Shown piece by piece: positions 1-54,601 of a stretch of DNA of 54,601 bases. A program made the position numbers and the translations under genes. The notes beneath the pieces were generated by a model. It saw nothing but the letters and a program-made list of their open reading frames with translations, had not been told where the DNA came from and ran no database searches. Numbering within the stretch: position 1 is the stretch's first letter; the number at the start of each line of letters is the position of its first letter. The DNA lies in NCBI GenBank assembly GCA_944323115.1, contig CALURG010000074.1, positions 1 to 54,601 on the forward strand, written 5' to 3'. Origin of the DNA: Candidatus Gastranaerophilales bacterium (GTDB lineage: Bacteria; Cyanobacteriota; Vampirovibrionia; Gastranaerophilales; Gastranaerophilaceae).

Positions 1-69
1 GTAAAGTTTTCATACCCGCATGAAATATCAAAAATAAAAATTTTTGCTACTTTGATAAATTTTGTATAT

Positions 70-123
70 CCGGCGTATCTAACCCGATACTTTCTTCACC
101 GGTCAACTGTGCACGGCTGCCGG
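70..123 (+). other. possible structured RNA segment
   Basis: The first 220 bases hold no convincing gene. Bases 70-74 (CCGGC) pair with 119-123 (GCCGG), and inside them 75-79 (GTATC) and 86-90 (GATAC) form a small hairpin. A strong terminator follows within 20 bases on the plus strand. This could be the 3' part of a plus-strand transcript entering from outside the window, either a small RNA or a structured 3' end. I do not recognise an RNA family. Confidence 0.3.
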
Positions 124-139
124 GTAAGGTATAAAAGCA

Positions 140-172
140 AGCCCTGAATTGAGTTTGTCTCAATTCAGGGCT
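140..172. terminator. bidirectional rho-independent terminator
   Basis: A perfect 14-bp stem (140-153 with 159-172) with a 5-base loop is followed by T residues on the plus strand and by A-rich sequence that reads as T on the minus strand. It would end hsp20 on the minus strand and any plus-strand transcript coming from the left. Confidence 0.85.
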
Positions 173-223
173 TTTACCATCAGTTGTTTGCGGATATGAG
201 TAAAACAAAATAGGGGTTGTTTA

Positions 224-676
224 TTACTCAACGACAAGTTTCTTGCCATTTGTATTTTCTTTTTTCATTTTTGGTGCGTTGATTTTCAAAACGCCATGTT
301 CAAGTTTTGCTTTTGTATTTTCCGTATCGATTTCTTCAGAGAAATAAACGGTTCTTGAAAATTCACCATACTGAAATTCTGATTTTTTGTATGTTTTTGA
401 ATCTTCTTCTTTTTCTTCTTCTTTTTTTGCATTGATTGTTATGTGAGATTTGTCCATATCTATGTCCAAATCTTCTTTCTTTATACCGGGAAGTTCTGCT
501 TTGATTTCAAAGTGGTCTTCTTTTTCTTTGATTTCAACAGGCATCATAAGTTTGTCAGTGTCTTCAAATCCGTAATCGGGATACAAGTTTTCAAAATTTC
601 TGTTTAGAATTGAACTTATTTCGTCGTTAACTGATTTTAAAAATCTGTCCGGTGTTTTTTTTATTAAAAATCTCAT
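224..676 (-). CDS. small heat shock protein, Hsp20/alpha-crystallin family
   Basis: This is a 150-aa ATP-independent chaperone that holds unfolding proteins in the cytoplasm. An alpha-crystallin domain covers about residues 45-145. It contains the ELPG motif near residue 63, the GEFSRTVYF strand, and the closing GVLKINAPK pattern (family form GVLxxxxPK). A strong AAGGAG site lies 8 bases before the ATG. The gene stands alone, ends at the terminator at 140-172, and diverges from the phosphate genes. I see no CIRCE-type inverted repeat upstream, so HrcA control is not supported. Length and domain layout are normal for the family. Confidence 0.93.
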   Translation of the reverse strand: MRFLIKKTPDRFLKSVNDEISSILNRNFENLYPDYGFEDTDKLMMPVEIKEKEDHFEIKAELPGIKKEDLDIDMDKSHITINAKKEEEKEEDSKTYKKSEFQYGEFSRTVYFSEEIDTENTKAKLEHGVLKINAPKMKKENTNGKKLVVE

Positions 677-749
677 AATCTGCTCCTTTCAATTTCTTAT
701 CCTCTTAACACCTATATTATTGACCTGTTTTCAAAAAGTCCTTTATTTT

Positions 750-766
750 TTAACCAAAATTTAACA
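750..766 (+). promoter_or_regulatory. possible Pho-box-like direct repeat
   Basis: TTAACC (750-755) and TTAACA (761-766) are spaced 11 bases apart, one helical turn. This resembles the repeats bound by PhoB/PhoP/SphR-type phosphate regulators. It lies about 120 bases before the DUF47/PiT pair. Only two clear repeats are present and the region is very AT-rich, so this is suggestive only. Confidence 0.3.
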
Positions 767-887
767 ATTTAAAAATTGTAATAATTTCTTTACTAAATAC
801 TTTTTAAACGCTATAAAATCCATTTTTTATGATAGAGTGGTTGTGTGTGGCTTTTAGCCATACCGGTTAGTGAAAGGAATTAATAAT

Positions 888-1529
888 ATGAGCAAATTCA
901 ATTTGTTGGCGTACATTTTGCCTCCCGAAGAAAAGGTTTTTTACACTCTTTTTGAAGAGAGTGCCCAAGTATGTCTTGATGTTGCAAAACTCTACAAAGA
1001 TATAGTTACAAATTCTTTAACGGAAGACCACGTAATAAATGCAAAAAGGCTAAAACACAAAAGCAATGACCTTCTCAAAGAAACATTGCACCAGCTGAAT
1101 GTGACACTTATTACACCGATTGACAGAGAAGATATTCAGGCAATAGCTTCCTTGTTGAATAAAATTACAAAAAGAATAGTAAAAGCTTCATTAAACCTGA
1201 AAGTCTACAGGTTGGAAACCTTTACTGAAAACATGAAAAAACAGGCCGAAACACTTTACAGAGCAACGGAAGAATTGAAAATTATCATCCACAACTTCAA
1301 AAAATCAAGCTCTATAAAAGAAATGACAGAAACAAATCTTAAGATGAAAGAGATTGAATCACATGGGGATGAAATTCATTATCACGCTGTGGACGAGCTG
1401 TTTTCAGGCAAGTATGACGCTCTTACGGTAATAAAACTCAGAGACATCCATAAGGATATTGAAAATGCTCTTGATGCTTGTTTTTCAGTGTCGGATGCGG
1501 TAGTGAATGTTGTGCTAAAACAGAGTTAA
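888..1529 (+). CDS. DUF47/PhoU-like protein, probable regulator of the PiT transporter
   Basis: This is a 213-aa all-helical protein of the DUF47 family (YkaA-like, distantly related to PhoU), which is usually encoded beside PiT phosphate transporters and thought to modulate them. A GTG at 870 is in frame, but the ATG at 888 has an AAAGGA site 9 bases upstream, so I take the ATG. Conserved acidic and basic helices are visible, including HGDEIHYHAVDELF near residues 165-180, which is typical of the family. The PiT gene begins 65 bases downstream on the same strand, so the two are probably co-transcribed. The cytoplasmic location and regulatory role are inferred from the family and the neighbour. 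Confidence 0.88.
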   Translation: MSKFNLLAYILPPEEKVFYTLFEESAQVCLDVAKLYKDIVTNSLTEDHVINAKRLKHKSNDLLKETLHQLNVTLITPIDREDIQAIASLLNKITKRIVKASLNLKVYRLETFTENMKKQAETLYRATEELKIIIHNFKKSSSIKEMTETNLKMKEIESHGDEIHYHAVDELFSGKYDALTVIKLRDIHKDIENALDACFSVSDAVVNVVLKQS

Positions 1530-1594
1530 AAACAGAATTTTGTAAAACATTTGCGAAATTTTAATATATCGGATTTAGAAAGAAAAAGATTTAT

Positions 1595-2608
1595 ATGACG
1601 GTTTCAATAGCATTATTAATACTTGTAGTAGCTGGAGCACTGGTTTTTGAATACATAAACGGTTTTCACGATGCGGCAAACGCAATCGCCACAGTGGTAT
1701 CCACAAAAGTTTTGACTCCCCGTCAGGCTGTAATTTACGGGGCCACACTGGAATTTACGGGTGCATTGACAGGTACGCACGTTGCAAAGACAATCGGTGC
1801 GGGGATTGTTGATCCTTCAACTATAACACTGCATGTAATATTCTGTGCATTGTGCGGAGCAATAGTTTGGAACTTGATTACATGGTTTTTCGGGCTTCCG
1901 TCCAGTTCTTCCCACGCATTGATTGGAGGACTCATTGGGGCTTCTGTTGTAAATGCCGGCTGGGGATGTGTCAGGTTTATGGAACTTGTGGACAAAGTTG
2001 TTGCTCCTATGTTTATGGCACCTGTTATAGGTTTTTGTACCGGTTTGATTGTTATGGCGGTACTTCTCAGAATATTTTACAAGGTTAACCCTGACAAGAT
2101 AAACAGACGTTTCAGAAGGTGTCAGATTTTCTCCGCAGGTCTTATGGCGTTGAGTCACGGTTCAAACGATGCTCAAAAAACTATGGGTATAATAACACTT
2201 GCTCTGCTTGCCGGAGGAATTATTCAACACAATTCCGAAGGCAGTTTTGACATTCCTGTTTATGTAATTTTGGCATGTGCCACCGTAATGAGTTTGGGCG
2301 TAATGTCCGGCGGTTGGAAAATTATTCGTACAATGGGAAGCAAAATTATTAAATTGAAACCCATAAACGGCTTTGCAGCAGAAACATCGGCAGCTTCCAT
2401 TATTCTTGCGGCTTCGCATTTTGGTGTTCCGTTGAGTACGACTCACGTAATTTCTACAGCTATTATGGGCGTGGGAACAACCTACAAAGCTCATGCTGTA
2501 AAATGGGGCGTTATAGGAAATATAGTCTGGGCATGGGTTTTGACAATACCTGTATGTATTCTTATTTCCGGTACAATTTACTTTTTGTATAGAACATTTA
2601 TTTTGTAA
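1595..2608 (+). CDS. pit: PiT family inorganic phosphate transporter
   Basis: This 337-aa inner-membrane transporter moves phosphate, probably with cations or metal-phosphate. The two inverted halves each carry the PiT signature: GFHDAANAIATV near residue 23 and SHGSNDAQKTMG near residue 188. About ten hydrophobic segments are visible. The length fits the short bacterial PiT class, which lacks a large central loop. It follows the DUF47 gene directly. It converges on rnpB, whose 3' end begins about 20 bases after the stop codon. Substrate choice between phosphate and sulfate cannot be proven from sequence, but the DUF47 partner favours phosphate. Confidence 0.93.
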   Translation: MTVSIALLILVVAGALVFEYINGFHDAANAIATVVSTKVLTPRQAVIYGATLEFTGALTGTHVAKTIGAGIVDPSTITLHVIFCALCGAIVWNLITWFFGLPSSSSHALIGGLIGASVVNAGWGCVRFMELVDKVVAPMFMAPVIGFCTGLIVMAVLLRIFYKVNPDKINRRFRRCQIFSAGLMALSHGSNDAQKTMGIITLALLAGGIIQHNSEGSFDIPVYVILACATVMSLGVMSGGWKIIRTMGSKIIKLKPINGFAAETSAASIILAASHFGVPLSTTHVISTAIMGVGTTYKAHAVKWGVIGNIVWAWVLTIPVCILISGTIYFLYRTFIL

Positions 2609-2628
2609 ATATTTTATTAAAAATAAAA

Positions 2629-2978
2629 AGGAGCAGCTCATAAGCCGGGTTCTGTTTTTAGATAATCATCTGTCTCGACTTGCAGTTGCCTGCAAGCTCC
2701 AGCGGTTTGTCAAAAGACGGCGGGTCACCTTAACCTTTTAGTCAACCTTGCACCCAACCGGGGTTTACCTGGCCAAGACCTCTCAGCCTTGCCGGTGAGC
2801 TCTTACCTCACCGTTGCACCATCGCCTGTTTTCCTGAAAAGGAATCATCGGCAGTCTGCATTTCTGTGGCACTGTCCTCACGGTCGCCCGCACCTGATGT
2901 TATCAGGCGGTCTGCCCTAAGGTGCCCGGACTTTCCTCACAGAATTTTTCGTCTGTGCGATTATCCGACTGCTCCTTA
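2629..2978 (-). ncRNA. rnpB: RNase P RNA (class A)
   Basis: This is the catalytic RNA of RNase P, which matures tRNA 5' ends. Read on the minus strand, the 5' conserved region GAGGAAAGTCCGGGC lies at 2938-2924. The 3' conserved ACAGAACCCGGCTTA lies at 2655-2641. The ends pair to form helix P1 (about 2970-2978 with 2629-2637). A run of T on the minus strand follows P1 and would end transcription. The length of about 350 nt is normal. The 5' end agrees with a -10 box placed 5-7 bases upstream. Confidence 0.96.
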
Positions 2979-2982
2979 GTAT

Positions 2983-2988
2983 ATTATA
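2983..2988 (-). promoter_or_regulatory. -10 box of the rnpB promoter
   Basis: Read on the minus strand, 2988-2983 is a perfect TATAAT. It places the transcription start at about 2976-2978, exactly the predicted 5' end of helix P1. A good -35 box is not obvious. Confidence 0.7.
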
Positions 2989-3046
2989 CACAAGAACAAA
3001 AAATATATTTTCCTAAAATTTCCGCAGTGTAAAACAGGTATAAAAA

Positions 3047-3076
3047 AGCCGACGGATTTTAATAACCGCCGGCTTT
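3047..3076 (-). terminator. terminator of the ispH-rpsA run
   Basis: A GC-rich hairpin (AGCCG-CGG paired with CCG-CGGCT, one mismatch) is followed by T residues on the minus strand. It lies 20 bases beyond the rpsA stop codon. Confidence 0.8.
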
Positions 3077-3094
3077 TGTAAAAAGTGAAAAAAC

Positions 3095-4147
3095 TTATTC
3101 TTCAATATCTTTTACACTCAAAGCAATTCTGTGTTCTTGCGGAGTGAATTTTTTGATGAGAACTTTAACTTCTTCACCGTTTTTGTAAATATCAAAAGGA
3201 TTTGCATTTGAATCTTTCATTTCTGCAACGGGCAGAAGTGCTTCTACACCCGGGAAGATATTGATAAACGCACCGAAAGAAGTAACTTTGTTTACTGTTC
3301 CTGTGATAATTTCACCTTCTTTGAATTTGTCTTCGATTTCTTCCCAAGGGTTGTCGCCGATTCTTTTCAAACTCAAGCTGATTCTTTTCAAATCTTCGTC
3401 AATTTTGAGTACTTTAACTTCCAATTTTTGGCCGAGTGTCAAAACATCGGAAGGATGTTTGATTCTCTGCCAAGAAATTTCGGATATAGGCAAAAGTCCG
3501 TCTACGCCATTGATATCAATAAATGCACCAAAATCAGCAATTCTAACAACTTCACCTTCGACTACCTGGTCAACTTCGAGATTTGATATAACTTCATCAA
3601 CCAGTTGTTCTCTCTGTTCTGCAAGAGCTTGTCTTTGAGAGAGGATAAGTTTGTTTCTTTTTGCATCAGCTTCAAGAACTTTTACTTCGATTTCCTGATT
3701 CATCAAACCGTCAAACGGCATGCCTGTTCTTAATTGAGAAGCAGGTATAAAACCTCTCAAATCTTCAACTTCAACGATTACGCCGCCTTTAACAAGAGAA
3801 ACAACTTTTGCAATAACTGTTTCTCCTGAAATTTTTGCATTTTGAAGATTTTGCCATGCTTGAGCACAAGCAACTCTTTTGAGTGACAAAATCATTCCGT
3901 TTTCTTCATCTTCGTCTTCTTTAAGAATATAAAATTCTTTGCAGTCGCCGATTTTAATTTCGTCAACCATTGAAGAAGGAATTTCTTTGTTCGGGAGAAA
4001 ACCTTCTGATTTTGCACCGATATCTACAAGATATCCGTCGTTTTCTTTTTTAAGAATCAAGCCTCTGACTACATCGGCTACACTCAATTTTGATTTGAAA
4101 GACTCTTCAAGCAATCTTTCGAATTCATCTAACTGTTTTGTTGTCAT
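3095..4147 (-). CDS. rpsA: 30S ribosomal protein S1-like protein, four S1 motifs
   Basis: This 350-aa RNA-binding protein has four S1 (OB-fold) motifs at about residues 21-88, 106-171, 191-259 and 276-347. Motifs three and four have the best matches (VVEGEVVRIADFGAFIDI and ITGTVNKVTSFGAFINI). Enterobacterial S1 has six motifs; short S1 proteins are usual in Cyanobacteria and many Gram-positives. The protein probably helps mRNA bind the 30S subunit. The ATG at 4147 has an AAGGAAA site about 6 bases upstream. It lies 22 bases after ispH on the same strand, a gene pair fused in some Clostridia but separate here. Confidence 0.9.
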   Translation of the reverse strand: MTTKQLDEFERLLEESFKSKLSVADVVRGLILKKENDGYLVDIGAKSEGFLPNKEIPSSMVDEIKIGDCKEFYILKEDEDEENGMILSLKRVACAQAWQNLQNAKISGETVIAKVVSLVKGGVIVEVEDLRGFIPASQLRTGMPFDGLMNQEIEVKVLEADAKRNKLILSQRQALAEQREQLVDEVISNLEVDQVVEGEVVRIADFGAFIDINGVDGLLPISEISWQRIKHPSDVLTLGQKLEVKVLKIDEDLKRISLSLKRIGDNPWEEIEDKFKEGEIITGTVNKVTSFGAFINIFPGVEALLPVAEMKDSNANPFDIYKNGEEVKVLIKKFTPQEHRIALSVKDIEE

Positions 4148-4169
4148 TTTTATTTTCCTTTCGTTATGT

Positions 4170-5036
4170 TTAATAGCTGTTCAATTTTTTTATAACATTA
4201 TTTATTATGTTGTCCGGAGTGGAGGCACCTGCCGTAACTCCTATATTTTGAGCATTTTTAATTAAGTCTTCATACTTGTTCAGCTCTTCATCCGTCTCTA
4301 TGTGAATAGTAGAAGTAATCCCCGTTAGAATCTCCGCAAGATGAGAAGTGTTTGCACTTTTTCTGCTTCCGACCACAATCATCAAGTCTGATTCTTTTGC
4401 AAGATTTTTTGCTTCCGTTTGTCTTAAAGAAGTTGAAGCACATATTGTATTAAAAATTTTCAATTCCTTTGTCAAAGGCAGAAGATAATCAACAACACTT
4501 TTTAAATTTTCTATTCTCTGTGTAGTCTGAACAACCACTCCCACTTTTTTGTGCTGTGAAAGTTCTTTTTCAAAATTTTTCAAAGATTCAACATCGGGGG
4601 CAACTATAACATTTTCGCCATGAATTTGGGCATTTGCTTTTATTGCACAAACTTCAGGATGTTCGGGTTTTCCGACAATAACAAGCAAAAAACCTTCTTG
4701 CACAAGCTGTATGGCTTTTTGCTGAACTTTTTTTACGTCAAAACAAGTCAAATCAACTATCTCATAGCCTTTTGAACGTGCATTTTCAAAAATTTCAGGT
4801 GCAGCTCCGTGACTGCGTATTACACAAACACCCTCTTGATTGTCAGGGAGTTCATCAACCGTATGTATACCGAGATTTGAAAGCTCATTTATAACATGTG
4901 AATTGTGTATCAATTCACCAAGTACAAAAATCTCTTTTTCTTTGTTTTCCGATTTAAGTTTTTTTGTTGTCTCAACGGCTCTTTTTACGCCGTAGCAAAA
5001 ACCTGCATGTTTCGCCAGTTTTATATTTTTTTTCAA
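4170..5036 (-). CDS. ispH: 4-hydroxy-3-methylbut-2-enyl diphosphate reductase
   Basis: This 288-aa iron-sulfur enzyme makes isopentenyl and dimethylallyl diphosphate in the last MEP-pathway step. The three cluster cysteines are Cys14 (HAGFCYG), Cys98 (DLTCFDV) and Cys199 (TICAST), matching the classic 12/96/197 positions. The motif SHGAAPE near residue 74 is also present. The start is a TTG at 5036, chosen because it gives the standard N terminus; no strong Shine-Dalgarno site is visible. A second open frame runs through the first 65 bases in another phase (see the 4972-5226 entry). The partner enzyme dxr is encoded at 21070. Confidence 0.95.
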   Translation of the reverse strand: MKKNIKLAKHAGFCYGVKRAVETTKKLKSENKEKEIFVLGELIHNSHVINELSNLGIHTVDELPDNQEGVCVIRSHGAAPEIFENARSKGYEIVDLTCFDVKKVQQKAIQLVQEGFLLVIVGKPEHPEVCAIKANAQIHGENVIVAPDVESLKNFEKELSQHKKVGVVVQTTQRIENLKSVVDYLLPLTKELKIFNTICASTSLRQTEAKNLAKESDLMIVVGSRKSANTSHLAEILTGITSTIHIETDEELNKYEDLIKNAQNIGVTAGASTPDNIINNVIKKLNSY

Positions 5037-5226
5037 ACGTTAGTACGTCCAATCTTTTAGACTCATCTGAATATTGAATCGAATTCAGATGGTAAGTATA
5101 TTCATTGCATGAACAAGAATCAAATTCAAGTATCCGTCTTGTTATGTCATATACAACAGCCGATATTGCACCAAAACCGTGATTTTTAGTATTTTTAAAC
5201 AGCCTGATATCCGGCAGAGATATTTT
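4972..5226 (-). other. 84-codon open frame without a standard start, overlapping ispH
   Basis: On the minus strand a frame with no stop runs from just after a TAA at 5227-5229 to a TGA at 4972-4974. It overlaps the first 65 bases of ispH out of phase. The 62 codons before ispH read like ordinary protein, with mixed charged residues, a CSCNEY stretch and no low complexity. The frame has no ATG or GTG; only one TTG occurs near its end. It could be a gene that uses a rare start (ATA, ATC or CTG near its beginning), the remnant of a gene that lost its 5' end, or chance. I do not recognise the product. Confidence 0.3.
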
Positions 5227-5270
5227 TTAGCAAATTTTTGATATGCTGTTTTCTATCCAAGCCGTATGTT

Positions 5271-5567
5271 TTACAAAATTTCTCCGGACAGTCTGTTGGC
5301 TTCTATTTCTGCCTGTTGTACGGGTGTTCTTTTGTTTTCCGGTATGGACTCAAGTTTTTCGATTCTTTTTTTTAGATAGTTTTGTTTTATTTTTACAAAA
5401 ATATTATTTAAAAATGAATTTTTAAAAACCGGTTCGTCAAAATACACTCTTTCACCTTCTTCGACGTCTCCGACTTTGACGGTCGCAACGAGTGGTGTAT
5501 TGTTTTTCTTTTGCAATGTTTGCTTCGGTACAGGGATTTGGTGCAGTAAATTTGAGTGTATTTCCAT
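5271..5567 (-). CDS. hypothetical protein, 98 aa
   Basis: I do not recognise this protein. It has a polar N terminus, an acidic segment (VGDVEEGERVYFDE), a basic helix (KIKQNYLKKRIEKLE) and a Gln/Glu-rich C terminus. It has no membrane segment or signal peptide, so it is probably cytoplasmic. An AGGAA site lies 8 bases before the ATG. It is the first gene of the minus-strand run leading to ispH and rpsA, but a 230-base gap follows it. That gap is filled by the unexplained open frame at 4972-5226. It diverges from flhA. Confidence 0.65.
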   Translation of the reverse strand: MEIHSNLLHQIPVPKQTLQKKNNTPLVATVKVGDVEEGERVYFDEPVFKNSFLNNIFVKIKQNYLKKRIEKLESIPENKRTPVQQAEIEANRLSGEIL

Positions 5568-5699
5568 TTTAAATTTTTCCTGATTATTTTTTACAAGTAT
5601 TTTAAAATATAAAACACAAAATAGGAATTTTTTGCTATTTGGTTAATTACCGCAATATTTTTTTGTTGCTGTAGTTGTTCGGATAATTGGAGGTGAAGT

Positions 5700-5801
5700 T
5701 TGTTTCAAAAAAATTTAAGTTTGGTAAACAATTCGATAAATTCGCATGTATAGGCTATGATTATATTGGGAAAGAGTGAAATAATAATTTTAATAAAATG
5801 A
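5700..5801 (+). promoter_or_regulatory. leader of flhA with two tiny open frames
   Basis: A near-consensus GGAGGTG (5689-5695) precedes a TTG-initiated 17-codon frame (5700-5753, TAG stop). Three bases later an ATG (5757) opens a 14-codon frame whose TGA (5799-5801) overlaps the flhA ATG (5798-5800) as ATGA. flhA itself has no clear Shine-Dalgarno site, so translational coupling is possible. A TATATT at 5762-5767 could instead be a -10 box, which would leave the small frames out of the transcript. Confidence 0.3.
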
Positions 5802-7915
5802 ATCTGGGAGCATTAGCAAGTTTACTTAAAAATAACGATATTATAATGGCAATCGGCATTGTCATAATTGTCGCTATGATGATTATCCCGCTGCCTCCTA
5901 TGCTGCTGGATATTTTGCTTACCCTAAATATTTCTCTTTCAGTTGTAATTTTGCTCGTTTGTCTTTTTATAAAAGAGCCTTTGGAGTATTCCTCTTTCCC
6001 GATAATACTCCTTGTGGCAACAATATTTCGTCTCGGCTTGAACGTTAGTTCAACAAGACTTATCCTCTTGCACGGTGCAGCCGGAGAGGTAATTCAGTCA
6101 TTCGGGCAGTTTGTTGTCGGAGGAAATTACATAGTCGGCTTCATTATATTTATCCTGCTTGTTGTTATCAACTTTATGGTAATCACAGGCGGTGCAACCA
6201 GAGTAGCTGAAGTATCCGCAAGGTTCACGTTGGACTCTATGCCCGGTAAGCAGTTGTCTATTGATGCTGACTTGAACTCCGGACTTATAAACGAAGACCA
6301 GGCAAAGGCACGAAGAAGAAAACTGGAAAGAGAAGCAGATTTTTACGGTACTATGGACGGTGCTTCAAAATTTGTAAAAGGTGATGCCACAGCGGGTATT
6401 ATTATCACTGTTGTAAACATTTTTGCCGGAATTGTAATCGGTCTTTGGCAGATGAAAATGGATATCATGACTGCACTGAACACGTTTACTATCCTGACAG
6501 TCGGTGATGGTCTTGTTTCACAGCTTCCTGCTCTTTTAATCTCTTTCTCAACAGGTTTGATAGTGTCACGTGCAAGCGGACAGGAAGAATCATTAAGTGA
6601 TGATATCAAAAAAGAAATGTTCTCAAATCCGATTGTTCTGGCAATAGTTTCTGTTCTTCTGTTTTTACTCGGAATGGTTCCCGGCATGCCGACAATACCG
6701 TTTATTCTCGTTTCTCTTGCTCTCGGATGGCTTGCTTTCAGCAAAAACAAAGCTGAAAAAATTAAAAAAGTCGAAGAAGAAAAAGCGGCAGAAGAAGCCA
6801 AAAAACAAGAAATTGCCTTCGGTCCAAAAGCCGGAAAGAAAAAGAAAAAAGCTACAAGAGAGAGTGTCATTGAGCTTTTGAATGTAGAAACAATAGAAAT
6901 GGAAATAGGCTACAGGCTTGTTCCTTTACTTGACGTGGAACAAGGCGGAGATTTGCTTGAAAGAATAGCACAAATCAGACGCCAGACTGCACTGGACTTG
7001 GGTATTGTGCTGCCTTCCATACGTGTAAGAGACAATTTGCAGCTGCCTCCTAATACATATCAAATAAAACTGAAAGGTGTGCCGATAGAGTCGGGAGAAG
7101 TTTATCCCGACAGAAGCCTTGCCATGAACTCGGGCGGTTCAGACAACGATTTGGGAATAAACGGAATCAGTGCGATAGAGCCTGCTTTCGGCTTGCCGGC
7201 AATCTGGGTTGAAGAAAAAGACAAGGAAATAGCCGAAACATACGGATATACAGTCGTAAGTCCTTCTGCCGTGATTTCTACACACTTGACGGAAGTTATC
7301 AAGAAAAATGCTGCCGAAATTGTTTCCCGTGCGGATATTCAACAGCTTATTGACAACCTTAAAAAAGAAGTTTCGGAAGAATATGTTTCGGATTTGATGA
7401 AAGATTTGACGGTTGCGGAAGTACAGCAGATAATATACAACCTTCTCAAAGAAAGAGTTTCCGTAAGGGATTTGAAAACAATACTGGAAGTTTTGAGTCT
7501 TCAATCCCGAGTCAGCAAAAATGCAGATTACCTCACGGAACAAGTCAGACAAGCTCTTTCAAGAAGTATTTGCAAACAGAATCTTGCGGATACCGGAGAG
7601 CTTCTTGCGGTTACGCTTGCTCCTGAAGTTGAAAATACAATTGCACAAGGCGTTAGTCCGGATGGTACAAGTCTCACACTTGACCCAGAGTTCACCAGAA
7701 AACTCTTGGATAATCTCAACAGCGAACTTGAAAAGGCTATTACTTCTTCCGGAAATCAGCCTGTTTTGCTCTGTTCTTCTCCTATCAGGCTTCCGTTCAG
7801 AAGACTCATCGAAAGAACGTATCCACAAATTGCGGTTATGTCGTATAATGAAATCAGCAACAATATAAAAGCAAAATCAATAGGTGTCGTCAGAGTAGCG
7901 GCAGTGAGAAATTAA
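5798..7915 (+). CDS. flhA: flagellar biosynthesis protein FlhA
   Basis: This 705-aa core component of the flagellar type III export gate lies in the inner membrane. Residues 1-330 hold about eight membrane segments and the FHIPEP-family signature region (FRLGLNVSSTRLIL, then TLDSMPGKQLSIDADLN near residue 150). A basic, Lys-rich linker covers about 325-355. The rest is the cytoplasmic domain that docks substrates and chaperones. Length is normal for the family. The other flagellar genes in the window (flgB, flgC, fliE) lie 7 kb downstream on the same strand, with signalling genes between. flhB, fliP, fliQ and fliR are not in the window. Confidence 0.97.
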   Translation: MNLGALASLLKNNDIIMAIGIVIIVAMMIIPLPPMLLDILLTLNISLSVVILLVCLFIKEPLEYSSFPIILLVATIFRLGLNVSSTRLILLHGAAGEVIQSFGQFVVGGNYIVGFIIFILLVVINFMVITGGATRVAEVSARFTLDSMPGKQLSIDADLNSGLINEDQAKARRRKLEREADFYGTMDGASKFVKGDATAGIIITVVNIFAGIVIGLWQMKMDIMTALNTFTILTVGDGLVSQLPALLISFSTGLIVSRASGQEESLSDDIKKEMFSNPIVLAIVSVLLFLLGMVPGMPTIPFILVSLALGWLAFSKNKAEKIKKVEEEKAAEEAKKQEIAFGPKAGKKKKKATRESVIELLNVETIEMEIGYRLVPLLDVEQGGDLLERIAQIRRQTALDLGIVLPSIRVRDNLQLPPNTYQIKLKGVPIESGEVYPDRSLAMNSGGSDNDLGINGISAIEPAFGLPAIWVEEKDKEIAETYGYTVVSPSAVISTHLTEVIKKNAAEIVSRADIQQLIDNLKKEVSEEYVSDLMKDLTVAEVQQIIYNLLKERVSVRDLKTILEVLSLQSRVSKNADYLTEQVRQALSRSICKQNLADTGELLAVTLAPEVENTIAQGVSPDGTSLTLDPEFTRKLLDNLNSELEKAITSSGNQPVLLCSSPIRLPFRRLIERTYPQIAVMSYNEISNNIKAKSIGVVRVAAVRN

Positions 7916-7947
7916 GAGTTTTAAGATAATCGGAAAGAATAGTATAT

Positions 7948-8562
7948 ATGAAAAAGTTGTTAAAGAAAAATCAAAACGTTTTTGTTGTTCCTGAAGATGT
8001 AAAAGGAGCATTGTCATCCAAAATAAAGAAATTTGAAAAAAATATACTTGAAATTTGTATAGACAAAGATGATATGCAGTACTATTCTTCAAAGTCACCT
8101 ATCGAGGTATTTACCGTAGTAGACGAAGGAATGCTGTATTTTAAAACGGAAATCGGCAGTATTGATGCTGAAAACAATGTTCTTTCAATTGCTTTTGACA
8201 AAAAGAATTCCGAAATACTCCAAAGAAGAGAGTATACAAGAATAGATTTGGATAAGGAATTTACCTTAAAAGACGGAGAAAAAGATTACGTTTGCAAATT
8301 TGTTGATTTAAGTGCAGGCGGCATGAAAATATTGACAGACGCGGATTTGTCAACAGAAAAGGATTATTTGATAGAGTTTTCTCTTGAAAGCAATATCCCT
8401 ATAGGATGCTATTTCAAACCTATCAGAGTCGATGAAATACACATGAAAAACAAACCTGCAAAGAAAGTCGTTTCCGGCAGATTTATTGCTCTTAAAAACA
8501 TTGACAAAATAGCTATCGTACAGTTTTGTTTCAAAAAACAGACAGAAAATACAAACAAATAA
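7948..8562 (+). CDS. PilZ-domain protein, YcgR-like
   Basis: This 204-aa protein probably binds c-di-GMP and brakes or steers the flagellar motor. Residues 1-90 look like the N-terminal beta domain of YcgR-type proteins. The PilZ domain covers about 92-200. It carries both binding motifs: an RxxxR-type basic patch (QRREYTRID near residue 92) and DLSAGG (D/NxSxxG) near residue 119. It has no signal or membrane segment, so it is cytoplasmic. It starts 33 bases after flhA and is probably in the same operon. The HD-GYP phosphodiesterase at 10459 could set the c-di-GMP level it reads. Confidence 0.88.
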   Translation: MKKLLKKNQNVFVVPEDVKGALSSKIKKFEKNILEICIDKDDMQYYSSKSPIEVFTVVDEGMLYFKTEIGSIDAENNVLSIAFDKKNSEILQRREYTRIDLDKEFTLKDGEKDYVCKFVDLSAGGMKILTDADLSTEKDYLIEFSLESNIPIGCYFKPIRVDEIHMKNKPAKKVVSGRFIALKNIDKIAIVQFCFKKQTENTNK

Positions 8563-8577
8563 AAATCGTAGAAAAAT

Positions 8578-8820
8578 ATGGCAAAACAAGGATTTACAAA
8601 TGCAAAAAAAATCAGCGGAATGGCAGCAAGTCTGACAGTGTTTTTATGCAGTGCAATTATTTTTGTCAGGACAAAAGGTTTGATTGATTTAAACACTCTT
8701 TTGTACTCATTGTATATTATTATACCGGGTGCCGTTATTGTTGGATGGCTCGGGTACAACATAGGAAGTATTTTTGACAATACAAAAAAGAAAAAGAAAT
8801 TAAATAAATTTATGAAATAA
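8578..8820 (+). CDS. small membrane protein, 80 aa
   Basis: I do not recognise a family. Two hydrophobic segments (about residues 13-30 and 42-64) suggest a hairpin in the inner membrane. The last dozen residues are a Lys-rich tail, which should face the cytoplasm. It is spaced 15 bases from the PilZ gene and 15 bases from the histidine kinase that follows, so it is very likely co-transcribed. The context suggests a flagellar or sensory accessory protein; this is an inference from position only. Confidence 0.65.
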   Translation: MAKQGFTNAKKISGMAASLTVFLCSAIIFVRTKGLIDLNTLLYSLYIIIPGAVIVGWLGYNIGSIFDNTKKKKKLNKFMK

Positions 8821-8835
8821 AATTTGGTGCGAAAC

Positions 8836-10440
8836 ATGCAAAAAACAAAGAAAAAATTCAGAACAAAATTAAGTACACAATTTGCGGCATTTACCACAAT
8901 GCTTATTGCAATCACCGTATTTTGCATAGCCTGGTATTCTATTGCTACGGTAAACAACCTTGCACAACAGATTACCGGACAATCAAAAGATCTTAATGAC
9001 TCTATTTCAATAACTATTTTTCAAACTCTCGGTGAACAGCTTACAAACGGCAACTATGCAAAATTGAAAGAAACGGCACAAAAAATGGTAGACAGCAACA
9101 TCGTAGCCGTAGTCACCATAAAAGATGAAACCTCAGGGAAGGTTTATATAAAAACAGAACCGAGTGTAAAGCTGAAAGAGTTGTTCAGAGAAAATAAAAT
9201 TTCTGACAAGTCTTTGAAAAAGAGAGCTAAAGAAAAACCAATCTCAGAAAATATATACAAACTTTCCGTAAAGAAAAACGGAAAATTAATAGAACTGGGT
9301 TTTTATAATGAACCTATTACAAAAATCTATCTGGACATGCTTCGTGACAACATGCTTGCGATGGTGTTTATTTTTATATTCTTGGGATTTTTCTTGTCCA
9401 ATTTGATTTCAGGTATTTTGATTAAACCTATAAATATTCTTATAAAAAGCTTGGGAGATTTTGCAAAAGGTAATTTTTCACACCGTCTCGAAGAAACAAA
9501 TTATCTTGAAATCAATCGTCTGATACGTTCTTACAACGAAATGGCGGAATCTTTGGAAAAACTCTATCAGTCTTTGGAACAACAGGTAAAAGACAGAACA
9601 AAAGAGTTGGAAGCAGCTTATTCGGAACTCAAAAGCACTCAGGCCATGATGGTTCATTCGGAAAAAATGAAATCACTGGGTGAATTGGTTGCCGGAATTA
9701 CACATGAAATCAACAACCCGGTAAATTTCATATACGGAAACCTGATACATCTTAAAAATTATACAGCCGATATGATGTCTTTGATTGATAAATACAGCGA
9801 ATATGAAACAGATTTGACGGAAGAACACAAGCAGCAGATAAAAGAGTTGAAAGAAGAAATGGATCTTGCTTTTTTGAAAGAAGATTTGCCGGAACTTATA
9901 AGAAGCTGTCAGGAAGGCACGGAAAGGACAAAAAATATTGTACTGGATTTGAAAAACTTCTCAAGACTTGAAGAAGCTGTAATAAACAATGTGGATTTGC
10001 CGAAAGAAATTGATACAACACTCAATATTCTGCATAACAAAATGAAAAACCGAATCACTATCCACAAAGAATATCAAGAAAACCTTCCCCATGTAGAAGG
10101 CTACGGCGGCCAGCTTAATCAGGTGTTTATGAACATTCTGGACAATGCAGCCTTTGCTATTCAGGATAAGGGTGATATCTGGATAAGAATAAAGTCTGAT
10201 AACAAAAATGTTATAATAGAGTTTGAGGACAACGGATGCGGTATGGATGAAAATACCCGCAAAAAAGTATTTGACCCGTTCTTTACAACAAAAGAAGTCG
10301 GACAAGGAACAGGACTCGGTATGGCTATAAGCTATAAAGTTATCAAAAATCATAACGGTAAAATTGACCTTATTTCAGAAAAAGGCAAGGGCAGCAGGTT
10401 TATTATCACCTTACCTATAAAAATGGAACACAAAAAATAG
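8836..10440 (+). CDS. membrane-bound sensor histidine kinase
   Basis: This protein of about 534 aa has two membrane segments (about residues 18-40 and 173-195) flanking a 130-residue extracytoplasmic sensor. A HAMP domain (200-250), a coiled coil, a HisKA domain with His290 (GITHEINNP) and a HATPase domain follow. The HATPase has N-box [11 protein letters not shown]1 DNGCGMD and G2 [13 protein letters not shown] at 8824 is in frame; I prefer the ATG at 8836, although neither has a clear Shine-Dalgarno site. The HD-GYP response regulator starts 18 bases downstream and is the likely partner. The signal sensed is unknown. Confidence 0.9.
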
Positions 10441-10458
10441 ACTACGGATATATAAAAA

Positions 10459-11472
10459 ATGGCGGAAAAGAAATACAATATTTTACTTGTAGATGACGAA
10501 GAAGACAACCTGGCGTTGTTGTACAGAACTCTTCGAGGTACATACAACCTTGAAAAAACAACATCGCCGTTGCATGCATTGGAATTGTTAAAAGAAAAAG
10601 ATTTTGAACTTGTCATCTCTGATCACAAAATGCCTGAAATGGACGGGGTGGAATTTTTAAAAAGAGTTCAACTTGCAAAACCGGAAACTATGAGAATTCT
10701 TTTGACCGCATATTCTGATGCAAATATTTTGATAGATGCAATAAATTATGCAAAAATTTACAGGTATGTAAAAAAACCTTTCAACCCTGATGAATTACAG
10801 CTGATTGTTTCTGCGGCTCTTGAATACTACCAGCTTAAATATGACAATGACAAACTTATTACTGACTTAAAAGAGCTGTTTTCAGGAACAATAAAAGCTA
10901 TCATGGGTGCTTTGGACGCAAAAGACTCTTTTACTTCAGGAAGAAGCAAAAGGATTACATACTATTCCATAGAAATTGCAAAACAGCTCGGTATGTCATC
11001 TATTGATATAGGCAAAGTTGAACTTGCAGGCATGCTGCATGATATCGGTATGATAGGTGTTTCTGACGAAGTTTTATACAAAATTGATACTCTTACGCAA
11101 GAAGAGTACAACGAAATCAAAAAACATATCACATACAGTGTAAAAATTTTGGAAGATATAAAACAACTGAAAGATGTTGTTGAAATAATAAAATATCATC
11201 ATGAAAAATATGACGGTACAGGTTATCCATACGGAGCAAAAGGAGAAGATATTCCTCTCGGTTCACGCATAATAGCTGTCGGAGATGCTTTTGACAGTGT
11301 AGTTTCAAACAGAATCTACAGAAATAAAGTGAGTGTCGAAGAAGCTCTAGAAGAAATAAAAAAAGGCTCAGGCACCCAATTTGACCCCGTTGTTGTCAAA
11401 GCTTTTGAAGATTGCTTTGACAAAATTACCGGTATTCTCAAACATGACAATATTGAAATTGCTTATGACTAA
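10459..11472 (+). CDS. response regulator with HD-GYP c-di-GMP phosphodiesterase domain
   Basis: This 337-aa cytoplasmic RpfG-type protein has a receiver domain at about residues 6-125, with acidic pocket Asp12/Asp13 and phospho-acceptor Asp55. An HD-GYP domain follows at about 145-325. The HD pair is His194-Asp195 (MLHDIGMIG). The region HHEKYDGTGYP carries Gly255-Tyr256-Pro257. All key residues are present, so active hydrolysis of c-di-GMP is expected. It sits directly after the histidine kinase gene and three genes after flhA, next to a PilZ receptor. This suggests phosphorelay control of c-di-GMP for motility; the partnership is inferred from gene order. Confidence 0.92.
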   Translation: MAEKKYNILLVDDEEDNLALLYRTLRGTYNLEKTTSPLHALELLKEKDFELVISDHKMPEMDGVEFLKRVQLAKPETMRILLTAYSDANILIDAINYAKIYRYVKKPFNPDELQLIVSAALEYYQLKYDNDKLITDLKELFSGTIKAIMGALDAKDSFTSGRSKRITYYSIEIAKQLGMSSIDIGKVELAGMLHDIGMIGVSDEVLYKIDTLTQEEYNEIKKHITYSVKILEDIKQLKDVVEIIKYHHEKYDGTGYPYGAKGEDIPLGSRIIAVGDAFDSVVSNRIYRNKVSVEEALEEIKKGSGTQFDPVVVKAFEDCFDKITGILKHDNIEIAYD

Positions 11473-11541
11473 ATTTTACACACAAGCTATTACTCTTTTT
11501 GACAATGTTTTTCCTCAAGCTTCTCGATATTATTAGTTTGT

Positions 11542-11730
11542 ATGCAAGAGAATCTTTTAAACAAAAAAAATTCTGACCTGAATTCTGCCGAAAAATATAT
11601 CGGCAGATATCTTAAAGATTTGCAAAAACATTTTAACCTGAGTGACACACAGCTAATAAAAATACTTAAAAATTTAATTTATAAATTGAAAAAGAAAAAT
11701 CATGAAAAAAAATGGTGGCATTTTTTTTAA
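11542..11730 (+). CDS. small hypothetical protein, 62 aa
   Basis: This is a highly charged, probably helical protein (Lys-rich C terminus ending KKWWHFF) with no membrane segment. I do not recognise it. The ATG at 11542 lacks a good Shine-Dalgarno site, which lowers confidence. It lies between two response-regulator genes on the same strand, 70 bases after the first and 53 bases before the second. A helical central part (about residues 18-50) could bind a partner or DNA, but nothing specific is visible. Confidence 0.45.
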   Translation: MQENLLNKKNSDLNSAEKYIGRYLKDLQKHFNLSDTQLIKILKNLIYKLKKKNHEKKWWHFF

Positions 11731-11783
11731 AAACCACATATTATATTATTAATAAAAATTAAAAAGTATGATAATATAATCTT

Positions 11784-12410
11784 ATGAGTGAAGAGCAACC
11801 TAAAAAACGAACAATAGAAGTTGATGAAGAGTTTTTGGAGCAACTCTACGGCCTCGTGGGTAAAATACCTCCGGGAGAAAAAAATATAAATGTAGACTTG
11901 TTGAAAGACTTGATTCTTGACATAAAAAGAAAAATAGACAAAGCAAAAACAGATGCAATTGAAGAACTCCATTCTTCTTCAAAAGAAAAAAAGCCAAGCT
12001 CTATTACATCAGAGCAGGAATATACTGAAGAAGAAGAAAATCCGAAAAACGTTCTCATTGTTGATGATTTGGGTGTAATTACTTATCAGCTTGGTGTTAT
12101 GTTTCGCAATCTTGGCTATGACGTGGTTATTGCGAAAGAGATATATGATGCTATTACAAAATACAAAAAACGTCCGTTCAAGCTTGTTATCATGGATTTG
12201 TTTATCCCGACTGACAGGGAAGGGTTTATTCTGCTTGACGAACTTGTAAAATTGTCTAAAATAAATGATTCAAATACTATAATTGGTGTTATGACTGCTT
12301 CTTCAAAAAAAGAACACAGACAGCTTTGTATGAAAAAAGGTGCTGATTTCTATATAGAAAAAGTTGAAGATTGGCAAAATGAACTTATTGAATATTGCGA
12401 AAAGAATTAA
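11784..12410 (+). CDS. response regulator with C-terminal receiver domain
   Basis: In this 208-aa protein the receiver is at the C terminus (about residues 88-205), the reverse of the usual order. It has the acidic pair in VLIVDDLG, phospho-acceptor Asp138 (VIMDLF), Thr in GVMTAS and a Lys near residue 193 (IEKVED). Residues 1-60 form a helical domain with no match I know, and residues 60-85 are an acidic Glu/Lys/Ser linker. It has no DNA-binding or enzymatic output domain, so it may act by protein contact. The gene ends before the terminator at 12457-12490 and closes the first half of the signalling block. Confidence 0.83.
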   Translation: MSEEQPKKRTIEVDEEFLEQLYGLVGKIPPGEKNINVDLLKDLILDIKRKIDKAKTDAIEELHSSSKEKKPSSITSEQEYTEEEENPKNVLIVDDLGVITYQLGVMFRNLGYDVVIAKEIYDAITKYKKRPFKLVIMDLFIPTDREGFILLDELVKLSKINDSNTIIGVMTASSKKEHRQLCMKKGADFYIEKVEDWQNELIEYCEKN

Positions 12411-12456
12411 GTTTGTTTTTCAAAATTGTCATAGTGTTTTTTTTAATTAAAAGTTT

Positions 12457-12490
12457 AATGTTGTCTTGTCAAAATTCAAGACAACATTTT
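12457..12490 (+). terminator. rho-independent terminator after the flhA-receiver run
   Basis: A perfect 12-bp stem (12457-12468 with 12477-12488) with an 8-base loop is followed by T residues. It lies 47 bases after the receiver gene and probably separates two transcription units. Confidence 0.8.
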
Positions 12491-12794
12491 AATATTCAAT
12501 GTTTTTCAAAATCATACATGGTATCTAATTCAAAATATGTATGTCTGATTTTTTGAGTAATACTAATAAATTATCTTTTTTTAACTTGCAAAACATTTGT
12601 TTCCCAATGCTTTTCACCTGTTTCTAGACCATATGGCCTAGATTGCCGGATATAGCATTTTTTTTGAATATTTCAACCTTATAGTCGATGAGAGACTACT
12701 GCATTTAGGGGTAATATACCATGTGTAAATAATATAATCACATGAAAAATATTCAAAACTAACCGGTTACATCGGACATTCCGAAAAGGCAGGA
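12491..12794 (+). promoter_or_regulatory. regulatory region before the NarL-type regulator
   Basis: This stretch of about 300 bases has no gene that I can support. It holds a 20-bp near-perfect palindrome (12623-12642, centre CCATATGG) and a TATAAT at 12733-12738. CATGTG (12720-12725) and CACATG (12739-12744) flank that -10 box as an inverted repeat. The palindromes could be operator sites for the regulator encoded just downstream. A matching -35 box is not clear. Confidence 0.45.
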
Positions 12795-13547
12795 ATGACA
12801 AAAGAACTTAAAAATAAAAAATCTTGGGGGGAGCAGATGAGAAGAGGTCTTGAATTTAAGAAGAAAGCAAGAATCATTCTGGTTGATGACAACTATGAAC
12901 ATTTGTCAGGAATCAAAGAATTGATTGAAATTGAAAGCGATTTTGATGTAGTGGCAACAGCTACAAGTGCAAGTGTTGCAATTAGTCTTATTAAGAAGTA
13001 TCGTCCCGAAATCGTTTTGATGGATATCAATATGCCTGAAAAAGATGGTTTAACAGCGATTGCTGAAATTGAAAAATTGGATTTGGGAGTGCGTACCATC
13101 GCTTTAACGGGCTACGATGATCCTGATTTAATTTTCAGAGCTATGAAAATCGGAGCAAAAGGCTATATCTTAAAGACAATGGCTTCTGCACAACTCATCT
13201 ATGCTATAGATGAAGTTGCAAACGGTAAAATATACCTGCCTGCAACTTTATCCTCCAGATTTTTTGAGTATTTCCAAAAATCATTCAAAGAAGAAACACA
13301 AGTTATTTCAGACGAAGAAAATCTTTTGAACTATCTCACACAGCGTGAAGAAGAAGTTCTTGATTTGTTGACACAAGGTATCACATACAAAGGTGTTGCC
13401 CAAAAACTTTTCATCTCTGAAACTACGGTAAAAACACACGTAAACAACATTTTCCAAAAACTTCAGGTAAATGACAGAACACAGGCTGTTTTGTATGCCT
13501 TGAACAACGGATTTTTGAACAGAAGAAAAGTAAAAATTGCTATATAG
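12795..13547 (+). CDS. NarL/FixJ-type response regulator (receiver plus LuxR helix-turn-helix)
   Basis: This DNA-binding regulator is 250 aa from the ATG at 12795. An in-frame ATG at 12837 follows a GGGGGGAG sequence and would give 236 aa. The receiver covers about residues 26-142, with Asp32-Asp33 region IILVDDN, phospho-acceptor Asp77 (VLMDINMP), Thr in IALTGY and Lys in YILKT. The LuxR-type HTH is at about 185-245 (LTQREEEVLDLLTQG, then TVKTHVNNIFQKL). The histidine kinase 105 bases downstream is the likely partner, and flgB-flgC-fliE follow it. It may control the flagellar genes, by inference from order. Confidence 0.92.
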   Translation: MTKELKNKKSWGEQMRRGLEFKKKARIILVDDNYEHLSGIKELIEIESDFDVVATATSASVAISLIKKYRPEIVLMDINMPEKDGLTAIAEIEKLDLGVRTIALTGYDDPDLIFRAMKIGAKGYILKTMASAQLIYAIDEVANGKIYLPATLSSRFFEYFQKSFKEETQVISDEENLLNYLTQREEEVLDLLTQGITYKGVAQKLFISETTVKTHVNNIFQKLQVNDRTQAVLYALNNGFLNRRKVKIAI

Positions 13548-13573
13548 AATTTTCCTGCAATGCAGGAAAATTC
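13547..13573. other. hairpin between regulator and kinase genes
   Basis: A 13-base inverted repeat meets at a single unpaired base just after the NarL-type gene. A hairpin with an 11-bp stem and small loop would form. No T-run follows on the plus strand, so this may be an attenuator, an RNA processing site or a protein-binding palindrome rather than a full terminator. Confidence 0.4.
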
Positions 13574-13651
13574 TGCAATATAAAAAAATAAAATTAATAA
13601 TCGGAAGAGTCCGGCTTAAATAAAAAAATAAATAATGGTAAGAGAATATAA

Positions 13652-14917
13652 ATGGGCGGAGCAAATTTCAGACAAAAAAATCTTTTGAAAGATTTAATTT
13701 ATTTGGGTCAAACAAGACCCGTAAACAAACAGACCATAAAAGGCCTGTTTCGCTTTGCTCTGGAACCTTTATTGGAAGCCCAGACACAAAAAGCCGTTGT
13801 GTTAATGCGGGTCTTTGACACAAATGGTATCGAAGGTGTTTTAAAAAGGCTGGAATTTACAAATGCGGAAGTGTATTCTTTTGATTCTGTGACAAATGGC
13901 GAAGATCTTACAAAAGATGATATTTGGGGAGAGACAGAGTTTTTGGTTGTGCTGTCTGCAAGGTATTCCGCTGTAATTTTGTGGGATTATTCTACGGAAA
14001 ATGTCAAAGACACCTCTTGTCTTTATTACCTTTTGAATTCAAGAGACGTAAATAATGTTGTCCGAATAATCAGCGAAAATTCTAAAATCGATTTGATGAG
14101 ATACACTCAAGAGTACACTCCTGAACGAAGAAGCAATGAAATGTTAAACAAAGCTATTCACAAGTTTATAAACTTTGCTGATTCTTTTGTTGAAGAAGCC
14201 TCTTTGTCACAAGCGGAAACTTCTATAATGAGTGAGAATGATGACATTGAGAAAAAATATGAATATATTTCCACAAAAACAAAAACAATTTCTCATGACA
14301 TAAGAAATCATCTTTCAGTTATAGATTTATATTCCAAAATAATGGAAAAAAGACTGGAAAAAGTTCCGAACAAAGAGTTGAAAGATTCTATGCTCAATGC
14401 TGTTTCCAGTATTAAAAAATCAAAAGATTCAATTGACGTACTTCTCAATGAATTACGTACAATTCAAGGTGCAATGCTTGAAACACATTGTTTTTCAAAA
14501 ATTCTTGAATCTGCAATAAATCTTGTTCAGGCAAAAGCTATGGAAAAAAATATCAAAATAGAAGTTTCAAATGAATTTCAAGGTGATATAGTTGCTGATG
14601 AAAACAAGCTTTTGAATGTAATGATAAATCTTTTGTACAACGCAATGGACGCTATGTCAGACAACGGTTTAATCAAAATAAAAACCGAAGAATCTGAAGA
14701 CAATATGCTGAAAATTGTTTTCACAGACAACGGCTGCGGTATAGAAGAAGACAAAAAAGACAAGATTTTTGATGAAGGCTATACCTCAAAAGCAACCGGT
14801 TCGGGTCTTGGGTTGTATGTCTCAAAAGAAGCAATGAAAGACCAGTACGGAGACTTAAATCTTGTAAAATCAGATGAAAACGGTACAACTTTTGAAGTAA
14901 CAATACCTAAATTGTAA
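13652..14917 (+). CDS. soluble histidine kinase
   Basis: This 421-aa kinase has no membrane segment. Residues 1-190 are an N-terminal sensor domain that I cannot assign. HisKA follows with His215 (TISHDIRNHLS). HATPase is at about 300-420, with N-box NLLYNAMDAM, G1 DNGCGIEED and G2 GSGLGLYVS. The gene lies between the NarL-type regulator (105 bases upstream) and flgB (31 bases downstream), so it is probably co-transcribed with the flagellar rod genes. It may phosphorylate the NarL-type regulator in response to a cytoplasmic or flagellar assembly cue; this is inference. Confidence 0.88.
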   Translation: MGGANFRQKNLLKDLIYLGQTRPVNKQTIKGLFRFALEPLLEAQTQKAVVLMRVFDTNGIEGVLKRLEFTNAEVYSFDSVTNGEDLTKDDIWGETEFLVVLSARYSAVILWDYSTENVKDTSCLYYLLNSRDVNNVVRIISENSKIDLMRYTQEYTPERRSNEMLNKAIHKFINFADSFVEEASLSQAETSIMSENDDIEKKYEYISTKTKTISHDIRNHLSVIDLYSKIMEKRLEKVPNKELKDSMLNAVSSIKKSKDSIDVLLNELRTIQGAMLETHCFSKILESAINLVQAKAMEKNIKIEVSNEFQGDIVADENKLLNVMINLLYNAMDAMSDNGLIKIKTEESEDNMLKIVFTDNGCGIEEDKKDKIFDEGYTSKATGSGLGLYVSKEAMKDQYGDLNLVKSDENGTTFEVTIPKL

Positions 14918-14948
14918 GAAAGTTTTTGAAAACGGAAAGGAGGAAAAA

Positions 14949-15467
14949 ATGGATTTGTTTAACGTAAGAGCAATAGAAGTATCAAATCTTGCTATGGACG
15001 GCCTTGTCGAAAGACAAACCGCAATTGCTTCAAATACCGCAAACGCCATGACTCCTGAATATCAAAGAAAACGTGTTGCATTTGAAGACCAGTTAAGAAC
15101 AATTCTTGAAAAAGATGATATAAGACGTGATTTGAGAATGCAAAACAGTTTGGCTTATCAAAAAGACAAGACTTATAAAGTAGGATATTCCGAAAATTAT
15201 TCAAACCCGATGACCAAAAATATAGCACAGCGTTTGCCGCAGGAGCAAATGCTCTATATACAACAGGTTACGGCAGATACTGACAATTATGATCCTGAAA
15301 TTATAAGGGATACAAGATGGATTGATTACGGAAACGGAAACAATGTAAATCTTGAAGAAGAAATGATGGATATGGCAAAGACAGGCCAGCAGTACAATGT
15401 TTTAGCCACAGTACAGGGCAGATTTGTATCTAATCTGCTTGAAGTAGTAAGGGGCGGAGGTGCATAA
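14949..15467 (+). CDS. flgB: flagellar basal-body rod protein FlgB
   Basis: This 172-aa proximal rod subunit is exported by the flagellar apparatus. The N-terminal rod motif is present (AIASNTANAMTPEYQRKRVAFE, residues about 25-46). The C-terminal helix ends near VSNLLEVVRGG. It is somewhat longer than the usual 130-140 aa because of the middle region. It has a strong AAAGGAGG site before the ATG, and flgC starts 4 bases after its stop. It belongs to the flgB-flgC-fliE operon ending at 16573. Confidence 0.94.
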   Translation: MDLFNVRAIEVSNLAMDGLVERQTAIASNTANAMTPEYQRKRVAFEDQLRTILEKDDIRRDLRMQNSLAYQKDKTYKVGYSENYSNPMTKNIAQRLPQEQMLYIQQVTADTDNYDPEIIRDTRWIDYGNGNNVNLEEEMMDMAKTGQQYNVLATVQGRFVSNLLEVVRGGGA

Positions 15468-15471
15468 TTAG

Positions 15472-15978
15472 ATGAGTTTTTCAGCATTTGACATATCAGG
15501 AAGCGGAATGTATGCACAAAGAACAATGATGGACAACATTGCTTCCAATATTGCAAACGTAAACACAACAAGAAATCCTGACGGAACACCCGGTGTTTAT
15601 GTCAAAAAGAATGTCTCTTTCAGAGCAGTTTACGCTGACAGACTGGGCTCTGCCACACCGCCGTTTCCTGACGGACAGCACGAAGCATACTGGAGCCCTA
15701 CAAACGGAACTATCGCACTAAAAGGCGGTATTTCTTACGACGAAAAACAAATATCACAAGGTGTTGAAGTTGCCGAGATTACACCGGCAAACGATCCTTA
15801 CAAAACAATCTTTGACCCGGACAATCCGGAAGCAGACGCAGACGGTTTTGTTACATTGCCGAATATAAATGTGGTTGAAGAAATGGTAAACATGGTTTCG
15901 GCCTCCCGTGCTTACGAAGCTAACGTAACTACAGCAGAAACTACAAAGGGCATGATTTCGGCAGCTTTGAGAATATAA
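15472..15978 (+). CDS. flgC: flagellar basal-body rod protein FlgC
   Basis: This 168-aa proximal rod subunit has the N-terminal signature SGMYAQRTMMDNIASNIANVNT (residues about 11-32). The family C-terminal helix contains MVNMVSASRAYEANV, near residues 138-155. Its middle region is slightly longer than that of enteric FlgC. It is exported across the inner membrane and assembles with FlgB. Tight spacing to flgB (4 bases) and fliE (33 bases) indicates one operon. Confidence 0.95.
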   Translation: MSFSAFDISGSGMYAQRTMMDNIASNIANVNTTRNPDGTPGVYVKKNVSFRAVYADRLGSATPPFPDGQHEAYWSPTNGTIALKGGISYDEKQISQGVEVAEITPANDPYKTIFDPDNPEADADGFVTLPNINVVEEMVNMVSASRAYEANVTTAETTKGMISAALRI

Positions 15979-16011
15979 TTCTAAAAATTTTTAATCCAGA
16001 GGAAAAACAAA

Positions 16012-16536
16012 ATGCAATTTAATCCGAATATGATTGGGAACAATTCAATAAAAAATTACAACAGTTTCCTAAACAGCGAAATGCAGGCATTGAATATCAA
16101 CTTTGACAAACAGGGAATGGTTGATTTTGACAATGTTTTGCAGCAGGAAATGCAGCAAAGAAGCTCACTTCCACAAGGTCCTATTATAAATACCGGTATC
16201 CAAATGAATGTGGGCTTGGAAAATATGGGTGTATCTCCTCTTGAAAGGATTGAACCTACGGTGCAGCAAGCTGTTTCACAAAATACGGGAAGACAGTCCG
16301 ATGTAGAAAATATGGCAAATACTTTTGCAAAAGCTTTTTCAAACGGGTTGAATTCCGTAAACGACTCTCAAAATGCTGCGTACAATGCGGCTGAAACATT
16401 TGCTTCAGGCGGTGATATCAGCGTACACGATGTTATGCTCGCTTCACAAAAGGCAAACCTTACAATGCAAATGGCTATCCAAATGAGAAACAGGCTTGTT
16501 ACGGCATACAATGAACTAAGAAATACTAACGTATAA
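16012..16536 (+). CDS. fliE: flagellar hook-basal body complex protein FliE
   Basis: This protein of 174 aa joins the MS ring to the rod. The FliE domain covers about residues 85-174 and ends in the typical pattern DVMLASQKANLTMQMAIQMRNRLVTAYNE. The first 75 residues are an extra Asn/Gln-rich N-terminal extension, since most FliE proteins are near 100 aa. The AGAGG site before the ATG is acceptable. It is the last gene of the operon, followed by a strong bidirectional terminator shared with the convergent 978-aa repeat-protein gene. Confidence 0.9.
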   Translation: MQFNPNMIGNNSIKNYNSFLNSEMQALNINFDKQGMVDFDNVLQQEMQQRSSLPQGPIINTGIQMNVGLENMGVSPLERIEPTVQQAVSQNTGRQSDVENMANTFAKAFSNGLNSVNDSQNAAYNAAETFASGGDISVHDVMLASQKANLTMQMAIQMRNRLVTAYNELRNTNV

Positions 16537-16542
16537 AAATAA

Positions 16543-16573
16543 AAAAAGCCCCTGTATTATTCAGGGGCTTTTT
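16543..16573. terminator. bidirectional terminator between fliE and the 978-aa gene
   Basis: An AAAAAGCCCCTG stem pairs with CAGGGGCTTTTT around a short AT loop, giving T-runs on both strands. Confidence 0.9.
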
Positions 16574-16574
16574 A

Positions 16575-19511
16575 TTACCAATTTTGAATCAATTTATCAA
16601 GTTCATAGAGTGTTTGATTTACTACAACATTAAAGCTGTTTTTGTGCTTGTCTCCTTTACAAGAACCGCCCCATGCAAGTTCTTTATTTCCTTTCATTAC
16701 TTCAAGAGCATTCCATTGTGCTGATTGGAAAGATTTTTTGAATGATTCTTCGTCAAATTCATCGCCAAGTGCGGCTTTATATTTATCAACCAAACGTGAA
16801 TATAGTTCGTTCATAATATTTTGGTAGTCACCATTGTCACTGTTATTGAGGTATACATGGCCGTCTTCTGGATCTTTTGCTGTATCTTTGTAATAGAATC
16901 TATCATCTTCTCCAAAGAATTCTTCAATACCGTTTGTGATAGAAGTATCACCATAGTTTGCCTCTATTGTACTCATTCCTTTTTCTTCATGTAACGCATC
17001 TCTCATAAGAGGATTGAATTTATTTAATACTGCATCAACAAGTTCAGAAACATTGTGAAGGCCTCTTGGATTTTCCATTTCAAGGATTGCATCAATTTGT
17101 GCTTGATTGAAAATATTATTTATCATTTCGTCATTGTACAAGTCACCGAGTTGTTCTTTCAATATATCTTTTATCTTATCAAGCATTTGAGACATAGTTT
17201 TGTTTATGTCCGGAGCGTCGTTTCCGTGAGTCCATTCAATTTGACCGTCGGTTATTTTAAATTCTGTATAGACATCGTCGTCGTCACCGTGAGTATCTTT
17301 GTTGTTATACCCGAAGAGTCCGCCTTCAGTAACTTGAGAAATTGTTATATTAACATTTTTGCTTGCTTCTATTTTTTCTTCTTCAGCTTTTTCTTCAATC
17401 ATAGTATTAACTACAGAGTGTATTGTTTCTGCTTTGATTGAAGAGAACATTTCGTTGAGAAGAGTACGAATTTGTTCATAGTCTTCAGTCGGTGTAGCGG
17501 AAGTTTCCAATCCGTCGAACAATTGTTTTGCGAGTACATATTTTCCGTTTGTTGCATAAGAAGGATTGACGGCTGAGAGGAATGTGCCTTCTTCTGAGTC
17601 TTTCATCAAAGACAGAACATAATCAACACCAAATTTTACTATACCTTCTTTTTCGTCTGCACTCATATAATTGCCGGTTGCTTGTACTGCATCAGCCAGG
17701 CTGTTGTATGCAGTTTCTGTTGATTGAGCATCAATACTTGCCATAACGGTATCTGTTTCTGTATTGATTTTGTTGACATATTCAATAAATGAGTCTTCTA
17801 AATCAGTACCGTCACCTTGATATTGTTCAAGAAAAGCTGTTCTGATATTTTGAAGTTTTTGAGAGTAAACTCCAACATCTTCTGCCGAGTGAGCCAAGAC
17901 TTCACGTTCTCTTTTTCTTTTTAAGAGAGATTTTCTTTCTATCGTTTTAGTTTCATTTGAATAATCTTCAAGAAGTTTATCTATTGTACTGTCGAGTTGT
18001 TTAGAGTATTCATCTTTTTGTACTTGAGCGAGTCTTGCATCTTCTTTGTCAAGTGCAATAACTACAGCGGAAGCAGACATGCTGTCTTTCATTTCACTCA
18101 ATAGCTGTTGAACTTGTTCAAAATCTTCTTTCGGGGTTGCTGATGTTTCAAGTCCGCCCAAAAGCTGTTTTGCAAGAACATATTTGCTGTTTGTTTTGTA
18201 TTCGGGGAACATTGAAGAAAGGAAAGCGGTATCTTCTTCGCCGTTTAAAAGAACAGTCAATGCATAATCAACAGCAGCATTTAAGATATTATCTTTTTCT
18301 TCAAGGTTTGTGTAGCTGCCTGCATTTTCAACGGCATCTTTGAGTGCCTGATATGTGTCTTTGTCTGATGCTTCTTGTATAAGCAATTCTATTTCTTTTG
18401 AAGCGGCTTCGACTTCTTCAACAAATGCATTATATGCCTGTTCAACATCAGTTCCGTCACCTTCATACTGTGCGAGGAAAGCTGTTTTTATGTTTTCATA
18501 TTTTTGCTGGTGTGTTGCAACATCTTCGTCTGTATACTCTTCGCCGTTTGCTGCCATTCCGTCAAAGTATTGCTCATTGAGTCTGTCATTTATTACATCA
18601 ATTTGGGAAACCATTTCTTTTTTTACAATAGCAAGATTTTGTGCGCTTATTGCATTAGTAAATGTTGATGTACCGTCTTCTGATTTGGTGCCCAAGAAGG
18701 AACCGAAATATTGCTCTGCTCTTTCAAGATAGGATTGAGCTTTTGCCGGATCGGCTTCTGTTTGCATAGCTTCTAAACAGGAAAGAGCTATTTTATAATT
18801 TTGGTTTGATTTGTAATTAGGGTTGATTCCGCTTAAAAATGCAGAAATATCTTCACCGTTTAACAAATTACCCATTATATAATCGATAGTTTGTCCTTTT
18901 ATTTCTTCAAACTCGGTGTCTGTCATATAATCTGCATCTGCTTTTTCAATTGTACCTGCCAGTTGCTCAAGGCTAACTGTGCTGTTTCTCAAAGCATTCA
19001 TTTTTTCTTTTACAGCAGCACTTTGTTCTTGTCTTTCTGTGAGGAGTGTGTTTATGTTTTCAAGATAAGCAGAAGAAATCTCTTCCATGTTGTATGGGCC
19101 GGAAGTATTTTTCTTCATCCATTGGTCAATAAATGCAGCTGATTTTGAATTTATAAATGAAATCAAAGATTTTCTTTCATTGTCTGACAATGAACTATCT
19201 TCTTGAAGGCCTTTTATATAAGTTTCAATAAATGATTCTTTCATTGTGTTAAAAGCTTTTCTTGCTTCTGACGGCATATCGTAAACTGTTTTTTCTTCGC
19301 CTGTTTCACTGTAAGAAGAAATAACAACACCATATTTGTAATCAAGCGGCAACTCATTTGTTGTTGTGCCGTTGGATTGGGGAGATTCTTGTTCTATATT
19401 GCTCTGGGCAGCTTCTTTCTCCGTGTCGGAAAGTTTTCCGTCACCATCCAAGTCATATTTTTTTATTTGTGCCGGTGTTAAGTTTGAAAACAAGTTTACG
19501 TTATTGAACAT
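16575..19511 (-). CDS. 978-aa repeat protein with N-terminal EF-hand-like loop
   Basis: I recognise no family for the whole protein. Residues 19-30 form a canonical calcium-binding loop (YDLDGDGKLSDTE). Two long repeats follow, beginning at KYENIKTAFLAQYEGDGTD (about residue 335) and KLQNIRTAFLEQYQGDGTD (about 560). Each contains a YVLAKQL-GLETSATP block, and a more divergent third copy of that block lies at about 190-270. A pair of shorter repeats occupies about 780-978 (LGDLYNDE and LGDEFDEE types). The protein is mostly acidic and helical. It has no signal peptide or membrane segment. It converges on fliE, so a flagellar-exported or motility-linked role is conceivable but unproven. The ATG has an AAGGAG site. 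Confidence 0.8.
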   Translation of the reverse strand: MFNNVNLFSNLTPAQIKKYDLDGDGKLSDTEKEAAQSNIEQESPQSNGTTTNELPLDYKYGVVISSYSETGEEKTVYDMPSEARKAFNTMKESFIETYIKGLQEDSSLSDNERKSLISFINSKSAAFIDQWMKKNTSGPYNMEEISSAYLENINTLLTERQEQSAAVKEKMNALRNSTVSLEQLAGTIEKADADYMTDTEFEEIKGQTIDYIMGNLLNGEDISAFLSGINPNYKSNQNYKIALSCLEAMQTEADPAKAQSYLERAEQYFGSFLGTKSEDGTSTFTNAISAQNLAIVKKEMVSQIDVINDRLNEQYFDGMAANGEEYTDEDVATHQQKYENIKTAFLAQYEGDGTDVEQAYNAFVEEVEAASKEIELLIQEASDKDTYQALKDAVENAGSYTNLEEKDNILNAAVDYALTVLLNGEEDTAFLSSMFPEYKTNSKYVLAKQLLGGLETSATPKEDFEQVQQLLSEMKDSMSASAVVIALDKEDARLAQVQKDEYSKQLDSTIDKLLEDYSNETKTIERKSLLKRKREREVLAHSAEDVGVYSQKLQNIRTAFLEQYQGDGTDLEDSFIEYVNKINTETDTVMASIDAQSTETAYNSLADAVQATGNYMSADEKEGIVKFGVDYVLSLMKDSEEGTFLSAVNPSYATNGKYVLAKQLFDGLETSATPTEDYEQIRTLLNEMFSSIKAETIHSVVNTMIEEKAEEEKIEASKNVNITISQVTEGGLFGYNNKDTHGDDDDVYTEFKITDGQIEWTHGNDAPDINKTMSQMLDKIKDILKEQLGDLYNDEMINNIFNQAQIDAILEMENPRGLHNVSELVDAVLNKFNPLMRDALHEEKGMSTIEANYGDTSITNGIEEFFGEDDRFYYKDTAKDPEDGHVYLNNSDNGDYQNIMNELYSRLVDKYKAALGDEFDEESFKKSFQSAQWNALEVMKGNKELAWGGSCKGDKHKNSFNVVVNQTLYELDKLIQNW

Positions 19512-19654
19512 AGCCGATACTCCTTAAAATTTTTCCAAAATAATAGACTGTATTCATGTATTCGGAAGGTTTTTTTTAAACTTTAGGAGTTAGCTGTTTC
19601 TTTTTTACAAATCTTAATACTTTTTAGAATAAAAATTGTACGTGAGTATCTTAA

Positions 19655-19686
19655 AAAAAGTGTTTAGACTCCACATTACACTTTTT
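19655..19686 (-). terminator. possible terminator, minus strand
   Basis: A perfect 9-bp inverted repeat (AAAAAGTGT, 19655-19663, with ACACTTTTT, 19678-19686) around a 14-base loop ends in a run of seven T on the minus strand. It would stop minus-strand transcription before the 978-aa gene. Confidence 0.5.
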
Positions 19687-19770
19687 ACAAAAATTTTAAT
19701 AACAGTTTTTCTCTGTCTGACAAAAACAATAACAACAACAATGTTTGTACTTCTTTCAGTTTACCAAAAG

Positions 19771-19795
19771 CAGGTTTATGAGTCTTACAAACCTG
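19771..19795 (-). terminator. possible terminator of the SDR gene
   Basis: A 7-bp stem (CAGGTTT with AAACCTG) around an 11-base loop is followed by CTTTTGG on the minus strand, 39 bases beyond the SDR stop. The T-run is weak. Confidence 0.4.
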
Positions 19796-19833
19796 TATTT
19801 TCTTGAATGCAAGCGGGGTCTACCGTTCGGACA

Positions 19834-20679
19834 TTATTTTTTAAGTCTGTATTTGAGCCCGTTTTTAACCAGAAAATTGCATACTCTTTGGGGGAGGTAA
19901 GATAAAAATCTTGCAAAAACAGAATCTTTACCTGCATTGTAAGACAGTTTCGGATTTTTTGAAGATAAAATTTTTGAAATAAGATTTGCTATATCTTCGG
20001 CTTTCAGGCCTTTTTGAGTGTTATTTCTTGCATTTTGGGCAAGAAACAACAGTTCTTTTTCATATTTGTTTCTGCAATCCTGAGACACATTTTCAAACGT
20101 TTTTTCACACGCATCAACAGATTTGTTCCAAATTGGTGTGGAAACAACACCCGGTTTTACGGAAATTATTTTCAGATTTGGGTTTTTGCATTCAACAAGC
20201 AGTGAATTAAAAAACATATCCAAAGCACGTTTTGAAGCACAATACGGCGAAACAAACGGGAATACACCATAGCTTGCCATTGAACTTATATTCAAAATAC
20301 GGTTGTCTTTGCCGTTCATCAAGGGTAAAAATCTTTGTGCAACACGAATTGCACCAAAAACATTTACGTCAAATTGTTTTTGTAGCATTTCAACGGGCAG
20401 ATACTCCACAGGACCGCCCAATGCTATGCCGGCATTATTTATGAGAGCAAAAATTTCATTTGTTTTTTGTAAAACTGTTTCAAATGCTTTTTCTACGCTT
20501 TCATCATCTGTCACATCCAGAAATATTGCACTGATATTGGGGTTTAGACTTTCAAGTTGTTCTTTATCCTCTTGTCTTCTCACTCCGGCAAAAATTTTAT
20601 AACCCTCTTGTGCAAGTTTCTTTGCGGCAGCTTTGCCAAGACCCGATGACGCACCCGTAATTAAAATATATTTTTCCAT
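19834..20679 (-). CDS. short-chain dehydrogenase/reductase (SDR) family protein
   Basis: This 281-aa classical SDR has a Rossmann fold and probably uses NADP(H). The cofactor motif is TGASSGLG (residues 8-15). NNAG is present near residue 81. The catalytic Ser lies in ILNISSMASYG, and the Tyr and Lys in YCASKR. The C-terminal third is basic (residues 240-281) and longer than in minimal SDRs, as in lipid or steroid-type reductases, so the substrate cannot be named. The ATG at 20679 is followed directly by the fold start. The gene stands alone; its upstream side faces the intergenic repeat element before dxr. Confidence 0.88.
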   Translation of the reverse strand: MEKYILITGASSGLGKAAAKKLAQEGYKIFAGVRRQEDKEQLESLNPNISAIFLDVTDDESVEKAFETVLQKTNEIFALINNAGIALGGPVEYLPVEMLQKQFDVNVFGAIRVAQRFLPLMNGKDNRILNISSMASYGVFPFVSPYCASKRALDMFFNSLLVECKNPNLKIISVKPGVVSTPIWNKSVDACEKTFENVSQDCRNKYEKELLFLAQNARNNTQKGLKAEDIANLISKILSSKNPKLSYNAGKDSVFARFLSYLPQRVCNFLVKNGLKYRLKK

Positions 20680-20758
20680 AAGTTTAGATTTCCTTGTTTT
20701 TATTTTTTATTTAAATTTTGATTTTAATTTTAATATAAACAGATTTTTATTTTATAAT

Positions 20759-21040
20759 TTTCATATAGTCAACTGACCCCGACTACTTGTTGAACCTGTG
20801 CATTAGTCAAGTCCATTCATTGCGAACAAGTCCAGCACAGGCAACAAGCGGAATCAGACGGGGCTTTGCCCCATGCGAAGGAAAACGTTGAGTTTTCCGA
20901 AGCGTCTGATTTCAAGACAGTGCATGGGGTCACTTCCGCAAAATGCTAGACTTGGCGTCACTCGCTACCTCTCACAAATATGCCACTGGCATATTTACTC
21001 GGCAGAGTGTGTACACTTCTACAAGCGAGTCCGCCTCAGA
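20759..21040 (+). repeat. intergenic structured element, copy 1 (three-way junction plus side domains)
   Basis: This G+C-richer island lies in the 390 bases between the SDR gene and dxr. It has three folded parts. Part A is a 14-bp stem (20786-20801 with 20835-20848, two bulged A), with CAAGTCCA repeated in its loop. Part B is a three-way junction: outer stem 20852-20860 with 20903-20911, hairpin 20861-20864/20868-20871, and hairpin 20880-20886/20892-20898. Part C has GGCG..ACTCGC near 20953-20965 pairing loosely with GCGAGT..CGCC near 21024-21034. It encloses a perfect 9-bp hairpin centred near 20987. Part B recurs at 27041 and 52621. No transposase is linked. Confidence 0.7.
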
Positions 21041-21069
21041 CATTGTATTTAAGAGGGGATAAAACACAA

Positions 21070-22221
21070 ATGAAGATTTCAATATTAGGTTCAACAGGTT
21101 CAATTGGCAGACAGGCAGTGGAAGTAATCCAAAAAATGCCGGGCTTTTTTGAGGTTGTTTCTCTGTGCGGGGGTGACAATGTAGAACTTTTGAGGCAGCA
21201 GATTAAACTGTTGAATCCAAAAAATGTTTGTGTAAAATCAGAATCAAATGCCCAGCTTTTGGAAAAAGAATTTCCGAAAATTAATGTATTTCACGGAGAT
21301 GAAGGGCTTGTTGAAATTGCGTCAGACAAAACAAATGAAAGAATACTTGTTTCTGTTTCGGGGAAAACCGGCTTAAAACCTACGCTCGCAGCAATAGAAA
21401 AAGGTGTTGATATAGCACTTGCAAACAAAGAGACTCTTGTAATGGCCGGTGATATCGTAATGAAACGGGCAAAAGAAAAAGGCGTAAAAATTCTGCCTGT
21501 TGACTCAGAACACGGTGCGATTCACCAGTGTCTTTCAAACAGAAAAGAAGTTGAAAAACTTATTATCACAGCTTCCGGCGGACCTTTCAGAGAAAAAACA
21601 ATAGATGATATAAAACACGCAACCGTAGAAGAAACACTTCATCACCCGAGATGGAATATGGGAAAAAAGATTACCATAGATTCCGCTACGCTCATGAACA
21701 AAGGGCTTGAAGTTATTGAAGCACATCACCTTTTTGATATGCCTTATGACAAAATACAGGTTGTTGTGCACCCGCAGAGTATTGTACACAGTGCAGTCGA
21801 ATACGTTGACGGAAGTGTAATTGCACAGCTGGGTTTTCCGACTATGCATATTCCAATCCAATACGCTTTAACTTATCCGAATCGTTTTGAAGGAATTGAA
21901 ACAAGAAATTTTGATTTTATAAAAGCTGCAAGATTGGACTTTGACGCACCTGATTTTGAAAAATTTCCGTGTCTGAAATTGGCTTTTGAAGCCGGCAAAG
22001 CCGGTGGAACAGTTCCCGTTGTAATGAATGCCGCAAATGAAGAAGCCGTTTTTGCTTTTTTAAATGAAAAAATTTCTTTGTGGAATATATATGAAATTAC
22101 AAACTTTATGGTTAACTCGCATGAAAATATTGAAAATCCTTCAATTGAACAAATCTTTGAAACGGATGAAAAAGTGCGTAATTCTGTTCGGAATTTGATA
22201 AAAGATGAAAAATTTGTGTAA
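21070..22221 (+). CDS. dxr: 1-deoxy-D-xylulose 5-phosphate reductoisomerase
   Basis: This 383-aa cytoplasmic enzyme converts DXP to MEP with NADPH, the first committed step of the MEP pathway. The NADPH motif is GSTGSIGRQ at residues 6-14. Metal and substrate residues lie in PVDSEHGAIHQCL, ASGGPFRE and the downstream MNKGLEVIEAHHLF region. An in-frame ATG at 20980 would add 30 residues, but these fall inside the repeat element. The ATG at 21070 gives the standard N terminus and has GAGGGG upstream. ispH, the last step, is in the same window at 4170. Transcription may pass through the structured element. Confidence 0.96.
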   Translation: MKISILGSTGSIGRQAVEVIQKMPGFFEVVSLCGGDNVELLRQQIKLLNPKNVCVKSESNAQLLEKEFPKINVFHGDEGLVEIASDKTNERILVSVSGKTGLKPTLAAIEKGVDIALANKETLVMAGDIVMKRAKEKGVKILPVDSEHGAIHQCLSNRKEVEKLIITASGGPFREKTIDDIKHATVEETLHHPRWNMGKKITIDSATLMNKGLEVIEAHHLFDMPYDKIQVVVHPQSIVHSAVEYVDGSVIAQLGFPTMHIPIQYALTYPNRFEGIETRNFDFIKAARLDFDAPDFEKFPCLKLAFEAGKAGGTVPVVMNAANEEAVFAFLNEKISLWNIYEITNFMVNSHENIENPSIEQIFETDEKVRNSVRNLIKDEKFV

Positions 22222-22408
22222 CATTTTTTGTAAAATTTAGTACATAATTTAAAGATTTTATTAGATTTTTACAATAATTTTTGATAGATTATAGATACCT
22301 TAAATCCGTATATGAATTAAAAATAGTGGAATTTGATGTGAGAATAGTTTTTGTGATTATTCGGGGATTAAGGCCACATAAACAGTTAAGTCAAGGAGAT
22401 TTATTAAT

Positions 22409-23041
22409 ATGCCAAATTATTTGACCAAAGAAGAAATAAGACAATGGAGAAGTTCTTTGGAAAAAATTACATTAGAAGATTATGCAAAAAAATTGGGCAA
22501 AGTCATTAACAATGAAAAAGAAACAAATGATATGGCAGACATAGTCTACAAACATTCATCCGAAGTCAGATATGTGTCAAATGAATCCGAAAATGATTCT
22601 TCTTCCAATTACAAAGCGGAAAAAATCAGTTCTCTGGCTCAAAAATCTTTTGAAAGAGAAAAAGAAATTTCCCTTGAAAAAGCACAAAGAGATTTGACAA
22701 AGATTTTAACTGAGAAAAAAACAAAACAAAAAACTCCTAAAAAAACTTCTAAAAAAATTGTTGAAAAAGAAGTATCTAAAAAAGCTGAAAAAACAGCACC
22801 GGCAGCTGTGCAAGAAGAAATTCAGATTACTTTTAAAAAGAACTTAACCCCCAGAGAACAAGCTGTTTTTGAACATTTTTTGAATAATAAAAACAGCATT
22901 GTTTATGCAAAAGAGCTTGCACAGGTTTTGGATTTGCCGAGAGACTATGTATATAAATATATTAAAAATCTCAGAGCAAAAATGAATGAAAATGCTATCC
23001 AAAATGCTGACAACGGCGGTTTTATTCTTGAAATGAAATAA
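22409..23041 (+). CDS. OmpR-type winged-helix protein without a receiver domain
   Basis: In this 210-aa protein the C-terminal 65 residues (LTPREQAVFEHFL to GGFILE) fit the winged-helix DNA-binding domain of OmpR-type regulators. The fit includes the recognition helix area YVYKYIKNLRAKM. The N-terminal 65 residues are helical and unassigned. Residues 70-140 are a Lys/Glu/Thr-rich, probably disordered or coiled linker. A strong AAGGAG site precedes the ATG. It stands alone between dxr and ahcY and shares a terminator with ahcY. A DNA-binding role is likely; the targets and signal are unknown. Confidence 0.75.
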   Translation: MPNYLTKEEIRQWRSSLEKITLEDYAKKLGKVINNEKETNDMADIVYKHSSEVRYVSNESENDSSSNYKAEKISSLAQKSFEREKEISLEKAQRDLTKILTEKKTKQKTPKKTSKKIVEKEVSKKAEKTAPAAVQEEIQITFKKNLTPREQAVFEHFLNNKNSIVYAKELAQVLDLPRDYVYKYIKNLRAKMNENAIQNADNGGFILEMK

Positions 23042-23105
23042 AAAGATAAACTGTCCGGATAAGAAGTTAAAAAACAACTGGAATTAGTTGATTGTATGAA
23101 AAAAT

Positions 23106-23144
23106 AAAACCTCCGTTCTTTTGGAAAAAATACGACGGAGGTTT
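23106..23144. terminator. bidirectional terminator between the winged-helix gene and ahcY
   Basis: An 11-bp stem (AAAACCTCCGT with ACGGAGGTTTT) around a 17-base loop, with T-runs on both strands. Confidence 0.85.
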
Positions 23145-23170
23145 TGTTTTATTAAGAAATTGTTGTCTGA

Positions 23171-24445
<1,275 letters not shown>

Positions 24446-24724
24446 TTATCTCTCCTTGTGTTCTGGATTTTGTTACCTTATAAAATTTTAACACAGAAAA
24501 TTATTAACGGTGGAGAGAGACTTTTTTCAAAATGTAATTTTGTTAACTTTTGTAAACTAGTAAAAAGCTTATTAATACAGGATTTATAAATTTTGTATAT
24601 ATTTTATAGATACATTTTAGCAATTTTTTATAGAAATCAAACTTTATATAAGAGTAAGGAAAAACAATTCCGAAACACAAGCCACAAAAGAGAATACAAA
24701 AAGATATAACTGGAGGAATCAATT

Positions 24725-24913
24725 ATGGCAAGAGTTTTAATTTCAATGCCCGAAGAATTTTTAAACAAGATTGACGGTGTAGCAGAAAATGAAAACCGTA
24801 CAAGAAGCGAACTTATCAGAGAAGCATTGAGAACATATATTCACAAACAAAAAATCAGAGAAAATTCACTGGCAACAAAAAATGCTCAAATTTTGGAAGC
24901 ACTGCTTGACTAG
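24725..24913 (+). CDS. ribbon-helix-helix (CopG/MetJ-Arc type) protein
   Basis: This 62-aa protein is a compact RHH fold. A beta strand MARVLISMPEEF (residues 1-12) would enter the DNA major groove, followed by two helices (about 14-24 and 27-42). A charged tail completes it. A strong CTGGAGGA site precedes the ATG. RHH proteins are often antitoxins, but no toxin-like gene lies beside it, so it is more likely an autonomous repressor. A terminator follows at 25001-25028. Confidence 0.85.
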   Translation: MARVLISMPEEFLNKIDGVAENENRTRSELIREALRTYIHKQKIRENSLATKNAQILEALLD

Positions 24914-25000
24914 AACAAAGCATTTAGGGATAGAAATAAAACAAACACAAAACGGACTAATAGAGGAAAACAAAGGCAATACTTGATTTGGGGAAAATAA

Positions 25001-25028
25001 AAAAACCGGCTGATTTTAGCCGGTTTTT
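25001..25028. terminator. bidirectional terminator
   Basis: An 11-bp stem (AAAAACCGGCT with AGCCGGTTTTT) around a 6-base loop, with T-runs both ways. It ends the RHH gene and the convergent flavoprotein gene, whose stop codon touches it. Confidence 0.9.
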
Positions 25029-26407
25029 TATACATATAATTTATTATTTATTGCCTGAGCTGCTGATATCAGAGGATCAACGGCCGTAGAAAAAGGAGGT
25101 GCATATGTTATATCCGTATGCAAGAAATTGTCGAGCGTTTGTTCTGCCATTATTGCAGAAGCAACGGTGTTGACTCTTTTGTCAGCGTCTCCTCCGCCAA
25201 AAGCTTGTGCACCAAGAATTTTTTTCAATCTTTTATCAACGACAAGCTTTATTGTGATGTCTTCGGCACCGGGCATGTATCCTGCTTTGTCTTTTTTTGT
25301 CATTATAGAACTTATCGTATCAAAACCGAATTTTTTTGCGTCAGTTTCGCTCAACCCCGTCAGAGAAATTGTCAGACCGTTGTATCTTGTTACTGCGGAG
25401 CCGAGAACACCGGGAAATGCATCATACTGTCCGGACATGTTTATTGCCGCACAGCGTCCTTCTTTGTTTGCAGTAGAGCCCAACGGTATCCAGCAATAAT
25501 TTTTTGAAACAAGATGAAAATTTTCAGTACAATCGCCGGCTGCATATATATCTTTTACGGATGTTTGCATTCTGTTATTTACTCTTATTGCATTACTGAC
25601 TCCGAGTTCAATGCCGGCAGCAGCCGCTATTTCCGTGTTTGGTGTTACCCCTGCTGCAATCAGCACAATATCTGTTTCTATTATGTTTCCTTTTGAAGTG
25701 ACCACTCTTTCAACTTTTTCATTTCCTTCAAAAGCCATAACGGCTTCTGATGTAAGAATTTTTACTTTTCCTTCGCTCATATTAACAATATTTTGGGCTA
25801 TCATATCGCTGATTTCCGGGTCAAAAATAGAGAGGATATGGTCGTCTTTTTCTATTAAAGTTATTTCAAGATTGTTTTTGTAGAAAGCTTCAAGCATTTC
25901 TACACCGATGTAACCGCCGCCTATTATGACTGCTTTTTTTGTTGATTCTTCTCTGATTTTATTTCTGATATTTATACCATCCGCTACTTTTCGAATGGTA
26001 AAAATGTTTTTTAAATGAAAATTTTGTATAGGTGGCAAGATAGGTCTTGCACCTGTTGCAATTGCAAGTTTGTCATATTCCACCTGTTGAATTATTCCGG
26101 TTTTTGTATCTGAAACAGCTATTTTGTGTTCATCCGGCAGAATTTTTGTGCATCTTTTGTTGAGATGTATCCTGGCACCTTTTTCTTCAAATTGCTGGGG
26201 AGTACGAACGATAAGTCGGTTTGAGTCTTCTATAAGACCTTCAACATAATACGGTAATCCGCACGCAGAGTAAGATATCATATCTTCTTCCGTATACAAA
26301 TCTATATCAAAATCTGTTCCGGAACGTAAAAGTTTTGCGGCAATTTTGGGACCTGCCGCTACACCGCCTATAATTACGATTTTTTGTTTCTTTCCGATAT
26401 TTTCCAT
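25028..26407 (-). CDS. CoA-disulfide reductase/NADH oxidase-type FAD flavoprotein
   Basis: This 459-aa enzyme has two Rossmann motifs: FAD GGVAAGPKIA (residues 14-23) and NAD(P) GGGYIGVEMLE near residue 167. The single redox Cys in SACGLPYYVEG (near residue 49) marks the CoA-disulfide reductase, NADH oxidase and persulfide reductase group. A third motif YAAGDCTE (near 289) binds FAD. The C-terminal dimer domain is present, with no added rhodanese domain. It could reduce CoA disulfide, oxygen or persulfides; sequence alone does not decide. It stands as a single-gene unit and probably helps redox defence. Confidence 0.88.
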   Translation of the reverse strand: MENIGKKQKIVIIGGVAAGPKIAAKLLRSGTDFDIDLYTEEDMISYSACGLPYYVEGLIEDSNRLIVRTPQQFEEKGARIHLNKRCTKILPDEHKIAVSDTKTGIIQQVEYDKLAIATGARPILPPIQNFHLKNIFTIRKVADGINIRNKIREESTKKAVIIGGGYIGVEMLEAFYKNNLEITLIEKDDHILSIFDPEISDMIAQNIVNMSEGKVKILTSEAVMAFEGNEKVERVVTSKGNIIETDIVLIAAGVTPNTEIAAAAGIELGVSNAIRVNNRMQTSVKDIYAAGDCTENFHLVSKNYCWIPLGSTANKEGRCAAINMSGQYDAFPGVLGSAVTRYNGLTISLTGLSETDAKKFGFDTISSIMTKKDKAGYMPGAEDITIKLVVDKRLKKILGAQAFGGGDADKRVNTVASAIMAEQTLDNFLHTDITYAPPFSTAVDPLISAAQAINNKLYV

Positions 26408-26575
26408 GTATGTATTTTAAAAATATTCGCTGTATTTGTCTATTGCCTCAAAGAATAATATGAATGTTTACCACTTTTTTTAAATCTTAAACTACATCAA
26501 ATGAAGGATATTGCCTTTTTAAATATAAAGAATCAAAGTATAAGTTCGATATTTAGAATACAGAGGAATTAGAGA

Positions 26576-26980
26576 ATGATAAACAAAACCACAATACTTT
26601 TAATACAAAACAATCTGAAAACAATTTCTGACTTAACAGAAAGATGTATTGATGCAGGTATTTGTGAAAAAAATATTTTTTCTGTTTCCGATGCCGAATC
26701 TGCTGAAAGATATCTTGAAATTGCAGGTGTATCTTATGTAATTATAGATGCAGATTTATACAATTATGTAATTGCTTCAATAATTGAAAAATTCTCCGAA
26801 TATTTCCCCATACAAACTATAATAACAAATGCAAAACAGGAACAAATGACTTTGCGTATGTTAAATGATAAGTCATTAACGTTTTTAAAATCTTCAGATG
26901 ATTTGTACAATGTTTTGCATTCAAATACAAGATATGTATCTTATCCATATACTGAAATATCAAGTTTACAAAATATATAA
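26576..26980 (+). CDS. degenerate receiver-like protein, 134 aa
   Basis: The fold pattern of a receiver domain is visible: strand TTILLIQNN, strand YVIIDADL with Asp at the phospho-acceptor position, strand QTIITNA and LTFLKSS with a Lys. The acidic pair that binds magnesium at the end of strand one is replaced by Gln-Asn-Asn, so normal phosphorylation is unlikely. It has no output domain. AGAGGAATTAGAGA precedes the ATG, giving a fair start. A strong terminator follows. It may be a pseudo-receiver acting by protein contact. Confidence 0.65.
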   Translation: MINKTTILLIQNNLKTISDLTERCIDAGICEKNIFSVSDAESAERYLEIAGVSYVIIDADLYNYVIASIIEKFSEYFPIQTIITNAKQEQMTLRMLNDKSLTFLKSSDDLYNVLHSNTRYVSYPYTEISSLQNI

Positions 26981-27007
26981 TTTATTTATCATCCCTGTTT
27001 AGACTGT

Positions 27008-27039
27008 GCTGTTGAACCCCTATTCAACAGCTTTTTTTT
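27008..27039 (+). terminator. terminator after the pseudo-receiver gene
   Basis: A 9-bp stem (GCTGTTGAA with TTCAACAGC) with a 6-base loop is followed by eight T. The structured repeat, copy 2, begins one base later. Confidence 0.9.
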
Positions 27040-27040
27040 G

Positions 27041-27176
27041 CGAAATCGGACGGGGCTGAAGCGAAGCGGAACGCCCCTTGCGAGCGGAAACGTTGAGTTT
27101 TCGTGAGCGTCCGTATTTCAAGAGGCGGATTCCGTGCGGGCACGCCGTGTGAGCAAAGCGAACCCAGTGCCCATGT
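27041..27176 (+). repeat. intergenic structured element, copy 2
   Basis: It shares the three-way junction with copy 1. The outer stem is 27042-27052 with 27108-27119 (one bulged T). The first hairpin is GGGC 27053-27056 with GCCC 27073-27076. The second hairpin is 27085-27091 with 27097-27103 around the loop GTTGA, as in copy 1. Several pairs differ from copy 1 on both sides (for example A-T becomes G-C in the outer stem). Its 3' tail matches copy 3 (GGATTCCGTGCGG against AAATTCCATGCGG). GGGCAC (27138-27143) can pair with GTGCCC (27168-27173). Confidence 0.7.
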
Positions 27177-27267
27177 GAACAAGGTTGATGAAATGGAGAA
27201 ATTTTATTATATTATTTCGAAATTGAATACTAAACCTTGTGAACGCCGGTAATCCAAGACAGCAAAT

Positions 27268-28182
27268 TTAAACCTTTTGAACAACAATTCCAACCCACTG
27301 TTCTTGAGTCATTGTTTCAACAATTTTTAGCCCAAGATTTTCTATTGCCTCAAGAACAATCGGCTTTTTTTCATCAAGTATGCCGCTTAAAACCATATAA
27401 GAAGAAGGTTTCATAATAGCCTTCAAATCACCCATGATTTCGGCCAAAACATTATGCAAAATATTTGCACAAACAAAATCAAACTGTTCACAAATCATAT
27501 CTGCTGTTGCACATGAAAAATCAATTTTGTTAAAAACACCGTTTACCTGAGCATTGTCTTGAGCAACATCAATAACCAGTGGGTCGTTATCAATTGCAAC
27601 AGCGTGAGCGGCTCCGAATTTTATTCCTGTTATTGCCAAAATACCTGAACCTGTGCCGATATCAGCAAGGTCATCACCTTGTTTGAGATATTTTTCTATT
27701 GCACGTATACAAAGCTGTGTAGTTGCATGAGTTCCCGTACCAAAAGCAGAGCCGGGATCGAGAGTAATCAAAACCTCGTCTTTTTGGGGAGTACATTCTT
27801 CCCAAGACGGACAAATAATCACATGGTCGGAAGCTTTTGTCGGTTTCCAATGCTCCTTCCATTTTTGAGACCAATCCTGGTTAATAACTTTTTGTGCTGA
27901 AATTTCCCAGCTGCCCAATTCTTCATCGGTAAAACCTTCTTCTTTCAGCTCTTCTTTTGCGTGGTCAAAAACTTTTTGGATTTCTGACGGTTTAAAGTCT
28001 TCTTCTTCGCACCTTATATAACCTTTGGCAATGTTGTTTGTAGTTTCTACAAGTTCCAGGTCTTTGTATTTTTCTTCCGCCTGAACAACACCTTCGCATT
28101 CGAAACGTTCAAAAAACACTTCGGTTACAAGTTCTATTGCATTAGGATTGATTTTTACAGAAATTTCAAAATAATCTTTCAT
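27268..28182 (-). CDS. prmA: ribosomal protein L11 methyltransferase
   Basis: This 304-aa SAM-dependent enzyme trimethylates ribosomal protein L11. The N-terminal substrate domain (residues 1-110) precedes the methyltransferase fold. Motif I is DIGTGSGILAI near residue 173, followed by AIDNDPLVIDVAQDNAQVN and the catalytic-loop motif ANILHNVL (family NILANPL). Its ATG overlaps the accA stop as TAATG, so it is translationally coupled to accA. It is the last gene of the minus-strand run from lptD and accD. The protein is slightly longer than usual at the N terminus, which is unremarkable. Confidence 0.95.
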   Translation of the reverse strand: MKDYFEISVKINPNAIELVTEVFFERFECEGVVQAEEKYKDLELVETTNNIAKGYIRCEEEDFKPSEIQKVFDHAKEELKEEGFTDEELGSWEISAQKVINQDWSQKWKEHWKPTKASDHVIICPSWEECTPQKDEVLITLDPGSAFGTGTHATTQLCIRAIEKYLKQGDDLADIGTGSGILAITGIKFGAAHAVAIDNDPLVIDVAQDNAQVNGVFNKIDFSCATADMICEQFDFVCANILHNVLAEIMGDLKAIMKPSSYMVLSGILDEKKPIVLEAIENLGLKIVETMTQEQWVGIVVQKV

Positions 28183-29129
28183 TAAGAGTTAAAAACTCCC
28201 ATTCTTCTAAACTTGTTGTATCTGTCGTCTTTGAGCTGCTGAGGAGTCATATTTTTGTACTCATCAAGAGCAAGCAGGAGTTCTTTTTTGAGTTCCTCTC
28301 CCATAGCTTCATAATCATAGTGAGCACCGCCCAAAGGCTCTTTGACAATTCCGTCAATTATATTGTATTTCAACAAATCAGGGCCTGTAATTTTTAATGC
28401 GTCAGCAGCTTCTGCTGCCTTTGCGGCGTCTCTCCAGAGAATTGAAGCACAGCCTTCGGGTGAAATTACCGTATAATAAGCATGTTCAAGGACAAGAACT
28501 TTGTTTGCAACAGCAAGACCGAGAGCACCGCCGGAACAGCCTTCACCCGTAATTACTGCAATTATCGGAACTTCAAGTTTTGCCATTTCTTTAAGATTAA
28601 CCGCAATAGCAATACCCTGACCGTGTTCTTCCGCTTTGATTCCGGGATAAGCACCGGGTGTGTCAATCAGCGTAATAATAGGAAGTCCGAATCTGTTTGC
28701 GTGTTCAAACAAACGGAGTGCTTTTCTGTAACCTTCCGGCTGCGGCATACCAAAATTGTAAATAAGATTTTCTTTTGTGGACTTGCCTTTTACCGTGCCG
28801 ACAATCATAACCGGTTTATCATTTATCCTTGCAACACCGCCCACGATAGCTCTGTCGTCAGTACCTTCTCTGTCGCCGTGCATTTCGACAAAATCTTCCG
28901 TTATAAGATTTATATAATCAAAAAAGTTCGGACGATTCGGGTGTCTGGCTATTTGAAGCTTTTGAACGGGTTTTAAGTTTTCATACAGTTCTTTTTTGTA
29001 TTCGTGAGACTGCTGTTCAAAAACTTCTATCTCTTTTGATAAGTCCATGCCTGATTCTTCGCTCATTTTTTTAAGTTCTTCTATTTTTTCTTCTATCTTT
29101 GTTATAGGTTTTTCAAAATCAAGTTTCAT
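28182..29129 (-). CDS. accA: acetyl-CoA carboxylase carboxyltransferase subunit alpha
   Basis: This 315-aa subunit moves carboxyl from biotin to acetyl-CoA to make malonyl-CoA, together with AccD. An N-terminal helical region precedes the crotonase-type core, with DRAIVGG, GRPQPEGYRKALR-type and VPIIAVITGEGCSGGALG motifs near residues 90-200. The length is typical (about 315-325). It starts 29 bases after the accD stop and overlaps prmA, so the genes share an operon. The biotin carrier and carboxylase subunits are not in the window. birA at 39859 would charge the carrier. Confidence 0.96.
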   Translation of the reverse strand: MKLDFEKPITKIEEKIEELKKMSEESGMDLSKEIEVFEQQSHEYKKELYENLKPVQKLQIARHPNRPNFFDYINLITEDFVEMHGDREGTDDRAIVGGVARINDKPVMIVGTVKGKSTKENLIYNFGMPQPEGYRKALRLFEHANRFGLPIITLIDTPGAYPGIKAEEHGQGIAIAVNLKEMAKLEVPIIAVITGEGCSGGALGLAVANKVLVLEHAYYTVISPEGCASILWRDAAKAAEAADALKITGPDLLKYNIIDGIVKEPLGGAHYDYEAMGEELKKELLLALDEYKNMTPQQLKDDRYNKFRRMGVFNS

Positions 29130-29158
29130 AATATTCTATTCCGATTAAACTTATGTCT

Positions 29159-30031
29159 TTAACGTTTTGCTGCATGATGAATTTTAAGAATTTTTGAAAG
29201 AGTATCTTTCAATTCGCTTCTTTTTGCAATCATATCAATCTGCCCGTGCTTCATAAGATACTCGGCAGTTTGAAAGTCGGCAGGGAGTTTTTGTCTTATA
29301 GTTTGTTCGATAACCCTTCTTCCTGCAAAACCAATACGGGCACCCTGTTCTGCAATAATAATATCACCGATAGTGCCAAAGCTTGCCGTAACTCCGCCGA
29401 ATGTCGGATCAGTAAGGATATTTATATAAAGAAGTTTTGCATCATTCAGCTTTGCAACAGCACAGCTTGTCTTTGCCATTTGCATTAAAGAAAGTGCACT
29501 TTCCTGCATTCTCGCACCGCCTGAAGCAGTAACCGTCACAACAGGGAGGCCTTTTTCCAGTGCAAGTTCAATAATTTTTGTAACTTTTTCCCCGACAACA
29601 CTGCCCATTGAACCGCCCATGTATTCAAAATCCATAACGGCACAGGCAATTTCTTCGCCGTTAACTTTTCCGATACCGGTGATAACAGCATCGTTGAGGT
29701 TTGTTTTTTCTTTTGCTTTTTGTTGTCTTTCTTTGTACGATTCCGTATCCACAAAATCTAGCGGGTCTGAAGGTGCAATATTTTCAAAATATTCCTTGAA
29801 TGTACCTTCATCAAAAAGCTGTTTGATTCTTGTTCTTGCATTTATCCTAAAATGATAACCGCACTGAGGACAAACCATCATGTGGTGTTCCAGTTCTTTT
29901 CTCGGAAGCTGGGCATTGCAGTTAAAACACTTTACCCACAGTTTTCCAATGTTGTCATCTATTTTAGGATCAATCGGACGGGCCGCATGTTGTTCTTCTT
30001 TTCTGGTTTCAAACCAATCTTTTAGAGTCAT
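29159..30031 (-). CDS. accD: acetyl-CoA carboxylase carboxyltransferase subunit beta
   Basis: This 290-aa subunit has an N-terminal zinc ribbon with two CxxC pairs (CFNC near residue 36 and CPQC near residue 55). The crotonase-type core follows, with VMDFEYMGGSMGSVVGEK and the oxyanion motif SGGARMQE near residues 165-172. Length and layout are typical. The ATG at 30031 is clear. Only about 70 bases separate it from lptD upstream and 29 from accA downstream, giving one lipid and envelope transcription run. Confidence 0.96.
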   Translation of the reverse strand: MTLKDWFETRKEEQHAARPIDPKIDDNIGKLWVKCFNCNAQLPRKELEHHMMVCPQCGYHFRINARTRIKQLFDEGTFKEYFENIAPSDPLDFVDTESYKERQQKAKEKTNLNDAVITGIGKVNGEEIACAVMDFEYMGGSMGSVVGEKVTKIIELALEKGLPVVTVTASGGARMQESALSLMQMAKTSCAVAKLNDAKLLYINILTDPTFGGVTASFGTIGDIIIAEQGARIGFAGRRVIEQTIRQKLPADFQTAEYLMKHGQIDMIAKRSELKDTLSKILKIHHAAKR

Positions 30032-30101
30032 TTGGATATATTCCCCTTGTCAAAATTTCAAGTTTTTCTACATTATACTACAAATGTTTTTTATGTTAAT
30101 T

Positions 30102-32165
30102 TTACATTCCCGGCGGTCTGATAAGTGACGGCTGAAGCATTGTTCCGCCTGGCATCATGTTGAAACCGGGATTGTAATCGTCATAATCTTTGACAGATCT
30201 GTCCATCGGGTCAAGTGCTTTCTTTCTTTTTTCTTCTTCGGCTTTTTTCTTTTGGGCAGCCATTCTTTCTTTTTCTTTTTTGTTGTGCTGACCGATTGCC
30301 TCAGGGTCGTTTAAGACAAGTCTTTTAAACTGCATATCAGAGTTTTCAGCACTGACATTCATCGTGATACCCATTGTCGCATTTTGACGATATGCATCAT
30401 AACCTATCATAAATTTCAGATCATCAGGCCCTATAAGAGCATAGAATCTGTTTTCCTGAAGCATTTTATCATTCGGTGTATCATCAGACACAACAATTGT
30501 AGCACTGTACATAAGTGTAAGATATTTTGAAATTCTTAAAGATTCGCCCAGTACTACGTTAGATTTTCCGTAAAAGTTTTTATCGAAATAAAACGGAGAA
30601 TCTCCGGCCTGACCGCCTTGAAAATACCCTATATACTGCTGCCAAGAGCGATATTGTGTGCTCAAATACGGGCCGGCTCTGACCACACCCATTGTGTCGC
30701 CCGTTCCGTACAAAGCGGCATGGGTTTGTACATTTACACCAAAATCAAATGCAAATTGGTGATCCAAATCTTTATATTTAAACAATGATTTTTGTGAAGA
30801 GGTCTGCCATGCAAATTTTGTTGTGGAAAAATCGCTTTCCCAGTCTTTATAATAACCGCCTACAAATCTGTTTTGAAAACGAATACCAAGATCATCTATG
30901 TCGTAATTTTTGTGGTGTATCAGCTGGAAGCCATATTTCGGCATTCTGCCGCCGAGAAAGAAGTTGTTCATATAAGAGTTTACACCGTATTGCAAACTCA
31001 AGTTGTCCGTAATTTCCTGATCCCCGCGAACAACAAACTTGCTGTGAGAACTTGACCAGCCAAAAGCAGTTCTGTTCTTGTCTGTCATAAAGCGGCCCAA
31101 TGCACCGACTCCGATTTCTCCGTCACCATGTGTCAGGGCGGGACCTATTTTTAGGGTTGAAGAATTCGGCGTTTGAAAAACTATACCCGGAGAAACAAAT
31201 GCACCAAAGTTTCTCAAAGAACCGAGTTCAAGCATGTTTGTCTCGATATATTTTTGCTCTTTGTCCGTATACAATTTTACTTTTCCGGATGAAGCTATTT
31301 TTGTATCTTTAAGATAAATATCGGCATTTTTTAAAGTAGCTATATCTCTGTCTTTGTAACTGTCGATTACTATGGTTTTTGCTTTGAGTCTCCATCTGTC
31401 GTCATATTTTTCTTTGATAAAATAATTTTTGGGAATAGCTTCTTCTATCATCGGGTTGTCAAATCCGAACAAAGGACGGGATGTAAAGTGATAAAAAGCT
31501 TTGTCGTTAAATGTAACTTTACCGTCCAACGCTTCTGTTTTTGCGTCATACACGATACCCTGTTTTGCCCTGATTTTGATAGCCATATGATTCAAGACAG
31601 GATGTGTCATCATGGCATTGTTGTCATTTAAGTCAACTTGAATATATTCACCGTTAATTTTTTGACCTTCTTTTACAAGTACTACATTTCCATAGCCTTT
31701 TACGTAGTTTGTGTCATGATTAAATATAATTTTGTCGGCATAAAGAACGGAATTTTCGCTCGGAAAAGACACTTTGGCATTGCCTGCCGCTTCAAACTCG
31801 TGTCTTTCAGGAAAATATTCTATTGTATCGCTGTCAACAAGCACTTCTGTAGCTGGTTCGTCGGAATTTTCATCGTTTCTTTTGTTTTTTGCCTGTTTTT
31901 CAGTTTTTTGTGTCTTTGAAAAAAGCTTTTTGTTTTGTTCAGAGTCTTCTTTTTTCTCTTCAGAAACAACTTTGTCTTTGTCTGTTGATTTGTCTTCTTC
32001 TACAGACTTGTTGTCTTTGATTTCAGAATCCAAAACATCCGTTTTTTGTTCTTCCTGAACACTTGTATTTTGCGGAACATCAAGAGTTTCTGCGGCATAA
32101 ACAAATTTTGTGCCGGCACTTATAAAAAATATTAAGACTATTGCGAGTATCAGTTTTTTGTTCAC
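30102..32165 (-). CDS. lptD: LptD-like outer-membrane LPS assembly protein
   Basis: This 687-aa protein begins with a signal peptide ending near residue 25 (FVYAAE). Residues 30-105 are a Lys/Glu/Asp-rich linker. An OstA/LptA-type beta-jellyroll (about 107-245) carries VDSDTIEYFPERHEFEAAGNAKV-type strands. A beta-rich region (270-640) has alternating aromatic strands and should form the outer-membrane barrel. The tail is basic, then Pro/Gly/Met-rich. LptD inserts LPS into the outer leaflet. The barrel is diverged and shorter than the proteobacterial one, as is usual in Cyanobacteria-like lineages. It follows the M23 peptidase by 19 bases. Confidence 0.75.
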   Translation of the reverse strand: MNKKLILAIVLIFFISAGTKFVYAAETLDVPQNTSVQEEQKTDVLDSEIKDNKSVEEDKSTDKDKVVSEEKKEDSEQNKKLFSKTQKTEKQAKNKRNDENSDEPATEVLVDSDTIEYFPERHEFEAAGNAKVSFPSENSVLYADKIIFNHDTNYVKGYGNVVLVKEGQKINGEYIQVDLNDNNAMMTHPVLNHMAIKIRAKQGIVYDAKTEALDGKVTFNDKAFYHFTSRPLFGFDNPMIEEAIPKNYFIKEKYDDRWRLKAKTIVIDSYKDRDIATLKNADIYLKDTKIASSGKVKLYTDKEQKYIETNMLELGSLRNFGAFVSPGIVFQTPNSSTLKIGPALTHGDGEIGVGALGRFMTDKNRTAFGWSSSHSKFVVRGDQEITDNLSLQYGVNSYMNNFFLGGRMPKYGFQLIHHKNYDIDDLGIRFQNRFVGGYYKDWESDFSTTKFAWQTSSQKSLFKYKDLDHQFAFDFGVNVQTHAALYGTGDTMGVVRAGPYLSTQYRSWQQYIGYFQGGQAGDSPFYFDKNFYGKSNVVLGESLRISKYLTLMYSATIVVSDDTPNDKMLQENRFYALIGPDDLKFMIGYDAYRQNATMGITMNVSAENSDMQFKRLVLNDPEAIGQHNKKEKERMAAQKKKAEEEKRKKALDPMDRSVKDYDDYNPGFNMMPGGTMLQPSLIRPPGM

Positions 32166-32184
32166 AAATTCACCTTTTTGTTTT

Positions 32185-33327
32185 TTATATGTAATTCAAA
32201 GGATTTTGCGGTTTTCCGTTTACACGAACCTCAAAATGGCAATGAGGCCCTGTGCTGTATCCTGTAGAACCTTCGTATCCTATAACTTGGCCTTTCATAA
32301 CCGTCTGGCCGGGACTTACTATATAGTTTGACATATGAGCGTACAAGGTAGTAGTCGGTTTGCCGTTAATAAGTCCGTGATCAAGGATAACAACTTTTCC
32401 GTAGCCGCCGTACCATCCGGAATAAATAACTTTTCCGGAGTTTGCAGCACGTATTTTCCCGCCGTTTATTCCACCTATGTCTATACCCGAATGGAAGACC
32501 GTTCTTTTAAAAATAGGATGTGTTCTATATCCGAAAGGAGATGTTATAGGGCCTGCTATCGGCTTCATAAATCCGGAAACTACTTTGACTGTAGTGCCTT
32601 GTGTATTTTGTTTTATCATTTTACCGAGAGCTTCAGACTGTTTTGCCAGTTCTCTTTCCGCTTTTTCATAGTAAGCCCGGTTTGTTCTGTATTTTTGAAT
32701 AGAGCTTTCGTTCTGGCTTATTGCTCCTTGAATATATTGCTGTTGTGCATTTATGTTTTTTATTGAATAGGCGATTATTGTCTTTTGCTGCTCTATTTGG
32801 TTTCTCAAAAGAGCAATCCGTCTTGATTTTTCCTTGAGAAATGCAAGTCTTTTTTTGTCTTTTTTGGTAATAATATTTTGATAATATATTCGATCAAGGA
32901 ACGTATTTATATCGGTAGTGGAGAGCAAAAGCTGGAAAAGACCTTTTCTCTGCTTTTTAAATATCTGTCTGATCCTGTTTTTTGATTGAAATTCTGTCGC
33001 TGAATAATCCTGCAATGTGGCAGAGAGGTTTCGTTCCGCTTCTGACAGTTGTTCTTCGGCATTTTGATATTGTTTTTTTGAATTTTTCAGATTTTTTTGT
33101 GCATTTTCGAGTCTTTGCTGGTTTCTGTACAGCTTGTTTGTTTCAATTGTTTCAAGTCTTTTGAGTCTGACAACTTTTGCATGCGTTTCTTTTCTCTTTT
33201 TTTCAATGTGGCTCTGGTTACACAAAGCACTCGGTGTAAAAGAGATTAACAAAATTATTACAAAAAAAGCCTTGATAAATTTTTGAATACGGCTGTTTTT
33301 TTTATGTGCCAAATTGAATTTGGTCAT
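32185..33327 (-). CDS. M23 peptidase with coiled-coil N terminus (EnvC/NlpD-like)
   Basis: This 380-aa protein has a membrane-targeting segment at about residues 17-36 (ending SALC). A long coiled coil (about 38-250) is typical of EnvC and cyanobacterial homologues. An LytM/M23 domain occupies about 258-378. Zinc ligands are visible: His and Asp in HSGIDIGG (HxxxD) and the HCHFE motif near the end. Because the ligands are intact it is probably an active murein endopeptidase rather than only an activator. It acts in the periplasm, perhaps in cell separation together with the amidase at 41276. It precedes lptD by 19 bases. Confidence 0.9.
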   Translation of the reverse strand: MTKFNLAHKKNSRIQKFIKAFFVIILLISFTPSALCNQSHIEKKRKETHAKVVRLKRLETIETNKLYRNQQRLENAQKNLKNSKKQYQNAEEQLSEAERNLSATLQDYSATEFQSKNRIRQIFKKQRKGLFQLLLSTTDINTFLDRIYYQNIITKKDKKRLAFLKEKSRRIALLRNQIEQQKTIIAYSIKNINAQQQYIQGAISQNESSIQKYRTNRAYYEKAERELAKQSEALGKMIKQNTQGTTVKVVSGFMKPIAGPITSPFGYRTHPIFKRTVFHSGIDIGGINGGKIRAANSGKVIYSGWYGGYGKVVILDHGLINGKPTTTLYAHMSNYIVSPGQTVMKGQVIGYEGSTGYSTGPHCHFEVRVNGKPQNPLNYI

Positions 33328-33378
33328 TAATGATGGTACCCGTCTTTTCCAAATACAACTTAAGATATTACGATTTTA

Positions 33379-33486
33379 TTACCTGCCTGTAATAAATGCT
33401 ACCAAAATTGGTGCAAACATAAATAATAAAAACGAAATAGCTATTATTCCCACTATTAATTTTTGATTTTTTCTGAAAAATTCCAT
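33379..33486 (-). CDS. 35-aa single-span membrane peptide
   Basis: This short frame starts with ATG (33484-33486) and stops with TAA (33379-33381). It encodes a basic N terminus (MEFFRKNQK) followed by a hydrophobic span of about 21 residues (IVGIIAISF to AFITG) and a final Arg, an ideal inside-positive membrane peptide. GGAT lies about 8 bases before the ATG, a weak Shine-Dalgarno site. It fills the gap between the YhcH-family gene and the M23 peptidase, on the same strand. I know no family, but the gene-like features are unlikely by chance. Confidence 0.5.
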   Translation of the reverse strand: MEFFRKNQKLIVGIIAISFLLFMFAPILVAFITGR

Positions 33487-33581
33487 TATTTTTATCCAAA
33501 AATTTCAACAATAATATTTTACATGTAAAAAACATCTTTTACAAGAAATTTACAACCTGCAAAGTGCCAAAATGTAACATT

Positions 33582-34049
33582 TTAGACTATTTTAATCTTT
33601 ACTACCGCTTTTTTTACATAGGTTGAATTTTCAATTGTAATGCAGGGCATATGTGCATCTTGCGGGGTGAATATCAAAAAAGTATTTTCATCGGCGTTTA
33701 CAAAAGTTTTATAAGGAGTTTTGTTTTCAAGAAAGACTATATCATTTTTGTCATCATAAAATGTAGTTTCTTTGCAATTTTTTATATTTTCATATCCTAT
33801 TTCTTCTCGGCCTGTTATTATAAATTGAACATCCGCATATTTTTTGTGTGCTTCAAATTTGCCTTCCAATTCAGATTTTGTTTCATAATCCTGAACGGAA
33901 ACAAAAATTTCTTCTCCGTCTATAGAGTATTTTCCGTTTTCTAGATTTTTTAAATCAACAGATTTGAGATATTCAAAAGCTTTTTTGTATCTTTCGCCCA
34001 GTACATAATACATTTCGGCGTTTTCAAGTTTATCAACTATCATATTCAT
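33582..34049 (-). CDS. YhcH/YjgK/YiaL family protein
   Basis: This 155-aa cytoplasmic protein of the cupin-like DUF386 family is linked in other bacteria to sugar or sialic-acid metabolism. Family features are visible: EAHKKYADVQFIITG near residue 87, the metal or ligand residues His in that strand, FLIFTPQDAHMPC near 130, and a final KKAVVKIKI strand. Two ATGs (34049 and 34043) are possible starts. No sugar genes lie nearby, so its substrate is unknown. It is the first gene on the minus-strand run leading to the M23 peptidase. Confidence 0.85.
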   Translation of the reverse strand: MNMIVDKLENAEMYYVLGERYKKAFEYLKSVDLKNLENGKYSIDGEEIFVSVQDYETKSELEGKFEAHKKYADVQFIITGREEIGYENIKNCKETTFYDDKNDIVFLENKTPYKTFVNADENTFLIFTPQDAHMPCITIENSTYVKKAVVKIKIV

Positions 34050-34149
34050 ACTCCTGTTTTTTTATTCGCATGTTAATAATAGCAAATTTTTATATTTATG
34101 TGTTTTATTATGATAGAATTTTGTTTGATTAGTATAAAATGATAGTTAT

Positions 34150-34857
34150 ATGTCAATAGCCGTAAATAAAAGAAACAATAACAAGAACGTATTCAGTTCT
34201 TTTCAAGATACAATGAATGCAAAAAGCGTTTATTCCACTTTGCACTACAAAAGAACTCACAGAATAGAAGAACCTGACAGAGCCACAAAAAACAAAATCG
34301 CAGCAGGTTCAATAATTGCAACCATACTGCCGATGATTTATTTTGCAAAAAAGCAAAACGGCTTAAAAAATATAATTGATTTGTTCAAAATCAAATATGA
34401 ACTGAAAGAAGTTCTTGCATTGAGCACGGCAAGTATTTTGGGCGGAGTTTTTTCGGGTATTGTTTTTGACAAAAACTCCGATAAAAAAAGAAAACTGAAA
34501 GAAGGCGTTTTCCAGTTTATGAATGCTACCGTACCGACTGCACTTGTCGGCGGAGCGATGAAACTTATTGAAGACAACACAAAATACCAAAATTCAAAAC
34601 GTGTCAAAATCGCTTCTATTGTGATTTCTTTGATTGCCGGTATGCCTCTTGCCGCTTGGCTTTCAAATATTATAAACGACCCGAAAGATAAAGAACCGGA
34701 TAGAAAATTAACACTGAAAGACTCTATTGTGAACATGGATGATGCTCTCGGGGCTCTTGTTGTAGCAAAAGTCCCTATAGTCGGAAAACTTCATCTCGAC
34801 AAACTCATGCCTGCAATATTTGCATGGTGCGGATACAGAGCAGGCCAAAGCAACTAG
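34150..34857 (+). CDS. hypothetical membrane protein, 235 aa
   Basis: I recognise no family. The N-terminal 45 residues are polar and basic. About four hydrophobic segments follow at residues 51-68, 78-104, 118-140 and 155-178, then near 200-230. Its opening MSIAVNKRNNN resembles the start of the 190-aa protein at 40591 (MSVSVVNN), and both have Gly/Ala-rich membrane segments. They may belong to a lineage-specific group. It stands alone before the EamA transporter, with a 117-base gap. The start has no strong Shine-Dalgarno site. Confidence 0.7.
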   Translation: MSIAVNKRNNNKNVFSSFQDTMNAKSVYSTLHYKRTHRIEEPDRATKNKIAAGSIIATILPMIYFAKKQNGLKNIIDLFKIKYELKEVLALSTASILGGVFSGIVFDKNSDKKRKLKEGVFQFMNATVPTALVGGAMKLIEDNTKYQNSKRVKIASIVISLIAGMPLAAWLSNIINDPKDKEPDRKLTLKDSIVNMDDALGALVVAKVPIVGKLHLDKLMPAIFAWCGYRAGQSN

Positions 34858-34974
34858 AATTTTGTAAAGTCTTTTTAAAATTCAACAAAGATTTTTAATA
34901 TTTTCAATTTTTGCTTTTTTATTTTATAAAGTATAACATCTTGTAAAGTAATAATTTTATTCAAGGAAGCAAAA

Positions 34975-35874
34975 TTGAAAAGACAAACACAAGGTATAAT
35001 AAACGGTGCAATAGCAGCAGCAAGTTACGGGACAAATCCGCTGTTTGCCCTGCCTTTGTTTGCGGCAGGAATCGGGGTCAATTCCGTTCTTTTTTACAGA
35101 TATGCATTTGCCGTATTTATTTACGGTTTATGGATATTTTTTGTAAAAAAAGATTCTTTAAAAATAACATCAAAAGAATTCTTCCCGCTTTTGTTTTTAG
35201 GGCTGTTTTTTTCACTTTCTTCATTAACTCTTTTCGAAGCCTTCAGATATATAGAAGCAGGCATAGCTTGCACGGTTCTTTTTATATATCCCGTGATTGT
35301 AGCGGTAATAATGGCTTTGTTTTTTAAAGAAAAAGTCACAAAAACAGTTATATTCTCAATTTTGCTTACTTTTACGGGAATTTTAATGCTGTACAACGGA
35401 AAACCCGGAGCAAGTCTGAATTTGTACGGAGTTTGTGTGGTGCTTTTGTCGGCATTGCTTTACGCACTGTACATAGTTGGTGTAAAAAATATAAAATCCG
35501 TAAAACACATGAAAACCGACAAATTGAGTTTTTATGTGATGCTTTTTGGTTTGCTTGTTTACGTTTTCAATTTAAAATTTTGTACTGAATTGCAAATAAT
35601 AGACAAGCCTCTGTTGTGGCTTTGTACTATTGCTTTGTCTGTTTTCCCTACAATTATTTCATTGGAAACACTTACAATAGGCATAAAACTGGTCGGTTCA
35701 ACAACTACTGCTGTTTTAGGAGCATTAGAACCTTTGACTGCAATACTCTTCGGGATAATTTTTTTCAATCAGCATTTGACCGTAAAAATATCCGTCGGCA
35801 TTGCTCTTGTTCTTTGCGGTGTAATAATGATTATCACCAGAAAAAAACAAAAAACTTGTCCTCTAAATTGTTAA
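34975..35874 (+). CDS. EamA/DMT family transporter
   Basis: This 299-aa inner-membrane protein has ten predicted membrane segments in two EamA repeats (about residues 5-135 and 148-292), typical of drug/metabolite exporters. The start is TTG at 34975, supported by AAGGA 7 bases upstream; no ATG is near the fold start. Typical motifs include EAFRYIEAGIACTVLFIYPV in the first repeat and LGALEPLTAILFGIIFF in the second. The substrate is unknown. It converges on leuS with only 22 bases between stop codons. Confidence 0.88.
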   Translation: MKRQTQGIINGAIAAASYGTNPLFALPLFAAGIGVNSVLFYRYAFAVFIYGLWIFFVKKDSLKITSKEFFPLLFLGLFFSLSSLTLFEAFRYIEAGIACTVLFIYPVIVAVIMALFFKEKVTKTVIFSILLTFTGILMLYNGKPGASLNLYGVCVVLLSALLYALYIVGVKNIKSVKHMKTDKLSFYVMLFGLLVYVFNLKFCTELQIIDKPLLWLCTIALSVFPTIISLETLTIGIKLVGSTTTAVLGALEPLTAILFGIIFFNQHLTVKISVGIALVLCGVIMIITRKKQKTCPLNC

Positions 35875-35896
35875 ACCGTGTACAGTTAATTGTAAG

Positions 35897-38386
35897 TTAT
35901 TTCACGACTATATTTACGAGCCTGCCCGGAACCACGATGGTTTTTACAACAGTTTTGCCTTCTATAGCCTGCTTAATCTTATCACTTTCAAGAGCATGTT
36001 TTTCAAGCTCTTCTTTTGTAGATTCCGAGTCAACTTCTATTTTGTCTTTGACTTTGCCATTGACCTGAACAACAAGTGTTATTGCAGAAGTTTTGGCAAG
36101 TTTGTCATCATATTCGGGCCATTTTGTTTCGTGGATAGAACCTGTGCCGCCCATCTGGTGGTACAATTCTTCCGTAAGATGAACCGTAGTCGGTGCCATA
36201 AGCTTTAACAAAGTAACCATTGCAAAGCTGAACACGTTTTTATCTTCATCTGAAAATGCGGTTTTCTTGCCGGCATAATCATATATTGCGTTAACAAACT
36301 CACGGTATTTTGAGATAACGGTGTTGAACTGAAACTCGTTTGAAATATCCTGTGTAATACCTTTAACAGCAATATGTGTAGTTCTGACAAGGTCGTTATT
36401 TTCTTTAGTAAGCGTAGAAACATCCTCAGGCAGTTTGTAATCCAAAATAAGGTTTTGCTGCTGTGAAGCGTACAATCTCCACACTCTGTTTAAAAATTTG
36501 TAACAGCCCTCAACACCTGCATCAGACCAGTCAAAATCTCTTGCCGGCGGTGAATCAGAAAGAATAAACAATCTGGCTGTATCAGCCCCGTAATTTTCAA
36601 ATATTTCATCGGGATCAACCGTATTGCCTTTTGATTTTGACATTTTTGAGCCGTCTTTTAGCACCATACCCTGTGTCAAAAGATTTTTGAACGGCTCGTC
36701 AAAATCCAAAAGTCCCAAATCCTTTAACGCTTTAGTAAAGAACCTTGAATACAAAAGGTGTAAAATAGCATGTTCAATACCGCCTACGTACTGGTCAACA
36801 GGCAGCCATTTGTTTACAAGTTCTTTACTGAACGGTGCATTTGCATTTTTTGCATCGGAATATCTCAAATAATACCAGCTTGAACAAATAAATGTGTCCA
36901 TAGTATCTGTTTCTCTTGTAGCTTTTCCGCCGCAAACAGGACATGTGGTTTCCAAAAATGTTTTAGAAGTAAGAATAGGAGATTTTCCTACAACTTTAAA
37001 ATCCACGTCCTCAGGCAGTTTCACAGGCAGCTGGTCTTCCGACACAGGCTGCGGGCCGCATTTTTCGCAATAAACAACAGGAATCGGTGCACCCCAGTAC
37101 CTCTGACGGGAAATCAACCAGTCACGGAGTCTGTATTGAGTTTCAAATTCTCCGTATCCGCCGTCTACAGCTTTTTGTGTAATTGCTTTTTTAGCCTTTT
37201 CATTTTCCATGCCGCTAAATTCTTCCGAATTTACGAGAACGCCGGGTTCTGTATAAGCAGCATCTTTGCAATCAGAAGGATTTTCCTGGTTTTGAATTAC
37301 AACCTTCATCGGAAGATTATATTTTTTAGCAAAATCGAAATCTCTTTCATCATGAGCAGGTACAGCCATTACGGCACCTGTTCCGTATTCTACAAGTGCA
37401 TAATCAGCTGTCCATAAAGGAAACTCTTCGCCGTTAAACGGATTTATCGCATGGGTACCCAACGGAACACCTGTTTTTACACGTTCTGTTGAAAGTCTTT
37501 CGATTTCCGTCATCTTACGTGCATTAGCACGATAAGCCTCAACAGCCTCCTTTTGTTCAGGCGTTGTAAGTTTTTCTATATCCTTGTATTCAGGTGCAAC
37601 AACAAGGTATGTGATACCGTAAACAGTGTCAGGTCTGGTTGTATAGACAGGAATTTCCAACCCTTCGATTTCTTTTACTTTAAATTTTAAAATTGCACCC
37701 TGAGATTTACCAATCCAGTTTTTCTGCATTGTTTTGACACTGTCCGGCCAGCCTTCAAGTTTATCAATATCCTGCAAAAGCTGTTCAGCGTAATCTGTGA
37801 TTTTCAAAAACCATTGGGAGAGATATTTCTTCTCCACAACGCTGTCACATCTCCAGCATTTGCCGTCAATTACCTGCTCGTTGGCAAGAACTGTAGCACA
37901 TTTGTCACACCAGTTTACGGCTGCTTCTTTTTTGTAGGCAAGTCCTTTTTTGTATAATTGCAAAAACAGCCATTGAGTCCATTTGTAATAATCAGGTTTG
38001 CAGGTTGCAACTTCTCTATCCCAGTCATACATAAGTCCGAGTTTTTTAAGCTGCATTTTCATATAAGCAATATTTTCATCAGTCCATTTTTCAGGGTTTT
38101 CGTTGTGCTGTATGGCAGCGTTTTCAGCCGGCAGACCAAAACTGTCCCATCCTATCGGATGAAGCACGTTAAAACCATGCATTTTTTTAAAACGAGCGAT
38201 TACGTCTGTAATTGTATAGTTTCTGACATGCCCCATGTGAAGTTTGCCTGACGGGTATGGAAACATTGACAGTGCGTAATATTTTGGTTTGTCGGAATCA
38301 TCGTAAGTTTTTCCAAACTTATTTTCTTCCCAAACTTTTTGCCATTCTTTTTCAATCTCCTGAGGAAAATATTGTTCTTTTATCAC
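35897..38386 (-). CDS. leuS: leucyl-tRNA synthetase
   Basis: This 829-aa class I synthetase charges tRNA-Leu. The HIGH-type motif is PYPSGKLHMGHVRN near residue 42. The CP1 editing domain has TTRPDTVYG and GTGAVMAVPAHDERDFDFA. A zinc-type insertion carries CEKCGPQP and CPVCGG. KMSKS appears as DGSKMSKSKGN near residue 573. The anticodon domain and C-terminal extension (VQVNGKVKDKIEV) are complete. The start is GTG at 38386, with AGGTGG about 7 bases upstream. A near-consensus promoter lies just before it. I see no T-box leader. Confidence 0.97.
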   Translation of the reverse strand: MIKEQYFPQEIEKEWQKVWEENKFGKTYDDSDKPKYYALSMFPYPSGKLHMGHVRNYTITDVIARFKKMHGFNVLHPIGWDSFGLPAENAAIQHNENPEKWTDENIAYMKMQLKKLGLMYDWDREVATCKPDYYKWTQWLFLQLYKKGLAYKKEAAVNWCDKCATVLANEQVIDGKCWRCDSVVEKKYLSQWFLKITDYAEQLLQDIDKLEGWPDSVKTMQKNWIGKSQGAILKFKVKEIEGLEIPVYTTRPDTVYGITYLVVAPEYKDIEKLTTPEQKEAVEAYRANARKMTEIERLSTERVKTGVPLGTHAINPFNGEEFPLWTADYALVEYGTGAVMAVPAHDERDFDFAKKYNLPMKVVIQNQENPSDCKDAAYTEPGVLVNSEEFSGMENEKAKKAITQKAVDGGYGEFETQYRLRDWLISRQRYWGAPIPVVYCEKCGPQPVSEDQLPVKLPEDVDFKVVGKSPILTSKTFLETTCPVCGGKATRETDTMDTFICSSWYYLRYSDAKNANAPFSKELVNKWLPVDQYVGGIEHAILHLLYSRFFTKALKDLGLLDFDEPFKNLLTQGMVLKDGSKMSKSKGNTVDPDEIFENYGADTARLFILSDSPPARDFDWSDAGVEGCYKFLNRVWRLYASQQQNLILDYKLPEDVSTLTKENNDLVRTTHIAVKGITQDISNEFQFNTVISKYREFVNAIYDYAGKKTAFSDEDKNVFSFAMVTLLKLMAPTTVHLTEELYHQMGGTGSIHETKWPEYDDKLAKTSAITLVVQVNGKVKDKIEVDSESTKEELEKHALESDKIKQAIEGKTVVKTIVVPGRLVNIVVK

Positions 38387-38424
38387 TATAAATCCACCTT
38401 GTGTTTATTCTTATTACGTTTTTA

Positions 38425-38453
38425 ATTATAGTGAAAAAACAATTTCGTGCCAA
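38425..38453 (-). promoter_or_regulatory. sigma-70-type promoter of leuS
   Basis: On the minus strand TTGGCA (38453-38448), a 17-base spacer and a perfect TATAAT (38430-38425) lie about 39 bases before the GTG start. Confidence 0.75.
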
Positions 38454-38485
38454 ATTAAGAAATATTTAATTTTTTAAAAACAATC

Positions 38486-38513
38486 TTGCATGGTTTTCTT
38501 TTTGTTTTACAAT
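38486..38513 (+). promoter_or_regulatory. promoter of the rpmI-rplT leader
   Basis: TTGCAT (38486-38491), a 16-base spacer and TACAAT (38508-38513) predict a start at about 38520, giving a leader of about 134 bases. Confidence 0.6.
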
Positions 38514-38519
38514 TGTTTA

Positions 38520-38653
38520 TACGGAGATGCTCTGTGGACGGCATGTCACAGGGGTCACGCAAGGGGGCTGCGGATAACAGCTTCCGGATAAGTAAGAACA
38601 GGTGCTGCGGTACAAAGTGGAAACACCCGTGAGTACCACGAAAGGAGAAAACT
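38520..38653 (+). promoter_or_regulatory. structured 5' leader of rpmI-rplT, candidate L20 autoregulation site
   Basis: This leader is much richer in G+C than its flanks. Stems visible include CTGTG/CACAG near 38532-38551 and GGGGGCTG/CAGCTTCC flanking CGGATAA near 38563-38585. GGTAC (38609-38613) can pair with GTACC (38633-38637). That stem encloses a GTG-GAAA-CAC hairpin with a GNRA tetraloop (38617-38626). GGTG (38601-38604) can instead pair with CACC (38624-38627), giving a pseudoknot or a switch. L20 represses its own operon through such leaders in other bacteria; infC, usually first in that operon, is absent here. Confidence 0.6.
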
Positions 38654-38863
38654 ATGCCAAAGATGAAAACACATCGTGCAGCCGCAAAAAGATACAAAGT
38701 GACTGCTTCCGGTAAAATCTTGAGACGTTCAGCCGGTAAAAAACACTTGCTTCAGCACAAATCTGTAAGCAGAAAAAGAAGACTGTCAGGTATGACAGAG
38801 GTTTCTGAAACACATTTGAACTTGGTTTCAAAAGAATTACCGTATAAGAAGTATTCAAGATAG
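38654..38863 (+). CDS. rpmI: 50S ribosomal protein L35
   Basis: This 69-aa very basic protein has the family pattern [21 protein letters not shown] at the N terminus and the RRLSG segment near residue 42. It has a strong AAAGGAG site before the ATG. It is followed after 14 bases by rplT, the usual partner. In many bacteria infC precedes this pair; here a 134-base structured leader does, so the pair is its own transcription unit. Confidence 0.97.
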
Positions 38864-38877
38864 GAAGGGTCTGAAAA

Positions 38878-39231
38878 ATGAGAGTAAAACGCGGAAACGT
38901 CTTGAGAAAAAGACATAAAAAAATATTAAAACTTGCAAAAGGCTTTATTGGTGCAAGAAGCAGAATCTTCAAAGTTGCTAATACTGCTGTAATGAAGAAA
39001 CTCAAATATCAATACAGAGATAGACGTAACAAAAAAAGAACCATGCGTCGTCTTTGGATTGTAAGAATCAATGCTGCTGTCAGACAGCACGGTTTGAGCT
39101 ATTCAAAATTTATGAATGCTTTGAAAAAAGCAAATATTCATGAAAACAGAAAAATGCTTGCCCAAATGGCTGTAAATGAACCCGAAGCATTTTCTGTAGT
39201 GGTTGAATCAGCAAAAAAAGTCAGTGCATAA
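38878..39231 (+). CDS. rplT: 50S ribosomal protein L20
   Basis: This 117-aa, very basic protein binds 23S rRNA early in large-subunit assembly. The N-terminal signature is [20 protein letters not shown], and the globular end contains [21 protein letters not shown]20 is the known repressor of its own operon in Escherichia coli and Bacillus, which fits the structured leader. A GGAAGGG site precedes the ATG, and a terminator follows at 39265-39306. Confidence 0.97.
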
Positions 39232-39264
39232 TTTTTTGAACTGCCTTTTGAGGCAATAAAAATT

Positions 39265-39306
39265 AAAAATATCCCGATTCATATTAATGACAATCGGGAT
39301 ATTTTT
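39265..39306 (+). terminator. terminator after rplT
   Basis: A 15-bp stem (39265-39279 with 39292-39306; core ATATCCCGATT with AATCGGGATAT) is followed by T-rich sequence. Confidence 0.85.
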
Positions 39307-39322
39307 ATTATATTATTTATGT

Positions 39323-39856
39323 ATGAAAAAATTTTTGATACTTGTTTTTATATTATTTTTGTCATTACCTGCTTCTGCTTTGATTCTTCAAGGCAATGCA
39401 GAGTTTAATGCGGAAGTTGCAAGAGAAGAAGTTTTTAACAATATAAACTATGCACTGGGCCCGAATGAGTTTAGAGATTACTGGTATGATCCGAATTTTG
39501 AGGCAAATTATTCAGGCTTGCAAAACGGAAAAAACAAAATCAGCAACAGAACTTTGGCATTGTTTTCAGACGGAACATACGGTGTCAGATATGACAATGA
39601 CCCTTATCACAACTATTATTACAGCTCGGAAGGTGCTTTGTTCAAGGTTGATGTTTTAAACAAACCTTATTATGTTTATCCTCACAGTTCTGTTGCGTAC
39701 AACAAATACGGTGCATTTAAAAATGCAACATTTGTTGTCTCCAAATCAGAACAGTATTTGTATGATTCAAACAAAAAACTCATAGGACACTGGGTGGACA
39801 ATGCGTGTTATGACGAAAGCGGAAAAGTATTGCTGCTTAGAAAAAATGCCGAATAA
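39323..39856 (+). CDS. secreted hypothetical protein, 177 aa
   Basis: An in-frame ATG at 39287 lies inside the rplT terminator, so I take the ATG at 39323. It gives a clean signal peptide (MKKFLILVFILFLSLPASA, cleavage near residue 19). The mature part is rich in Tyr and Asn, with YDNDPYHNYYYSSE-type and GHWVDNACYDESGKVLL segments that look like short beta repeats. I recognise no family. It is probably periplasmic or at the cell surface. birA follows after 2 bases, so the two are co-transcribed, perhaps without a functional link. Confidence 0.7.
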   Translation: MKKFLILVFILFLSLPASALILQGNAEFNAEVAREEVFNNINYALGPNEFRDYWYDPNFEANYSGLQNGKNKISNRTLALFSDGTYGVRYDNDPYHNYYYSSEGALFKVDVLNKPYYVYPHSSVAYNKYGAFKNATFVVSKSEQYLYDSNKKLIGHWVDNACYDESGKVLLLRKNAE

Positions 39857-39858
39857 AC

Positions 39859-40581
39859 ATGAAATTGATTGAACTTGATACCGTAAACTCGACAAACACC
39901 TGGTCGTTGGAACATTTTGAAGACCTTGAAGATTTTTGTGTTGTGTCAGCAAACATCCAAACACAAGGTAAAGGCCGATTCGGCAGGGTTTGGGTTTCTG
40001 ACAACTGCAAAAACATTTATATGTCTTTTGTTTTAAAACCGGAAAAAAAAGATTATATTGCAAATCTGACACAATATTTGTCTGTTGTAGTGTCAAAAAT
40101 TATTGAAAAATACGGAGTAAAACCCGAAATAAAATGGCCTAATGATGTACTTGTCAACGGTAAAAAAATCTGCGGTATTTTGTGCGAAACAAAACTTTTT
40201 AACAACAAAATTAAAGGTGTTGTGCTTGGTATCGGGATAAACCTGAATATGGAAAAAACGGAATTGGCTGAAATTGACAAACCCGCTACTGCACTAAATA
40301 TAGAAACAGACAAAGAAATTAACAAAAATGAATTTTTAAATTTGCTTTTATCGGAATTTGAAAAAGGATACAAACAAGTTACAGAAGAAGGTTTTTTGTC
40401 AATTTCGGCGGAATACAAGAAAAGAACAAATTTTTTGGGCAAAAAATTTTTGATTCAACAAAAAGACGGTGCCCAAAAACAAGAAATATTGATCAAAAAA
40501 TTGAATGATGACGGAAGCCTTACTGTTGAAACAACTGATGGCAATGAAAAAATAATTTTTTCCGGAGATTTATTTACTTAG
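39859..40581 (+). CDS. birA: biotin-protein ligase (BirA, enzyme domain only)
   Basis: This 240-aa enzyme attaches biotin to the carboxylase carrier protein through biotinyl-AMP. The active region shows STNTW near residue 11, QGKGRFGRVW near residue 37 (family GRGRxGR), KWPNDVLVNGKKICGIL near residue 92 and GIGINLN near residue 128. It lacks the N-terminal helix-turn-helix of Escherichia coli BirA, so it should not act as a repressor. It is co-transcribed with the secreted protein before it. It is functionally tied to accA and accD at 28-30 kb. Confidence 0.94.
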   Translation: MKLIELDTVNSTNTWSLEHFEDLEDFCVVSANIQTQGKGRFGRVWVSDNCKNIYMSFVLKPEKKDYIANLTQYLSVVVSKIIEKYGVKPEIKWPNDVLVNGKKICGILCETKLFNNKIKGVVLGIGINLNMEKTELAEIDKPATALNIETDKEINKNEFLNLLLSEFEKGYKQVTEEGFLSISAEYKKRTNFLGKKFLIQQKDGAQKQEILIKKLNDDGSLTVETTDGNEKIIFSGDLFT

Positions 40582-40590
40582 CTTAAAAAA

Positions 40591-41163
40591 TTAGTCTTCA
40601 CTTATTGTGCCGATTACATTGTAGATATATCCGCACAAAGCACCAAGTGCAACACCGGGTAAAATATAAGCAGGGAAAGGTCGTGACTGTTTTACGGCGT
40701 TTTTAATAGCATTTTCTGACAAAAGCCTTGCTGCTCTGACTTTGTTTATGACTTTTTTTGTCATTTCTTTTATTTCATTTTGCACAGCCTGAGGTGCTGC
40801 TTTTATTTTTTCTTTTGCTGCTTTTGCCAGCTCTACAGCTTCTTTTTTTGCTTTACTATTACCTGCATCCAGTGCATTAGAATATCTAATCGAAGCATTT
40901 GTTCTTTCCAAAAAGAGATTTAATGCATCGTTTTTTTGTTCTTTTGAATACATTTTGACAATATCAGATATTACATTTTTTCTTGCTTGTTTGATATTGT
41001 TGGCACGAATAATATCAGATTCACCAAAAAGCACCGTATCCACTTCATTTTTTGTGACAGGTTTTGCATATTTCAGTGCAAGACCGGCTGCACCGCCAAT
41101 CATTGCGGTTTTAAATATGTTTACGTTTTTGGGTTCTGTATTGTTAACAACAGAAACTGACAT
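40591..41163 (-). CDS. hypothetical membrane-associated protein, 190 aa
   Basis: I recognise no family. A Gly/Ala-rich hydrophobic segment lies near residues 18-33, and a second (PAYILPGVALGALCGYIYNVIG) near 163-185. Between them is a long charged helical region rich in Lys, Ala and Glu (about 50-150), perhaps a coiled coil. The start MSVSVVNN resembles the 235-aa protein at 34150. A strong promoter lies upstream. It is convergent with birA. Confidence 0.7.
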   Translation of the reverse strand: MSVSVVNNTEPKNVNIFKTAMIGGAAGLALKYAKPVTKNEVDTVLFGESDIIRANNIKQARKNVISDIVKMYSKEQKNDALNLFLERTNASIRYSNALDAGNSKAKKEAVELAKAAKEKIKAAPQAVQNEIKEMTKKVINKVRAARLLSENAIKNAVKQSRPFPAYILPGVALGALCGYIYNVIGTISED

Positions 41164-41244
41164 TTTCTACACCTATGACTTAAAATAATTATTTAAAAAA
41201 AAAGTTCAAAACTTGTACAAAAGTCCCAAACATAAATTTTTTAT

Positions 41245-41273
41245 ATTGTATCACCGCAAACACTGTCTGTCAA
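41245..41273 (-). promoter_or_regulatory. near-consensus sigma-70 promoter
   Basis: On the minus strand a perfect TTGACA (41273-41268), a 17-base spacer and TACAAT (41250-41245) lie about 80 bases before the 190-aa gene. The -35 box sits immediately beyond the amidase stop codon. This is among the best promoters in the window. Confidence 0.8.
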
Positions 41274-41275
41274 CA

Positions 41276-42769
41276 CTATTGTTTGTCAGAGATTAAAGAA
41301 TTTTTGACAGCTTGAATTATGTAAGTTTCAAGACCTTTTGTTATTGATTCTGCTGTTTTTTGGCGAAATTCATCTTTTATCAGCAGGCTGTATTCATCCG
41401 GATTTATCATATAAGCAACCTCAATCAACACAGATAAAGGCATGGTAGGCCTTGTTAAAACAAGACTCATTTTGCAAACACCGTCATCTCGCATACCCAA
41501 ATCCTGTGTCAAAGTGTTACGCAATGTTTTTGAAAGTTCCGCAGCTTCGGCATTATAGAAAAATACTGATGTTCCGTGTTTTTCATATGGATTTGCACCG
41601 TCTTTCAAAGAATTCGCATGTATGCTTAGAAGCACCAGTGCATCAGATTTTTTTGCAATTTTTACTCGTTCGTACAATCCTAAATCGCTGTCATCCGTTC
41701 TTGTCATTATGACATTTGCCCCTTTTTGTTCAAGGGTGTTTTTTAGTTTTTGAGAAATATCTAAATTGATATCTTTTTCTTTTATTCCGGTCGGGCCTAC
41801 AGCTCCGTAATCACTGCCGCCATGTCCCGCGTCAATTAAAAATGTCAGACCTTTAAGCGGAGAGTTTGTATCAATCTGCGGGGCTTTTCTGATTTTTAAG
41901 ACAAGACAATTGTTTTCGTAGTATACGTCATAGCCCCACAATTTGTTTTGTAATTCAATAAAGTATGTTGATTTATTTTCACTGGAGACATTATTTATTG
42001 CAAAACTTTTTATTGTTTCATCAGATTCAAACAGTTTTGTGTCAGACGGATTATTTTTTATATTGTACAGCTCCAGAGTCAAACCTGTAAGAGTTTCGGA
42101 CACCTTGAACGGTACCTGAAAAGACAGCGGTGTTTTTATATATTCATACAACTTGTCACTGCTTACGGAAACATCATTAACCAAAGCAAACATTTTTTCA
42201 TTTATCGTAGAATAACAGACAACATTTTCCGCTCTAACCCAGACATTTTTTTCCGGTGTTAAGGCAACTCTAAAATAATCTCCTTTTTTTCCGTTAATCA
42301 TAAGCACTGTATTTGAATCCAGATGTGTAATCCTTTGGGCATATTCATCCGGCTGTGCACGCAAAGGTGTATTGTTCTTTACAACAGAAGCATAAATGTA
42401 CTCATTTGCAGGGAATTCTACCAAATTAACTTCAGGTGATTTTTGGATAGCTTTTGATTCTTTTTTTATAATATATGTCATAATATCGTGTTCTGTCTCA
42501 TTTTTTGAATCAATGACGATTCTGTTAAAACCGTCTTTTAAAGGCACAACTTCAACAAAAGCACCATTTTCAAAAACTTTGACAGGTTTTTCATTTATTG
42601 TTAATACAGAGCCGGGTTTTGTATTTCCGACAAAAAACGTTGATTCTGCATTAATTTGAGTGTTCGGTGATTTGGGATATACAATCTGAAGTGCTTGAGC
42701 CATTGAACAGCTGCACAAAATTACAAACAAGAACAATAAAATTTTAAAAATGTTTTTATTATTATTCAT
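41276..42769 (-). CDS. N-acetylmuramoyl-L-alanine amidase (Amidase_3 type)
   Basis: This 497-aa periplasmic enzyme cuts the amide between MurNAc and the peptide stem. The signal peptide covers about residues 1-26 (SCSMAQA). Residues 27-100 are a beta-rich domain and 107-170 an SH3-like domain (NNTPLRAQPDEYAQ start). Residues 185-295 look like an AMIN-type wall-targeting domain. The catalytic domain is at about 305-490. Zinc ligands are visible: His in IDAGHGGSDYG, Glu in GIKEKDINLD, His in LLSIHANS, and the catalytic Glu in VLIEVAYM. Similar proteins act in cell separation, which fits the M23 peptidase at 32185. Confidence 0.92.
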   Translation of the reverse strand: MNNNKNIFKILLFLFVILCSCSMAQALQIVYPKSPNTQINAESTFFVGNTKPGSVLTINEKPVKVFENGAFVEVVPLKDGFNRIVIDSKNETEHDIMTYIIKKESKAIQKSPEVNLVEFPANEYIYASVVKNNTPLRAQPDEYAQRITHLDSNTVLMINGKKGDYFRVALTPEKNVWVRAENVVCYSTINEKMFALVNDVSVSSDKLYEYIKTPLSFQVPFKVSETLTGLTLELYNIKNNPSDTKLFESDETIKSFAINNVSSENKSTYFIELQNKLWGYDVYYENNCLVLKIRKAPQIDTNSPLKGLTFLIDAGHGGSDYGAVGPTGIKEKDINLDISQKLKNTLEQKGANVIMTRTDDSDLGLYERVKIAKKSDALVLLSIHANSLKDGANPYEKHGTSVFFYNAEAAELSKTLRNTLTQDLGMRDDGVCKMSLVLTRPTMPLSVLIEVAYMINPDEYSLLIKDEFRQKTAESITKGLETYIIQAVKNSLISDKQ

Positions 42770-42847
42770 AGAAAAATTATTCCTTAAACAAATTTTTTAG
42801 GCAAAATTTTTACAAATTTTTCTAAAATTAAAACAAATAAAATAACA

Positions 42848-42874
42848 AAAGACCCTTTATTTCAAAGGGTCTTT
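42848..42874 (-). terminator. terminator of rpsO
   Basis: An 11-bp stem (AAAGACCCTTT with AAAGGGTCTTT) around a 5-base loop lies about 20 bases beyond the rpsO stop, with T residues on the minus strand. Confidence 0.85.
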
Positions 42875-42894
42875 CAAAAAATCTTAAAACAAAA

Positions 42895-43170
42895 CTAACC
42901 TCTGATACCGAGAGATTTGATAAGGTCTCTGTATTTTTTCATGTCTTGTTTTTTCAAATAATCAAGAAGTCTTTTTCTTTGACCTACCATCATCAAAAGT
43001 CCTCTTCTGCCTTGAAAATCTTTTTTGTTAGATTTCAAATGTTCTGTCAATTCAGAAATTTTTTGGCTCAAAAGAGCAACCTGAACCTCAGGAGAACCTG
43101 TGTCTTTTGCATCTTTTCCGAATTTTTTGATGATTGATTTTTTTTCTTCTTGTTTCAGATTTATTGCCAT
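42895..43170 (-). CDS. rpsO: 30S ribosomal protein S15
   Basis: This 91-aa protein binds the central domain of 16S rRNA. The family motifs are present: [16 protein letters not shown] near residue 23, [18 protein letters not shown] and [10 protein letters not shown] near residue 66. Length is standard. An AAGGAA site precedes the ATG. A promoter lies about 75 bases upstream. It is a single-gene unit here and pnp is not adjacent. Confidence 0.97.
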
Positions 43171-43243
43171 TTTGTTTTCCTTCTTTAATTTTAGTAAGTT
43201 TAAGTTGGTGGCGTAAACTCAATAAAATTATTATCGTTCCTAA

Positions 43244-43271
43244 ATCATAACATCTCAAATGCTATCGTCAA
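43244..43271 (-). promoter_or_regulatory. promoter of rpsO
   Basis: On the minus strand TTGACG (43271-43266), a 16-base spacer and TATGAT (43249-43244). Confidence 0.65.
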
Positions 43272-43308
43272 GCATGATTTGAAATAAAATGTAAAAAAGA
43301 TTAATCTT

Positions 43309-43337
43309 TTTACAAAAATATATGCAAATGATATTAT
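43309..43337 (+). promoter_or_regulatory. promoter of thyX
   Basis: TTTACA (43309-43314), a 17-base spacer and TATTAT (43332-43337) give a leader of about 95 bases before thyX. Confidence 0.6.
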
Positions 43338-43439
43338 ATTGGAAGTGCCATTTTAATTTGGAGTATAAACAGTTTAAATAAAAAAGACTGTTCGATGGCT
43401 AAAAATTTTTAAACAAAATATTAAAACGGAGAACGGATT

Positions 43440-44150
43440 ATGGAAAATAACAAACCGGTAGTAAAACTTATTTCAAAACCGGAAAATATGCTTAGAACAA
43501 TATATACAGCTTGCAGAACCTGCTACAGTGCAGATTCTCCTGTAAATATATACGACAATGCTGTTGATGAAGAAAAAATGCTTAAACTCATCGAAAAAGT
43601 TATTTCATCCGGACATTATTCCACAATAGAACATATCCAGGTATCATTTGCTATTTCAAATGTTTCAAGAGCCTGCACTCATCAATTTGTACGTCACAGA
43701 CATGTTTCTTTTTCTCAAAAGTCACAAAGATATGTTAAAGAAAAAGGACAGTTTGACTATCTTATTCCGCCCACAGTAGAAAACCATCCGGAACTTTTGA
43801 AAAAGTATAAAGAGTTTATGGGCAGTGTTTCAGAGTTTTATCAAGAAATGACAGAAGCCGGTATCCCTGCGGAAGATGCAAGATTTATTTTGCCGAATGC
43901 GGCAGCAAGTTCAATGGTAGCCTCAATGAACTTGAGAGAATTAATTCATCTTGCAAACATAAGACTGTGCACAAGAGCCCAGAAAGAAATAAGGGTTATG
44001 ACAAAAATGATGTGCGAAGAACTTTTGAAAGAAGAAGCCTGGCTTGCTCCTTATCTTGTACCGAAATGCGAACGACTCGGATACTGTGATGAAGACAAAT
44101 GCTGCGGCAGAAAAATTAAGAAAGAAGAATTTTTGGCTAAACAAGTTTAG
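43440..44150 (+). CDS. thyX: FAD-dependent thymidylate synthase
   Basis: This 236-aa flavoenzyme makes dTMP from dUMP using methylene-THF and NADPH. The ThyX motif RHRxxSxxxxSxR is present as RHRHVSFSQKSQR near residue 80. EHIQVSFAISNVSRACTHQFVRHR precedes it, and ELIHLANIRLCTRAQKEIR follows near residue 172. The C-terminal end adds a Cys-rich segment (KCERLGYCDEDKCCGR) seen in some ThyX proteins. ThyX in place of ThyA is common in anaerobes and some Cyanobacteria relatives. It has a clear ATG with GGAGAACGG upstream. Confidence 0.96.
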   Translation: MENNKPVVKLISKPENMLRTIYTACRTCYSADSPVNIYDNAVDEEKMLKLIEKVISSGHYSTIEHIQVSFAISNVSRACTHQFVRHRHVSFSQKSQRYVKEKGQFDYLIPPTVENHPELLKKYKEFMGSVSEFYQEMTEAGIPAEDARFILPNAAASSMVASMNLRELIHLANIRLCTRAQKEIRVMTKMMCEELLKEEAWLAPYLVPKCERLGYCDEDKCCGRKIKKEEFLAKQV

Positions 44151-44151
44151 A

Positions 44152-44210
44152 TTTTGGGTGTAGTCGAGTATGTTCAGGCAATTTTTATACAATCAGCTGA
44201 CCCCAAAATA
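44152..44210. other. long-loop inverted repeat between thyX and tatD
   Basis: ATTTTGGGT (44152-44160) can pair with ACCCCAAAAT (44201-44210, one bulged C) across a 40-base loop between two convergent genes. No T-run follows, so it is a weak terminator candidate. The sequence CAGCTGACCCC inside it resembles the left edge of repeat copy 1 (CAACTGACCCC). Confidence 0.3.
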
Positions 44211-44227
44211 CAAAGCAAAGAAAATTC

Positions 44228-44992
44228 TTATATCTTTAAAAGTTTTTTTGCATTGTCTGTCGTAGCAGAAACCACTTCTTCAAATGTAATTTCTCTTAGT
44301 TTTGCTATCTCTTGTGCAACAAATTTTACATAAGCGGGCTGATTTTCTTTTCCCCTGTACGGAACAGGTGTCATATAAGGCGAATCAGTTTCAAGAAGCA
44401 GCCTGTCCAAAGGTATTTCTTTTGCAACTTCTTTTGTCTTTTTCGCATTTTTAAAAGTTGTCACACCCCCAAGTGCAATGTAAAATCCTTCTTTTATACA
44501 CTGTTTTGCAAATTCAACACTTCCCGAAAAACAGTGCATAACAACACCAACTTCTGCGGCTTGTGTTTTTTTAAGAATTTCAAAAGTATCAAAATGAGCC
44601 TCTCTGTCATGGACAAGTACCGGTTTTTTGGCTTCTTTAGCTATAAGAATTTGTTTTTCAAAAATCTCTTTTTGTTTTTCTGTCTGAGTTTTGTCCCAAT
44701 AATAATCCAATCCTATTTCACCGACTGCAATTATTTTTTCGTGTTTCAAATACTCTCTTATCAAATTTTCGGAATTTTCATCATAAGAATTTACATCCTC
44801 AGGATGAATCCCGACCGCACCGTAAATATTTTCATATTTTTCACACAAAGAAAGAATACGTGCAAACCCGGAGGGCTCAACACCGGGTATAACTATCTTT
44901 TCTACACCGTAATCTTTGGCTGTTTTCAAAACTTCTTCAAATCGGTCTTGAAAATTATCCATATCAATATGAGCGTGAGTATCTATCAGCAT
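44228..44992 (-). CDS. tatD: TatD family metal-dependent hydrolase
   Basis: This 254-aa TIM-barrel nuclease has the metal ligands in DTHAHIDM (residues 3-10), Glu in AVGEIGLDYYWD near residue 92, His in VLVHDREAHFD near residue 127, MHCFSGS near residue 152 and Asp in LLETDSPYM near residue 203. TatD enzymes act as 3'-5' exonucleases in DNA repair or fragmentation, or on D-amino-acyl tRNA. Its ATG overlaps the preceding HEAT-like gene by 7 bases, so it is the third gene of the pheT run. Confidence 0.94.
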   Translation of the reverse strand: MLIDTHAHIDMDNFQDRFEEVLKTAKDYGVEKIVIPGVEPSGFARILSLCEKYENIYGAVGIHPEDVNSYDENSENLIREYLKHEKIIAVGEIGLDYYWDKTQTEKQKEIFEKQILIAKEAKKPVLVHDREAHFDTFEILKKTQAAEVGVVMHCFSGSVEFAKQCIKEGFYIALGGVTTFKNAKKTKEVAKEIPLDRLLLETDSPYMTPVPYRGKENQPAYVKFVAQEIAKLREITFEEVVSATTDNAKKLLKI

Positions 44993-46215
44993 CCTAAAAA
45001 CAAACTTTCTATAAGTGCTTTCTTGTTTCCGTCTTTTATTTTAGAGAGAATTTTGTTTTTATCAAGGTCTTTTATGGAACTTATTTGTTTTAAAGCCGAC
45101 AATGCTTCGCATATAATAATTTCATTTTCAGAATCTAGCAGTTCTTTTATTTTTGCTTCCGCATCTTTAATTTTAAACTCAACAATCATCTGCAAAGCTG
45201 TAGAAATTCTCACAGGCGTGGAATCCAATTCAGCCGCAACAAGTTTTTTTTGTGCGTTCCAAAAGTACTCCTGTTGATTTTTTAAGAGTTTAAAAATTTC
45301 GTTAACTTCTTCTTTCGTATTTTTATCTTCATCAAAAGTGTACTCTTCATTGTTTGCAAGAGTGTCAAACCTGGCAAGTGCCGACAAAAGCACTGCTGCC
45401 GTCTGGGGATTTTTGTTCTGCTGATTGTCTGAAATCAAAAAAGACAAAACATCATACATTTCATAATTAAAAATCTGATTCAGCGGCAGAATTTCACCAA
45501 AAGCGGACAGGATATTTTCCAAACACAACAATGCTTTTTCTTTCTTCGTTTTCACAAGTGTCAAAAGACTTTCCAAATAAGGAATTTCACCTGCAATATT
45601 TTCAGACATGGAAGAATTTTCCATTGCCTCAAAAAGTGCGTCTATTGCATTTTTGTCTTCATATGCAACAAGAAATTTTACTGCTTTTAATACATCAAAA
45701 TCATCTTCGCTTTTCAGCATTTTTACCGCTTTTTCATAAGCACTGTCTATTTTCATAACACCGAGTGCCTTTGCGGCATTGAATGCAAGTGCCTCGTTGT
45801 CCTCGTTCAATGCATAGTCAACAAGCAAATCCGCACTGATTGTATCCGGAATATATGAAAAATATTTTGCACTGTATGTCTTTTCACTTTCCGTGCCGTT
45901 TTCCAATAAATCATACATCTCATCAGTGAGTTCTTCATCGGCATATTTTGCAAGAGACGCAACAACAATATCTTCAAAATCCGGTGCGTAAACTTTTAGA
46001 AAAGAAAAAAGATTTTTGTAATTGTTTTGATTTATCGCTTTTTGAAGCCTTTTGTTTACATTATTTTTTACAAAATCAAACAAAAATTCGCTTTTGTCTG
46101 CCAAAATTTGAAAAGCTTCAATATTTTTACCGTCTATCATCTCTTTTGCCGCAGCAAATGCTTTCTGTTCGTCTTTTGCGGTAAGATCTTTTACAAGTTG
46201 TTCATTGTTTGTCAT
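44986..46215 (-). CDS. HEAT/ARM-repeat-like protein, 409 aa
   Basis: This is an almost wholly helical, acidic protein. Helical repeats of about 35-45 residues, each with alternating hydrophobic positions, run from about residue 10 to 400 (for example ADLLVDYALNEDNEALAFNAAKALGVMK and PVRISTALQMIVEFKIKDAEAKIKELL). This is the pattern of HEAT-type solenoids, which bind other proteins. It has no signal or membrane segment. It starts 4 bases after the pheT stop and overlaps tatD, so the operon is pheT, this gene, tatD. The partner is unknown. Confidence 0.75.
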   Translation of the reverse strand: MTNNEQLVKDLTAKDEQKAFAAAKEMIDGKNIEAFQILADKSEFLFDFVKNNVNKRLQKAINQNNYKNLFSFLKVYAPDFEDIVVASLAKYADEELTDEMYDLLENGTESEKTYSAKYFSYIPDTISADLLVDYALNEDNEALAFNAAKALGVMKIDSAYEKAVKMLKSEDDFDVLKAVKFLVAYEDKNAIDALFEAMENSSMSENIAGEIPYLESLLTLVKTKKEKALLCLENILSAFGEILPLNQIFNYEMYDVLSFLISDNQQNKNPQTAAVLLSALARFDTLANNEEYTFDEDKNTKEEVNEIFKLLKNQQEYFWNAQKKLVAAELDSTPVRISTALQMIVEFKIKDAEAKIKELLDSENEIIICEALSALKQISSIKDLDKNKILSKIKDGNKKALIESLFLGC

Positions 46216-46219
46216 AGAT

Positions 46220-48685
46220 TTATTCTCTGAAACTTAGTTCCGTAAATGATTTTTTTAAATTATTTCTGATTGAAGTCATTTGTTCTTCAACAGTTTCATC
46301 TGTAAGTGTAGCTTGTTCATCTTGGAATTTTACCCTGAACGCCATACTTTTGAAACCTTCTTTTATATGCTCGCCTTGATATATATCAAACATTTCTTCT
46401 CCGTTAAATAAATTGTTTTTAACAGATTTTTTAATTACTTTTGATATTTCATCATGCGAAACATTTTCCGGAACAATAAAAGCAATATCCCTTTGTACTT
46501 CCGGATATTGAGGAAGTTTTTTGTATGAAATTACGGAAATATGAACTGCTTTCAAAAGTTCTTCCAAATCTATTTCAAAAATATAAACATTCTGTTGGAA
46601 TTTTTCTTTGTCTTTTAGTATAGGATGAACTTCTCCGAAAAATCCGACTTCGAGGGGCTGTTTGCCAAGAAGAATGAGTTTTGCGGATTTGCCTGGATGT
46701 AAAAAGTCTTTTGCATCTTCGCTTCCGAAAGGACGAATCTGTACTCTGTTGTTCAAATTCAAAGTCTCAAGCAAGTTTTGGACAATACCTTTTACATGGA
46801 AGAAATCAAGTTCAGGTTTTTTTATCCACTTTTCATTGTTGATGTCACCAGTCATAACACCGGAAAGAATACGTTTTTCCGTAACTCCGGCATTTTGTTC
46901 GTCTGCGGGTTTTTCTATTTTGTAAGTCCTGCCTATCTCAAAAAGACGCAGATTTTTCTGTCCGTTTGCAAAGTTTATTTTGACAACATTCAAAACACTT
47001 GGAATCATTGATTCGCGGAGCATTGTGTGTTCTTCACTCTGCGGATTGCAGACTTTTACAGCTTTTTCGTCATCGTAAGAAACAGAAAATTCTTTATACA
47101 AAGGTTTTCCGACTAGTGAAGATGTAACTGTTTCGCAAAATCCCGCCCCTAAAAACAGGTTGTATATTTTTTTCAAAATTCTTGATTCATCGGTAATTTC
47201 AGGAGATTGCGTATTTTTGGGCAAAGTCGGAGCTATTTTGTCATATCCGTAAATCCTTGAAATTTCTTCTATCAAGTCTATTTCTCTGTACACATCTACT
47301 ATTCTGAAAGAAGGAACTTTGAATTTTGCCGCAATTTCATTTTTGCCCAAAAGCTCAAATCCAAGATTTTCAAGTATTTCAACACATTTTTCGGCAGGAA
47401 TTTCAGAACCCAGTATTCTTTTGATTTGAGCAAATCTAAGTGTAATATCTATTTCAGGTAATTTGTTGTCTCCTGTTTCTACGATACCGCCGACTTTGGC
47501 ACCGGCAAGATTGACCATAAGCTGCATTGCACGAAGCAAAGCAGGTTTAACCATCTCGATATCAATTCCTCTTTCAAATCTGGCACTGGCTTCACTTCTG
47601 TATCCCACGCTTCTTGATGATTTTCTGTTTTGTGCCGGTGTAAAATAAGCTGCCTCAAGTGCAATATTTTTAGTGTTTTCATCAACTTCACTGTTTGCAG
47701 AGCCAAATACACCGCCTATACACACAGATTTTTCTTTTGTCGCAATCAAAACTGTATCTTCGTTTGTTTTTCTTTCAATCTCATCCAGAGTGACAATTGT
47801 TTCACCTTCAAAAGCACGTCTTACGCAAAGATATCCGTTCAGCTTGTCTTTGTCAAAGGCATGAAGAGGACATCCGTACTCAAGAAGAACGTAGTTTGTA
47901 ATATCAACAATATTGTTAATTGCTCTGATACCGCATGCTTCCAGCCTTCTTTTCATCCACTCGGGAGAAGGTTTTATTTCTACATCTTTAAGAAGTCCGA
48001 CACTGTAATATTTACAGCCTTCTTTATCCAAAATTTCAACCTCAAATTCATCCGTAGAGGTATCTTGGGTCTCTTGCAGCGGAGAAAAATTCAATTTTTT
48101 ATTGAAAATAGAACACAATTCTCTTGCCACACCGATGATTGACATTTCATCCCCTCTGTTGGCTGTCGGTGCAACATCAAAAACTATGTCTTCTTTTATA
48201 TCAAGAACTTTTTCAAGAGAATCACCCAATTTTAAATCCGAAAATATTCTGTTTAAAATAAGTATGCCGTCTTCTTCCTGCATATTTTCAAGTCCGAGTT
48301 CATCTTGAGAACAAAGCATACCTTGAGACTCTACTCCTCTGATTTTGGCCGGAGTAAGTTCAAATTGTTCTCCCGTCTTTCTGTCGAGAACTTTTGAACC
48401 TACAGAAGCATAAGGAATAATCTGTCCAACCTCAATATTTTGTGCACCGCAGACAACAGTTTTTGTTTCACTGCCCAAATCAACGGTAACAAGATGAAGT
48501 TTATCTGCGTTCGGGTGCTGTTCTATAAGCTGAATTTTTGCAACTCTTATATTTGAAAATTTCGGACCGGTTTTTTCTACTTCTTCTACTTCCAAACCGC
48601 TCATCGTCAATTCATGAGCAATTTGTTCAGGCGTAATATCCGTCAAGTCAACAAATTCGTTAAGCCACTCCAGTGAAATTTTCAT
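46220..48685 (-). CDS. pheT: phenylalanyl-tRNA synthetase subunit beta
   Basis: This 821-aa subunit pairs with PheS to charge tRNA-Phe and to edit mischarged Tyr. The N-terminal tRNA-binding OB domain (about residues 38-155) shows NIRVAKIQLIEQHPNADKLH. The B3/B4 editing region (about 215-385), B5 domain (about 405-480), catalytic-like core and the C-terminal FDX-ACB domain (about 727-820) are all present. Length is normal. pheS is not adjacent; split genes occur in Cyanobacteria and relatives. It begins with a clear ATG with AAGAGGAC upstream. Confidence 0.96.
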   Translation of the reverse strand: MKISLEWLNEFVDLTDITPEQIAHELTMSGLEVEEVEKTGPKFSNIRVAKIQLIEQHPNADKLHLVTVDLGSETKTVVCGAQNIEVGQIIPYASVGSKVLDRKTGEQFELTPAKIRGVESQGMLCSQDELGLENMQEEDGILILNRIFSDLKLGDSLEKVLDIKEDIVFDVAPTANRGDEMSIIGVARELCSIFNKKLNFSPLQETQDTSTDEFEVEILDKEGCKYYSVGLLKDVEIKPSPEWMKRRLEACGIRAINNIVDITNYVLLEYGCPLHAFDKDKLNGYLCVRRAFEGETIVTLDEIERKTNEDTVLIATKEKSVCIGGVFGSANSEVDENTKNIALEAAYFTPAQNRKSSRSVGYRSEASARFERGIDIEMVKPALLRAMQLMVNLAGAKVGGIVETGDNKLPEIDITLRFAQIKRILGSEIPAEKCVEILENLGFELLGKNEIAAKFKVPSFRIVDVYREIDLIEEISRIYGYDKIAPTLPKNTQSPEITDESRILKKIYNLFLGAGFCETVTSSLVGKPLYKEFSVSYDDEKAVKVCNPQSEEHTMLRESMIPSVLNVVKINFANGQKNLRLFEIGRTYKIEKPADEQNAGVTEKRILSGVMTGDINNEKWIKKPELDFFHVKGIVQNLLETLNLNNRVQIRPFGSEDAKDFLHPGKSAKLILLGKQPLEVGFFGEVHPILKDKEKFQQNVYIFEIDLEELLKAVHISVISYKKLPQYPEVQRDIAFIVPENVSHDEISKVIKKSVKNNLFNGEEMFDIYQGEHIKEGFKSMAFRVKFQDEQATLTDETVEEQMTSIRNNLKKSFTELSFRE

Positions 48686-48906
48686 ATTTTTGTCCTCTTA
48701 TTTTATTTTTTAAATCAATTTGTTTTGTTTTTTATCGTTAAACTTTATATTTTGTAAGTATAAAACCTACACAGCACAAAGTTTATACACAACAATTTTA
48801 TAATAAATAGTCATGAAAAAAAAGCTTAAGTTTATTGTTGTCTGCAAAAATTTCTCTTTAAAGAGGGTTAGCAAATCAAAAGCCTTAACCTTTAGAGCAT
48901 AAACTC

Positions 48907-49920
48907 TTAAATCTTAAATGCCGGTTTTCTTGTTATTTCTGAAAAAGCAATTGCAGGTTTTGAATAGCGTTCGTCTTCGGCAATACGTTTGTAATAGTCT
49001 TTCACAAGAACTATCTGGTTTTTTACATTTTTAAATCCGTTTTGTTCCAAAAATTTTTCGGTTTTTGTGCCGTTTGTCTGATATTTTTTATTTAAAAAAT
49101 ATAGATTAAAATTTTTTCTTCGCATCATAATCTGACTTACTGCAAAATTTATTACATCTCCCAAGTAATTGTCAAACGCACTGACCAAATCAACATCAAG
49201 GATAAAGTTTTCATTGTCATCCGTTTGAATTGAAAAATATCCTTTTATTGCGTGCTGGCTTCCGTCTTCTATTACAAATTTGAAATAAGAAGTTTTGTGT
49301 AAACCGCTGAAAACAATATTTTCAAATTCCACCGAATTTTTTGAAAGAGAATATCTAAAATGAGGAAAAATAAGTTCATTGTGTATACTTGCAACTTCCT
49401 CACAATCCGAATCTTTAAACGGCCTGAAAAATCCTTTGTCGAGTTCGGAATTTTGGAGTTTAAACTCCTCCATTTTCCACAACTGTTCCGACGCACAAGC
49501 TCGAAAACCGCAGCCCTTTGAAAACAATTCGAGAAGCTCTTCGTGATTTTCGTCTACTTTTACGGAAAATGTATTTGCACCCATTGCACCGAATTTTGCT
49601 ATTGCAAAACTGACAAGCTGTCTGCCTGTGTCATACCCGTTTTCGTCAAGAAAGAGTTTTGTAATCCTCCAGCTTTGAGGATTTTTTTCCTGTGCCGCAA
49701 GTGTAATTAAACCGCAAATCTTGTCATCTTCAATTGCAACATAAGAATCTGTGGCAAATTTAAATTTTAAAGGCAAAAGTTTATTTATTAAATTTAACGG
49801 AAAAGGAATATAAGATTTGTACCCAAATCCCGCATCCGCACTGCTCATATTTGATATCATTGATATCATTTTCTTAAGACCCGGTATGTCTCGTAACGCT
49901 AAACTTCTAATCTTTGCCAT
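48907..49920 (-). CDS. GNAT-like acetyltransferase
   Basis: This protein is 337 aa from the ATG at 49920; an in-frame ATG at 49971 would add 17 hydrophobic residues that are not part of the fold. Residues 1-145 look like one GNAT domain, with DDKICGLITLAAQ and a GRQLVSFAIAKFGAMG pantetheine-loop-like segment. Residues 155-320 look like a second, weaker one. The substrate is unknown. It is followed by a 220-base gap and then pheT on the same strand, and diverges from the PC4-like gene. Confidence 0.7.
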   Translation of the reverse strand: MAKIRSLALRDIPGLKKMISMISNMSSADAGFGYKSYIPFPLNLINKLLPLKFKFATDSYVAIEDDKICGLITLAAQEKNPQSWRITKLFLDENGYDTGRQLVSFAIAKFGAMGANTFSVKVDENHEELLELFSKGCGFRACASEQLWKMEEFKLQNSELDKGFFRPFKDSDCEEVASIHNELIFPHFRYSLSKNSVEFENIVFSGLHKTSYFKFVIEDGSQHAIKGYFSIQTDDNENFILDVDLVSAFDNYLGDVINFAVSQIMMRRKNFNLYFLNKKYQTNGTKTEKFLEQNGFKNVKNQIVLVKDYYKRIAEDERYSKPAIAFSEITRKPAFKI

Positions 49921-49978
49921 AATAATTAATATATCATTTTTTTTTGAAGTAATAAAGATTAATAAAAACAAAATTTAT

Positions 49979-49986
49979 GATACAAT
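49979..49986 (+). promoter_or_regulatory. extended -10 box before the PC4-like gene
   Basis: TGATACAAT-type sequence (TACAAT at 49981-49986 with an upstream TG) fits an extended -10 promoter. A weak TTAATA lies 16 bases upstream as -35. The leader would be about 35 bases. Confidence 0.45.
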
Positions 49987-50026
49987 AAATCCGTTCTAAG
50001 ATATGTACATTTAGAGGAGTAAAATC

Positions 50027-50266
50027 ATGGCAGCAGAACCAAAATTGATAGCTACTATACCCAGAAGTGCTACTGAGCAATTGCAAATTTCCATAAACGA
50101 ATACAAAGGAAAAAGCTATCTTGATTTAAGAATCTTTTATACAACCGATGACGGAATCAACTGGCTTCCGACAAAAAAAGGCGTAACTGTTTCTCCTGAC
50201 AATCTGGAATTGCTCAAAGATGCAGTTGAAGAAGCAATGAAAGAACTCATGACTGTAGAAGAATAA
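50027..50266 (+). CDS. PC4/YdbC-type single-stranded nucleic-acid-binding protein
   Basis: This 79-aa protein matches the PC4 (transcriptional coactivator p15) family found in some bacteria as YdbC. The beta-sheet part is LQISINEYKGKSYLDLRIFY (residues 20-39). A KKGVTVSPDNLELLKDAVEEAM helix follows near residues 51-72. The protein binds single-stranded DNA or RNA; bacterial roles in transcription or repair are proposed for the family. A strong GAGGAG site precedes the ATG. It is 48 bases before priA, and the pairing suggests replication or repair work. Confidence 0.85.
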   Translation: MAAEPKLIATIPRSATEQLQISINEYKGKSYLDLRIFYTTDDGINWLPTKKGVTVSPDNLELLKDAVEEAMKELMTVEE

Positions 50267-50314
50267 TTTTATACGGCATAAAATATTATTTTTGCCGCAT
50301 CTAAACTACAAAAT

Positions 50315-52567
50315 ATGGATGAAAATTTAAAAAAAACATCAGAACAACAAGAGGGCATGTTGAGCAAATATGCCCTTGTTCTTACATCCATAAAAGGTAT
50401 TGGTGTAAAAACATTCAGCTACCTTATACCCGATGAATTGAAAGAAAAAATAAAAATCGGCCAGCCTGTATTTGTGCCTTTCGGCAAAACAAGATACATA
50501 AATGCTTATGTGGTAGGTTTTTCGAATTATCTAGAAGAAGGTATAAAAGCAAAATACATATCAAAAATTCTTGATACCACTCCTGTATTTGATATGAATT
50601 ACCTGAAATTTCTGGAATGGACGGCGGATTACTATTTTTGCTCTATCCAAAATGTACTTGAATGTGCCGTTCCGATTAAATTTTTAAATGAACAAAAAAC
50701 AGAATTAACCCAAAAATTTGCGGAATTTGTTAGTTTTGAAGGAGCAACAAAAAGACAAAAAGAAGTTCTTGAAAAACTCGAAAGCAAAGGGAAAGTAAAC
50801 CTCTCAGAGTTTGTAAAAGAAGCAAAAACAACAGTTTTAACCATGAAAAAACTGGAAGAATCAGGGTGTATAAAAATTACAGAAGAAAAACTCTACAGAA
50901 ATCCTCTTGAAATCTTTAAAAACACACAATTGCAAGAATTTCCAAAACTCATGCCGGAACAGGAATCAGCCTATAAAGAAATAGAAAAAAGACTTGGCTC
51001 ACATTCTTGCATACTGCTGCACGGCATTACTTCTTCAGGAAAAACAGAAGTTTATTTTAAAGCAATAAAAAAAGTCCTCGAACAAGGCAAAAACGTGCTT
51101 TTCCTTGCTCCAGAAATTGCTCTGGCTTCCGTACTTACGCAAAGACTGGCAAAACGGTTCGGAACAGAAAAAACCGCTATTTGGCACTCGAGTATTTCGG
51201 AAGGCGAAAAGTTTGATGTTTGGCAAAAAATAAAAAACAACGAAATCAGAATTCTTGCAGGAGCACGCTCGGCAGTATTTGCACCTTTAAAAAACATCGG
51301 TTTGATAATTATTGATGAAGAACACGAAAGTGCCTACAAACAGACCATGCCCTCACCAAGATACGACGCAAGAACCGTTGCACAAAAGCTGGCGGAACTA
51401 AACGGCTGTCCGCTTGTATCAGGCAGTGCCACGCCGGATATAAATACATATTATTACGCAAAAAATTCAGGCAATCTGCTTGAACTGAAAAAACGCTACA
51501 ATGACTATCCGATGGCAAAAGTACACGTAATTGATATGAGAGAAGAACGTTTCAAGGCAAACAACGGTATATTTTCACAAGCCCTTGTAAAAGCAATAGA
51601 AAACAATCTAAAAGACAAAAAACAGACAATTATCCTTATGAACAGACGGGGTTTTTCAACATACACACAGTGTCTTGCCTGCGGAGAAGTCCTTCAATGT
51701 CCGAACTGTGCAATACCTTTGATTTTCCATTCACAGACACAAACTCTAAGATGCCACTACTGTGAACATGAAGAACCGATGCCCGAAACCTGCCCGCATT
51801 GCGGAAGTGAGACTTTAAAAAATTGCGGTACCGGAGTTCAAAAAGTGGAAATTATTGCACAAAAACTATTTCCTGAAGCAAAAATTGTCCGCTTGGACAG
51901 TGATGCTCTTGCAAGAAAAAACTTACATATTGACATATTAAACGAATTTTCAAAAGGCGAAACAGACATACTCATCGGCACCCAAATGCTCGCCAAAGGC
52001 CTTGACAACCCAAATGTAACCCTTGTGGGCGTAATCAATGCCGACAACAGTTTTAACCTTCCGGATTTCCGTTCAAGTGAAAGAGGGTTCCAGCTTTTGA
52101 CTCAAGTAGCCGGTCGTGCCGGCAGAGGGAACAATCCGGGTGATGTTTACTTTCAGACATACAATCCCGAATTTTTTGCTCTTGAAACTGCCAAAGAGCA
52201 GAATTATGACAATTTCTACAAAACCGAAATCCAATCCCGAGAAGAATTTGATTACCCGCCTTTCAGCAAAATAATCAGGATAATACTTTCATCAAAAAAT
52301 CAGTTCCGAGCAGAACGTTCCGCTCAGGAAATAACCTTACGTTTGAATGATATTGTTAACAAAATGCAACTGGCAGAACCTATTGCCGTATTGGGGCCGA
52401 GTGCGTGCGTAATTGAAAAATTGCAGGAACGCTACAGATTTCAGATTTTGATAAAAAATAAACTCGGCGAAAAAGGACACAGGCTTATTCATTCTTTCTT
52501 ATCTAAAATAAAACTCCCTGATGACATAAAAATCACAGTAGATGTTGATCCTCTGGATATCTTGTAA
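50315..52567 (+). CDS. priA: primosomal protein N', replication restart helicase
   Basis: This 750-aa helicase reloads the replisome at stalled forks. The N-terminal DNA-binding domain (1-120) precedes the helicase core. Walker A is GITSSGKTE near residue 241, Walker B is IIDEEHE near residue 331, and motif VI is QVAGRAGRG near residue 608. Between the helicase lobes is the zinc domain: CLACG, CPNC, CHYC and CPHC near residues 450-495. Length is typical of PriA. The gene is followed by the third repeat copy and a weak terminator. Confidence 0.95.
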   Translation: MDENLKKTSEQQEGMLSKYALVLTSIKGIGVKTFSYLIPDELKEKIKIGQPVFVPFGKTRYINAYVVGFSNYLEEGIKAKYISKILDTTPVFDMNYLKFLEWTADYYFCSIQNVLECAVPIKFLNEQKTELTQKFAEFVSFEGATKRQKEVLEKLESKGKVNLSEFVKEAKTTVLTMKKLEESGCIKITEEKLYRNPLEIFKNTQLQEFPKLMPEQESAYKEIEKRLGSHSCILLHGITSSGKTEVYFKAIKKVLEQGKNVLFLAPEIALASVLTQRLAKRFGTEKTAIWHSSISEGEKFDVWQKIKNNEIRILAGARSAVFAPLKNIGLIIIDEEHESAYKQTMPSPRYDARTVAQKLAELNGCPLVSGSATPDINTYYYAKNSGNLLELKKRYNDYPMAKVHVIDMREERFKANNGIFSQALVKAIENNLKDKKQTIILMNRRGFSTYTQCLACGEVLQCPNCAIPLIFHSQTQTLRCHYCEHEEPMPETCPHCGSETLKNCGTGVQKVEIIAQKLFPEAKIVRLDSDALARKNLHIDILNEFSKGETDILIGTQMLAKGLDNPNVTLVGVINADNSFNLPDFRSSERGFQLLTQVAGRAGRGNNPGDVYFQTYNPEFFALETAKEQNYDNFYKTEIQSREEFDYPPFSKIIRIILSSKNQFRAERSAQEITLRLNDIVNKMQLAEPIAVLGPSACVIEKLQERYRFQILIKNKLGEKGHRLIHSFLSKIKLPDDIKITVDVDPLDIL

Positions 52568-52620
52568 TTTTATTAAATAGTATCGCAGATACCATTTCAA
52601 GTCTTTGAAATTGCGAGACT

Positions 52621-52816
52621 AAAATTGGCCTAAAGCAAAGCAAAGCAAAACACCCCATGTGAATCCGGGTTACTCCGGCGGAAAATCCGTATTTTAAGAG
52701 GCAAATTCCATGCGGAGCTGACTGAAAGAAATGAGGGAACGCTCCATGCAAGGGACATCTCTTTTCCCAAACACCGAAAATCAAATAGGCAGTCAGAGCC
52801 AATTGACTATATGAAA
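52621..52816 (+). repeat. intergenic structured element, copy 3 (decayed)
   Basis: It aligns with copy 2 at its core. The outer stem is AAAAT-T-GG (52621-52628) with CC-G-T-ATTTT (52687-52695, bulged T kept). The first arm has drifted (GC to AT changes). The second hairpin is replaced by CCGG-CCGG (52665-52668 with 52675-52678). The 3' box AAATTCCATGCGG matches copy 2. Its far edge (52789-52816), read in reverse, matches the left edge of copy 1 (CATATAGTCAAYTG). It fills most of the gap between priA and maf. Confidence 0.6.
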
Positions 52817-52850
52817 TATCACGGCATATATTTCGTGATAAAATTTTTTT
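52817..52850 (+). terminator. probable terminator after priA
   Basis: A 7-bp stem (TATCACG, 52817-52823, with CGTGATA, 52834-52840) is followed by AAATTTTTTT. The maf ATG comes directly after the T-run. A TATATT at 52827-52832 inside the loop could also serve as a -10 box for a leaderless maf transcript. Confidence 0.55.
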
Positions 52851-53453
52851 ATGAATCAAAGTTTAAAAAATAAAAAAATTATTCTTGCATCAAAATCTCC
52901 AAGACGACACGCATTGATAAAAAAACTGAATGTGGATTTTGATACCGTTGAACCCGCTTTTGATGAAAAGTTGGATTCTGATGTATATTCAGGCGAAAAA
53001 ATTCAATCATTGTCACTAAACAAAGCTATGTCTGTCTTGAACCTGCCGGACAAGACATTGCAAAACAGTCTTGTTGTCAGTGCGGACACGGTAGTTGTTC
53101 TGGACAATAAAATACTCGGCAAGCCGAAAAATGAAGCCCAAGCAATAGAAATGCTAAAAGCATTGAGCGATAAAAAACATTTTGTTGTTACGGCATTGAC
53201 TGTAGCTGATGCGGACACAAAAGATATTTATTCATCAGTTGTCAAAACATATGTAACTTTTCAAAAGCTTTCCGACGAACTCATTTTAGATTATGTAAAA
53301 ACCAAAAAGCCGTTGGACAAAGCCGGAGCATATGGTATACAAGAAATGGATGAAAAATACATAAAACAAGTGGACGGAGACATTGAAAACGTAATAGGAC
53401 TGCCCACAAATGCACTGAGAAATTTGCTTATTCAAGCAGGATATGTTTTTTAA
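52851..53453 (+). CDS. maf: Maf-like nucleoside triphosphate pyrophosphatase
   Basis: This 200-aa enzyme hydrolyses modified or non-canonical NTPs (dTTP/UTP class, judged only from family). The signature is ILASKSPRR (residues 11-19). VVSADTVVVLDNKILGKPKNEAQA follows near residue 75, and GAYGIQEMDEKYIKQVDGDIENVIGLP near residue 160. It starts with ATG at 52851, directly after a T-run and without a Shine-Dalgarno site, which suggests a leaderless or weakly translated message. It converges on the protease-like gene with a 5-base gap. Confidence 0.93.
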   Translation: MNQSLKNKKIILASKSPRRHALIKKLNVDFDTVEPAFDEKLDSDVYSGEKIQSLSLNKAMSVLNLPDKTLQNSLVVSADTVVVLDNKILGKPKNEAQAIEMLKALSDKKHFVVTALTVADADTKDIYSSVVKTYVTFQKLSDELILDYVKTKKPLDKAGAYGIQEMDEKYIKQVDGDIENVIGLPTNALRNLLIQAGYVF

Positions 53454-53458
53454 GAATA

Positions 53459-54253
53459 TTACAGTGTGTCATCCTCAAATCCGGGAGAACGTGACGGCAG
53501 ATTTGCATAACCGGGATTTGAGTATACTGTTTTTTTGATGAATTTGTTTGTGTAATTTCCTTTAATAAAAAGTTTTTTCAATGTGTTTTCTCTTACAACA
53601 AGCGGATGCAGACTGTCGTTGTACTGAGAATCTTTTTCGGAAAGCTGAGTCCAAACAGCTGCTTCCATAGTCCATGCATAAGTTTCTTCATTTAAAGAGT
53701 TAAACTCATCCTGATGGAGTGCTTCATGTGCCAGCACTGCCGCAAGTGCCGGAGCAGGTGCATCCTGATGTTTTTTATTTATGTATATGTACAATTTTTC
53801 TTTTTTCTTCCATCCCAATGCATCAAAATTTGCATAAGCCTGTCCGAATTTGCTTAAATCTTCAAAAGCAATAAATATCGGTTCTTCCGTAAGATTGTTA
53901 CCCAGTATGGCGTTTCTTGAAAATTCAGCCAATCCTCCTTTCATCAGTTCAAGAGCTTCCATGATTCTTTCTTCTTTTGTCACTTTTTTATATGTTTTTT
54001 TCAAAGATTCCGAACGCTCTTTTTGCTCTTTTGAAATAGGATTCCCGTTTTTATCGGTATATATTTCAACCGTTCTCTTTTTGGTATTCTTTGGATTAGC
54101 AGGTGCTGTTTTGTTAACTTTGTTTAATGCGGAATCAGGCAAAATCATAGGTTTAATTTTGGACTGTTCGGCATTTGCTGTTGATATGCCGGCTTGTAAT
54201 GCAAAAAACACCAACACCGCTGCCAATAAATTTTTGGTTTTTGTCTTTTTCAA
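53459..54253 (-). CDS. secreted protein with a zinc-protease-like HEALH motif
   Basis: Two TTG starts are possible, 54274 and 54253. I prefer 54253 because it has GGGA 6 bases upstream and gives a standard signal peptide (KKTKTKNLLAAVLVFF core, cleavage after ANA). The protein is then about 264 aa. A basic, Lys-rich region covers about residues 30-95. The motif LAHEALHQDEFNSLNEETYAW (HExxH plus a distant Glu) lies near residues 182-202. It resembles gluzincin-type zinc peptidases, but I know no family for the full protein. It is probably periplasmic. Confidence 0.65.
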   Translation of the reverse strand: MKKTKTKNLLAAVLVFFALQAGISTANAEQSKIKPMILPDSALNKVNKTAPANPKNTKKRTVEIYTDKNGNPISKEQKERSESLKKTYKKVTKEERIMEALELMKGGLAEFSRNAILGNNLTEEPIFIAFEDLSKFGQAYANFDALGWKKKEKLYIYINKKHQDAPAPALAAVLAHEALHQDEFNSLNEETYAWTMEAAVWTQLSEKDSQYNDSLHPLVVRENTLKKLFIKGNYTNKFIKKTVYSNPGYANLPSRSPGFEDDTL

Positions 54254-54422
54254 TATAAATCCCAACCATCTCAACTACTACATAAAAATATTATTAAGTA
54301 TTATTTTTCGAATATCAAATTTATAAAAGTTTGTTAAAAGTTTTGTTAAGCATAACAAAATTTTTCACAGCTGCTCAACCTTCAACGAGCCGCAAAATAA
54401 ACAAATTATGTATTATCGACTT

Positions 54423-54601
54423 TTATTTCAATGTTTCGATAAGCTCTTTTATCGCATTGATTTGTGTCTCAAGCTCATCAGCACGGGCTTGAGTTTCTTC
54501 AATAAGTTCCTTTGGTGCTTTTTCAACAAAGTTTTTGTTCTTGAGTCTGCCGTCCAAACTCATTTTTTCTTTGCTAAGTTTTTCTATTTTCTTGTTCTGA
54601 C
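54423..54601 (-). CDS. valS: valyl-tRNA synthetase, 3' end (partial)
   Basis: Only the last 59 codons lie in the window, and the 5' part continues beyond the right edge. The tail reads as a charged coiled coil (IEKLSKEKMSLDGRL, then NFVEKAPKELIEE, ending LIETLK). This is the tRNA-binding coiled coil that ends bacterial ValRS. The KNKNFVEKAP segment is a good match to the family NxxFxxKAP pattern. The stop codon is TAA at 54423-54425. No clear terminator is seen in the 150 bases that follow. Confidence 0.85.
   Translation of the reverse strand, partial: QNKKIEKLSKEKMSLDGRLKNKNFVEKAPKELIEETQARADELETQINAIKELIETLK

What the first reader, a model, noticed from the sequence alone, without database searches (positions are those of the whole stretch)
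20759..21040. Large folded intergenic element before dxr, built of three modules
A 280-base island, richer in G+C than its surroundings, folds into a 14-bp stem, a three-way junction with two hairpins and a 3' domain with a perfect 9-bp hairpin. No gene explains it. It could be a new structured RNA, a non-autonomous mobile element or a regulatory leader for dxr.
Basis: seen in the sequence. Interest (0 to 1): 0.72.

Follow-up and report, generated by a model that had tools for sequence, protein, structure and literature searches.

The report
Hairpin-built mobile repeat before dxr
The folded DNA before the dxr gene is one copy of a short jumping element without genes, spread in up to about 150 copies through genomes of one group of gut bacteria; it is assembled from interchangeable hairpin pieces, and the enzyme that moves it is still unknown.

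Summary
In detail: window 20759-21042 (284 nt) folds far better than shuffles and the named stems are there. It is not a dxr-specific RNA. It is one copy of a dispersed, non-coding mobile repeat of a Gastranaerophilales genus. Its 19-nt left end occurs 730 times in 19 of 23 genus genomes (up to 158 in one; backwards control 0); elsewhere in the order only one neighbouring genus carries many. Empty sites in relatives, including a dxr leader, show insertion without target duplication into AT-rich intergenic DNA. Here it directly follows the TATAAT of the presumed dxr promoter, so it is probably transcribed as a long leader addition. The element is a conserved frame carrying exchangeable hairpin cassettes; three other copies in this genome lack the 72-nt middle cassette. 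Helix P2 shows strong compensatory change (four pair types at one pair). In one genome orientation follows GC skew (36 of 38 copies where skew is clear) rather than gene direction; two other genomes did not show this. Five candidate enzyme families do not track copy number. Best reading: a PATE-like non-autonomous element moved in trans, perhaps through single-stranded DNA at replication forks; the mover is unidentified.

The parts
20759..21042 (+). whole element; ends TTTCATATAGTCAACTGAC ... GCCTCAGACA (an A/T before it, here 20758, may belong to it)
   Evidence: 115 left ends, 77 of them with the right end within 700 nt; empty sites
20759..20777 (+). left end TTTCATATNGTCAACTGAC with a small palindrome GTCA-AC-TGAC
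   Evidence: 730 matches in 23 genomes at <=1 mismatch, 0 for the reversed control
20774..20780 (+). P1 5' arm (TGACCCC), pairs with 20926-20932 (GGGGTCA)
   Evidence: helices 1 and 2: 95.5% and 94.3% of cells paired; one both-sided change in one sequence
20926..20932 (+). P1 3' arm
20795..20801 (+). P2 5' arm (CCTGTGC), pairs with 20835-20841 (GCACAGG)
   Evidence: covarying: one pair with CG, GC, UA and AU types (24 of 56 changed on both sides), a second 20 of 56
20835..20841 (+). P2 3' arm
20849..20920 (+). optional middle cassette B (72 nt): own stem GAATCAGAC/GTCTGATTTC with two inner hairpins
   Evidence: absent from the own-genome copies at C1, C79 and C86; similar modules in other contexts
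20921..20950 (+). conserved strand TGCATGGGGTCACTTCCGCAAAATGCTAGA joining the two domains
   Evidence: alignments A1 and A2
20966..21009 (+). optional hairpin cassette C (TACCTCTCA...CGGCAGAGTG) with the perfect 9-bp hairpin 20976-20996
   Evidence: a short loop (ACTCCG) stands in its place in other copies; C-type hairpins also occur after GGGGTC
21019..21042 (+). right end CTACAAGCGAGTCCGCCTCAGACA with a GAG..CTC hairpin (kept in many, not all, copies; not counted)
20730..20758 (+). presumed dxr promoter TTAATA-17-TATAAT, ending where the insert begins
   Evidence: consensus match only; 2 found, 1.4 expected; TATAAT within 80 nt upstream of dxr in 13 of 15 relatives
21070..22221 (+). dxr, 1-deoxy-D-xylulose-5-phosphate reductoisomerase
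   Evidence: TIGR00243 466 bits, over its cut-off of 316; frame

Best explanation
Shown: a dispersed, lineage-restricted, non-coding element (two-ended copies 71-593 nt) with recurrent ends, inserted without target duplication into AT-rich intergenic DNA, one copy of it into the dxr leader. Shown: it is a mosaic of a conserved frame (left end, P1/P2 domain, right end) and optional hairpin cassettes (B, C and others), some of which occur in other repeats. Inferred: it is non-autonomous and moved in trans by an enzyme that reads its folded ends, most likely as single-stranded DNA at the replication fork; the cassettes are themselves small mobile or recombining hairpins nesting in loops. Inferred: in this genome dxr is transcribed from its old promoter through the element, giving a long structured leader that may lower or buffer expression.
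For: Copies: 730 left ends in 19 of 23 genus genomes, control 0; 24 of 383 sampled order genomes, 5 of 52 genera, with more than 1 per genome only in genera g1 and g23 (its control gave 1); covariance model 17 of 286 genomes, 3 of 50 genera. Empty sites: copy L236 of G009 is absent from G012 and G007, copy L213 of G022 from G012, and a G012 copy (C16:8884) from G022. dxr: relative L018 has TTTTATTTTATAAT followed directly by an AT-rich leader. No duplication: identical flanking 3-mers in 1, 4-mers in 0, 5-mers in 1 of 77 two-ended copies. Structure: 49 cells changed on both sides against 13.1 +/- 2.8 in shuffles, 0 of 500 as high. Modularity. Strand: in G014 36 of 38 copies lie with this strand on the C-rich strand where |skew| >= 0.04, 40 of 48 over all 20 stretches; over 144 copies of several genomes the flank skew in element orientation averages -0.027 +/- 0.007 (s.e.m.), negative in 90 (G014 copies included); neighbours share a strand in 43 of 64 (G014) and 30 of 41 (G012, G015, G010; partial lists compiled by hand).
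Against: No mover found. Y1 transposase PF01797 in 8 of 23 genomes (4 of the 10 with 37 or more hits, 4 of the other 13), none in G014 or G015 with 84 and 158 copies. The GC-skew association is absent in G015 and G012 (18 for, 16 against; skews mostly weak), and in G014 8 of 48 copies go the other way: 5 of 5 in the C15 stretch, 2 of 7 in C17, 1 of 3 in C12. If the G-rich strand is leading (recalled, not tested), the strand whose fold is conserved lies on the leading-strand template, not on the lagging-strand template where IS608 is active (PMC5371812). Copies were collected by their left end, so its constancy is partly by construction; 38 of 115 lack this right end within 700 nt, some with another right part (L124, L125). 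Helix P2a is poorly kept (columns 35-93 paired in 21 of 56). One of three joined sites with relatives (L192) was not clean (80% identity, gap at the join). No autonomous form was seen in about 800 kb of stretches.
Confidence: 0.72

Rival explanations
1. A structured RNA (regulatory leader or small RNA) kept for its function at each site; spread is secondary.
For: Compensatory changes in P2; U-G instead of C-G at one P1 pair in 27 of 56 sequences, which pairs only on this strand; conserved stretches such as CAACAAGTGCATGGGGTCACTT; in the window it follows TATAAT.
Against: Nearest long open frames have mixed orientation: 25 (+,-), 25 (+,+), 18 (-,-), 11 (-,+) of 79 copies. Left-end counts vary from 0 to 158 between genomes of one genus. 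Not found before dxr of relatives except a right end in L026. No Rfam match.
Confidence: 0.12
2. The REP partner of a RAYT tyrosine transposase (REPtron).
For: A RAYT ORF in G010 (L139; NF047646 REP_Tyr_transpos, 143 bits against a cut-off of 80) lies between two copies in direct orientation, the second starting right after its stop codon.
Against: GTAG/GTCG-tagged hairpins (GGTTGGG...CCCAAC), the known REP signature (PMC3733652), lie before all four Y1 ORFs printed and somewhere in 8 of the 12 Y1 loci. Of the 12 Y1 loci only L139 is flanked by the element, and L142 has a partial left end about 670 nt from its ORF. High-copy G014, G015, G009, G022, G005, G006 have no Y1 match.
Confidence: 0.08
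3. A decayed IS200/IS605 transposon or omega-RNA element of TnpB, or a bridge-RNA element of IS110.
For: No target duplication, near-terminal palindromes, strand bias in one genome.
Against: TnpB domain in 1 of 23 genomes, IS110 in 1 of 23. The flanks show only A/T on the left and a TT preference at +3,+4 on the right, not a 4-5 nt target.
Confidence: 0.12
4. A retroelement moved by a reverse transcriptase.
For: Fold of one strand conserved; one copy (L165) has about 20 bp of the same flank on both sides.
Against: RVT_1 in 3 of 23 genomes, of which only G022 is high-copy; no consistent flank duplication. Truncation patterns were not counted.
Confidence: 0.03

Closest known systems
PATEs, palindrome-associated transposable elements (Haloquadratum walsbyi, PMC3119063; passages read)
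   Same: Too short to code; no target duplication; near-terminal palindromes; many copies; heterogeneous members; new insertions although the host's IS200-type transposases are almost all broken.
   Different: Bacterial host; no related IS605-type transposon found; covarying frame; short inverted similarity of the ends (GTC..TGA / TCAGAC).
SMR-A short mobile repeats (PMC3119063, passages)
   Same: Small repeats that insert without duplication into the palindromes of PATEs, like cassettes B and C here.
   Different: SMR-A are about 110 bp with prominent terminal repeats; the cassettes here are about 40-95 nt, mostly at fixed places of the frame, with differing inner hairpins. That they move on their own is inferred.
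GTAG REPs and RAYTs (PMC3733652; passages read, some from the abstract)
   Same: Intergenic palindromic repeats in many copies; RAYTs exist in the genus.
   Different: No GTAG tag; far larger; not tied to RAYT presence; the genus has a separate GTAG-type repeat.
IS608/ISDra2 single-strand transposition (PMC5371812; passages read)
   Same: Orientation following replication, seen here in one genome; no target duplication (for IS605-type elements, PMC3119063).
   Different: No 4-5 nt target (IS608 target recalled); no TnpA found apart from RAYTs; the strand with the conserved fold would lie on the other template.

Membership tests
PATE | too short to code for a transposase | tested here: met
   two-ended copies 71-593 nt; no gene in the window's copy
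PATE | no target duplication | tested here: met
   3-mers 1, 4-mers 0, 5-mers 1 of 77; two clean empty sites differ from the join by one base
PATE | near-terminal palindromes | tested here: inconclusive
   left GTCA/TGAC nearly invariant, but copies were chosen by that motif; right GAGG/CCTC in one type, only GAG/CTC in the other
PATE | no terminal inverted repeats | tested here: inconclusive
   only GTC(AAC)TGA against TCAGAC, about 6 positions, offset from the left end
PATE | ends shared with an IS605-type transposon of the host | tested here: not met
   TnpB in 1 of 23 genomes; Y1 in 8 of 23, the three tested being RAYTs with other repeats; draft genomes, so a missed gene is possible
GTAG REP / REPtron | GTAG (or CGTC) tag beside a 20-40 bp palindrome | tested here: not met
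   conserved ends are TTTCATATNGTC and TCAGACA
MITE of a DDE transposon | terminal inverted repeats and target duplication | tested here: not met
cis-regulatory RNA leader | constant position and strand before related genes | tested here: not met
   36 of 79 downstream frames on the same strand
Rfam family | match above gathering score | tested here: not met
any of the above | excision or insertion by a named enzyme | not testable with these tools
   needs experiment

The most novel reading that the evidence does not exclude
A class of gene-less mobile elements built like nested dolls from interchangeable hairpins, in which each hairpin cassette moves or recombines on its own, and the whole spreads at replication forks using only a host enzyme (no dedicated transposase was found in the genomes with most copies). 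The left palindrome and P1 share the same TGAC strand, so two folds exclude each other and could act as a switch between a cut-ready and a resting state.
Probability: 0.15. Interest if true: 0.82.

Novelty: new variant of a known kind. Interest (0 to 1): 0.55.

Why it matters
Mobile repeats that lack both a transposase and target duplications are poorly explained; for the SMRs of Haloquadratum the authors called the mode of movement enigmatic (PMC3119063, passages). This genus gives a bacterial set with hundreds of copies, relatives with empty sites, covarying structure and hairpin cassettes caught in many combinations, so rules of assembly and the identity of the mover become testable. For the window it also corrects the annotation: the dxr leader has been lengthened by an insertion, rather than being an evolved leader RNA of dxr.

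Tried and rejected
Chance fold: rejected. A dxr-specific leader: rejected as a general role. Known RNA family: none. Autonomous form: in 40 stretches of up to 20 kb (20 of G014, 10 of G015, 10 of G012) I listed left and right ends and read the list by eye; the only left end followed on its strand by a right end 0.7-6 kb away, before another left end, is in L321 (4.6 kb), and the three long frames between are ordinary genes (GidB, a TPR protein, a KdtA-type transferase). This covers only part of those genomes. Mover by family: Y1 8/23, TnpB 1/23, RVT_1 3/23, IS110 1/23, serine recombinase 17/23 genomes; the last is in 9 of the 10 genomes with 37 or more hits and 8 of the other 13, and is missing from G005 with 49 copies, so it does not explain the spread. 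IS91-type Y2 enzymes, other HUH proteins and DDE families were not searched (cap reached). Helix P2a (CTTGTTG/CAACAAG): its 3' side is nearly invariant while the 5' side drifts, so I do not claim it. Domain 2 was aligned from 14 of the 15 sequences listed (L203 left out; L135, of the same kind, was kept), and its pairs were not counted. For alignment A1, 56 of 59 distinct compact sequences were used, the three longer than 110 nt dropped; these come from 77 of 146 distinct left-end copies. Papers: searches (7 of 7 papers listed; 15 of 585; 10 of 9,836) showed no title on this repeat in Gastranaerophilales or Melainabacteria; only listings were seen, and most subscription journals and preprints are not held.

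Full report
Observation. No gene explains it and Rfam has no match there. The gene after it is dxr (TIGR00243); the one before it, on the other strand, is a short-chain dehydrogenase-like gene.

It is a dispersed repeat. The element found 17 partial or full matches in its own genome and matches in 21 of 23 genomes of the genus. The 19-nt left end TTTCATATNGTCAACTGAC with at most one mismatch occurs 730 times in 19 of the 23 genomes (158 in G015, 96 in G010, 84 in G014, 80 in G012, 8 in the window's own genome), while the same pattern read backwards occurs 0 times. In 383 sampled genomes of the order it is found in 24, from 5 of 52 genera; outside the genus only genus g23 has more than one per genome (32 in G186, 3 in G181), and one of the three single hits (L281) does not look like the element (control 1). 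A covariance model of the left domain gave the same picture: 17 of 286 genomes, 3 of 50 genera at E <= 0.001. Record titles of the closest dxr relatives mostly name Candidatus Gastranaerophilales.

Ends and insertion. Of 115 distinct left ends collected by then, all are preceded by A or T (94 A, 21 T); 77 also have a right end ...CTCAGACA within 700 nt, followed by a T preference at +3 and +4 (49 and 60 of 77); 38 do not. Copies were collected by these motifs, so the constancy of the ends is partly by construction. Identical flanking 2-mers occur in 12, 3-mers in 1, 4-mers in 0 and 5-mers in 1 of 77, so there is no target duplication; one copy, L165, has about 20 bp of flank on both sides. Five joined flanks were searched in the genus: three had relatives spanning the join (L236, L213, L192), two (L221, L231) only one-sided matches. 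For L236 and L213 the relative has the empty site, one base shorter than the join, so the first base of the element may be that A; at a third site G012 carries a copy where G022 is empty and there the extra A is ambiguous. L192 is not clean (80% identity, gap at the join). At dxr, relative L018 has, by eye, the same upstream gene, the same TTTTATTTTATAAT and no element.

The dxr site. The insert begins directly after a sigma-70-like site TTAATA-17-TATAAT (two such sites found against 1.4 expected, so the match alone is weak). What supports it is conservation: TATAAT lies within 80 nt of dxr in 13 of 15 relatives, and in the window it is about 310 nt away. None of 80 dxr loci has the left end before dxr in the flank held; L026 has a right end before its TATAAT, near its contig start; L029 and L031 have pieces of a different repeat there. 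A transcribed 285-nt addition to the leader is therefore likely but was not observed.

Architecture. The copies in C1, C79 and C86 of the same genome join 20848 directly to the sequence after 20920, without the 72-nt cassette B. B-type cassettes were found in 31 distinct places in my loci, 23 in this frame position by my filter; of the other 8, five lie at the same place in diverged copies, one (L218) shares the left frame only, and two (L349, in tandem) lie in another setting. B-like modules also occur in other repeats at C3, C53 and C26 and at window 27073-27123 (partial matches, 82-91%). Inside B the two small hairpins are themselves swapped (GGGGC/GCCCC or TGGCAC/GTGCCA; GGAAAAC/GTTTTCC or GTCCC/GGGAC). 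Cassette C (CTCT...AGAG hairpin) occurs in the loop of the right domain or after GGGGTC. Two-ended copies run from 71 to 593 nt.

Structure under selection. On 56 compact left domains the given helices P1, P2 and P2a are paired in 92% of cells; cells changed on both sides are 49 against 13.1 +/- 2.8 in shuffles, 0 of 500 as high, and sliding the partner by 1-3 columns drops pairing to 33-37%. The number of further pair types (17) is no higher than in shuffles (16.7). Nearly all the signal is in P2 (24 and 20 of 56 both-sided changes at two pairs); RNAalifold alone predicts most of P2 and the left palindrome but not P1. P2a is not supported. One P1 pair is U-G in 27 and C-G in 24 of 56, which keeps pairing on this strand only; this is one column and may be shared descent.

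Strand. In G014, copies on a contig tend to share a strand (43 of 64 neighbours at least 1 kb apart). In 20 stretches of up to 20 kb chosen because they hold copies, the element's strand is the C-rich one in 40 of 48 copies, and in 36 of 38 where |skew| is at least 0.04; the C15 stretch goes the other way with weak skew (5 of 5), as do 2 of 7 in C17 and 1 of 3 in C12. Gene direction does not explain it: stretch L321 has 17.2 kb of minus-strand and 1.2 kb of plus-strand frames, L325 the reverse, yet both carry plus copies. In G015 and G012 there is no association with local skew (18 for, 16 against; mostly weak skew), though neighbours share a strand in 30 of 41 for G012, G015 and G010 (partial lists). 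Over 144 copies of several genomes, flank skew in element orientation is slightly negative (-0.027 +/- 0.007, 90 of 144). IS200/IS605 elements follow replication direction through the lagging-strand template (PMC5371812). Taking the G-rich strand as leading (recalled, not tested here), the strand drawn here would be on the leading-strand template, so a single-strand model needs the other strand as the moving one.

Mover. Y1 transposases are in 8 of 23 genomes; the three tested are RAYTs (NF047646), with a separate GTAG/GTCG hairpin. One of 12 Y1 loci lies between two copies of the element, which I read as two insertions near a gene, not as a composite transposon, because the copy-rich G014 and G015 have no Y1 match. 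TnpB, RT and IS110 are nearly absent; serine recombinases are common but do not follow copy number. These are draft genomes and may lack the gene.

Comparison. The nearest described things are PATEs and the SMR-A repeats that insert in their palindromes in Haloquadratum (PMC3119063, passages). The resemblance in size, lack of duplication and nesting is close, but a shared IS605-type transposon, which links PATEs to their mover, was not found. I therefore call it PATE-like, not a PATE.

Verdict. An ordinary kind of thing (a gene-less mobile repeat) in an unusual form (hairpin mosaic with selected structure, unknown mover). Interest 0.55.

Noticed in passing
window 52753-52816 (-), repeat remnant to about 52600: Diverged copy of the left end (TTTCATATAGTCAATTGGC) followed by other hairpin pieces; CM E 0.024.
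   Followed up: partly
window 27050-27125 (+): B-type cassette without the frame, just after a hairpin followed by a run of T.
   Followed up: partly
window 2625-2976 (-): RNase P RNA, bacterial class A, 244 bits.
   Followed up: no
L137, L139, L143, L144 upstream of the Y1 ORF: RAYT genes with their own GTAG/GTCG-tagged hairpin GGTTGGG...CCCAAC, also seen in both orientations nearby: a REPtron of this lineage.
   Followed up: partly
L029 and L031, dxr leader; also L121 and L123: A different repeat family ending CTGCGACACTAGATTAGA; in L029 it lies directly before dxr, in L031 somewhat further upstream.
   Followed up: no
L155, L161, L115: A further repeat with ...GAGGGCTNNGTAATTATAACAA, nested in or near copies of the element.
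   Followed up: no
L165 (G020:C2): One copy has about 20 bp of flank (TTCTCCACCCCAACGATCAA) on both sides.
   Followed up: no
window 20980-21069: The dxr frame is open through the right domain from an ATG inside cassette C, so gene callers may choose a start 30 codons too early.
   Followed up: no
G014: Contig C5 has the length of CALVBT010000005.1 (136,145), so G014 is probably MAG BRZ_PB__bin5.
   Followed up: no
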